Positions 1 through 36,747 of a stretch of 36,747 nt of DNA are shown piece by piece. Position numbers and translations under genes: made by a program. The DNA lies in the NCBI GenBank assembly GCA_947501115.1, contig CANMVX010000037.1, positions 1-36,747 of the forward strand. Reading direction: 5' to 3'. Source of the DNA: Haliscomenobacteraceae bacterium. Its GTDB lineage: Bacteria; Bacteroidota; Bacteroidia; Chitinophagales; Saprospiraceae. Positions within the stretch are counted from its first letter, which is position 1, and each line of letters begins with the position of its first letter. The notes beneath the pieces are model-generated. The model was not told the origin of the DNA. It did no database searches and saw only the letters and a program-made list of their open reading frames with translations.

Positions 1-28
1 CCTGAGCCAGGATCAAACTCTCCATAGT
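1..28 (-). rRNA. rrs: 16S ribosomal RNA, 5' end only (cut by window edge)
   Basis: Read on the minus strand, positions 21-2 match the universal 16S start primer region (AGAGTTTGATCCTGGCTCAG). The mature 5' end should lie about 7 bases further upstream, near position 28. The rest of the gene lies outside the window to the left. The sequence just upstream on the minus strand (ATACTATGG) also looks like the usual Bacteroidota leader. Confidence 0.95.
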
Positions 29-250
29 ATTTTCTTTGCGAATCCTAAAATTCACGTCTCTTTGACTATTCGAAAGTGTCCTTTTTAATTCAATGTCGCT
101 AAACCTTATTTACTTACTTTCCCTCTCTGTCAATGAACTTTTTGTTGGCCTTAATCGTTATGTTAATGTTCCTCCTCGAACCATCAACCAGATTTCAACC
201 TATCTCAAAACACCCGTTGGTGTTTCTCTTTCTTACTTCCTTTCGGGCTG

Positions 251-282
251 CAAAGATAAAAAGTTAAATCCTAACAACCAAA
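251..282 (-). promoter_or_regulatory. rrn promoter, proximal copy
   Basis: On the minus strand TTTG (279-282) is followed after 20 bases by TATCTTTG (251-258), matching the Bacteroidota housekeeping consensus TTTG/TAnnTTTG. The bases after the -7 box (GCAGCCCG) are G+C-rich, as in growth-rate-controlled rRNA promoters of other bacteria. Transcription should start near 245 and run into 16S. Confidence 0.85.
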
Positions 283-360
283 CTTTTTATACCCTTTTTT
301 TAATTTTCTTTTTCCTCTTTTCTCTCATCCGATTTCCCTTAACTCTTTCGCTTCGGGCTG

Positions 361-392
361 CAAAAGTAAGAAGTTAATTTCTAATAACCAAA
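361..392 (-). promoter_or_regulatory. rrn promoter, middle copy
   Basis: On the minus strand TTTG (389-392) is followed after exactly 20 bases by TACTTTTG (361-368). The same G+C-rich discriminator GCAGCCCGAAG follows. It is a near-copy of the proximal promoter 110 bases away. Confidence 0.85.
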
Positions 393-468
393 CTTCTTTT
401 AACCTTTTTTTATTTTCTTTTTCCTCGCTCCTTATCCTCTTTCCCTCAACTCTTTCGCTTCGGGAGTG

Positions 469-476
469 CAAATATA
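469..476 (-). promoter_or_regulatory. rrn promoter, distal copy (-7 box only)
   Basis: TATATTTG on the minus strand fits TAnnTTTG and is followed by a G+C-rich stretch ending CCCGAAGCG as in the other two copies. No TTTG is seen 20 bases upstream, so this copy may be weaker or decayed. Confidence 0.6.
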
Positions 477-721
477 GAAAACTTATTTAGCTTTTATATA
501 GTGTTTCTTTAAATTATTTTAAAAATTCATCCTAAATCATTGTAAATTTTACTAATTAATTCATTATCAATACTATCTGATTAAATAATTTTTCAAACTT
601 TTTTCAAATCACTTAAATAATATCGGTTAATTACATGCTACCATATATATAGGTATATAATGAACCTTTCCTTAGGTTATTTAATTATACTATTTCAATA
701 AATTGTAATCATTTTAAACCT

Positions 722-729
722 TACTTTTG
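722..729 (+). promoter_or_regulatory. -7 box of serC promoter
   Basis: TACTTTTG fits TAnnTTTG and ends 17 bases before the serC start codon. A TTG at 703-705 is 16 bases upstream, slightly shorter than usual spacing. It would give a leader of about 12 bases. Confidence 0.55.
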
Positions 730-746
730 CTTCAACATTTAAAATA

Positions 747-1826
747 ATGCAAATGAAAAAACATAACTTCAATGCCGGACCTGCTATACTGCCTCAAAGC
801 GTAATGGCGGAGGCAGCTCTTGCTGTTACAGATTTTAACAACAGTGGTCTTTCTATCCTTGAGATATCTCATAGAGACAAAGCTTTTATAGCTGTCATGG
901 ATGAAGCACAACAACTGGTCGTTGAGTTACTTGGCTTAGACGATTCATACGCTGTCCTATTTCTTTCCGGGGGTGCCAGTTCACAGTTTTTTATGGTGCC
1001 TATGAATCTTCTTGCTCACGACCAATCTGCCGCTTATGTTGATTCCGGAAGTTGGGCATCAAAAGCAATAAAGGAGGCAAAAGCATTTGGCAACGTAAAT
1101 GTCTTAGGGTCATCAAAAAAAGATAACTATAGTTACATACCGAAGGACTTTACCGTTGATGCTACAGAACAATACTTGCATCTTACTAGTAATAATACCA
1201 TTTATGGCACCCAAATACACGAATGGCCAGAGGTTCCCGTTCCCATTGTATGTGATATGTCATCCGATATCTTCAGTCGTCCTCTTCCCATTGAAAAATT
1301 TGGACTCATTTATGCAGGGGCACAAAAGAACATGGGCCCTGCCGGTGTAACCCTTGTAGTGGTCAAAAAAGACCTATTAGGTAAAAAATCCAGTGGTATT
1401 CCATCGATGCTAGATTATCAAATTCATTTTGAAAATGAATCTTCATATAATACACCTCCTGTTTTTCCAATATATGTGAGTATGTTGACTATGCGATGGA
1501 TTAAAAATAATGGAGGATTAGCTGGCATGGCTAAACATAATGAAGAGAAAGGAAAGAGATTCTATGACGAACTTGACGCTAATCCATTGTTTAAAGGCGC
1601 GGTTTCCGTCAATGCTGACCGTTCCCTTATGAATGCTAACTTCTTACCCGTTAATCCAAATGACGAAAACCCTTTCCTTGACGTATGTAAAGAAGCTGGC
1701 ATTGTAGGCCTAAAAGGACATAGATCTGTAGGTGGTTTCCGTGCATCAATGTATAATGCGCTTCCTTTAGAAAGCGTTGATGTGCTCATTTCAGTTATGA
1801 AAGATTTCGCACAAACCAGAGGATAA
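747..1826 (+). CDS. serC: Phosphoserine aminotransferase SerC
   Basis: This cytoplasmic PLP enzyme converts 3-phosphohydroxypyruvate and glutamate to phosphoserine in serine synthesis, and also acts in the pyridoxal phosphate pathway of some bacteria. The protein has 359 residues, the usual length. It opens with the family signature HNFNAGPAILP and carries SGGASSQF near residue 75. The PLP-binding lysine is K194 in AGAQKNMGPAG. A second ATG at 753 gives MKKHNFNAG and is an equally good start. It is the first gene of a two-gene rightward unit, only 6 bases before the metallohydrolase gene, and is divergent from the rRNA operon. Identity is certain from sequence; cofactor use follows from the family. 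Confidence 0.96.
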   Translation: MQMKKHNFNAGPAILPQSVMAEAALAVTDFNNSGLSILEISHRDKAFIAVMDEAQQLVVELLGLDDSYAVLFLSGGASSQFFMVPMNLLAHDQSAAYVDSGSWASKAIKEAKAFGNVNVLGSSKKDNYSYIPKDFTVDATEQYLHLTSNNTIYGTQIHEWPEVPVPIVCDMSSDIFSRPLPIEKFGLIYAGAQKNMGPAGVTLVVVKKDLLGKKSSGIPSMLDYQIHFENESSYNTPPVFPIYVSMLTMRWIKNNGGLAGMAKHNEEKGKRFYDELDANPLFKGAVSVNADRSLMNANFLPVNPNDENPFLDVCKEAGIVGLKGHRSVGGFRASMYNALPLESVDVLISVMKDFAQTRG

Positions 1827-1832
1827 GACCTT

Positions 1833-2579
1833 ATGGGAATAGTACTTCCTAATACCATTACAATTACCAATATAAATGCCTCCGTTCCTGTTAAAATTAC
1901 CAGTGAACGGAGGCGTTCTTTGCGTGCATCCGTGGGTGCATCCGGATTATTATTAAGGATTCCGAATTCTTTTAACAAAGTTCAATTTGATAATGCCTGG
2001 CTTTGGTTTACCCGTTGGGTTCATCAGTTGGTTGAAACCAAACCAAACATTTTACAACATTTGATACCACGACAATATAAACACGGAGATTTTATTGTCG
2101 TAAGAGGTATAGTATATAAGATAGTTATTTTAACTCATTCATTAAAAATTTCAAAAGCCTCTATTCTACCAAATCAAGTGATTCAGTTAAAGATTGGTGA
2201 GGATTATGATGCTGATCAAGCAAGTGCCATAGTTAGAAAATTAATTGCAGGTCTTATGTCTAAGGTTCATTTAGCTCCGTTAGCAGCAAGAGTTGCAGCA
2301 TTAAATAAGCAACATTTTAACGTCAATGTTGTCGATATTAAACTTACAAATACCCATAGCCGATGGGGAAGTTGTTCTACAACGGGCACAATCAGACTTT
2401 CCTCAAGATTACTTTTAGCGCCCCTTGATGTTATTGACTATGTTATTATACACGAGCTGTCACATCTCATTGAATTTAACCATTCAAATAAATTCTGGAA
2501 ATTGGTTGAAACAGCTATGCCAAACTATCAGGAAAAAGAAAAATGGTTGAAGGAAAATAATTATGTGTGCCGTTTTTAG
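1833..2579 (+). CDS. YgjP-like (DUF45) zinc metallohydrolase
   Basis: A 248-residue protein of the YgjP/DUF45 family. The zinc site is visible: HELSH at 207-211 with a likely third ligand H217, and the conserved RWGSC at 177-181 just before it. The N-terminal 150 residues form the weakly conserved family half. Family members were long listed as predicted metallopeptidases; the E. coli member has been reported as a UTP pyrophosphatase, so the substrate here is open. There is no signal peptide, so it should be cytoplasmic. It starts 6 bases after serC and probably shares its transcript, though no functional link to serine synthesis is known. It converges with the rpsF-rpsR-rplI operon. Confidence 0.85.
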   Translation: MGIVLPNTITITNINASVPVKITSERRRSLRASVGASGLLLRIPNSFNKVQFDNAWLWFTRWVHQLVETKPNILQHLIPRQYKHGDFIVVRGIVYKIVILTHSLKISKASILPNQVIQLKIGEDYDADQASAIVRKLIAGLMSKVHLAPLAARVAALNKQHFNVNVVDIKLTNTHSRWGSCSTTGTIRLSSRLLLAPLDVIDYVIIHELSHLIEFNHSNKFWKLVETAMPNYQEKEKWLKENNYVCRF

Positions 2580-2643
2580 GTCTTACTAGCTAATGTTAAT
2601 TTAATAAGTTTTACACTAAAAATAGGTTTTAAATAGGATAAAA

Positions 2644-2677
2644 AAAGGGAGATTAAACCTCGGTCTAACCTCCCTTT
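2644..2677 (-). terminator. Intrinsic terminator of the rpsF-rpsR-rplI operon
   Basis: A 15-base stem with two mismatches (AAAGGGAG pairs with CTCCCTTT at the base) lies between the converging metallohydrolase and rplI genes. On the minus strand it is followed by seven T, so it should end the ribosomal operon. On the plus strand the T tract is short, so it is at best a weak stop for serC transcription. Confidence 0.8.
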
Positions 2678-2696
2678 ACAGAATGTTATATACTTT

Positions 2697-3143
2697 TTAT
2701 TCAGCAGAAACTTCGAATTCCACCTTACCTATCACTTCTTTATGTAAATTAATGATAGCGGTATAAGTACCGAGTTCTTTAACCTCTACAGGAAGTTCAA
2801 TTTTCTTGCGTAAAATTTCAAGACCAAGTTGATCTTTAATTGCAGCGGCAATTTGTACAGAAGTTACGCTACCAAATATTTTACCACTGGCACCAGCTTT
2901 AGCACCAATTTTTAGTGTTTGAGAAGTTAACTGAGATGCAATAGCTCTATAATCTCCTAAACGCTGTAATTCTTCAGCTTCTTCTACTTTTTTAATTTCT
3001 TCCAGATTGGCCAGGTTAATTTTGTTGGCAATCTGCGCAATACCCTGAGGAATCAAAAAATTACGACCGTAACCATTTTTAACGGCTACAATGTCGAAAC
3101 GATCTCCCAGTTTATCCATATCGCGGAGCAATATTACTTGCAT
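2697..3143 (-). CDS. rplI: 50S ribosomal protein L9
   Basis: L9 binds 23S rRNA at the base of the L1 stalk and helps maintain frame and spacing of ribosomes. The chosen ATG gives 148 residues, the normal length, beginning MQVILLRDM with the family signature GYGRNFLIPQG near residue 25. A longer reading from a GTG at 3173 adds ten residues not found in the family and is rejected. A small hairpin (ACAGTG at 3160-3165, CACTGT at 3171-3176) lies between rpsR and this ATG. It is the last gene of the rpsF-rpsR-rplI operon. Confidence 0.95.
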   Translation of the reverse strand: MQVILLRDMDKLGDRFDIVAVKNGYGRNFLIPQGIAQIANKINLANLEEIKKVEEAEELQRLGDYRAIASQLTSQTLKIGAKAGASGKIFGSVTSVQIAAAIKDQLGLEILRKKIELPVEVKELGTYTAIINLHKEVIGKVEFEVSAE

Positions 3144-3192
3144 GGCTTTTGGAATTTGAACAGTGTCGAGCACTGTGAGTTAACGATAAAAA

Positions 3193-3459
3193 TCATTTTA
3201 GTAAGTCAGCAACGTAAGGTAGCAAAGCTAACTGACGAGCTCTTTTTATAGCAGATGCAACTTTACGTTGGTATTTCAATGAATTACCTGTAATACGTCT
3301 AGGCAAAATTTTACCTTGTTCGTTGATAAACTGCAATAAAAAATCAGCATCTTTATAATCTATATGCTTGATACCAAAGCGGCGAAAACGGCAATATTTT
3401 TTGCGGTTCTGGCCAATTTTAGGATTGCTGAGGAATTTAATATCATCTTTGTTTGCCAT
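3193..3459 (-). CDS. rpsR: 30S ribosomal protein S18
   Basis: S18 sits on the platform of the small subunit as a pair with S6. The 88-residue protein has the family core, with CRFRR near residue 23, the segment around ILPRRITG at about residue 51, and the basic helix [17 protein letters not shown] near the C-terminus. It lies between rpsF and rplI, the order found in most bacteria. The 39-base gap to rpsF holds an A-rich run before the start codon, which is common for Bacteroidota ribosome binding without a Shine-Dalgarno sequence. Confidence 0.97.
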
Positions 3460-3498
3460 AATCAGCTACATTTTTTTTTGAGAAATGATATACGGGCA

Positions 3499-3915
3499 TT
3501 ATTTAGCGGAATCCACATTTTCTGACTGAGGCGCTACGCCATCGGCTGGAGGTACAGCATCAGTTCCTGGTTTCTTACGCTTTCCAATGAGACCTTTTCT
3601 TTTGTCATCATTGTATTTTATACCGAATTTATCCAACTGAACAGTTAGATAGCGCAGGACTCTTTCGTCACGAGTAAGCGCTAACTCCATTACAGCAATA
3701 AAGGAAGGATCTTCCAACTGGAATTCGATACAATAGTAAATCCCGCTGCTACGTTTCGCAATGTTATAAGCCAATTGTCTAAGGCCCATCTCATTAATGA
3801 ATACAATATTACCACCTACTTCGGTGATACTTTTTACGTAGGTCTGAGCTGTCTCCTTGATTTCATCATTAGACAGCACGGGATCGACTATGAAAGTTAC
3901 TTCAAAGTTTCTCAT
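3499..3915 (-). CDS. rpsF: 30S ribosomal protein S6
   Basis: S6 pairs with S18 on the small-subunit platform. The 138-residue protein shows the family fold: an N-terminal strand MRNFEVTFIVDPVLS, then GGNIVFINEMGLRQLAY near residue 34 and the segment LTRDERVLRYL near residue 80. The last 35 residues form a basic then acidic low-complexity tail, longer than the short tail of many S6 proteins. In E. coli a tail of this kind is modified with glutamates by RimK; nothing here shows whether that happens. It is the first gene of the operon, with a likely promoter directly upstream. Confidence 0.96.
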   Translation of the reverse strand: MRNFEVTFIVDPVLSNDEIKETAQTYVKSITEVGGNIVFINEMGLRQLAYNIAKRSSGIYYCIEFQLEDPSFIAVMELALTRDERVLRYLTVQLDKFGIKYNDDKRKGLIGKRKKPGTDAVPPADGVAPQSENVDSAK

Positions 3916-3948
3916 CTGGATCAGACATTTTTAGTTAAAAATTGGCTG

Positions 3949-3980
3949 CAAAATTAATAAATTTTTTCTAATTATACTAA
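3949..3980 (-). promoter_or_regulatory. Promoter of rpsF-rpsR-rplI
   Basis: On the minus strand TAATTTTG (3949-3956) fits TAnnTTTG and is followed by GCAGCC, the same discriminator as the rRNA promoters. A TTAG stands 20 bases upstream where TTTG is expected, so the -33 box is weak. The expected leader is about 28 bases. Confidence 0.6.
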
Positions 3981-3988
3981 ATAAATGG

Positions 3989-5683
3989 TTATTTATCTTT
4001 AGATCTGACAATTCCTATTATTTTACCCCGGTCAAATTGTCCTGTAAGCGTTGGCGATTGCCTGTTTTCTGTAAATTTTCTAACATTGTCCCCGACATAA
4101 TTAAATAATTCCTGGATACTAATTCTTTTGTCCCGATTGGTGTCAGCCAGACCCTCGAGGCCTTTAATTAAATAATAGCTAAATACACTTTGTTGGAGTC
4201 TATCGGCTTCCGCTGAATTCTCACTGGACGTTGAAGAAAGGAGCATAGCAAAATCAGATTGGTCAGACTGGCTATTTTGATAAAAATCAGTTTGACTGCT
4301 CCCCAAGAAACCCTTTTGTTCCTGCATACTTCCTGCATGACAAGCATCAGCGATACACATTTTAAATTGAGCATTAGATTGTTGAAGCGCTGAATAAATT
4401 TCATGGTGGTACACCACTTTTTCATAAGTACCATCATAATCAATAGGTAAAAATGCCCCTTTAATACCATGACCTGAAAAGTAAAATATCACCATATCCT
4501 TTTTTGTCACCCTACTTAGCATTGCATTCAAGGAATCGAGTATATTTCTACGTGTGGCTACTTTATCCACTAAATTTATAATATTCTTTGAAGGAATAGC
4601 TCCTCCCTCGGGACTTCTGAGGAAAGCAAAAAGGTTTAATGCATCATTATCAGGGTATTGAAGTGGTTCCCTATGATTTACGTAGTTTGATACACCCACT
4701 AATAAAACATAGACTTCACCCTCATAGAAAGAATAAGCCGTATTTTTAGAAACTATATTTGGGCCCACCTCCGGTACTGCAGTTTTTATAAATATTCCAC
4801 GTTCCCAAATTCCCTGAACTTTATTTCCATTCGCAAAAATCATCATACCCTTTCCATGCAATAAGCCCTTTTCTATTTCCCCCTCATACACATCTCCGTT
4901 ATAGTAAGATATTTTTCCTATTCCATTTGCGAACCCATTTTGAAAATCACCTTCATAAGTGTTACCATCTGCATACAAATAGGTACCCCTGCCGTTTTGA
5001 CAATTCCCCGATTGGCAAACTCCAATTTTTTCTTTTACGTTAGGAGTGGGAGGTCGTGGACCTCCTGTTTTTTCGATTATTACTGGATCAGAAGTACCCT
5101 GAAAAATATTTTCGGACCAAAAACCTGATCTAATTCTGCCGTCAGAATAGGTTAACGCTCCATTTCCGTGTTGTTTATCCCCTTGCCAGGCACCTTTATA
5201 CTCCGATCCATTAAAATAGTAACAAATACCTATCCCATGGCGAAGACTGTTTTTAAAATCGCCGATATAAATGTCGCCATTAGTCATCAGCACCCCTTTT
5301 CCGCCAATACAATCGCCAGATAAACAGCCTTGAATACGGCTGGAAACAGAGAACAACTTTTCTGTAACCAAATTTGGATTTTCCTCAAAAAGCTTCCCTT
5401 TTTTCCACAGGCCCTGTTGTTTTAAAGCTTGAGCATTGATAAAAACACCCACACCCTCAGGTTTGTCCAGTTTCCATTCACCAAAAAAACGAGAACCATT
5501 CTTCCAAAAACAAATTCCTATACCCTGTCTATTACCCTGAACAAATGCCCCCATATATCTGGAGCCATCCTGGAATTTTTTAACACCAAAACCATCAATA
5601 CATTTTCCCTCGACACATTGAGCATAGAGGAACAATGGGACACTAAAGAATAGGGTAATAAATAAAAACAACTTCCATTTCAT
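3989..5683 (-). CDS. Secreted MORN-repeat protein with caspase-like protease domain (larger paralogue)
   Basis: A signal peptide (residues 1-21, ending LYAQ) leads into nine MORN units in three blocks of three (about 23-100, 120-195, 223-297). Each block opens with two cysteines four residues apart (C23/C28, C120/C125, C223/C228), which could form disulfides outside the cytoplasm. A peptidase C14 (caspase/metacaspase) domain follows at about 324-560. Its expected catalytic pair is visible: H405 in YFSGHG and C448 in DACHAG. Residues 514-525 (DTNRDKRISIQE) match an EF-hand loop except for K in place of G at position 6. No T9SS sorting domain or membrane anchor is seen, so the periplasm is likely. 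The gene lies 46 bases downstream of its shorter paralogue and is probably cotranscribed. Substrate and role are unknown. Confidence 0.85.
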   Translation of the reverse strand: MKWKLFLFITLFFSVPLFLYAQCVEGKCIDGFGVKKFQDGSRYMGAFVQGNRQGIGICFWKNGSRFFGEWKLDKPEGVGVFINAQALKQQGLWKKGKLFEENPNLVTEKLFSVSSRIQGCLSGDCIGGKGVLMTNGDIYIGDFKNSLRHGIGICYYFNGSEYKGAWQGDKQHGNGALTYSDGRIRSGFWSENIFQGTSDPVIIEKTGGPRPPTPNVKEKIGVCQSGNCQNGRGTYLYADGNTYEGDFQNGFANGIGKISYYNGDVYEGEIEKGLLHGKGMMIFANGNKVQGIWERGIFIKTAVPEVGPNIVSKNTAYSFYEGEVYVLLVGVSNYVNHREPLQYPDNDALNLFAFLRSPEGGAIPSKNIINLVDKVATRRNILDSLNAMLSRVTKKDMVIFYFSGHGIKGAFLPIDYDGTYEKVVYHHEIYSALQQSNAQFKMCIADACHAGSMQEQKGFLGSSQTDFYQNSQSDQSDFAMLLSSTSSENSAEADRLQQSVFSYYLIKGLEGLADTNRDKRISIQELFNYVGDNVRKFTENRQSPTLTGQFDRGKIIGIVRSKDK

Positions 5684-5729
5684 AGAACAAATATAAAATA
5701 TTTATATCATAAAATAATACATATAATAC

Positions 5730-7001
5730 TTAGCGAACTACAGAAACAGGCATATTTTTGTCTATTCCACCATATAAAACAGGCGATTGTTTATTTTGCG
5801 TAAACCACCGCACCTGTTCGAAAACGTAATCAAATAATTCGTTAACGGAAACGAGACCATCCTTATTTTTTTCCGCTTCGCCGGTTAAACCACGAATAAG
5901 AAAATGGCTAAAAACCCCTGATTTAATGCCATCGAATTCGTGAGAAAATTCCTCTGTCCTTGATGATAAAAGAAGGCCTAAGCCGCCTGAATAACCCGCT
6001 AAAGATTCATAGAGAAGATGAGAGTAACTTTCATTTTCAGACACTGAGCGAAAACTACCTGAGTGACAAGCATCGGCAAAAACCAATTTATGTTTAGCAG
6101 GACTATGTAACAAAATAGATTTGACCTCCTCATGATTTATCCGATGCATGACACCGTCACTATCCACGGGCAGAAAAGCACCTGGCAAACCATGGCCTGA
6201 AAAATAAAATAAGATTAAATCTTCAGGATTTGCTTTTGAAAATAGCTGATTAGCGGCCATCATGACATTTTTATAAGTTGCCTGCTGATCTTTCAATAAA
6301 ATAATTTGTGACGAAGGCACGGAACCACCAGCTTCAGATTGTAAAAAGTCAAAAATATGTTGAGCGTCATCATCGCTAAATTCTAATTTTTTCATTTGAT
6401 TATAATCGGATACACCGATAATGAGCGCTCGAATTTTAGGAATTTTAATTGTTTCGACCTTTATAGAAGGAGAAGCACTTTTAGGAGCTGAAGTACTGAG
6501 CTGATTATTTTCCCACACACCAATGGTAATTTTACCATCGGGCAGGGTAAGTTTCCCTATCCCCTGTTTTTTTCCGGCCACAAAAGAACCTTCGTAAGAA
6601 GTACCATCTGGATTATTCAGAATACCAAAGCCATGCTGGGCACCCATTTGCCAACTACCCTGATAATTTCCGCCGACAAAAAATGTATATTTTCCGATGC
6701 CATGAAACTTACTGTAAACAAAACCACCTTCGTATAAATCACCATTACTATAAATCATTTTACCCACACCTTGCCTATAACTATTCACCCATTCCCCGAC
6801 ATATAAATCACCATTTGGAAAGTGCAATTTACCCTTTCCATTGGGGTTTGCGCGTTGAAAATCACCTTCATACCGACCGCCACTTGGATAAATATAAACG
6901 CCGTAACCTTCATAACAATTACCCGAGAGGCAACCAACGAAAGCACTTGAATTTGAATAAAATGAAAATAGGAGAACGACAGACAAACAAAAATTACGCA
7001 T
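5730..7001 (-). CDS. Secreted MORN-repeat protein with caspase-like protease domain (smaller paralogue)
   Basis: This 423-residue paralogue has a signal peptide (about 1-20), one C24/C29 cysteine pair, and a continuous run of six MORN units (about 30-168). The last unit ends in a GVW cap. A serine/proline-rich linker leads to a caspase-like C14 domain (about 190-420). The catalytic pair is H270 in YFSGHG and C312 in DACHSG, and IIGVSDY opens the domain as in bacterial metacaspase relatives. Residues 377-388 (EKNKDGLVSVNE) resemble an EF-hand loop with E at position 1. It precedes the larger paralogue on the same strand. No good Bacteroidota promoter is seen directly upstream. MORN units often bind lipids or proteins in other systems; here that is only a possibility. 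Confidence 0.85.
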   Translation of the reverse strand: MRNFCLSVVLLFSFYSNSSAFVGCLSGNCYEGYGVYIYPSGGRYEGDFQRANPNGKGKLHFPNGDLYVGEWVNSYRQGVGKMIYSNGDLYEGGFVYSKFHGIGKYTFFVGGNYQGSWQMGAQHGFGILNNPDGTSYEGSFVAGKKQGIGKLTLPDGKITIGVWENNQLSTSAPKSASPSIKVETIKIPKIRALIIGVSDYNQMKKLEFSDDDAQHIFDFLQSEAGGSVPSSQIILLKDQQATYKNVMMAANQLFSKANPEDLILFYFSGHGLPGAFLPVDSDGVMHRINHEEVKSILLHSPAKHKLVFADACHSGSFRSVSENESYSHLLYESLAGYSGGLGLLLSSRTEEFSHEFDGIKSGVFSHFLIRGLTGEAEKNKDGLVSVNELFDYVFEQVRWFTQNKQSPVLYGGIDKNMPVSVVR

Positions 7002-7008
7002 GGACTAT

Positions 7009-7016
7009 TAATTTTG
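7009..7016 (+). promoter_or_regulatory. Possible -7 box for a rightward small transcript
   Basis: TAATTTTG fits TAnnTTTG on the plus strand, just outside the start of the smaller MORN-caspase gene. No TTTG is seen at the usual distance upstream. It is listed because a strong orphan terminator lies 180-255 bases downstream. Confidence 0.25.
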
Positions 7017-7193
7017 AAGTGAGCCCGACCTTTAAAAGGCTGGAAAAAGCGTAACATTTATCGTATATGAGGCTGGATATTGAAGGTTAAAAAATAAATA
7101 ACTTACATAAGAATGAAAAAATTGAATAAAAATTGCGTGTACAGGCAGCGAAAAGATACCATTCTAAGTTTTGATACTACAACTGTACTAACA

Positions 7194-7271
7194 AAGCGGA
7201 TAATCCTTCCTTTCTACACTCACTGAATCAATAAATTTATCAGGAAAGAGTTATCCGCTTATTTTTTTTTT
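7194..7271 (+). terminator. Strong plus-strand terminator without an obvious gene
   Basis: AAGCGGATAA (7194-7203) pairs perfectly with TTATCCGCTT (7251-7260), with a further CTTTC/GAAAG pairing inside, and the right arm is followed by A and ten T. This is a rightward intrinsic terminator by form, but no rightward gene is recognised between 7002 and 7193. Its T tract touches the 3' end of the leftward tRNA-like RNA. Confidence 0.6.
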
Positions 7272-7429
7272 GCTGTGAGAGAAGGATTCGAACCCCCAAG
7301 AGGCAGTTAGCCATAGCACAAGAAGATTGGTGGTCAACCCCTGGATCGATACCGGCCCTATGCTACGTTTATCCCGTAATCCTCACCCCCGAGACAAGAG
7401 GGCATGGCTGCCAATTTCATCACCTCACA
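7271..7429 (-). tRNA. Class II tRNA-like RNA with a giant variable arm (unassigned)
   Basis: On the minus strand a cloverleaf can be drawn. The acceptor stem is 7 bp (TGTGAGG at 7429-7423 with TCTCACA at 7280-7274). The D arm is ATG/CAT with loop AAATTGGCAGC, the anticodon stem CCCTC/GGGGG with loop TTGTCTC (7397-7391), and the T arm GGGGG-TTCGAAT-CCTTC. The region between the anticodon and T stems is 88 nt, closed by GAGG/CCTC, against about 10-20 nt in Leu or Ser tRNAs. Within it GTAGCATAG can pair with CTATGgCTAaC. The loop would read GUC (Asp) with U37 instead of a purine. The D loop looks Leu-like and G73 looks Ser-like. CCA is not encoded. A good promoter lies 36 bases upstream. It could be a specialised tRNA, a non-translational RNA or a decayed gene. 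Confidence 0.55.
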
Positions 7430-7464
7430 ATTTGATGATTAAACAAAACTTACTTTTGTTGATG

Positions 7465-7496
7465 CAAATATAATAATACTTTGTTTTTTATGCAAG
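7465..7496 (-). promoter_or_regulatory. Promoter of the tRNA-like RNA
   Basis: On the minus strand CTTG (7493-7496), 20 bases, then TATATTTG (7465-7472) matches the Bacteroidota consensus closely. Transcription should start near 7459, about 30 bases before the acceptor stem. No leftward protein gene starts between here and 7001, so the RNA is the likely target. Confidence 0.7.
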
Positions 7497-7542
7497 ATTT
7501 ATAAAAATAATTCCAAAAAATTATGAAATTTTTAATTTCACG

Positions 7543-8790
7543 TCAAATTAATTGCATTAAGAAAGCACAAACCAAAGCGCCATAAGTTCCCAAAGCATAG
7601 CCGAGGACAGCCAAAAGCACGCCAACAGGAGCCAGAGCTGGACTAAAAGCGGCAGCTACAATAGGTGCTGATGCGGCACCACCTATATTAGCCTGAGAAC
7701 CTACGGCCAGGAAAAAGAAAGGCGCTTTTATCCATCTTGCTACAAGAACCAACAATATACAGTGTATGCACATCCAGATAAATCCAACGGCGAAGAGGCC
7801 TAAATTTTGAAAAACCTCTTGGAGATTCATCTGCATGCCTATGGTTGCCACTAAAACATATAAAAATACGGATCCCAAACGAGAAGCACCTATTCCTTCA
7901 AAGTTTCGCAACCGTGTAAAAGAGATAAATAAGCCAATCGTTGTTGCCAGGAAGGCTATCCAAAAGAAAGAAGAATTCAGCGCGGTCAAGCGCCAGGCAA
8001 TTAGCACATCGTTATATTTTCCCAGCCATGGGGTAATGATATCCGCGCCCCAATGAGAAAGAGCGACGCCTGCAAATGCAATGGTAAGAAGATAGAGTAG
8101 TGATTTGGTATCTGGAATTTTTTCAACCCCTTTTTGGAATGCAGACATTTTATTTTGAAGATCAACTATTGCAGATGTATCGGCCTTCAACCATTTGTCT
8201 ATTTTATCAGTAATACTCGCACCATACAGGAGCAAACCCATCCATACATTGGCTACAACGACATCTACGACAATCATGACAGCGAAAAGATTTTCATTTA
8301 CTGAAAAAATTTCTTTCATGGCCGTTTGATTAGCGCCTCCCCCTATCCAGGAACCAGCAATGGTAGAAAGTCCTTTCCATAAATCTTCCGGATTTGTCTG
8401 TATTAGGTTGGGGAAAAGAAATTTAACGGTTATTAAAGCAATAGGCCCTCCGATGATAACACCCAGTGAGCCGGTTAAAAACATAATAAGTGCTTTAGGT
8501 CCTAAATTCCAAACTCCCTTTAAATCAATGCTTAAACATAGCAAAATGAGAGAGGCTGGCAATAAATACTGAGAGGACACCTTATAAAGCACGGAGTTTT
8601 CACCTGAAATAAGATTCAGCGGCCAATGCAGGATTGCTGGTAAAAAATAGCATAATAATAAGGGAGGAAAAATGGTATAAAACTTTTGAATCCATTTATT
8701 TTTACTTGAAGAGGTAAAAAAAACGAAAGAAAGTACAGACAATAATAGTCCTAATACGATGGCATCATTGGTAAAGTAAGGTTGCATCAT
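7543..8790 (-). CDS. DUF819 family membrane protein
   Basis: A 415-residue, strongly hydrophobic protein with about ten to twelve membrane segments spread over its length. It matches the DUF819 (YjcL-like) family. The glycine-rich segment GSWIGGGANQTAMKE (about 147-161) and the C-terminal segment around GSQANIGGAASAPIVAAAF are typical of these proteins and suggest a channel or carrier built from two similar halves. The transported substrate is not known for the family. Two ATG codons stand in tandem at the start, and either could be used. The gene is divergent from lspA, whose promoter overlaps the start region. Confidence 0.8.
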   Translation of the reverse strand: MMQPYFTNDAIVLGLLLSVLSFVFFTSSSKNKWIQKFYTIFPPLLLCYFLPAILHWPLNLISGENSVLYKVSSQYLLPASLILLCLSIDLKGVWNLGPKALIMFLTGSLGVIIGGPIALITVKFLFPNLIQTNPEDLWKGLSTIAGSWIGGGANQTAMKEIFSVNENLFAVMIVVDVVVANVWMGLLLYGASITDKIDKWLKADTSAIVDLQNKMSAFQKGVEKIPDTKSLLYLLTIAFAGVALSHWGADIITPWLGKYNDVLIAWRLTALNSSFFWIAFLATTIGLFISFTRLRNFEGIGASRLGSVFLYVLVATIGMQMNLQEVFQNLGLFAVGFIWMCIHCILLVLVARWIKAPFFFLAVGSQANIGGAASAPIVAAAFSPALAPVGVLLAVLGYALGTYGALVCAFLMQLI

Positions 8791-8798
8791 TATATTTG
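8768..8798 (+). promoter_or_regulatory. Promoter of lspA
   Basis: TTG (8768-8770), 20 bases, then TATATTTG (8791-8798) fits the Bacteroidota consensus. It overlaps the first codons of the divergent DUF819 gene. The expected leader to the lspA ATG is about 80 bases. Confidence 0.7.
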
Positions 8799-8882
8799 TT
8801 CTTTTTTAACCCCTCAATATAGAAAAAAACGCTTAATTACAAGGTGGAAACTCAAATATTGGGAAAATTTAAAGTAATTTTT

Positions 8883-9485
8883 ATGAATTATAAAAAGTTT
8901 GTTTTACCCTTAGTTATCATGGTTTTGGTTATTTTATCAGATAGGATGACCAAAGTGTGGGCGGTTGAAACGCTAAAAGGGTACCCTTCTCAATCCTACC
9001 TGGGTGATAGTTTTCGTATTATTTATGCTGAAAACGAGGGTGCTTTTTTAAGTTTAGGTTCAGACCTACCAGAAAACGTTAGATTCTGGGTTTTGGCCAT
9101 TATACCTATTTTAGCTTTGGGTTATTTTGGCTTCACTCTTTTTTTCAATAATGAGGTTGGCCCCTGGCAGAGAATAGCTTTTGCCTTTATTATTGCAGGT
9201 GGCGGAAGTAATATCATAGATCGAATTTTAGAGGGAAAAGTAGTTGATTTTTTGAATATAGGCATTGGAGATATACGATCTGGCATTTTTAATATAGCAG
9301 ATATGGCTATAATGGCGGGACTTTTCCTTATATTACCCATGGCATTTAAATCGTCCGCTCCAAAAAAACAGGAATCTGTACCCTCCGAAGGAGAAAATGC
9401 AGATGAAAATGCTGAAATAAAAGCAGTAGAAGTGGAAACAGAAGAAGAGACAGAAGAACCAGGCAAAGAAAATAAAGGAGAGTAA
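8883..9485 (+). CDS. lspA: Lipoprotein signal peptidase II with acidic tail
   Basis: LspA is an inner-membrane aspartyl protease that removes signal peptides from lipid-modified prolipoproteins. The 200-residue protein has the catalytic aspartates D113 in NIIDR and D140 in FNIAD, and the conserved DRMTK (20-24) and ENEGAFLSLG (50-59). Four membrane segments are visible. The ATG chosen here replaces a GTG 39 bases upstream that would add residues before the first membrane helix. Unlike the compact E. coli enzyme it carries a 40-residue cytoplasmic tail rich in glutamate (about 158-200). The tail has no known function. The next gene, a symporter, begins 41 bases downstream. Confidence 0.92.
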   Translation: MNYKKFVLPLVIMVLVILSDRMTKVWAVETLKGYPSQSYLGDSFRIIYAENEGAFLSLGSDLPENVRFWVLAIIPILALGYFGFTLFFNNEVGPWQRIAFAFIIAGGGSNIIDRILEGKVVDFLNIGIGDIRSGIFNIADMAIMAGLFLILPMAFKSSAPKKQESVPSEGENADENAEIKAVEVETEEETEEPGKENKGE

Positions 9486-9526
9486 TATTTTAAAAACTCA
9501 TTCAGGAAAAATTTTAAATAAAACGT

Positions 9527-11014
9527 ATGAAAGCATTATCTCCAGGGATATTATTAGGTATCATATTAGGATATTTTCTAATGCTCATTCTTGTTTCAAT
9601 CTTTACCAGTAGAAATGCAAACAATCAAGATTTTTTTAACGCGGGAAGAAATTCCCCCTGGTATCTGGTGGCTATTGGCATGATAGGAGCGTCCCTTTCA
9701 GGAGTGACCTTCATATCCATTCCTGGAGTTGTCGGTGGAGGAGGTTTGAACCAGGCATTTTCTTACATGCAGATTGTTTTAGGTTATATGTTAGGCTATG
9801 CGGTTATTGCCCTGGTTTTGCTCCCATTGTACTATAAAATGAATTTAACCTCAATTTATACTTATTTAGAAAAAAGATTCGGATGGCATGCTTATAAGAT
9901 GGGAGCTATATATTTTCAATTAAGTCGGACCACGGGATCTGCATTGAGATTATTTTTGGTAGCAACGATACTACATCAATTTGTTTTTGCGCCTTATCAA
10001 ATATCTTTTGCATTCTCTGTATTTCTAACGATATTTTTAATTTGGGTTTACACATTTAAGGGAGGGATTAAAACTATCGTTGTTACGGATACCATTCAAA
10101 CTTTTTTCATGTTAGGCGCAGTATTTCTTACTATTATCCTAATTTGTCAAAATCTGAATATGGGCTTTGGCGACATGGTCAGAGCGGTAAATAACAGTGG
10201 ATATTCCAAAGTTTTCTTTTTTGAAGGTGGCTGGAGTGACCCCAATAATTTTTTCAAGCAATTCTTGAGTGGGGCATTAATCACCCTCACCATGACAGGA
10301 CTTGACCAGGACATGATGCAGAAAAATCTGACCTGTAGAACATTAAAGGACGCCCAGAAAAACATGTTTACCTTCAGTTTCATCTTAGTTATTGCTAATT
10401 TGTTATTCTTAACCATGGGAGCCATGCTATATATATATGCATCAGAACTTGGTATCACTTTACCTGAAAAGACAGACCAGGTCTATCCATTTCTGGCATT
10501 AAACCATTTATCACCATTCATAGGAATGCTGTTTATACTTGGATTAATTGCAGCTGCCTATTCCAGCGCCGATTCGGCATTAGCCGCTATGACCACCTCT
10601 TTTTGTATAGACTTTTTGAACTTTGAGAAATGGGAGGCATCGGAAGAGCAAAAAAAGAAAGTACGATTTATGGTACACATAGGATATAGCGTATTAATGT
10701 TTCTTATGATAATCATTTTCAAAACCATATCAAAGGACGGAATCATCAATGAACTTTTTAGGTGGGCTGGATTCACTTATGGACCTTTATTGGGATTATT
10801 TGCCTTTGGAATATTGACACAATTCAAGGTAAAGAGTCAATGGATTATTCCCATTTGTGTTTTATCGCCTATCATTTCGTGGTTACTGGACACCTATTCA
10901 AAGGAATTATTTCAAGGCTTCACCTTTGGCTTTTTAATATTAGCCATAAACGGTACTTTGACGTTTTTAGGATTACTTTTGGCTAGTGAAAGGGTTTATA
11001 AAGTGGTTCAATAG
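9527..11014 (+). CDS. Sodium:solute symporter family protein
   Basis: A 495-residue inner-membrane protein with about thirteen hydrophobic segments, the layout of the SSS family, which couples uptake of small solutes to sodium. Family signs are FNAGRNSPWYLVAIGMIGASLSGVTFISIPG in the first 70 residues (substrate-side helices 1-2) and AAYSSADSALAAMTTSF near residue 345, where sodium-binding serines lie in the family. The substrate cannot be told from sequence; sugars, amino acids, sialic acid and other organic acids are all transported by relatives. It follows lspA at 41 bases and may share its transcript. Confidence 0.88.
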   Translation: MKALSPGILLGIILGYFLMLILVSIFTSRNANNQDFFNAGRNSPWYLVAIGMIGASLSGVTFISIPGVVGGGGLNQAFSYMQIVLGYMLGYAVIALVLLPLYYKMNLTSIYTYLEKRFGWHAYKMGAIYFQLSRTTGSALRLFLVATILHQFVFAPYQISFAFSVFLTIFLIWVYTFKGGIKTIVVTDTIQTFFMLGAVFLTIILICQNLNMGFGDMVRAVNNSGYSKVFFFEGGWSDPNNFFKQFLSGALITLTMTGLDQDMMQKNLTCRTLKDAQKNMFTFSFILVIANLLFLTMGAMLYIYASELGITLPEKTDQVYPFLALNHLSPFIGMLFILGLIAAAYSSADSALAAMTTSFCIDFLNFEKWEASEEQKKKVRFMVHIGYSVLMFLMIIIFKTISKDGIINELFRWAGFTYGPLLGLFAFGILTQFKVKSQWIIPICVLSPIISWLLDTYSKELFQGFTFGFLILAINGTLTFLGLLLASERVYKVVQ

Positions 11015-11057
11015 GCATTTATTTATAAATATTCCTATTAAAGTTTGCACTTATTCC

Positions 11058-11065
11058 TACATTTG
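11058..11065 (+). promoter_or_regulatory. -7 box before fabH
   Basis: TACATTTG fits TAnnTTTG and lies 44 bases before the fabH ATG. No clear TTG stands at the usual distance upstream. Confidence 0.45.
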
Positions 11066-11108
11066 CGGCGCTTTATGGTAAATCATTATCCATATTAAAC
11101 TATTAACA

Positions 11109-12107
11109 ATGTCTAAAACTTTTGCTGCTATAACAGGTGTTCACGGATACGTACCAGATTATGTTCTTACCAATGAGGAATTAGAAAAAATGGTTGATAC
11201 CTCCGATGAATGGATAACATCCCGTACGGGAATAAAAGAGCGAAGGATATTAAAAGGTGTGGAAAAAGGAACGTCTGTACTTGGTATTGAAGCGGTAAAG
11301 GGGCTTTTAGAGAAAACGGGTACAAATCCGGAGGATATTGAATTACTAATATGTGCAACGGTCACAGCCGATATGCATTTTCCTGATACTGCCAATCTAA
11401 TTGCCGCTGCAACGGGATTAACTAAGGCCTACACATTTGACTTGTCGGCTGCCTGTTCAGGATTTCTATTTGCTTTAACCACCGCATCACAATTTATTGC
11501 TGCGGGTACCCATAAGAAAGTCATTGTGGTAGGCGCGGATAAAATGTCAGCGATTGTAGATTATACAGACCGCTCCACTTGTATTTTATTTGGAGATGGT
11601 GCCGGGGCTGTTTTACTTGAACCTTCCGGTGAATATGGTGTAATGGATCAACAATTACATTCTGATGGTCAAGGTCAACATTATTTATATATGAAAGGAG
11701 GTGGATCTTTTCATCCACCGTCAGCAGAGACCATTGCAAATAAAGAACACTTCATTGTTCAGGACGGGAAGCCTGTATTCAAAGCGGCGGTAAGTGGAAT
11801 GAGTGATGTTGTTAGTAAAGTGATGGCAAGGAATGGATTAACCAATGACAGTGTGGCCTGGCTTGTACCCCATCAGGCAAATAAGAGAATCATACAAACG
11901 GTAGCGTCCATGGCAGATTTTCCAATTGAAAAAGTAATGGTAAACATTCAAAAATATGGGAACACAACGGCGGCGACTTTGCCTTTATGTCTTTTTGACT
12001 GGGAGAAGAGGCTTCATAAAGGGGACAATCTCATATTAACTGCCTTTGGTGGAGGCTTTACCTGGGGCGCCCTCTATCTAAAGTGGGCTTACGACACACC
12101 TTCATGA
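11109..12107 (+). CDS. fabH: 3-oxoacyl-ACP synthase III (FabH)
   Basis: FabH starts fatty-acid synthesis by joining an acyl-CoA primer to malonyl-ACP. The 332-residue protein shows the full Cys-His-Asn triad: C116 in SAACSGF, H255 in VPHQANKR and N285 in YGNTTAA. The N-terminal [14 protein letters not shown] (33-46) is also typical. Its length matches the family. It is the first gene of a rightward group with efp, accB and accC, so the primer-condensing enzyme sits beside the genes that make malonyl-CoA. The residues that choose straight or branched primers cannot be judged by eye. Confidence 0.96.
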
Positions 12108-12128
12108 TACACGGTGCGAATTTTTGAT

Positions 12129-12136
12129 TATATTTG
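12129..12136 (+). promoter_or_regulatory. -7 box before efp
   Basis: TATATTTG matches TAnnTTTG, 45 bases before the efp ATG; the -33 region is weak. Its position rules out the upstream TTG (12134) as an efp start and suggests efp-accB-accC can be made separately from fabH. Confidence 0.55.
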
Positions 12137-12181
12137 AGGCTTAAAACAAATTTAGATATAACTTTTTACCAAAAAACCAAT

Positions 12182-12748
12182 ATGGCAACAACTGCAGACA
12201 TACGAAATGGTCTATGTATTGAGTTCAATGATGACATTTTTCAAATTATCGAATTCCAGCATGCACAGGTAGGCAGAGGTGCCGCCCATGTAAAAACTAA
12301 AATTCGAAGCATGACCACAGGCCGGGTTCTGGAATACACTTTTACTTCAGGTCATAAAATTAATGAAGTACGGATAGAACGAAGAAAATTCCAATTTCTG
12401 TATGCAGATGAAATGGGATATAACTTTATGAATAACGATACTTTTGATCAAGTATCTATTGAAGAAAAATTAATATCCAGTCCCAAGTTGTTGAAAGAAG
12501 GCATGGAAGTAGATATCCTTTTTCATGCTGAAAAGGAAACTCCTTTGACGCTGGAAATGCCTCAGTATGTTGTTATGCAAATCACTTATACTGAACCTGG
12601 TTTACGTGGTGATACAGCAACCAATACTTTAAAACCTGCTACCGTTGAATCGGGTGCCGAGGTTAGAGTACCTTTATTTGTTGGGGAAGGAGATTTTATA
12701 AAAATTGATACTGCCTCTGGCGCATACATGGAACGTGTAAAACAATAA
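12182..12748 (+). CDS. efp: Translation elongation factor P, Arg-type tip
   Basis: EF-P binds stalled ribosomes between the P and E sites and speeds peptide bonds at polyproline stretches. The ATG gives [10 protein letters not shown] and 188 residues, the family norm. The tip loop of domain I reads VGRGAAHV, so the modified position is R32 and not the lysine of the E. coli type PGKGGA. Arginine at this position is known from Pseudomonas-type EF-P, where EarP adds rhamnose, but the surrounding loop differs. No modifying enzyme gene is in this window. The gene is 4 bases before accB and is part of the fabH-efp-accB-accC group. Confidence 0.95.
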
Positions 12749-12752
12749 CTAT

Positions 12753-13271
12753 ATGGATTTCAAAGAAATACAGGAGTTGTTAAAACTCATTAATAGATTA
12801 GACCTTTCCGAGTTCAAAATGAAAGATGGCGAATTTGAGCTATCTATAAGAACAAAGAATTACGAAAGGGGCAGAAATCAAGGTTATCAGGGGGTAATAC
12901 AAGAAACTTACCCAGCTCCTCAACCGATAACTGTTGCTGCAAGTCCTTCAGTGGCAACGTCTGCTGCGGGAATTTTAACCACTGCCGCACCTGTTTCTGG
13001 TAATACATCGGAAAAAGTTACTGATCACCTCATCGCTGTAAAATCACCTATTGTTGGTACGTTTTACAGATCTTCATCACCTGACAAGCCAGCATTTGTG
13101 AAGGTAGGAGATACTATTTCTGCCGGCGATGTTGTTTGTGTTGTTGAAGCGATGAAACTCTTCAATGAAATAGAAAGCGAATTTTCTGGTACCATTGAAA
13201 AAATTCTTGTAGAAGATGCTCAACCTGTTGAATACGATCAGGTGCTTTTTCTACTCAATCCGAAGGGTTAA
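12753..13271 (+). CDS. accB: Acetyl-CoA carboxylase biotin carboxyl carrier protein AccB
   Basis: AccB carries CO2 on biotin from the carboxylase AccC to the transferase AccAD, giving malonyl-CoA. The 172-residue protein has an N-terminal dimer region ([12 protein letters not shown]...), an alanine/proline/serine-rich linker (about 50-85), and a C-terminal biotinyl domain. The biotin lysine is K135 in [10 protein letters not shown]. The segment [12 protein letters not shown] around residue 100 is the thumb found in AccB of fatty-acid synthesis and separates it from carriers of other carboxylases. It follows efp by 4 bases and precedes accC by 2, so the three are translated from one transcript. 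Confidence 0.96.
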
Positions 13272-13273
13272 TT

Positions 13274-14614
13274 ATGTTTAGTAAAATATTAATTGCAAAT
13301 CGTGGAGAAATTGCCCTTCGGGTAATACGCACTTGTCGGGAGATGGGTATCAAAACGGTAGCTGTTTATTCAACGGCAGACAGAGAGAGTTTGCATGTCC
13401 GTTTCGCTGATGAAGCGGTTTGTATTGGACCACCTCAATCTTCTGAGTCATACTTAAGTGTGCCCAGAATTATGGCGGCTGTTGAGATAACCAACGCCGA
13501 TGCCATTCATCCTGGTTATGGTTTTTTAGCTGAGAATGCTGATTTTGCTGAAGTGTGTGCTGAATACGGCATTAAATTCATTGGTCCTAAACCCAATCAA
13601 ATCAGGAAAATGGGTGACAAAATAACAGCGAAGGAGACTATGATAGCCTCTGGCGTTCCTGTTATTCCTGGTTCTGAAGGGTTGATACAAGACACTGACG
13701 AAGGAAAGCTGGTTTCAGCAGCTATTGGTTATCCTGTAATTATTAAAGCTACTGCCGGCGGTGGTGGTAAGGGTATGCGGGTTATATGGGATGAAAAAGA
13801 TTTTGATTCATCCTGGGATGCGGCAAGGAAAGAGGCGAAGGCTTCTTTTGGAAACGACGGCATTTACATAGAAAAATACATTGAAGATCCCCGACATATT
13901 GAATTTCAGATTATAGGTGATCAATTTGGAAAAGTTATACACTTATCGGAAAGAGATTGTTCTATACAACGTCGTCATCAAAAATTAGTGGAAGAAAGTC
14001 CCTCCCCTTTTATGACTGACGCCCTTCGTGAAGCTATGGGCAATGCAGCTATTAAAGCGGCAGAAGCCATAAATTACGAGGGAGTAGGTACTATTGAATT
14101 TTTGGTAGATAAATATCGTAACTTTTATTTTATGGAGATGAATACCCGTATTCAGGTAGAACATCCTGTAACTGAAGAGGTTATTGACCACGACTTAATA
14201 AAAGAGCAAATTAGAGTAGCGGCTGGTTATCCTTTAACTATGGAAAATCAATATCCGCAGGCTCATGCAATGGAATGCAGGATAAATGCGGAGGATGTTT
14301 ACAACAATTTCCGCCCAAGCCCGGGTCGTATTTCCTCTTTCCATAGTTCGAAAGGACACGGAGTGCGAGTTGATACGCATGTTTATGCGGGATATGGCAT
14401 TCCTCCATATTATGATTCCATGATAGCCAAACTAATATGCAGGGCCCATACGCGGGAAGAATGTATATTAAAAATGGAGAGAGCATTAGATGAGTTTATC
14501 ATAGAAGGGGTAAAAACAACGGTTCCCTTTCACCAAAAGTTAATGAAAAATGAAGATTTCCGAAGTGGTAATTTCCATACCGGATTCCTGAATGATTTCA
14601 AGATGACCGAATAG
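13274..14614 (+). CDS. accC: Acetyl-CoA carboxylase biotin carboxylase subunit AccC
   Basis: AccC uses ATP and bicarbonate to carboxylate the biotin on AccB. The 446-residue protein is a standard ATP-grasp biotin carboxylase, close to the 449 residues of the E. coli enzyme. Visible marks are [18 protein letters not shown] at the N-terminus, [15 protein letters not shown] near residue 79, the nucleotide loop GGGGKGMR at 162-169, and [15 protein letters not shown] near residue 288, which holds metal-binding and catalytic residues. It starts 2 bases after accB. The transferase genes accA and accD are not in this window. Confidence 0.97.
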
Positions 14615-14632
14615 TAACCGGAAAAATACCGG

Positions 14633-16420
14633 ATGAATAATAATCCTTTTTGGCGCTTAATGAGTTACCTCTTTAATTATAAAAAAGAGGTAACTCTTGC
14701 TATTTTATTCAATATACTAACCGCTATTTTCACGGTATTGAGCGCTCCATTAATAAGCCCTTTTTTAGATATTTTATTTTTAGATTCTTCCCAGGCGTCT
14801 CATTATGCAGAGGGTGTAATGCTTCAACAGGAAAAGTGGTTTAAGCAACAATTATTATATTTCATTGCCCAAAATGGCAAAATGAAGGCTTTACAGTATG
14901 TCTGTTTTGCTATATTGGGAGTATTTTTACTTAAAAACGTAAGTAGATATTTTGCTCTTTTTTTTATGGCCCCAGTGAGAAATGGAGTGGTAAAAGATAT
15001 TAGGAATAAACTATTTACCAAAGCCTTATCCTTTTCCCCTTCTTTTTATACCAGAGAAAGAAAAGGTGATCTCATTGCCAGGGTGAGTACCGATGTTCAA
15101 GAAATTGAGACCAGTATTTTGCAGGTCTTAGAAACCATTTTTCGGGAACCCCTCATTATTTTGTTAAGTATTGGATTAATGATTTACATTAGTCCACCTT
15201 TAACAGGTATTGTTTTACTTATGCTTGCGTTCACCACTTTTGTCATAGGGGGAATAGGTAAAAAACTAAAACAAAGTTCTCAGGAGGTTCAGCAGGCACT
15301 AGGCATCATTTTATCCCGTTGGGAAGAATCTCTTGGTGGGATTAAAACGATACAATCATTTAACGCTGAACGATATAAGGAGCAACAATTCGACGTAGAG
15401 AATAACTTTTATAGAATAAAAACCATACGGATGTTACAAAGGAGAGATCTCTCCTCCCCTTTGGCAGAATTTTTAGGTATTTCAGTTATTACGGTCCTTT
15501 TATGGATAGGTGCTCAACAGGTTTTTGAAAAACAAATAGAAGCAGGCACTTTTTTTGCGTTTTTATTTGCCTTTTTCAACGTAATTGACCCGGCAAAATC
15601 ATTTTCGCGTGCTTATTTTGACATACGAAAAGGGATGGCAGCCTTATCACGGGTAGAAGAAATACTGCATTATAACTCAGAGGTCATTCCTCCTACTCAC
15701 CCCATTCCATTTACCACTTTTGAGAAGGAAATAACTTTCGATAGGGTAAGTTTTCATTATCCGGGTACAACGCAAAAGGTTTTAGATAATGTTTCATTTA
15801 GTTTACCTAAAGGAAAAAAGATAGCCTTAATAGGACCATCTGGCGCAGGTAAAACAACCATTTGTGAATTAATGGCACGGTTCTATGATGTTACTGAAGG
15901 AAGAATAACGATAGATGGCATAGACATAAAAAATATATCCCTGTTAGATCTTCGCTCTATATTTTCCGTCATAAGTCAGGAAACCACCTTATTTTATGAT
16001 ACTATTTTAGGGAATATAACTTTAGGAAGAGAGGATATACCTATAGAAGAAGTTATCGAAGCGGCGCGCATAGCACAGGCGCACGAATTTATAATGGACA
16101 CACAGGAAGGATATAATACGCACATTGGTGATAGGGGATTGATGTTAAGTGGGGGACAAAGACAACGGCTTGCTTTAGCAAGAGCTTTATTAAGAAACGC
16201 GCCCATCATGATAATGGACGAGGCCACCTCTGCGGTGGACACCAAAGCGGAAAATGCTATTCAAACTGACATTTCCCCCTATCTTGAAAACAAAACGCTC
16301 TTAATTATTGCACATAGGTCTAATTCAATACAACACGTTGACGAAATTTTAGTTATACAAGAAGGGAAAATTGTTGAACGAGGATCGTCAAATTCCCTTT
16401 TCGAAAAAGTGTGCCTATGA
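14633..16420 (+). CDS. ABC transporter, fused permease and ATPase (MsbA-like exporter)
   Basis: A 595-residue half-exporter with an N-terminal membrane domain of about six helices (20-335) and a C-terminal ATPase. The ATPase has Walker A GPSGAGKTT (401-409), the signature LSGGQ (505-509), Walker B ending in E530 (IMIMDEATSA) and the switch H561. It would work as a homodimer and export lipids or drugs. It resembles MsbA-type lipid flippases, but the substrate is not shown. A perfect 13-bp hairpin (14662-14696) lies in its first codons. It starts 18 bases after accC and overlaps the next gene by ATGA. Confidence 0.9.
   Translation: MNNNPFWRLMSYLFNYKKEVTLAILFNILTAIFTVLSAPLISPFLDILFLDSSQASHYAEGVMLQQEKWFKQQLLYFIAQNGKMKALQYVCFAILGVFLLKNVSRYFALFFMAPVRNGVVKDIRNKLFTKALSFSPSFYTRERKGDLIARVSTDVQEIETSILQVLETIFREPLIILLSIGLMIYISPPLTGIVLLMLAFTTFVIGGIGKKLKQSSQEVQQALGIILSRWEESLGGIKTIQSFNAERYKEQQFDVENNFYRIKTIRMLQRRDLSSPLAEFLGISVITVLLWIGAQQVFEKQIEAGTFFAFLFAFFNVIDPAKSFSRAYFDIRKGMAALSRVEEILHYNSEVIPPTHPIPFTTFEKEITFDRVSFHYPGTTQKVLDNVSFSLPKGKKIALIGPSGAGKTTICELMARFYDVTEGRITIDGIDIKNISLLDLRSIFSVISQETTLFYDTILGNITLGREDIPIEEVIEAARIAQAHEFIMDTQEGYNTHIGDRGLMLSGGQRQRLALARALLRNAPIMIMDEATSAVDTKAENAIQTDISPYLENKTLLIIAHRSNSIQHVDEILVIQEGKIVERGSSNSLFEKVCL
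14662..14696 (+). other. Perfect 13-bp hairpin inside the ABC exporter start
   Basis: GAGTTACCTCTTT (14662-14674) and AAAGAGGTAACTC (14684-14696) are exact inverted repeats around a 9-base A/T loop. The hairpin begins 27 bases after the start of the exporter's ATG, inside codons, so it would form in mRNA at the edge of the ribosome start region. It is followed by a moderately T-rich stretch. Confidence 0.7.
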
Positions 16421-17553
16421 ACATGACAAACAATCTTTTTTTTTCTATGCCTGCTAATGAAAAATTCGTTAAGATATATGTTTTAATTTTTGTCCTTTTC
16501 CAGATAGAGATCATGGCACAGAGTAATTTAAGTACTCCTGTGATGCTACCCGAGGCAGGCGATGTCTTCCACTACGAGGTTGAAAAATCCCCTGCCATAT
16601 TAAACTGGGAGGGAGGAACCAATAAAAGATGGGATTTCAGTTCTTTGCTCTCCCCTGTGACACAAAAAGTTAACTGGCAATCTGCTGGTGCCATACTTAA
16701 GGTTCAGGTAGAAGAAAATATAGAAGGATTTTTCACTAAAGATAAGTCGGAACTGCTCTGGCTGGCTGGGAATGGGCCTGATTTTCTGGGGTATGCTAAA
16801 TTTTCTCAATGGGTTTTCACAGACCCCCTGGTTGAAAAGAAGGCCAATATAAAATATGGTAGCGGTTTTTACGATGAAGCCACTTGTTTTGTAACCTTTT
16901 CAAAACTGAATGCCGATCCCAGTTTTTTAAAGCTATTTACACTACAGCCCGATTCCATACGCATAAAATATACCATAGAACGGCAAACTATATTAGATGG
17001 TTACGGCAAAATGGTGCTGCCTGGTGAAATAATGGATGTACTTCGGGAAAAACGAGTGGATAAATATATCCCTGTGCGGATTGAAACAAAAATAGGACGA
17101 CGATCATGGCAAATACTGAATATCCCACTAAAAAGTTCTCAACGTATTTCTTATCATTTTCATAGTCCCGATTATCGGGAGACGGTGGTTATAGTAAAAA
17201 TGGACCCCACTGAAAACAATCTGAAAGCTGAAAAAATAAGTTTCAGAACGCCATCACCCGAAAGAAATATTTTTCCCATGGGACAAATAAAACCTAATGC
17301 TTATCCGACCCCGAATCCTACCTTAGGCATGGTGCGATTTGATTTTATTTCATTGCCACCAGGAAACTACAAACTCATTATTTGGAATCAATTAGGCGGG
17401 GAACAATTTAGAAAATCTTATGTAATTAAAGATAGATATTTTATGGACAAGATTGATTTAACGGCCTTAAAAAGAGGTTATTACTGGTATGAACTATCCG
17501 ATGCTTCAGGTAATAAGTTCAAACCTCAATCACTGATTGTCATTAGACCTTAA
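16417..17553 (+). CDS. Secreted protein with T9SS type-A sorting domain
   Basis: A 378-residue protein of unknown function. A hydrophobic stretch ending IEIMAQ (about residues 20-34) looks like a signal peptide with an unusually long N-terminal part; a start at a later ATG is possible. The body (about 40-290) shows no domain I recognise. The last 80 residues read like a T9SS type-A C-terminal domain: PNPTLGMVRFDF, then LIIWNQLGGEQFRKS, then IDLTALKRGYYWYEL. That would take it across the outer membrane and anchor or release it at the surface. Its ATG overlaps the TGA of the ABC exporter (ATGA), so the two are translationally linked. Confidence 0.75.
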   Translation: MNMTNNLFFSMPANEKFVKIYVLIFVLFQIEIMAQSNLSTPVMLPEAGDVFHYEVEKSPAILNWEGGTNKRWDFSSLLSPVTQKVNWQSAGAILKVQVEENIEGFFTKDKSELLWLAGNGPDFLGYAKFSQWVFTDPLVEKKANIKYGSGFYDEATCFVTFSKLNADPSFLKLFTLQPDSIRIKYTIERQTILDGYGKMVLPGEIMDVLREKRVDKYIPVRIETKIGRRSWQILNIPLKSSQRISYHFHSPDYRETVVIVKMDPTENNLKAEKISFRTPSPERNIFPMGQIKPNAYPTPNPTLGMVRFDFISLPPGNYKLIIWNQLGGEQFRKSYVIKDRYFMDKIDLTALKRGYYWYELSDASGNKFKPQSLIVIRP

Positions 17554-17607
17554 CCAAAAAAAATCCCCTTTTTACATTTTAACATTATATATATTTCCAT
17601 TTCAATT

Positions 17608-18372
17608 ATGCGCCGATTAATTGTCCTTGTTTTTTTACTGTCATCCTATTTTGTCGAAGGACAGGTAAAAAATCCTGTTATAAGCAGCAACAGAACTGTA
17701 GCAGACGCTATGAAGCAGAGTAGTTCAGAAGGAAAATTATTATTTATATATTTCCATGCTGAATGGGTACAACTCTGTCAGTGGATGAAAACAAAAACCT
17801 TTACAGAGCCGAATTTAGCCCGGTTTTTAAATGAAAATGCCTTATTTCTTGAACTCAATATAGAAACGTCAATAGGAAATGCTGAAAAACAATTTTTCAA
17901 AGTAAACGCATTGCCAACGATGATATTATTTGACGCCTCGGGAAACCAGCTTGTTCGTTTGGATGAGGCCATGAATGCCAGTAATCTGCTATCGAAACTA
18001 AACACCTGGAATTTGGAAGAAAACAAACGGTCACTAACAGGAAATGTGAGTGACAAAAGTGGTTATCAAAGTTTACAACATTTAAACAGGCCTGCGTTAC
18101 TACCCAATCAACCCAATATATTAGAGAATAATGAGACCATTTATTACGGCATAGTCATAAAATATTTCCACCAACACGAGCAGGCGTTTCAATATATGCA
18201 ACAATTTCAGAGACAGGTAGAAAAAAAAGTAATCATAACAGAAAAGGATATAACCAGTGAAATTAAACAGTACCAGATTATCATTAGAAATTTTTCATCT
18301 ATGGAAGAAGCGAGAGCTTACTTACCAAAACTGAGAATGTTAAATATTAATGGAGAGATAATAAAATTATGA
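17608..18372 (+). CDS. Secreted thioredoxin-fold protein with single active-site Cys and SPOR-like domain
   Basis: A 254-residue protein with a signal peptide (about 1-18). Residues 28-135 have a thioredoxin-like pattern: FIYFHAEWVQLCQWM, where the usual CxxC is V54-Q-L-C57, and the cis-proline segment ALPTM (P103). Only the second cysteine remains, so ordinary disulfide exchange is unlikely. Residues about 178-254 show the two-repeat pattern of a SPOR domain (YGIVIKYFHQHEQAFQYM, then YQIIIRNFSSMEEARAYLPKL). SPOR domains bind peptidoglycan lacking stem peptides, which would place the protein at the cell wall. The domain calls are by pattern and the SPOR call is less sure. It lies between two T9SS cargo genes. 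Confidence 0.65.
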   Translation: MRRLIVLVFLLSSYFVEGQVKNPVISSNRTVADAMKQSSSEGKLLFIYFHAEWVQLCQWMKTKTFTEPNLARFLNENALFLELNIETSIGNAEKQFFKVNALPTMILFDASGNQLVRLDEAMNASNLLSKLNTWNLEENKRSLTGNVSDKSGYQSLQHLNRPALLPNQPNILENNETIYYGIVIKYFHQHEQAFQYMQQFQRQVEKKVIITEKDITSEIKQYQIIIRNFSSMEEARAYLPKLRMLNINGEIIKL

Positions 18373-18392
18373 AGTCAAAAAAACAATCATAA

Positions 18393-18424
18393 TTGGTAAA
18401 AAGCTAAGTTATGACGTACTTTTG
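18393..18424 (+). promoter_or_regulatory. Promoter of the SprB-like adhesin gene
   Basis: TTG (18393-18395), 21 bases, then TACTTTTG (18417-18424). Transcription should start near 18430. The TTG at 18422 therefore cannot be a start codon, which supports the ATG at 18509. Confidence 0.7.
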
Positions 18425-18508
18425 CCCCTTAAATCATCGTTTCAAATACATTCATTCATTTCACAAAACCAAATTAAGCTAAAAGTCTTAATCAGGAAAA
18501 TTGAATCC

Positions 18509-21500
18509 ATGCGCATTACTTCCATTTTACTTTTGATTGCCCTGCCAATAATCCTTTTAGGTCAATCACCTATCTTTCTGCCTGTTGAGTTTAACAAATC
18601 CCAAAGTAGTATTTCTGGTTTACGAATGGCCTGCGACAATTTTGCTGGTACCTTTCGTTTAGGAAATAGTGCGCCGACCAATAAAAGTACGGCCACTTCG
18701 GACAGAAAGCATATTTATCTATGTAAAAACGACTCCGTATCCATTGTTCATAATGGTGATTTCAGGCTTTCAGGTGACCCGAAACCACTAACGCCTGCTG
18801 GCATTGGGTATATTATGTACCAGTGTAACCCTGTAGGGCCAACAGGTTTAGGGCTAGCTAATATTTTAACGGATCCATGTTTATTAACAAAAGCAGCTGT
18901 CGGTAGTACATTTACCTCCAAAACGGAAGGACTTTGGATGGTAAAAGAAAAAATAAATGGAGACCTGACTTTTTTCAATCAAGGTCAACTACAGGCTTCT
19001 TTTAATTCGGGAGGACCAATAAGCTATTGGTTTGCACCAGCTACTTTAGATGATTTTAGTGGAAAAAAGTATGAGACAGCTACTGGTTCAACGGTAGCAG
19101 GAGCTTGTGTTAATGTAAATATAACGGAAGCCATTCGGGTTACTTATCTTAATCCAGTCATTATTGAGGAGGTTACTAAAAATTGTATAGTTAATAATTG
19201 CGTAACCCGTATAGTTGTAAAAGGGGGATTACCTGAATTTAATGGTAGCCTTTACAATAAAATTTCAATTATAAATAAAAATAATGCCAATATAAAAGGC
19301 AAAATAATAAGCAGCAATTTATATAAGCACAATGATACTTTAGAAATATTTGTTCCTGTACCTGGAGAATACATTATCACTGCTACAGATGAATACAGCT
19401 GTGATGGAAATATTACCTTAGATATTACTACCTGTCCATCGACTACATTCACCCTACCTAAACAAAATTCAAAGTTTGGTGACGAAATTTGTATTCCAGT
19501 CACTGCCTCCAAAGTCACGGATGCAGTTTCCTTAACTTTAGGGGTTACCTGGGACAATACTGTTTTAAAATTTAAGAGTTTAAATACGAATAATACTAAA
19601 CTAGCAGGCATTGGAACAAGTGACATAAGTTACAGCCCAATATCTAACGACATTAAAATTTCGTATTTTAAATCGGGAGGCGCGCCATTTTCATTGAATG
19701 ATGGTGACCTATTATTTAATGTATGCCTTGAAGTTATTGGAGCAGACGGAAAATCGAGTCCATTGACCTTTATAAATTTAGGCACTGCACCATCACCATT
19801 GGAAGATGATTGTGGGAAGCCAATGGGTTTTCAATATTCAAACGGACAGGTAAACGTTACTAATGAAATTTTATTTGTTGATGTTAAAGTAGATAGTATT
19901 CCTTGCCAGAATGTGGGAAATAACACAGGAGGTTTCGAGGTAACCGTAACAGGAGGGACTGCGCCTTATAAGGTAAACTGGTTAAATAAAGATGACAATA
20001 CCACAGGATCTATCAATATAAACGGTTTGGATGGCAAAACCATTATTACAGGTTTAAAAGCGGGAAATTATCTTTTAACCATTACAGATTCTGCCCCTAC
20101 GCCAAACTCTTCAACCAAAGAAAGAGAAATTCCACCATCGAGAAATTTTGTTGTCAGATTGGATATTATCAAAGACATCATTTGTAATAATGATAGCAAT
20201 GGGGAGCTTAAAGCAACTATATTGATTGATGCTCAAGAGGAAAATGATTTAACTAATTTTGATTTTACCTGGAGCAATGATCCTACCGTAAAAACTAATT
20301 TTCAAAAAGATTTAGCCGCGTCATTCAGCGCTTATACAGTTACTGTTAGAGATAATTTTGGATGTGTAGCGCAAGCGTCCGAAAATCTAACTAATCCAAC
20401 CAGATTGAATATTACTACTTCATCGCTTACCAAAGCTACCTGTTCTGGCGTTGCGGACGGGGAAGCTGTAATCACAGTAAGTGGAGGTATCAGACCTGCA
20501 ACAGGATACACATTAAAATGGGCAGATCAAGCATCCTTCTTTCAAGGAACCTCTGCGTTAAGACCTAACTTGTTACCTGGTACATATATCATTTCTATGG
20601 AGGATGCCAGGGGGTGTCAAAAATCAGCGCCTGTAATCGTTGATGTGGTTAAAAAACTAGACTTTGACATCACTGGTGTGGATGCCAGTTGCTTAGGAAA
20701 ATGCGATGGAAAGGCTATTATTGTGGTCGCTTCGTCGGCTACGGGCATCCCTTCATTTAATATTAGTTCAGGATTAAGTGTTCCAACTGGTAGCGGCATC
20801 AACTACCTATTTTCTGGCTTATGTTCAGGCAGTTATAACGTTACGATGTTGAGTTCTGAAGCGGGGAAACAATGTTCTTTTGAAAAAACGGTGGTTATCA
20901 AGGATCCTGCTGTATTGAAAATAGATACGATAACCTATACTCAAGAATCCTGTACTGCGGGCGGCGGTAAGGATGGAAAAATTAAAGTAGCGGCAAAGGG
21001 TGGCGTAAGTCCTTATGCCTATAATTGGGCCAGTGCGACGACCAGTAATTTATCAGATAGTTCTGCTGTTGTGAATCTAACCAAAGGGACATATACCGTC
21101 ACCGTAAAAGACGGTGCGGGATGTGAAGTTCCCTTTGCATTTGGTATAACTTCCCGCACTCCGCCTAAAATCACTGAATTGAACAAGTCTTTTGTCAGTT
21201 GTATTGGAAATACGGACGGAAAATTATCGATAAAGGCCACGGCGGGCGATTCACCCATAAGCACCTATACCTGGAGTAATGGTGTGAGCGGACAATTTCT
21301 CAATGCTTTATCGGTTGGAACTTATAAAGTTACCGTAACGGGTAGTGATGGATGCTCAGTGGATAGTTCCGTTCAGGTTTTAAATCCTGACCCATTCAAG
21401 CTATCAGATACCAAAACATTTGAACCAACCTGTGTAGGCAAGGCAGACGGCCGCATCGTCATTACACCAACAGGCGGAACGGCGCCTTACAAAATAACGT

Positions 21501-23170
21501 GGGAAAATAGCACTCAAACAGGCACCTCACTTATTAATATAAGTAAGGGAACCTATCGATTTAATCTCGTAGATGCTAACAACTGTCCTACCTTCAGTCA
21601 GAATATTGTATTGGTCGATGCCCCTGAGATACTCATTACTATGAGCAGTTTAACGGAAGTCAGTTGTTACACTGGAACACAAGACGGAAAAGCTACAGCG
21701 ACAGCGAGGTATAGTGACGGGAAAGCGGGAACCTTCGATTTTGAATGGAGTAGCGGGGAAAGTCAGGCGGCTTCAACCAGTAGCACCGCTTTAAAATTAA
21801 GGTCAAATCTTAATACCTTGACGGTAACAGATAACAATTTGTGCAAAAAAATTGAAAGCGTAAATATTCCCTTACCACCAGTTATCGTTGCTAATGCGAC
21901 GGTTAAACCAGTAACTTGTTTTGGATTAGGTGATGGTGCCGTAGATTTGGCCCCAACGGGAGGAAGAGGTACATTTACTTTTGTGTGGAATACAGGCTCG
22001 ACTTCATCGTCCATTAACAACATGAAAAATGGTGATTATACGGTAACTATTACTGACGGAAATAAATGTACCATACAGGAAAAGGTAACCGTTACCGAAC
22101 CTGCTCAATTATTACTGGCTTTAGACACAAAAAACACAAAAAATGTCAGTTGCCCTGGCTTATCTGATGGCGTTTTAGTGTTTAAGTTAACCAATGAAAC
22201 GGGAATTAATCCTTTAGGAGCCACTCCCTACCAATGGTCCACAGATGCGGGAGTAGCGAGTTCCAGTAACAGTAAAGATAAATTACCTGCTGGTACATAC
22301 CGCATCACTGTGACAGACAGTAAAGGCTGTCAAGATCAAATCCAACATATATTTACCACACCTGATCCAATCATTGCTTTTTTCAATCCGGTGAATCCTC
22401 CTTTATGCCATGGTACCACTACCACGTTATCGGTAAAGAGCGTTAGTGGTGGAAACGGATTAAAATTATCAGATTACGTTTTCAGTGTAAATAACAGTGG
22501 CATTAGTTTTCCTGTGGACCAAAAAATACAAATTTTTGCTGGCAGGACCATCATTCAAGTGGAGGACTATCTTGGATGTACTTACACGGAAACCATTGAT
22601 GTAAGCTCCCCCCTACCCTTACTTGTAGAATTTAACCCAGGCAGTATAAACATTCCACTGGGTGACACTGCAACACAGCTAAAGCCTGCCATTCAAACAT
22701 CTAACCCCATAAGAACTTATAAATGGACACCAAGTGTGGGATTATCTTCTGCCAGCATAGCCAATCCTACCATTCGGGACTTATATGGTGATCAAAAATT
22801 TAATCTGGAAGTTACCGATATAAATGGTTGCAAGAGCAATGGGAACATTCAGATATTAGTGGATCGGAATTATTCTGTGTTCATACCTAATGTTTTTTCA
22901 CCTAACGGGGATGGTATCAATGATGAATTGAGGATACATTCTTGTTTAGGCGTCAAAGAAGTAACCAATTTCAGGATATTTGACCGTTGGGGGAACCTGA
23001 TAAAGTCGATAAATACGGTGCCCATTGATTGTGAAGGAGGGACTATATTATGGGACGGAAGTTATACAACGAGAGCAGCCAACGTGGGTAGTTACGTTTA
23101 TAGCTTTGAAGTATTATTCCTTGATGGCTACAGGCGCCCTTATTCCGGCGACTTCGTTATCATAAAATAA
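18509..23170 (+). CDS. Giant SprB-repeat adhesin with T9SS type-B (gliding motility) C-terminal domain
   Basis: A 1553-residue surface protein. A signal peptide (1-19, ending LLGQ) is followed by a region with scattered cysteines (about 40-310) and a cohesin-like stretch (about 314-452, with DEICIPVTAS and a WDNTVLKF strand). Ten SprB-type repeats of roughly 75-110 residues follow (about 459-1345). Most have C...DG near the start, GG..PY or similar, W..., and G.Y.vtv.D..GC at the end. The last 95 residues hold VFIPNVFSPNGDGINDELRI, FRIFDRWGNLI and WDG, the CHU_C/type-B sorting domain that T9SS uses. SprB in Flavobacterium is a mobile gliding adhesin; whether this cell glides is not shown. It has its own promoter and ends at a strong terminator. 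Confidence 0.88.
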   Translation: MRITSILLLIALPIILLGQSPIFLPVEFNKSQSSISGLRMACDNFAGTFRLGNSAPTNKSTATSDRKHIYLCKNDSVSIVHNGDFRLSGDPKPLTPAGIGYIMYQCNPVGPTGLGLANILTDPCLLTKAAVGSTFTSKTEGLWMVKEKINGDLTFFNQGQLQASFNSGGPISYWFAPATLDDFSGKKYETATGSTVAGACVNVNITEAIRVTYLNPVIIEEVTKNCIVNNCVTRIVVKGGLPEFNGSLYNKISIINKNNANIKGKIISSNLYKHNDTLEIFVPVPGEYIITATDEYSCDGNITLDITTCPSTTFTLPKQNSKFGDEICIPVTASKVTDAVSLTLGVTWDNTVLKFKSLNTNNTKLAGIGTSDISYSPISNDIKISYFKSGGAPFSLNDGDLLFNVCLEVIGADGKSSPLTFINLGTAPSPLEDDCGKPMGFQYSNGQVNVTNEILFVDVKVDSIPCQNVGNNTGGFEVTVTGGTAPYKVNWLNKDDNTTGSININGLDGKTIITGLKAGNYLLTITDSAPTPNSSTKEREIPPSRNFVVRLDIIKDIICNNDSNGELKATILIDAQEENDLTNFDFTWSNDPTVKTNFQKDLAASFSAYTVTVRDNFGCVAQASENLTNPTRLNITTSSLTKATCSGVADGEAVITVSGGIRPATGYTLKWADQASFFQGTSALRPNLLPGTYIISMEDARGCQKSAPVIVDVVKKLDFDITGVDASCLGKCDGKAIIVVASSATGIPSFNISSGLSVPTGSGINYLFSGLCSGSYNVTMLSSEAGKQCSFEKTVVIKDPAVLKIDTITYTQESCTAGGGKDGKIKVAAKGGVSPYAYNWASATTSNLSDSSAVVNLTKGTYTVTVKDGAGCEVPFAFGITSRTPPKITELNKSFVSCIGNTDGKLSIKATAGDSPISTYTWSNGVSGQFLNALSVGTYKVTVTGSDGCSVDSSVQVLNPDPFKLSDTKTFEPTCVGKADGRIVITPTGGTAPYKITWENSTQTGTSLINISKGTYRFNLVDANNCPTFSQNIVLVDAPEILITMSSLTEVSCYTGTQDGKATATARYSDGKAGTFDFEWSSGESQAASTSSTALKLRSNLNTLTVTDNNLCKKIESVNIPLPPVIVANATVKPVTCFGLGDGAVDLAPTGGRGTFTFVWNTGSTSSSINNMKNGDYTVTITDGNKCTIQEKVTVTEPAQLLLALDTKNTKNVSCPGLSDGVLVFKLTNETGINPLGATPYQWSTDAGVASSSNSKDKLPAGTYRITVTDSKGCQDQIQHIFTTPDPIIAFFNPVNPPLCHGTTTTLSVKSVSGGNGLKLSDYVFSVNNSGISFPVDQKIQIFAGRTIIQVEDYLGCTYTETIDVSSPLPLLVEFNPGSINIPLGDTATQLKPAIQTSNPIRTYKWTPSVGLSSASIANPTIRDLYGDQKFNLEVTDINGCKSNGNIQILVDRNYSVFIPNVFSPNGDGINDELRIHSCLGVKEVTNFRIFDRWGNLIKSINTVPIDCEGGTILWDGSYTTRAANVGSYVYSFEVLFLDGYRRPYSGDFVIIK

Positions 23171-23174
23171 TATA

Positions 23175-23660
23175 CTGGCATTTTTCCGTGAATAAAGAAA
23201 TTGAATGGAGTGTTGGAACGATAAATATGTTCCAACGCTCCATTTTGCTATTTGCATATTTATTTCAAGCCCATTTTCTTTACAATCTCACACTTTTAAA
23301 TGATGATTTAAATAATATGAGTTCCGGTTCTTAGTCAGATATATTTTTCTTATTAGATACCAAGTAATATTCTCCATAATTTTAATGCTGGTTTTGCTGC
23401 CATTAATTAGTAATCTGTTCCCACTTCATATAAATTATTACTTTCGCCTGAACGTGCTATCTCACCGTAAAATCAATACTCGTGCTATTCTTCACCTTAT
23501 AGGCCAGTTTATCAGGCACTATACAAAGTGTTTATGCTCAACTGCATCCATATTATTGCAGAGCTTATTCGCTGTTGGCGGATTAAATATTAAGGACTTG
23601 CCAGAAATAAATGCAACGATTTGAACCTTTAAGTAGAACTACTTAACTCAAAAATGCCAG
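23175..23660. other. Gene-free interval framed by an 11-bp inverted repeat
   Basis: CTGGCATTTTT at 23175-23185 and AAAAATGCCAG at 23650-23660 are exact inverted repeats framing almost the whole space between the two converging cargo genes. Inside are the adhesin terminator and about 400 bases with no gene I can support. One minus-strand stretch near 23462-23530 reads VPDKLAYKVKNSTSIDFTVR then stop, preceded closely by another stop, and may be a remnant of a gene. Confidence 0.4.
23204..23246 (+). terminator. Terminator of the giant adhesin gene
   Basis: AATGGAG-t-GTTGGAAC (23204-23219) pairs with GTTCCAAC-g-CTCCATT (23229-23244) around a 9-base loop, giving a 16-bp stem including one T-G pair. 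A short T run closes it. It lies 33 bases after the adhesin stop codon. Confidence 0.8.
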
Positions 23661-23678
23661 GTATTTAAAAGTATAACC

Positions 23679-24902
23679 TTAGTTCATGACCAGCACCGTG
23701 GTTGATTTGGTTATTGTGTCCCCTTTGCACTGATGGAGCACCAGCACACGATATACTCCGGCCTGCACCGTCTGCCCGTTATACGTACCGTCCCATTGAT
23801 CACCTGATTTAGTGGTAGAGAAGATTTTATTTCCCCATCTATCCCAAATTTCAAAAGAGATCAGTGACGTTATGATTCTTGGATTACTTAGCCCAAAGGA
23901 ATCATTCAGTCCATCCCCGTTTGGGGTAAATGCTTTAGGTAAAAAAGCTTCATCGCATTTCAAATCATTGGGATCGATGACCACTATTCTAAAAGAGTCG
24001 GTGGCAATACAGGGCGTTGAGGCATCTTTAAGTTCCAGTTTGTAGGTAAAATTCCCTGATGCGAGTGGCGAAATGACAGGTTCTTTAATGGTGGGGTCAC
24101 TCACCCAAAAACTGGGGGACCAGGTGAAATCAGTAGCACAGGTTGGGGATAGCTGAGTAACCACATCGTCTCCCACATAAACTATATCATTATCGTTAAC
24201 AATATTATCAACGGGTTGATATAATTTTCCAATTTCTGATTCCAGGAGGGCGCGGTTATAGAAGCGTAAATCGTCCATAAGGCCATTGAAACCAATTTCA
24301 TTGGCACCGTAACAAGTACTTCCGCCTACGACTAAATTTCCATTATTGAGGACATTCACGCGAGAGGCAGAGGTTTGCTCTGACACCAGAACGCCATTAT
24401 AATAGAGTCTTATTTTTGACGCATTCCTGGCAATTGTGATATGATGCCAGCATTGACCTTTAGGTAATTCATAAATGATATTGACCTGTTTATTGATCCC
24501 TTCTGTGAGAGCTACATTAAGATTTCCGGTAAGCGGTCTAAAACGAACCACCAGAGAATTATCCACCAGGCAGTCGCTGCGTTTTTTTGACAAGAGATAT
24601 TGAATACCCTTATCATTCCCCACTTTAAAATAAAAACTAACGGTAAAATCTTCTGTATCGAATTCAGAATTTACCGCTCCAATAATATTTACGAGGCTGG
24701 CATTTCCCGAAAAGCGAATCGCCTCATTGAGCGGCCCACAAACATAATCAACGCCATTATTTCCAATAGCATCATTTGAAAGATTACCTGTATCATCTTT
24801 CAGATTTTTGTTAAAAGGGTAATAAGCGACGAGACCAGCTCTCGTTTGAGCTGAAATATTAGTAAAGAAACATATCACAAGCAAGCCTACAAAAAGACGC
24901 AT
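23679..24902 (-). CDS. LamG-domain surface protein with T9SS type-B sorting domain
   Basis: A 407-residue protein. A signal peptide (1-18, ending ISAQ) is followed by a laminin-G/concanavalin-like domain (about 22-230). That domain opens with LVAYYPFNKNLKDDTGN and contains WHHITIARNASKIRLYYNGVLV and GLMDDLRFYNRAL, marks of the LamG_3 family that often binds carbohydrates. A middle immunoglobulin-like stretch (about 235-310) leads to a CHU_C/type-B sorting domain (about 318-407: FLPKAFTPNGDGLNDSFG, FEIWDRWGNKIF, WDGTYNG, AGVYRVLV). It should be exported by T9SS. It converges with the SprB-like adhesin gene. The ligand is unknown. Confidence 0.85.
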   Translation of the reverse strand: MRLFVGLLVICFFTNISAQTRAGLVAYYPFNKNLKDDTGNLSNDAIGNNGVDYVCGPLNEAIRFSGNASLVNIIGAVNSEFDTEDFTVSFYFKVGNDKGIQYLLSKKRSDCLVDNSLVVRFRPLTGNLNVALTEGINKQVNIIYELPKGQCWHHITIARNASKIRLYYNGVLVSEQTSASRVNVLNNGNLVVGGSTCYGANEIGFNGLMDDLRFYNRALLESEIGKLYQPVDNIVNDNDIVYVGDDVVTQLSPTCATDFTWSPSFWVSDPTIKEPVISPLASGNFTYKLELKDASTPCIATDSFRIVVIDPNDLKCDEAFLPKAFTPNGDGLNDSFGLSNPRIITSLISFEIWDRWGNKIFSTTKSGDQWDGTYNGQTVQAGVYRVLVLHQCKGDTITKSTTVLVMN

Positions 24903-24927
24903 AGAGGAAATCGTTACGGATTGACAA

Positions 24928-25233
24928 TTATTTTAGGGAATCAAAAATGGCAGGTGAGAAAGCATCCATCATTCGGGTAGTTTCTCTTTCCTCCGCTTCC
25001 ATAGACATTTCGAGTGCCTTATTTACCGTCAGGGTTAAAAGGCTTTCGAGTTCTGATAATGACGCTTCCTTCATCATTTCCTCATTGATGTGAATGTTTG
25101 TTATATTTCTATTTCCATCGGCAGACACTTCAATCATTTGATTGTCGGAGATGGCTACGATCGCAATATTACTTAAATTTTCAAGTACAGACTGCTGCAC
25201 CTCCATCATCTCATCAAATATTAGCTTTGACAT
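24928..25233 (-). CDS. YbaB/EbfC family nucleoid-associated protein
   Basis: A 101-residue protein with the YbaB/EbfC pattern: an N-terminal helix, a strand region with ISDNQMIEVSADGNRNITNIHIN (about 29-51), and a long C-terminal helix rich in glutamate and methionine (about 55-93). YbaB proteins form dimers that bind DNA with little sequence preference; many genomes place the gene next to dnaX and recR, but neither is here. It lies 25 bases upstream of the LamG protein gene on the same strand and is divergent from tatC. Confidence in the family is good although the sequence is diverged. Confidence 0.75.
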   Translation of the reverse strand: MSKLIFDEMMEVQQSVLENLSNIAIVAISDNQMIEVSADGNRNITNIHINEEMMKEASLSELESLLTLTVNKALEMSMEAEERETTRMMDAFSPAIFDSLK

Positions 25234-25383
25234 AATTTGTTTTATTTAATAATAACCACAATGTACAGTAATTAAAGTCAACCTTCAACCATTTTGGGCT
25301 TCTACTGTATAAATGTTAAACGAAGTTATTTCAATTTTAATGTAATCAACATAATTAATGTGAAACTTTAGGGCAAATTTTAA

Positions 25384-25391
25384 TAGATTTG
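25384..25391 (+). promoter_or_regulatory. -7 box before tatC
   Basis: TAGATTTG fits TAnnTTTG; no clear TTG is seen 20 bases upstream. A transcript would start near 25397, so the TTG at 25395 is unlikely to be the tatC start codon. Confidence 0.45.
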
Positions 25392-25442
25392 TGATTGCGA
25401 AACAAAAATACCACAGTGAAAAAAAAACAAGAAGAGAAAGAC

Positions 25443-26267
25443 ATGTCTTTTTTCGACCATCTTGAAGAGTTAAGGTGGCATATTATCAGGTCTTTAGTAG
25501 TAATAATAACCATTGGAATTGTTCTATTTATCAATAATGCCTGGTTTTTTGATGTTGTTTTATTTGGACCTACAAAACCCTCGTTTATATCTTACCGATG
25601 GTTTTGCGATATGGGTAATGCGATTGGATTGGGAGAAAGCATTTGTTTTTCCCCTCCATACATTAAAAAGCAGGCAATTGGCTTTGCAGAAGCATTTACC
25701 ACAAGTATATCCGTATCATTTATTGCTGGCTTTATCGTAGCCTTTCCCTACGTTTTTTGGGAATTCTGGCGATTTATCAGTCCTGGTTTATACAAACATG
25801 AAAAGAATGCAGCACGGGGCGTTGTTTTTATTTGCTCTTTTTTATTTTTATTAGGTGTAAGTTTTGGATATTTTGTTATCGCGCCATTTGCCGTTAATTT
25901 CCTTACTGGATTTACTATACCTGGCGTTGAAAATACACCTACCCTGGATTCCTATCTGAACTATATCATTATGTTCACTTTACCTACAGGATTAGTTTTT
26001 GAGTTACCTGTTGTGGCTTATTTTTTAGCTCATTTAGGTATATTGGGCCCACAATCAATGCGTGATTTTCGACGACATGCTATTGTTGTAGTTCTCATTG
26101 TTGCGGCCGTTATTACTCCACCTGATGCGGTAAGTCAGTGCCTCATTGCTATTCCGTTGTATGGTCTGTACGAAGTTAGCATATTAGTTGCAGCACGGGT
26201 AACGGCCAGAAGGGAGAAGAAAGAATTAGAGGAAGAAGAAGCTGACCGTCAAGAAATGAACTCATAA
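25443..26267 (+). CDS. tatC: Sec-independent protein translocase TatC
   Basis: TatC is the inner-membrane receptor that binds twin-arginine signal peptides and, with TatA, moves folded proteins across the membrane. The ATG gives 274 residues starting MSFFDHLEELRWHIIRS, the family signature. A GTG 27 bases upstream (25416) adds nine charged residues and is also possible. Six membrane segments are visible, with FPYVFWEFWRFISPGLYKHEK at about residue 101 and FELPVVAYFLAHLGI near residue 188. The tail is rich in glutamate. An inserted region around 43-75 with several aromatic residues and cysteines is typical of Bacteroidota TatC. TatA is not in this window. A small membrane protein gene follows after 11 bases. 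Confidence 0.94.
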   Translation: MSFFDHLEELRWHIIRSLVVIITIGIVLFINNAWFFDVVLFGPTKPSFISYRWFCDMGNAIGLGESICFSPPYIKKQAIGFAEAFTTSISVSFIAGFIVAFPYVFWEFWRFISPGLYKHEKNAARGVVFICSFLFLLGVSFGYFVIAPFAVNFLTGFTIPGVENTPTLDSYLNYIIMFTLPTGLVFELPVVAYFLAHLGILGPQSMRDFRRHAIVVVLIVAAVITPPDAVSQCLIAIPLYGLYEVSILVAARVTARREKKELEEEEADRQEMNS

Positions 26268-26278
26268 TCTGTTTATTC

Positions 26279-26716
26279 ATGGAAAGATTATCATCAAATG
26301 CCACCTTGTTTCTGAATATATTCCTACCTGTTTTCTGGAGTGTATTTTTCGGAGCGTTTACTCTAGGTGTCTTTTTGGCCGATGAAATTTATTTTGGATT
26401 TTTACCTTACGCCTCCTTCAGGTGGGCTACTTTATTTTTCTATCTAACCGGTTTAGCGGTTATTTATTTTACTTTTCTACGTTTGAGAAGAGTTGAAATG
26501 ACCGCTGATTCCCTATACATAACTAATTATTTCAAGACCGCAAGATATCCCATCGACGCCGTATCCTATTTAGAATGGCGCCGATGGTTTGGTCTTTCCC
26601 TTGGCATTTTTCACCTTCATGCCAAGGGAATATTCGGACAAAGAATTCTTTTTTTAGGCGATAAAAAAGTCATCGATCAATTACACGCTGCCTATCCTGA
26701 ATGGCTAAAGCCTTAA
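26279..26716 (+). CDS. Small membrane protein of unknown function
   Basis: A 145-residue protein I do not recognise by name. Two hydrophobic helices (about 11-33 and 46-66) are followed by a basic turn (LRLRRVE) and a short domain (about 70-145) made mostly of predicted strands. That layout resembles small bacterial proteins with two helices and a PH-like domain. It starts 11 bases after tatC and is probably cotranscribed. Its stop codon overlaps that of porX, which comes from the other strand, by 4 bases. A perfect 12-bp hairpin lies near its 3' end. Confidence 0.7.
   Translation: MERLSSNATLFLNIFLPVFWSVFFGAFTLGVFLADEIYFGFLPYASFRWATLFFYLTGLAVIYFTFLRLRRVEMTADSLYITNYFKTARYPIDAVSYLEWRRWFGLSLGIFHLHAKGIFGQRILFLGDKKVIDQLHAAYPEWLKP
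26596..26630. other. Perfect 12-bp hairpin at the tail of the converging gene pair
   Basis: TTCCCTTGGCAT (26596-26607) and ATGCCAAGGGAA (26619-26630) are exact inverted repeats around an 11-base loop, inside the coding end of the small membrane protein gene. On the minus strand it lies 83 bases past the porX stop. No strong T run follows on either strand. Confidence 0.6.
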
Positions 26717-28272
26717 GCCTTAGAGCGTAGATGCATAATGGGACAAATCATTTCCTCCAGGGATATTCCACCGTGTTGAAATGTGTTCTTATAATAATTC
26801 AAATAGTGATTATAATTATTTGGGTATAAGAAGAAGCCATCTTCCTTAGCAAATATATAAGTGGAACTAACATTAGGGCGAGGCAAACCAGCCTGACCTG
26901 GATCCTTTAGTTCCAGTACGTTCTTTTTATCATATTGAAGGTTCTTTCCAACTTTATATCTCAGATTACTGGTAGTTTCTCTGTCTCCCACCACTTTGAC
27001 AGGTGTATTTACCCGAATGGTACCATGGTCGGTGGTGATAATGAGCTTCACATCTTTTTCGGACACCCGTTCTAAGGCAGCCCAGAGCGGAGAATTAGCG
27101 AACCATGATCTGGTAAGAGACCGGTAAGCCTTTTCATCCCCTGCCAATTCTTTTAAAACCTCCATTTCAGTCCTTGCATGGGAGAGCATATCTATAAAAT
27201 TATATACAATAACAGTAAGGTCATTATTCAGGCAATTAAAGATATTGTCCTGAAGTTGTCTGGCGGCCTGAACTTGAGTAATTTTAAAATACTCGTGTTT
27301 AATGTCCCTTCTGAACACCTTTTTTATTTGCGCGGCCAGCAATTCGGCTTCAAAATTATTTTTACCCCCTTCTTCAATATCCCCGACCCAATACTGTGGA
27401 AATTGCTTTTCGATGTCCGCGGGCATCATACCGGCGAAAATAGCATTTCTGCTATACTGCGTAGCGGTTGGCAAAATACTAAAGAAATAATCTTCATTTT
27501 GCAATTTAAATCTTTCCAATAAAATAGGTTCGATCACTTTCCATTGATCAAATCTAAGATTATCCAGGACGAGTAAAATCGTTGGACATTCTGGTTGAAT
27601 ATGTGAAAAAACCTTTTCCCTGAGAAGATTAAATGATTTTACCGGACCTTCCGAAGGATTTTTCATCCAATGCGGATAAATACCCGATATATATTTACAA
27701 AATGCAGCATTTGCCTCTTTTTTCTGTTGAGACAAAATATCAGCCATTTCGTTAGAATTAGAATGATCAATTTTTAGTTCCCAGGAAATAATTTTTTGAT
27801 AAATCTCAGCCCATTCTATATAATCCATACCACTTTGGAGTTGCATGAAAATTTGTCTGAACTCCTGTTGGTAATCAGACGATGTTTTTTCCCGAACCAG
27901 TCGTTTATTATCTAAAATTTTCTTCAGGGTCAACCAAATTTGATTTGGATTAACGGGTTTAATCAAATAATCAGTAATTTGGGAACCCAGGGCCTCCTCC
28001 ATAACGGTTTCAGCCTCATTTTTAGTAATCATCACAATAGGCAGATTAGGATTAATCTGTTTTATACGGGTCAGGGTTTCCAGCCCATTGATTCCTGGCA
28101 TACTTTCGTCCAGAAAGACCACATCAAACTCATTTCCTGTGGCACATTCATCGACGGCATCATGGCCATTTGTGACCATAACCACCTCATAACCTTTTGA
28201 TTCAAGAAACATAACCTGAGGTTTCAACAAATCAATTTCATCGTCTGCCCAAAGAATTCTAATTTTATCCAT
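26713..28272 (-). CDS. porX: T9SS response regulator PorX (receiver plus PglZ domain)
   Basis: PorX is the cytoplasmic response regulator that controls T9SS genes in Porphyromonas, acting with PorY and SigP. The ATG gives 519 residues starting MDKIRILWADDE; a TTG 36 bases upstream adds residues not in the family. The receiver domain (1-120) has the acidic pair D10/D11, phosphoacceptor D55 in VVFLDESMPG, T83 and K105 in LIKPV. The PglZ/alkaline phosphatase fold (about 230-515) keeps its active site: LDNLRFDQW (D237), T271 in LPTATQYSR, D361 and H365 in FIDMLSH, D415-H416 in TTDHGT, H500 in FQHGG. It is convergent with the tatC pair and divergent from the HD hydrolase gene. Confidence 0.92.
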   Translation of the reverse strand: MDKIRILWADDEIDLLKPQVMFLESKGYEVVMVTNGHDAVDECATGNEFDVVFLDESMPGINGLETLTRIKQINPNLPIVMITKNEAETVMEEALGSQITDYLIKPVNPNQIWLTLKKILDNKRLVREKTSSDYQQEFRQIFMQLQSGMDYIEWAEIYQKIISWELKIDHSNSNEMADILSQQKKEANAAFCKYISGIYPHWMKNPSEGPVKSFNLLREKVFSHIQPECPTILLVLDNLRFDQWKVIEPILLERFKLQNEDYFFSILPTATQYSRNAIFAGMMPADIEKQFPQYWVGDIEEGGKNNFEAELLAAQIKKVFRRDIKHEYFKITQVQAARQLQDNIFNCLNNDLTVIVYNFIDMLSHARTEMEVLKELAGDEKAYRSLTRSWFANSPLWAALERVSEKDVKLIITTDHGTIRVNTPVKVVGDRETTSNLRYKVGKNLQYDKKNVLELKDPGQAGLPRPNVSSTYIFAKEDGFFLYPNNYNHYLNYYKNTFQHGGISLEEMICPIMHLRSKA

Positions 28273-28388
28273 AATAGCTAAAGTAAGTAAATAATAAGAA
28301 TGAAACAATTATAAGTAATTTCCCGTTAAAATACGGATTAAAACGGCCGTGGGCAATTAAATATTGCTTTAAAAAATTTCATCGACTT

Positions 28389-29618
28389 ATGCAAAAGTCA
28401 AAAATAATAAATGATCCTGTTTACGGGTTCATTCAAATCCCTGAGGGTATTCTACTTGATTTGATAAATCATCCCTATTTCCAAAGGTTATCCAGAATAA
28501 AACAGGTAAGTCTGGCCCATTATGTTTATCCAGGTGCGCATCATACCCGATTTCACCATGCTTTAGGCGCTTTGCATCTAATGCAGGAAGCGCTGTCTAT
28601 ATTAACATCGAAGGGGGTAGAAATTTCCCCTTCCGAGCAAACGTCCGCTTGCATTGCCATTTTATTACATGACATTGGGCATGGACCATTTTCTCATACT
28701 TTAGAAAACACATTGATTAAAGTTTCCCATGAAAAACTCTCTATTGCCTTTATGGAAGCTTTAAATATAACCTTTGAGGGGAAATTAACAGAAGCCATTT
28801 CGATATTCCGGCGTACCCATCCAAAATATTTTCTTTCACAACTTGTTTCCGGACAATTCGATGTAGATAGGCTGGATTATTTAAGCAGGGATAGCTTCTT
28901 TACGGGAGTTACGGAAGGAGTTGTTGGGTATAGCAGAATTATAAAAATGTTATCTGTTTCAGGTGGAGCGTTAGTTGTTGAGGAAAAAGGCATTTATAGT
29001 TTAGAAAAATTCCTTATTGCCAGAAGATTAATGTACTGGCAGGTTTATTTACATAAGACCGTGTTAGCTGCTGAAAATATGTTAATAAAAATCATTGAAA
29101 GAGCCCGTATTTTGCATAAAAGAAATCAGTTACAATATATTCCGTCTTCTTTAAAATATTTCATGGACAATGACATAACGGAAGAACATTTATCGGAAAA
29201 CGCTTTATTTTTATTAGATAAATTTGCGGCATTAGATGACATTGATATTTTTTCTGCCATCAAAGAATGGCAAAATGAGGAAGACCGTTTGCTTTCTTTT
29301 ATATGTAAATCCCTTTTAGACAGAGAATTATTCAAATTAAAATTTTCTGATGTTCCCATATCAAAGGAAAGATTATTGATGGAAAAATCTAACCTAAAAA
29401 GCTGGTGGAAAGGTTCTGACGAAGAAATGTCATTTTTACTATTTAGTGGAAAGGAGAGCAATCGGGCATATTCTTATGCGCAGGAAGAAATTAAAATTTT
29501 GACTAAAGAGGGTGTTGTAAAGCCAATGTCAGACTGTGTTGATTACCCATTACCACCTGGAGGCATTGAAAAATATTACCTTTGCTACGCAAGTAAACTA
29601 AAAGAAAAGACGCTTTGA
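28389..29618 (+). CDS. HD-domain phosphohydrolase (dNTPase-like)
   Basis: A 409-residue cytoplasmic metal-dependent phosphohydrolase related to the YwfO/YdhJ group. The metal site is complete: H56 in HTRFHHALGALH, H94-D95 in LLHDIGHGPFSH and D160 in FDVDRLDYLSRDSFFTG. The last motif is the one found in relatives that split dNTPs or other nucleotides. The C-terminal part (about 200-409) is helical and carries no other domain I recognise. It starts divergently from porX. One base separates its stop from the next gene, so the two should be coupled. Substrate and regulation are not shown by sequence. Confidence 0.88.
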   Translation: MQKSKIINDPVYGFIQIPEGILLDLINHPYFQRLSRIKQVSLAHYVYPGAHHTRFHHALGALHLMQEALSILTSKGVEISPSEQTSACIAILLHDIGHGPFSHTLENTLIKVSHEKLSIAFMEALNITFEGKLTEAISIFRRTHPKYFLSQLVSGQFDVDRLDYLSRDSFFTGVTEGVVGYSRIIKMLSVSGGALVVEEKGIYSLEKFLIARRLMYWQVYLHKTVLAAENMLIKIIERARILHKRNQLQYIPSSLKYFMDNDITEEHLSENALFLLDKFAALDDIDIFSAIKEWQNEEDRLLSFICKSLLDRELFKLKFSDVPISKERLLMEKSNLKSWWKGSDEEMSFLLFSGKESNRAYSYAQEEIKILTKEGVVKPMSDCVDYPLPPGGIEKYYLCYASKLKEKTL

Positions 29619-29619
29619 T

Positions 29620-30684
29620 ATGAAAACTGCGATGTTTTTAGGTCAATGCGCTATAAATTTCTTATATTTCGCGGACTTAAAACAAATTAAAACATTTGCA
29701 GTGCTGCAACTTTTCAGAACCAACCAAATATTAGCAAGCGTCTTAGGGTTTTTCTTTGCATTTATTTGGCATTCCAGTGTATATATACATGTTCCTGTTT
29801 GGGAACCCAGTCAGAGCGGCATTTTAATGAACGAAATAAGCCATCTAATTGGTCACTCGGGCATTGGGGCAAGAATTACGGTTTTATTGTTGCTGGCTAT
29901 ACAGGTTGCGCTGGGAAATCAGATAGTAAATAAATATAGATTAGCCGATGCATCAACTGTATTCCCAGGCTTATTTATTATTTTACTCAGTTGTTATTCT
30001 CCCTATTTTTTATTTTTATCCACCTTTCATTTTATAAATACCTTATTAATTCTTATTTTATATATTTTACTTGGCACTTACAATCAGCCTAAAGCAGCTG
30101 ATCATATTTTCAATGTAGGACTATTAGCGGGTATTTCCTTCTTATTCTTTCCTCCAGCAATCTACCTTAATTTGTTCATATTCATAGCATTAAGCATTTT
30201 AAGGACTTACAGTATCAAGGAAAGGATTATGGTCATCTGCGGTTTTGTTATTCCTCCATTTTTAGCTGGCGTTTATTATTACTGGCAAAACAGTTTTGAC
30301 TTATTCTACAAACTTCAGTTTATCCATATATTCAATAAACCCACTTATCTGGTGACACCTTATGAGTATATAAATTTGTTGCTTTACTTTGTTTTTATTT
30401 GTCTTGTTATATTTTTGGTTTTTTCTTATAACAAGATTGCCTACCGAAGAATTATACAATCGAGGAAACGAATAAACATAATGTATTGGATTTTAGGTAT
30501 TACCTTTGTTACACTATTTATACTACCAAAGCAAGGTAAAGATGTTTATCTTTTACTTTCCTTACCTTTAGGATTATTAACCTCTTTAGGATTTATATCT
30601 ATGAGGCCTAAATTGGCTGAAATTTTTCATTTTGTATTGATATTGGGGTTATTAGTTAGCCATTATGTAGGATTATTTTTATAA
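29620..30684 (+). CDS. Multi-spanning membrane protein (DUF6427-like)
   Basis: A 354-residue protein with roughly nine to ten membrane segments, rich in phenylalanine, isoleucine and leucine. It resembles the Bacteroidota-restricted DUF6427 family, whose members begin near [10 protein letters not shown]; that stretch lies at residues 31-40 here. The real start may therefore be the GTG at 29701, although the ATG directly after the HD gene stop is in good position. The function is unknown. Relatives look like integral membrane proteins without catalytic motifs. It sits between the HD hydrolase and purQ in a tight rightward run. Confidence 0.7.
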
Positions 30685-30701
30685 AATCAACTCTTATCTG
30701 T

Positions 30702-31409
30702 ATGAAATTTGGCGTTGTTGTTTTTCCTGGTTCCAATTGTGACGAGGACGTTTTTGAAGTTTTTTCAAGCTATCTGGGCATGGAAACCATCAAATTGTGG
30801 CATAAGGATGAAGATTTAAAAGGACTTGAACTGGGAGATTGTATTATTCTACCTGGTGGATTTTCATACGGGGATTATTTAAGATCAGGCGCTATTGCCC
30901 GATTTTCGCCTATAATGAAGTCCGTTATTTCGTTTGCAGAAAAGGGAGGATTAGTTTGGGGGATATGTAATGGTTTTCAAATATTATGTGAAGCTGGTCT
31001 ATTGCCAGGTGCCTTACTAAGGAATGAAAATCAGCAATTTATTTGTAAGAATGTTCATATTATTCCTGCAAGCAATCAAAGTGTTATAACAGCCCAATTG
31101 ACGCCTAATGTGGCCTTAAAAATTCCTATTGCCCATGCAGAGGGGCGCTATTTTGCTGATGAAGCTACCTTAGCAGGTTTGAAACAAAACGACCAGATCT
31201 TATTTCGCTACTGCGATGCTTCAGGAAATGTAGATGCACCATCGAATCCAAATGGATCTATTGATAATATAGCTGGAATATGTAATCTCAAACGAAATGT
31301 GTTTGGCATGATGCCTCACCCGGAACGGGCGGCAAATGAAATGGTGGGCAACACAGACGGGCTTAAGTTATTTGAGTCACTGTTAACGAGTTCCAGGATA
31401 TTTTCTTAA
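30702..31409 (+). CDS. purQ: Phosphoribosylformylglycinamidine synthase subunit PurQ
   Basis: PurQ is the glutaminase subunit that supplies ammonia to PurL in the fourth step of purine synthesis. The 235-residue protein shows [12 protein letters not shown] at the N-terminus and the class I glutamine amidotransferase triad: C89 in WGICNGFQ, H206 and E208 in MPHPERA. Its length is normal for the stand-alone small subunit, so this organism should have a separate PurL and PurS, as Gram-positives do. PurL and PurS are not nearby. It follows the membrane protein gene by 17 bases; the link between them is positional only. Confidence 0.94.
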
Positions 31410-31464
31410 CCTTTTAGGTTTTAAAAGCGTTTGTTTCATTTTAATGTTTGTAACCGAGGTTACT

Positions 31465-31493
31465 TTTGTCTAATAATTTGTTTTGTAATTTTG
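31465..31493 (+). promoter_or_regulatory. Promoter of the DsbD-like gene
   Basis: TTTG (31465-31468), 17 bases, then TAATTTTG (31486-31493). The expected start of transcription is near 31499 with a 40-base leader. A second TAnnTTTG match (TACTTTTG, 31461-31468) overlaps the -33 box but lacks its own -33 at good spacing. Confidence 0.55.
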
Positions 31494-31538
31494 CGTTATG
31501 AAACCTACCATTCATTCATTTTTAAATTTACGCGTTCA

Positions 31539-33611
31539 ATGAAACTATCTATATCCTTAGCTTTTGTTTTAGGCTTGATCATTAACTTACATGGACAGAT
31601 ATTCAATCCGGTAAGTTGGAATTACCAATGGAAAAACACAGCTAAAAATGAGTATGAGCTTCAATTTATCGCTCAGATAGATGAAGGCTGGAATATTTAT
31701 TCCCAATATCTGGAAAGTGATGATGGCCCAATACGGACGAGTATCATTTGGGACAAAGGTTCTCATTACACTTTAGTGGGTAAAGCATTGGAAGAGGGAA
31801 ACATATACAAGGGTTTCGATGATATTTTCGGAATGAACGTAATAAAGTTATCCGGTAAAATCATTTTCAAACAAAAAATAAGGGTAACTGATCCAACAAA
31901 ACCAATCACTGGGTATGTAGAATTCATGGCCTGCGATAAAGAGCGATGCCTTCCTCCGGGGGAAGCTAATTTTTCATTTCAGGTAACGGCCTCAAAGGAA
32001 GAAGCCACTGATGGTGAGGAAAAAAAAACAAATTCAGAAACTGAGGAAAACGAAACATCGGCTGTTCCGTCTATCCTAGAAACAGATCAAGCGCCCAACC
32101 AAGCTGAAAAACCGGGAATTTTCTCTATAAAAAAGCCAGGCAAGCCCATTAATGAATGTTCAACAGATGAAACCACCGTATCAGCTGAAACAGATTCTTA
32201 TTTCAATATTTTTTTTCTGGGCTTTTTAGGTGGATTATTAGCCTTATTAACTCCCTGTGTCTTCCCTATGATTCCGCTTACGGTAAGTTATTTTACCAAG
32301 GGATCCGGAGATAGAAAGAAAGGTATAATCAATGCATTTCTATATGGCTTTTTCATTTTCATGGTTTATGTTTTGCTAAGTATTCCATTCCATTTAATGG
32401 ACAGCATACAGCCTGACATACTCAATGACATATCAACGAATGTAGGACTAAACGTATTCTTTTTTGTTATATTCATCGTATTTGCCATTTCATTTTTTGG
32501 TTATTTCGAGTTGGCCCTACCGGAATCATGGACAAATAAAGCAAGTTCAGCCGAAGGCGTTGGAGGTATATTAGGCATATTTTTCATGGCCCTGACCCTG
32601 GCTTTAGTATCGTTTTCCTGTACAGGTCCAATATTGGGATCTCTTTTGGCGGGAACGATGTCATCATCATCCGGAGCTATGCAATTAACGGTAGGAATGG
32701 GTGGATTTGGCTTAGCTTTAGCTTTGCCTTTTGGACTATTCGCAGCATTCCCGGGCCTATTAAACAGATTACCAAAATCAGGTGGCTGGATGAACAGCGT
32801 AAAGGTCGTTTTAGGATTTTTAGAATTAGCCCTTGCCCTCAAATTCCTTTCGAATGCCGACTTGGTAAAACATTGGGGATTAGTGAAAATAGAAATTTTT
32901 CTAGGACTTTGGATTATCATTTTTAGTGCCCTTGCTCTTTATTTATTTGGTGTTATCCGCATTGGCCATGAATCAAAAAAGGATAAAAGAAGCCTCACAC
33001 ATAAAATTTTAGGTTTTGCAAGTATATTATTCGTAGCGTATTTAGTGTCAGGTTTTCGATTTGACGAACGGGCAGGAACTTATAAATCTTTAACCGCTTT
33101 AAGTGGCATGGCGCCACCTACCTGTTACAGTTTGGTGTATGATTGTGACTGCCCACATAATTTAAATTGTTTTAAGGATTTAGAAGCGGGCTTAGCTTTT
33201 GCAAAATCAGTAAATAAACCCGTAATGATTGATTTCACGGGGTACGCTTGTGTGAACTGTAGGAAAATGGAAGAACATGTCTGGCCAGACCCCACTGTAT
33301 ATTCTTTACTTAACGATAAATATGTCATTATTTCTCTATATGTTGACGATAAAACCTTATTGCCTGAGGATGAGCAAATAACGGTAACACAAGCGAGTGG
33401 AAGCACCAGGAAATTGAGGACTGTTGGAAATAAGTGGTCTAATCTTCAAACCAGTTATTTCGATACAAATAGTCAGCCTTACTACGCTTTACTATCTCCA
33501 TCGGGAGTGCTGTTAAATAAACCAGCGGCATACACTCCTGATGTGGAGACGTACGCGAACTTTTTACGCTGCGGCTTAGACGCGTTTAGCAAGGTACAAA
33601 TCAAGAAATAG
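31539..33611 (+). CDS. DsbD-like thiol:disulfide interchange protein
   Basis: An inner-membrane protein that moves electrons from cytoplasmic thioredoxin to periplasmic partners. The ATG gives 690 residues with a signal peptide (1-20, ending LHGQ); the longer reading begins at a TTG upstream of the promoter. The N-terminal DsbD-alpha-like domain (about 21-150) carries C132 and C137. A low-complexity acidic linker (150-220) leads to eight membrane segments with C240 in LTPCVFPM and C361 in SCTGP. The C-terminal thioredoxin domain (about 545-690) has CVNC at 571-574. All three cysteine pairs of DsbD are thus present. An extra cysteine cluster (CDCPHNLNC, 536-544) lies before the last domain. 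It converges with the biotin carrier gene. Confidence 0.9.
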
Positions 33612-33624
33612 CGAAAGAAAAATA

Positions 33625-34113
33625 TCAACTAAAGCTGAGGAGAATCTGGTTTTTTTCAACGGATTCTCCCGGTTTTACGAATATTTCAGAAACCAAACCA
33701 TTTACTGGAGATTTCAATACATTTTCCATTTTCATAGCCTCCAGAATAAATAGGGAATCACCTGAATCGACATGGTCACCCATTTTGACGATAACTTGCC
33801 TGACCAATCCGGGCATTGGTGCTCTAAGTTCTTTTAATTGATTTGATTTTTTAGATTTAAGGTTCATTTTTTGAATCTGCTGATCCACTACATCTGATAT
33901 TTGAACCTGGTAGGTACGCCCATCTATTTGAATTTGGTACCTTTTCAGCTCATGATCCACCAACTTTACAGAGACTAACTTCGATTTATTATTATCCAGA
34001 ATAATTTGATTATTTACATCGGAATTATTTAGCGTAATATCTTCTGCATCAATTAGTTGAAAAGTATATTGACTGGCATTAACATCTAATAAAAAAGGTA
34101 AAGTATTATACAT
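33625..34113 (-). CDS. Biotin/lipoyl carrier protein (acyl-CoA or pyruvate carboxylase type)
   Basis: A 162-residue carrier with an N-terminal half lacking known motifs (1-95) and a C-terminal biotinyl domain (about 96-162). The domain opens with LRAPMPGLV and carries the biotin lysine K128 in LEAMKMEN. The EAMKMEN form and the absence of the thumb loop seen in AccB place it with carriers of propionyl-CoA, methylcrotonyl-CoA or decarboxylase complexes. It is a second biotin carrier in this window beside accB (K135). No carboxyltransferase or carboxylase gene is adjacent here. A GGAGAATC/GATTCTCC repeat with a T7 loop lies at its coding end, facing dsbD. Confidence 0.85.
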   Translation of the reverse strand: MYNTLPFLLDVNASQYTFQLIDAEDITLNNSDVNNQIILDNNKSKLVSVKLVDHELKRYQIQIDGRTYQVQISDVVDQQIQKMNLKSKKSNQLKELRAPMPGLVRQVIVKMGDHVDSGDSLFILEAMKMENVLKSPVNGLVSEIFVKPGESVEKNQILLSFS

Positions 34114-34122
34114 AAAAAAAAA

Positions 34123-34512
34123 TTACTGATTATTCAACTTCGTCAGAGTATAGGTTTCAAAAATAGCAAAAATGACATAGATAATAAGGAACAAAATAAT
34201 TTCTGGATTTTCGAGGGGTTGTAATAAAAGATGTACTAAGAGGAGAACCAGAATAGCGCCCCCAATTTTGATCCCACTTCCACCCATAACAATTCTAATA
34301 AAAGCATTACCAGCGGAGACGGAAAGATTTTTCACTGCTGACAAATAAATAGCGATAGAAAACAGAGAAAAGTAAGCATTAGCAACCCATCCGACCTTTG
34401 AATCAGGAATATAATGTTTTGAAAAGAAGAGAATAAGTGAACAGACGGCAAGTTCAGTTACCAGGAACAGGGCAAAAAAGGAGGAATAAGCATCACGGTA
34501 TTGACGTGTCAT
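34123..34512 (-). CDS. Small four-helix membrane protein
   Basis: A 129-residue protein with four hydrophobic segments (about 10-30, 45-60, 75-97, 103-122) and no motif I recognise. It lies directly after the AtpZ-like gene with a gap of three bases. In many Bacteroidota a gene of this size and topology lies between an AtpZ-like gene and atpB and is treated as part of the ATP synthase assembly genes. That suggests, but does not prove, an AtpI-like role here. The ATP synthase genes are not next to it in this window. It is 9 bases upstream of the biotin carrier gene. Confidence 0.7.
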   Translation of the reverse strand: MTRQYRDAYSSFFALFLVTELAVCSLILFFSKHYIPDSKVGWVANAYFSLFSIAIYLSAVKNLSVSAGNAFIRIVMGGSGIKIGGAILVLLLVHLLLQPLENPEIILFLIIYVIFAIFETYTLTKLNNQ

Positions 34513-34515
34513 AAT

Positions 34516-34731
34516 CTATTTACCTTTTTTGGGCGAAATAAAGTCTTTTAGCGACAGATAAAGTGAAGCGAAGGTACCGAACAGAACAGAAATGAGGGTA
34601 AACAAAGGGAAGGAAACATTAAATACCTTATCCAAATATTGCCCAAAGAGAACTGAAAGTAAAATAATAGCACCCATTTGAAAAGCCATTCCGGCGTATT
34701 TCATAAAATGAGTACTTGATGATTTATTCAT
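34516..34731 (-). CDS. AtpZ/AtpI-like membrane protein
   Basis: A 71-residue protein with two membrane helices (about 12-32 and 38-60) and a basic end (SPKKGK). The pattern YAGMAFQMGAIILLSVLFGQYLDK is typical of AtpZ/AtpI-related proteins. These are small proteins encoded ahead of ATP synthase genes and thought to help place the c-ring or bring in magnesium. It is part of a leftward run from the bactofilin gene to the biotin carrier gene. The atp genes would have to be elsewhere. Small size keeps confidence moderate. Confidence 0.75.
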   Translation of the reverse strand: MNKSSSTHFMKYAGMAFQMGAIILLSVLFGQYLDKVFNVSFPLFTLISVLFGTFASLYLSLKDFISPKKGK

Positions 34732-34745
34732 TATTTGGGAGGAGA

Positions 34746-35123
34746 CTATTTATTTTTCATAACACAAGAACCATTAAAGGTAGCCCCGGCCTGAACGATT
34801 AATTTTTGGGTAATAATATCGCCGGTAACCACGGCATTTTCTCTTATATTCAACACATCAGCAACGGTTAATTTCCCTTTATATTTGCCTTCGATATGTG
34901 CGCTGGCACAACTGACGTCACCTTCAATAATACCACTTGGACCGATAATAACCTTAGAATCACAGGTTAAATTCCCAAAGATCGAACCATCTACCCGAAT
35001 ATCGCTGGCAGAACTAACATTTCCATCAATTACGGTACCCACTGCGAGCGTATTAAAAGCATTCGGAGAAGGAATAGCGGAGGTGTTAGATTTTTCTTCT
35101 GTTTTGTTTTTTGATGAGAACAC
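34746..35123 (-). CDS. Bactofilin (polymer-forming cytoskeletal protein)
   Basis: Bactofilins polymerise without nucleotide into filaments that help place envelope machinery and shape cells. The 125-residue protein has a disordered charged N-terminus (1-25) and a central right-handed beta-helix (about 28-115). The helix is built of short glycine-spaced strands such as GTVIDGNVSSASDIRVDGSI and GDVSCASAHIEGKY. A short C-terminal tail follows. Length and pattern fit the family well. The gene starts 19 bases after the PorP/SprF stop codon and may share its transcript, and is followed by the AtpZ-like gene. Confidence 0.88.
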   Translation of the reverse strand: MFSSKNKTEEKSNTSAIPSPNAFNTLAVGTVIDGNVSSASDIRVDGSIFGNLTCDSKVIIGPSGIIEGDVSCASAHIEGKYKGKLTVADVLNIRENAVVTGDIITQKLIVQAGATFNGSCVMKNK

Positions 35124-35142
35124 GATGAGTAGATTTTAGAGA

Positions 35143-36276
35143 TTAGAAATCGGGACAATACACTGATTTTTTAGTATTTCCGAGTATTTTGTATTGCAGG
35201 CTAAATTCGAAGGCACCCTGACCATTTGAAGCGGCTCTTAGTGGTGAAACGTTAACATCGTAACTGAAACCGAGACTCATATCATTGAAATCGAAACGTG
35301 CAGATAGAATAGCTGCATCGACGAGTACACCACCTGCCGTTGCGGCAACGTTACCGGTTGTTCCATTATCTTTGGAAGAGATACGAGCCCAGACACCTAA
35401 TTGAAAAGCCTGATATTCCCCGGGATTATCATTTAGGGTAAAACGAAAACTATTACCTCCATTCACCTGAAAAGCGGGACCTTGTTTCATATAAATGATA
35501 CCCGGAAGAACGCCTAAATTTTGAGCAACGGGAAATTCTCCTCCTGCGTGAACGGTAATTCTGGTAAAAATCAAATCGGTATTTCTAACATTAACACCTG
35601 CGACATTAGTGCTTGAAAATGCCTGATTTGGTCTATTTAAATGGTGGTAAGCTCCCCCAATATAATAATTTGTATTTTTATTTAAAACATTAAACCAAAG
35701 GAGACCAGCGGCCATGTCGGCGAATATAAAATTATCTATATTGAAACCAGTTTCGTTTGAACTTATTGTCGGATCAAAACCACCGGAACCATTGTGCTGG
35801 GTTCCCCAACGTAGATTCAAGAAATCTATACTTCGTTGAGCTGCCCCACCTTCTGCGCCAACCACCACATAACTTGCTTTATCGCGATAGCCCCCAATTT
35901 TTTTGCTATAGGAAAAGGATAACTTACCTGTTTGGGTAGCGAAGCCGGCATCGCCCGCCTTATCTCCCCAAACGGTGCCACCCACACCAAAGAAATCATT
36001 TCGTCCAACGGCAAATCGCTGGTCATAAGAAACGGAATAGGTACGAAACGATTTATCTCTTAAAACACTGGCCCACTGATTTCTATAATTTCCTGTAAGT
36101 CGAACATTGCCATTCATGACACCGGTCATTGCAGGATTCAAATTCAGAGGGGACATATAGAACTGGGAGAAGTGAATATCCTGGCTATTCAGGTTAAACA
36201 CAACAAAGCACAACACAACTACAACCACTCCGCGGATATATCTCTGCACCCCAGAGTTTGCTGAATTTATGGCCAT
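35143..36276 (-). CDS. PorP/SprF family T9SS outer-membrane protein
   Basis: A 377-residue protein with an N-terminal signal (hydrophobic 14-30, ending NLNSQ). The PorP/SprF signature follows directly: QDIHFSQFYMSPLNLNPAMTGVMNG (about 32-56). The rest is a predicted beta-barrel with many alternating aromatic strands. PorP is needed for T9SS function, and SprF-type members are needed for export of particular type-B cargo such as SprB. Genomes often carry several copies, each next to its own cargo; no large cargo gene is adjacent here, so its partner may be one of the two type-B proteins in the window or lie elsewhere. A CTTAGCACTGCCTAAG dyad stands about 30-45 bases upstream. Confidence 0.88.
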   Translation of the reverse strand: MAINSANSGVQRYIRGVVVVVLCFVVFNLNSQDIHFSQFYMSPLNLNPAMTGVMNGNVRLTGNYRNQWASVLRDKSFRTYSVSYDQRFAVGRNDFFGVGGTVWGDKAGDAGFATQTGKLSFSYSKKIGGYRDKASYVVVGAEGGAAQRSIDFLNLRWGTQHNGSGGFDPTISSNETGFNIDNFIFADMAAGLLWFNVLNKNTNYYIGGAYHHLNRPNQAFSSTNVAGVNVRNTDLIFTRITVHAGGEFPVAQNLGVLPGIIYMKQGPAFQVNGGNSFRFTLNDNPGEYQAFQLGVWARISSKDNGTTGNVAATAGGVLVDAAILSARFDFNDMSLGFSYDVNVSPLRAASNGQGAFEFSLQYKILGNTKKSVYCPDF

Positions 36277-36394
36277 TAATATATTTTTAAAGATTGATAA
36301 TTCTTAGGCAGTGCTAAGTTAAAAAAAGTAATGATTTAACGAAAGGCCCAGCGTCAATATTGCCTATTTAATTCATATAAAATGGTAAAAAATG

Positions 36395-36433
36395 AAAAAA
36401 AGTTCTGATATAACTTGATATCAGAACTTTTTT
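36395..36433 (-). terminator. Terminator of rpsT
   Basis: GTTCTGATA (36402-36410) pairs with TATCAGAAC (36419-36427) around an 8-base loop, flanked by seven A on the left and six T on the right, so it works in both directions. It lies 24 bases past the rpsT stop codon and separates it from the PorP/SprF gene on the same strand. Confidence 0.88.
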
Positions 36434-36456
36434 ATTCACTCTAAAAAACTAAAATA

Positions 36457-36714
36457 CTATTTAGCTAAACCGTTAACGAAACGAGTTAACTTACCTTTCA
36501 GGTTCGCCGCTTTATTTTTGTGCCAGGTATTTGATTTCGATAATTTATCAATCATCTGCACTACTTTGCCTAGGAAAGAACCAGCTTCAGCTGATTCGGA
36601 CATGTGACGAAGCTTCTTTATAGCAGAACGAGCGGACTTCTTATAGTACCTGTTTTGTAAACGGCGCTTAGCATTTTGACGTATGCGTTTTGCAGCAGAT
36701 TTATGATTTGCCAT
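36457..36714 (-). CDS. rpsT: 30S ribosomal protein S20
   Basis: S20 binds 16S rRNA early in assembly of the small subunit. The 85-residue basic protein begins MANHKSAAKRIRQNAKRRLQ, the standard family start, and continues with helices SARSAIKKLRHM and a basic C-terminus. It stands alone, as rpsT usually does, with its own terminator. Its promoter is at or beyond the right edge of the window; the last 33 bases give no TAnnTTTG on the minus strand. Confidence 0.96.
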   Translation of the reverse strand: MANHKSAAKRIRQNAKRRLQNRYYKKSARSAIKKLRHMSESAEAGSFLGKVVQMIDKLSKSNTWHKNKAANLKGKLTRFVNGLAK

Positions 36715-36747
36715 GGCTATATTTTTTTAACATTTTAATCGAAGGGC

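Follow-up and report, generated by a model that had tools for sequence, protein, structure and literature searches.

A Conserved Family of tRNA-Like RNAs with a Large Variable Domain and Core Aspartate Identity Marks in Bacteroidota and Some Phages

A tRNA-Like RNA Gene in a Bacteroidota Contig

The window, by which we mean the whole stretch of DNA analyzed (36,747 nt, contig CANMVX010000037.1 of a Haliscomenobacteraceae bacterium), contains on its minus strand a gene for a tRNA-like RNA (Table 1). A reading of the sequence alone had proposed a minus-strand cloverleaf with a 7-bp acceptor stem, a Leu-like D arm, a 5-bp anticodon stem, a TTCGAAT T loop, a UUGUCUC anticodon loop (GUC, U37), G73 and an 88-nt variable region, and all of these are present. 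The outermost acceptor pairs are U1-A72, G2-C71 and U3-A70, the residues U8, G9 and G26 are found, and the acceptor/T branch is 7/5. The covariance model R1, which was built from 31 short-form members with the window copy left out, finds the RNA at 7272-7429 with 111 bits and an E-value of 1.5e-29. ARAGORN calls no tRNA in the window, no Rfam 15 family matches the RNA at its gathering score, and a relaxed-cut-off Rfam scan of positions 7150-7550 gave only three weak, unrelated matches. The minimum-energy fold of the lone window sequence is not the cloverleaf, and its stability is no better than that of shuffled sequences (z 0.40), so that folding of a single sequence leaves the structure unsettled. 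Just downstream of the RNA gene lie two adjoining minus-strand genes (3989-5683 and 5730-7001) with MORN repeats and a caspase domain. A likely terminator for plus-strand transcription that faces the RNA gene is formed by a long hairpin with a T run behind it (7196-7265).

Table 1. Features of the tRNA-like RNA gene in the window
Feature	Positions	Strand	Basis or remark
tRNA-like RNA gene, 158 nt	7272-7429	minus	U1 at 7429, C74 at 7272; R1 match, BLAST relatives
Acceptor stem, 5′ strand UGUGAGG	7423-7429	minus	all 7 pairs formed in every one of 31 members
D arm, Leu-like, 3 bp (A10-U25)	7404-7420	minus	alignment, tRNA comparison
Anticodon arm CCCUC-UUGUCUC-GGGGG	7386-7402	minus	sequence, alignment
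Anticodon GUC (34-36)	7393-7395	minus	C38 at 7391
Variable domain, 88 nt, structured	7298-7385	minus	
V stem, 5′ strand GAGG	7381-7384	minus	partner CCUC at 7300-7303
Internal loop, 5′ side GAUAAA, conserved	7368-7373	minus	faces CUAA at 7307-7310; beside covarying 3-bp helix
Conserved loop GGUUGACCA (GRUNGACCA)	7331-7339	minus	long-form members only; short stem
T arm, TTCGAAT loop, 5-bp stem	7281-7297	minus	
Acceptor 3′ strand UCUCACA, G73, C74	7272-7280	minus	
Putative Bacteroidota -7 promoter element TATATTTG	7465-7472	minus	sequence and enrichment in relatives

The RNA Belongs to a Conserved Structured Family

BLAST with the window RNA produced matches in 52 of 100 relatives, often as several neighboring copies, with 96-100% identity within the genus and about 70-85% for long matches beyond it. 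In the R1 alignment of 31 sequences, 97.0% of cells are paired, 15 of the 29 pairs are changed in both strands, and not one shuffle out of 500 was as good on any of five measures. The four cloverleaf helices are 100% paired and 7 of their 20 pairs change on both sides, among them 4 of the 7 acceptor pairs. The covariance-model search of relatives for compensating changes found covarying stems, those of the variable region included. GG is present in the D loop in all 123 rows and the T loop is of the standard TTCRA type in 117 of them, the two features by which we judged the D-T contact. Across six congeners, 0-5 of the 158 RNA positions vary, compared with 14-31 of 273 in the downstream flank (and 2-12 of 115 in the upstream flank); the RNA is less changed than its downstream flank, so selection is visible, which contradicts the decay of a dying tRNA that the sequence-only reading had allowed for.

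Of 150 genomes from the same family of bacteria, 77 have matches to R1 with E up to 1e-15, and 33 of these 77 have two or more; matches with a best E up to 1e-17 were detected in about 72 of 396 genomes of the same class. A scan of the phylum gave 30 of 296 genomes, two of them outside the class, after one doubtful 77-nt match (G153) had been dropped from 31. The DNA-pattern matches listed among named genomes lie on at least 119 contigs, of which one is unplaced and 118 are from Bacteroidota, with 52 in Chitinophagia, 25 in Saprospiria, 20 in Cytophagia and the remainder in other groups or without placement. Chitinophaga pinensis and Flammeovirga pacifica are among the carriers. The class, phylum and same-family scans used stricter filters and lose members: G037, matched by BLAST over most of the RNA, is missing from the same-family scan, and the second copy in G470 has 64.8 bits in the class scan compared with 106.9 in the locus scan. 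The R1 locus scan covered 100 of about 330 loci, with 158 matches listed and 150 aligned. Resolved members score at least 72 bits with R1 and ordinary tRNAs at most 50.7, partial matches to extra-long copies in locus L033 aside; in the genome scans, a few genuine long copies fall below that level, whereas short matches the size of a tRNA (about 77-87 nt) go up to 64.7 bits, and because of this overlap the class count was limited to a best E of at most 1e-17. Copies for comparison were gathered in part with a pattern that takes in the anticodon loop. From them we left out 36 pattern matches without a T arm, which comprised chance matches, truncations at contig ends and some phage copies whose T stem differs, as well as 9 of 251 matches; the 242 remaining rows gave 218 distinct copies after removal of identical ones. 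Because a genome can stand under two locus numbers, the numbers of loci given here should not be read as numbers of genomes.

At the level of sequence it is certain that the window RNA is a member of a conserved, structured family of tRNA-like RNAs. Full-text searches of the open journal literature listed no paper that describes it by title or start of abstract, and within that scope the family is apparently undescribed so far.

The Variable Domain Has a Common Core and a Long Form

Two forms of the variable domain are found among the 218 distinct copies, 70 without and 148 with a GRUNGACCA loop; the window copy belongs to the latter, long form. Both forms share the order V stem, short linker, 3-bp helix and internal loop. 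The V stem, the GAGG/CCTC pairing of the sequence-only reading, is backed by covariation, and all four of its pairs form in 210 of the 218 copies. The 3-bp helix has 89% of its cells paired compared with 57% in shuffles, and the internal loop beside it reads GAUAAA in 133 copies, most others being close, opposite CUAA in 198 of the 218. A short stem carries the GRUNGACCA loop, and conservation in it is good for no more than the first two pairs: the closing pair is G-C in 147 of 148 copies, the second is formed in 82% and the third in 51%. A second helix had been proposed from the window sequence, and a helix does exist, but in another register than the proposed one, which took in the CUAA of the conserved internal loop. 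The conserved upper helix of the window copy pairs C+GUAGCAU with GUGCUAU+(bulged G)+G; the upper helix of the long form, with its one bulged base, is 86-94% paired at its five best positions compared with 44-78% in shuffled sequences, and two further positions are barely above shuffles.

Promoter Element and RNA Ends

A near-consensus promoter had been noticed upstream of the gene, and its element, TATATTTG, we take by consensus to be of the Bacteroidota type. The corresponding motif TAnnTTTG is enriched in relatives: within the 70 bases upstream it occurs 76 times for 182 host copies (7.9 in shuffles) and 5 times for 34 viral copies (0.86 in shuffles). A TTTTT run lies within 60 bases downstream of 122 of 179 host copies and 4 of 34 viral copies. 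Bacterial RNase P favors A at -4, and the leaders of the host copies carry A-4 in 168 of 184 cases and A-2 in 173 of 184. The preference is weaker in 36 ordinary tRNAs (30 of the source genome and six tRNA-Asp of relatives), with A-2 in 18 and A-4 in 15. These 36 tRNA genes encode C74 and mostly no more of the CCA, so the G73-C74 of the RNA sits in the tRNA register. Read from the sequence, the RNA is the product of a free-standing gene with its own promoter-like element; it folds as a tRNA, ends at the 3′ side as tRNAs do and has a variable domain that is both structured and conserved.

Neighboring Genes and Phage Copies

Members of one protein cluster are encoded 66-351 nt upstream of the RNA, in divergent orientation, in 68 of 114 host loci, and all eight neighbor proteins tested (six of the main cluster and two counterparts from other loci) are Lrp/AsnC proteins by Pfam. 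The divergent Lrp/AsnC gene in many hosts makes control by amino-acid supply plausible; the neighborhood may also be inherited gene order. None of the neighbors tested in the window is Lrp/AsnC, and a DUF819 protein is encoded upstream on the same strand instead. No conserved partner gene stood out beside the RNA in the first 40 loci and the window, and clustering of neighbor genes revealed no recurrent one that would use an aspartyl-RNA. Separately, a member of a methyltransferase cluster is encoded downstream on the same strand in 20 of the 114 host loci (within L071-L189), with PF02390 in the two members tested; we take this methyltransferase to be TrmB, an enzyme that modifies the variable loop of tRNA.

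The core pattern was found in 71 viral contigs; in the neighbor analyses, only the core served to position those viral loci whose T arm had not been parsed. A tRNA gene lies within 1 kb of the RNA in 29 of the 71 viral loci compared with none of 154 cellular loci, and 42 viral loci have none at that distance. The phage copy is upstream of one protein cluster in 41 of the 71 loci (L190-L260), and the one member tested is a terminase large subunit; a small ORF often stands between the two, with no Pfam match in the two examples tested. In a 636-kb unannotated phage record the RNA copy is among nine ARAGORN tRNA genes in 30 kb. No copies were found in the further phage isolate and plasmid records searched. 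On a coarse tree, with the 218 rows thinned to 140 and few columns, the 18 viral copies among the 140 need three label changes, compared with 17.2 in shuffles, which points to few viral lineages and not to frequent fresh captures. Phages tend to carry translation parts, so a role in tRNA biology would fit better than a purely host-wall role.

Two further observations concern viral copies. One viral member (L250:3176-3330) has an unpaired acceptor 5′ strand with an intact 3′ strand and is possibly a decayed copy. Four viral matches of 120-150 nt and 28-43 bits (L207:9979-10112, L207:4587-4706, L254:3170-3299 and L258:5951-6100) have in common an AGTCAGG acceptor and a CTGACTAC end, and may represent another long-armed or intron-bearing tRNA-like RNA.

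The Anticodon Loop and G73 Match the Core Aspartate Identity Set

Loop positions were counted in 82 distinct members, each with a score of 72 bits or more, taken from the relatives and the model-found sets with viral pattern-picked loci left out, and chosen by score only, not by anticodon pattern or 3′ end. All 82 members have U35, C36, C38, U1-A72, G2-C71, G73 and C74, and 80 have G34. These counts carry the proviso that the BLAST query which retrieved the relatives contained this loop and that the R1 model saw the loop too. In 66 rows from loci outside the R1 model the picture of the loop is the same. The two exceptions (L303:1501-1618 and L314:1501-1611) have U34 (anticodon UUC), with positions 35, 36, 38 and 73 fixed. 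Position 37 is a pyrimidine in 77 members (76 U, 1 C) and a purine in five (4 G, 1 A), and position 10 is G in 8 and A or U in 74. U33 is found in 75 members, with G or C in the other seven. To our knowledge, U33 and a purine at 37 are near universal in decoding tRNAs, and U33 is not given up. Fixed positions 34, 35, 36 and 38 beside a free position 37 are the pattern of recognition by a synthetase, not of pairing with a codon or of continuous antisense pairing.

Bacterial aspartate identity comprises G73, G34, U35, C36 and C38, with G10 and G2-C71 as further elements, and G1-C72 is strictly conserved in bacterial tRNA-Asp, as given in the parts of PMC9976931 that treat identity. The core set (G34, U35, C36, C38, G73) is thus present in the RNA family, so that the identity marks called odd in the sequence-only reading, which had missed the aspartate signature, are not simply odd. 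The marks G1-C72 and G10 are not shared (U1-A72 in 82 of 82, G10 in 8 of 82), and these, with the two U34 members, speak against charging by aspartyl-tRNA synthetase (AspRS). No second AspRS scored over the cut-off in 21 genomes, each of which has one, so there is no dedicated synthetase. We judge that the RNA is probably, though by no great measure, matured as a tRNA and recognized by AspRS. A glutamine identity was also considered: the Gln row of the identity table has G73, U1-A72, G2-C71 and G36 (PMC9976931), the first three of which are shared, and it is ruled out by C36 in all 82 members.

tRNA-Asp Genes Coexist with the RNA

Matches to a tRNA-Asp pattern were found in the genomes of 58 of 70 relatives, a few of them clearly not tRNAs, and two phage loci, L227 and L234, have tRNA-Asp genes at a distance of about 5-6 kb from their RNA copy. 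In the source draft genome the tRNA-Asp pattern has no match, neither tRNA-Asp nor tRNA-Gln was seen among the tRNAs read (30 of 33 matches had their own loci), and six other genomes of the same genus have two tRNA-like matches each to the tRNA-Asp pattern. Replacement of a missing tRNA-Asp by the RNA was rejected, since in view of these congeners a gap in the draft is likelier.

Within the T stem, pair 51-63 is A-U in 202 of 218 copies and pair 49-65 is G-C in 211. In the non-proteinogenic cell-wall tRNA-Gly of Staphylococcus aureus, changes at the pairs 49-65 and 51-63 have removed determinants for EF-Tu, which these tRNAs thereby evade (PMC9976931). Pair 49-65 stays G-C here, and the parallel is therefore suggestive only.

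Comparison with Known RNAs

The body of the RNA resembles a class II tRNA-Leu of Bacteroidota: among the tRNAs compared, tRNA-Leu(UAG) of the source genome comes nearest to its 5′ half, it has a Leu-like D loop and the 7/5 branch, and R1 also picks a tRNA-Leu in a phage array with 50.7 bits. It differs from tRNA-Leu in having G73 instead of A73, a GUC anticodon and the 88-nt variable region. With tRNA-Asp it shares G73, G34-U35-C36, C38 and G2-C71, whereas its class II body, U1-A72, A10, U37 and giant arm set it apart. The 3′ half is closest among the tRNAs compared to tRNA-Ser(UGA) of the source genome, nearer than to the tRNA-Asp of relatives, and a serine reading is kept as a rival for this reason.

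tmRNA combines a tRNA-like acceptor and T arm with a large extra domain, as this RNA does, and some of the viral loci carry a tmRNA too. The RNA described here, however, has full D and anticodon arms, and its domains vary in length such that length alone suggests no obvious common reading frame. Identity with tmRNA was rejected because the source genome has a separate tmRNA.

We know of no large arm in the non-proteinogenic tRNA-Gly of S. aureus. They offer a model of how such an RNA might work, as tRNAs that are kept from EF-Tu and used elsewhere, albeit with an amino acid other than aspartate, in the account given in part of PMC9976931. Allo-tRNAs are Ser-type class II tRNAs with non-serine anticodons, GUC included, and in this they are similar (PMC7609411, section 7). 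They have an 8/4 or 9/3 branch, in contrast to the 7-bp acceptor and 5-bp T stem of this family, both 100% paired. That section reports them from Clostridia, Proteobacteria and Acidobacteria and describes none with a giant arm (PMC7609411).

Proposed Function and Alternatives

The sequence-only reading had suggested a specialized tRNA-like RNA, perhaps outside ordinary translation. Conservation of the family, the tRNA-type ends and a loop without decoding features fit this suggestion, which they support in part. The reading that we prefer, to which we give a probability of roughly one half, is that the RNA would be a dedicated tRNA, charged by AspRS but not used for decoding, which its arm passes on to a partner. 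RNase P and the tRNA 3′-end machinery would mature the RNA, its CCA would be completed, and AspRS would charge it with aspartate by way of G34-U35-C36-C38 and G73. The loop, with its pyrimidine 37 and dispensable U33, could together with the T stem and the bulky arm keep the RNA from ordinary decoding, and on the variable domain there might dock a protein that makes use of the aspartyl-RNA, or senses it, outside normal elongation; these two steps we propose with less assurance than the first. Phages would bring their own copy of the RNA, as they do with tRNAs and tmRNA.

Use of an amino acid need not come into it. The RNA could be structural or regulatory, for example an AspRS sponge or a decoy for tRNA-targeting nucleases, with the tRNA shape serving stability and binding. 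The presence of several copies in many genomes (two or more matches in 33 of the 77 positive ones) suggests that dosage matters, and the phage copies and the patchy presence in the class (about 72 of 396 genomes) agree with such a role. Yet G73, C74 and the tRNA 3′-end register are kept in 82 of 82 members, and the usual loop, YUGUCUC, would be a poor decoy for a nuclease that reads the CUGUCAC loop of tRNA-Asp. We consider such a role somewhat unlikely.

A serine acceptor, charged by SerRS through the long arm and G73 and delivering or misinserting serine in the manner of an allo-tRNA, would account for those two features and for the 3′ half, whose best match among the tRNAs compared is tRNA-Ser. 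Two unpaired bases after the V stem are a feature of Leu rather than Ser tRNAs, however, and are found here. Of the Ser marks, C72 is replaced by A72 in 82 of 82 members, and C11-G24 gives way to U-A in 26 and U-G in four of 31 members, with C-G in one. Allo-tRNAs with GUC do exist (PMC7609411, section 7), but the Ser set as tabulated in PMC9976931 names no anticodon bases, which leaves the fixed positions 35, 36 and 38 unexplained, and we think serine charging distinctly unlikely.

Improbable as well, in our estimate, is an additional decoding tRNA-Asp with an enlarged arm. It would explain the Asp determinants and the phage copies near tRNA genes (29 of 71 loci). Against it stand the seven members without U33 and the purine 37 in only five of 82, as well as the tRNA-Asp pattern matches, some not tRNAs, in 58 of 70 relatives and the tRNA-Asp genes in phage loci L227 and L234.

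Y RNAs of the YrlA type mimic tRNA and carry a conserved extra domain, and the RNA is like them in both respects. A Ro-binding Y RNA is nevertheless strongly disfavored and very improbable, as the TROVE (Ro-like) protein is absent from the source draft genome and from 18 of 20 carrier genomes and no Rfam match was found. TROVE was present in only two of those 20 (G265 and G412). A dying tRNA, or one interrupted by an intron in the variable loop, is in our estimate extremely improbable: the non-cloverleaf minimum-energy fold and the broken acceptor 5′ strand of viral L250 would suit it, but constraint in congeners, covariation and the spread over orders contradict decay, and, as to an intron, the insert has a structure of its own and sits between the strands of a conserved stem.

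Significance

With the preferred reading of a charged, non-decoding tRNA, a broader proposal can be put forward, tentatively and as less than an even chance: that a large part of the Bacteroidota and some phages might maintain a separate pool of aspartyl-RNA, in which a Leu-like body has been redirected to AspRS, taken out of decoding and equipped with a large protein-binding arm, for nonribosomal transfer of aspartate or for aspartate sensing. A structured RNA of tRNA descent in many Bacteroidota and some phages seems to have been overlooked; ARAGORN and Rfam 15 both skip it. Its conserved arm is a direct handle with which to fish out the partner. If the RNA is charged and non-decoding, it would open an aminoacyl-tRNA pathway without a known end point, and it would mean that tRNA identity and decoding can separate in a natural gene.
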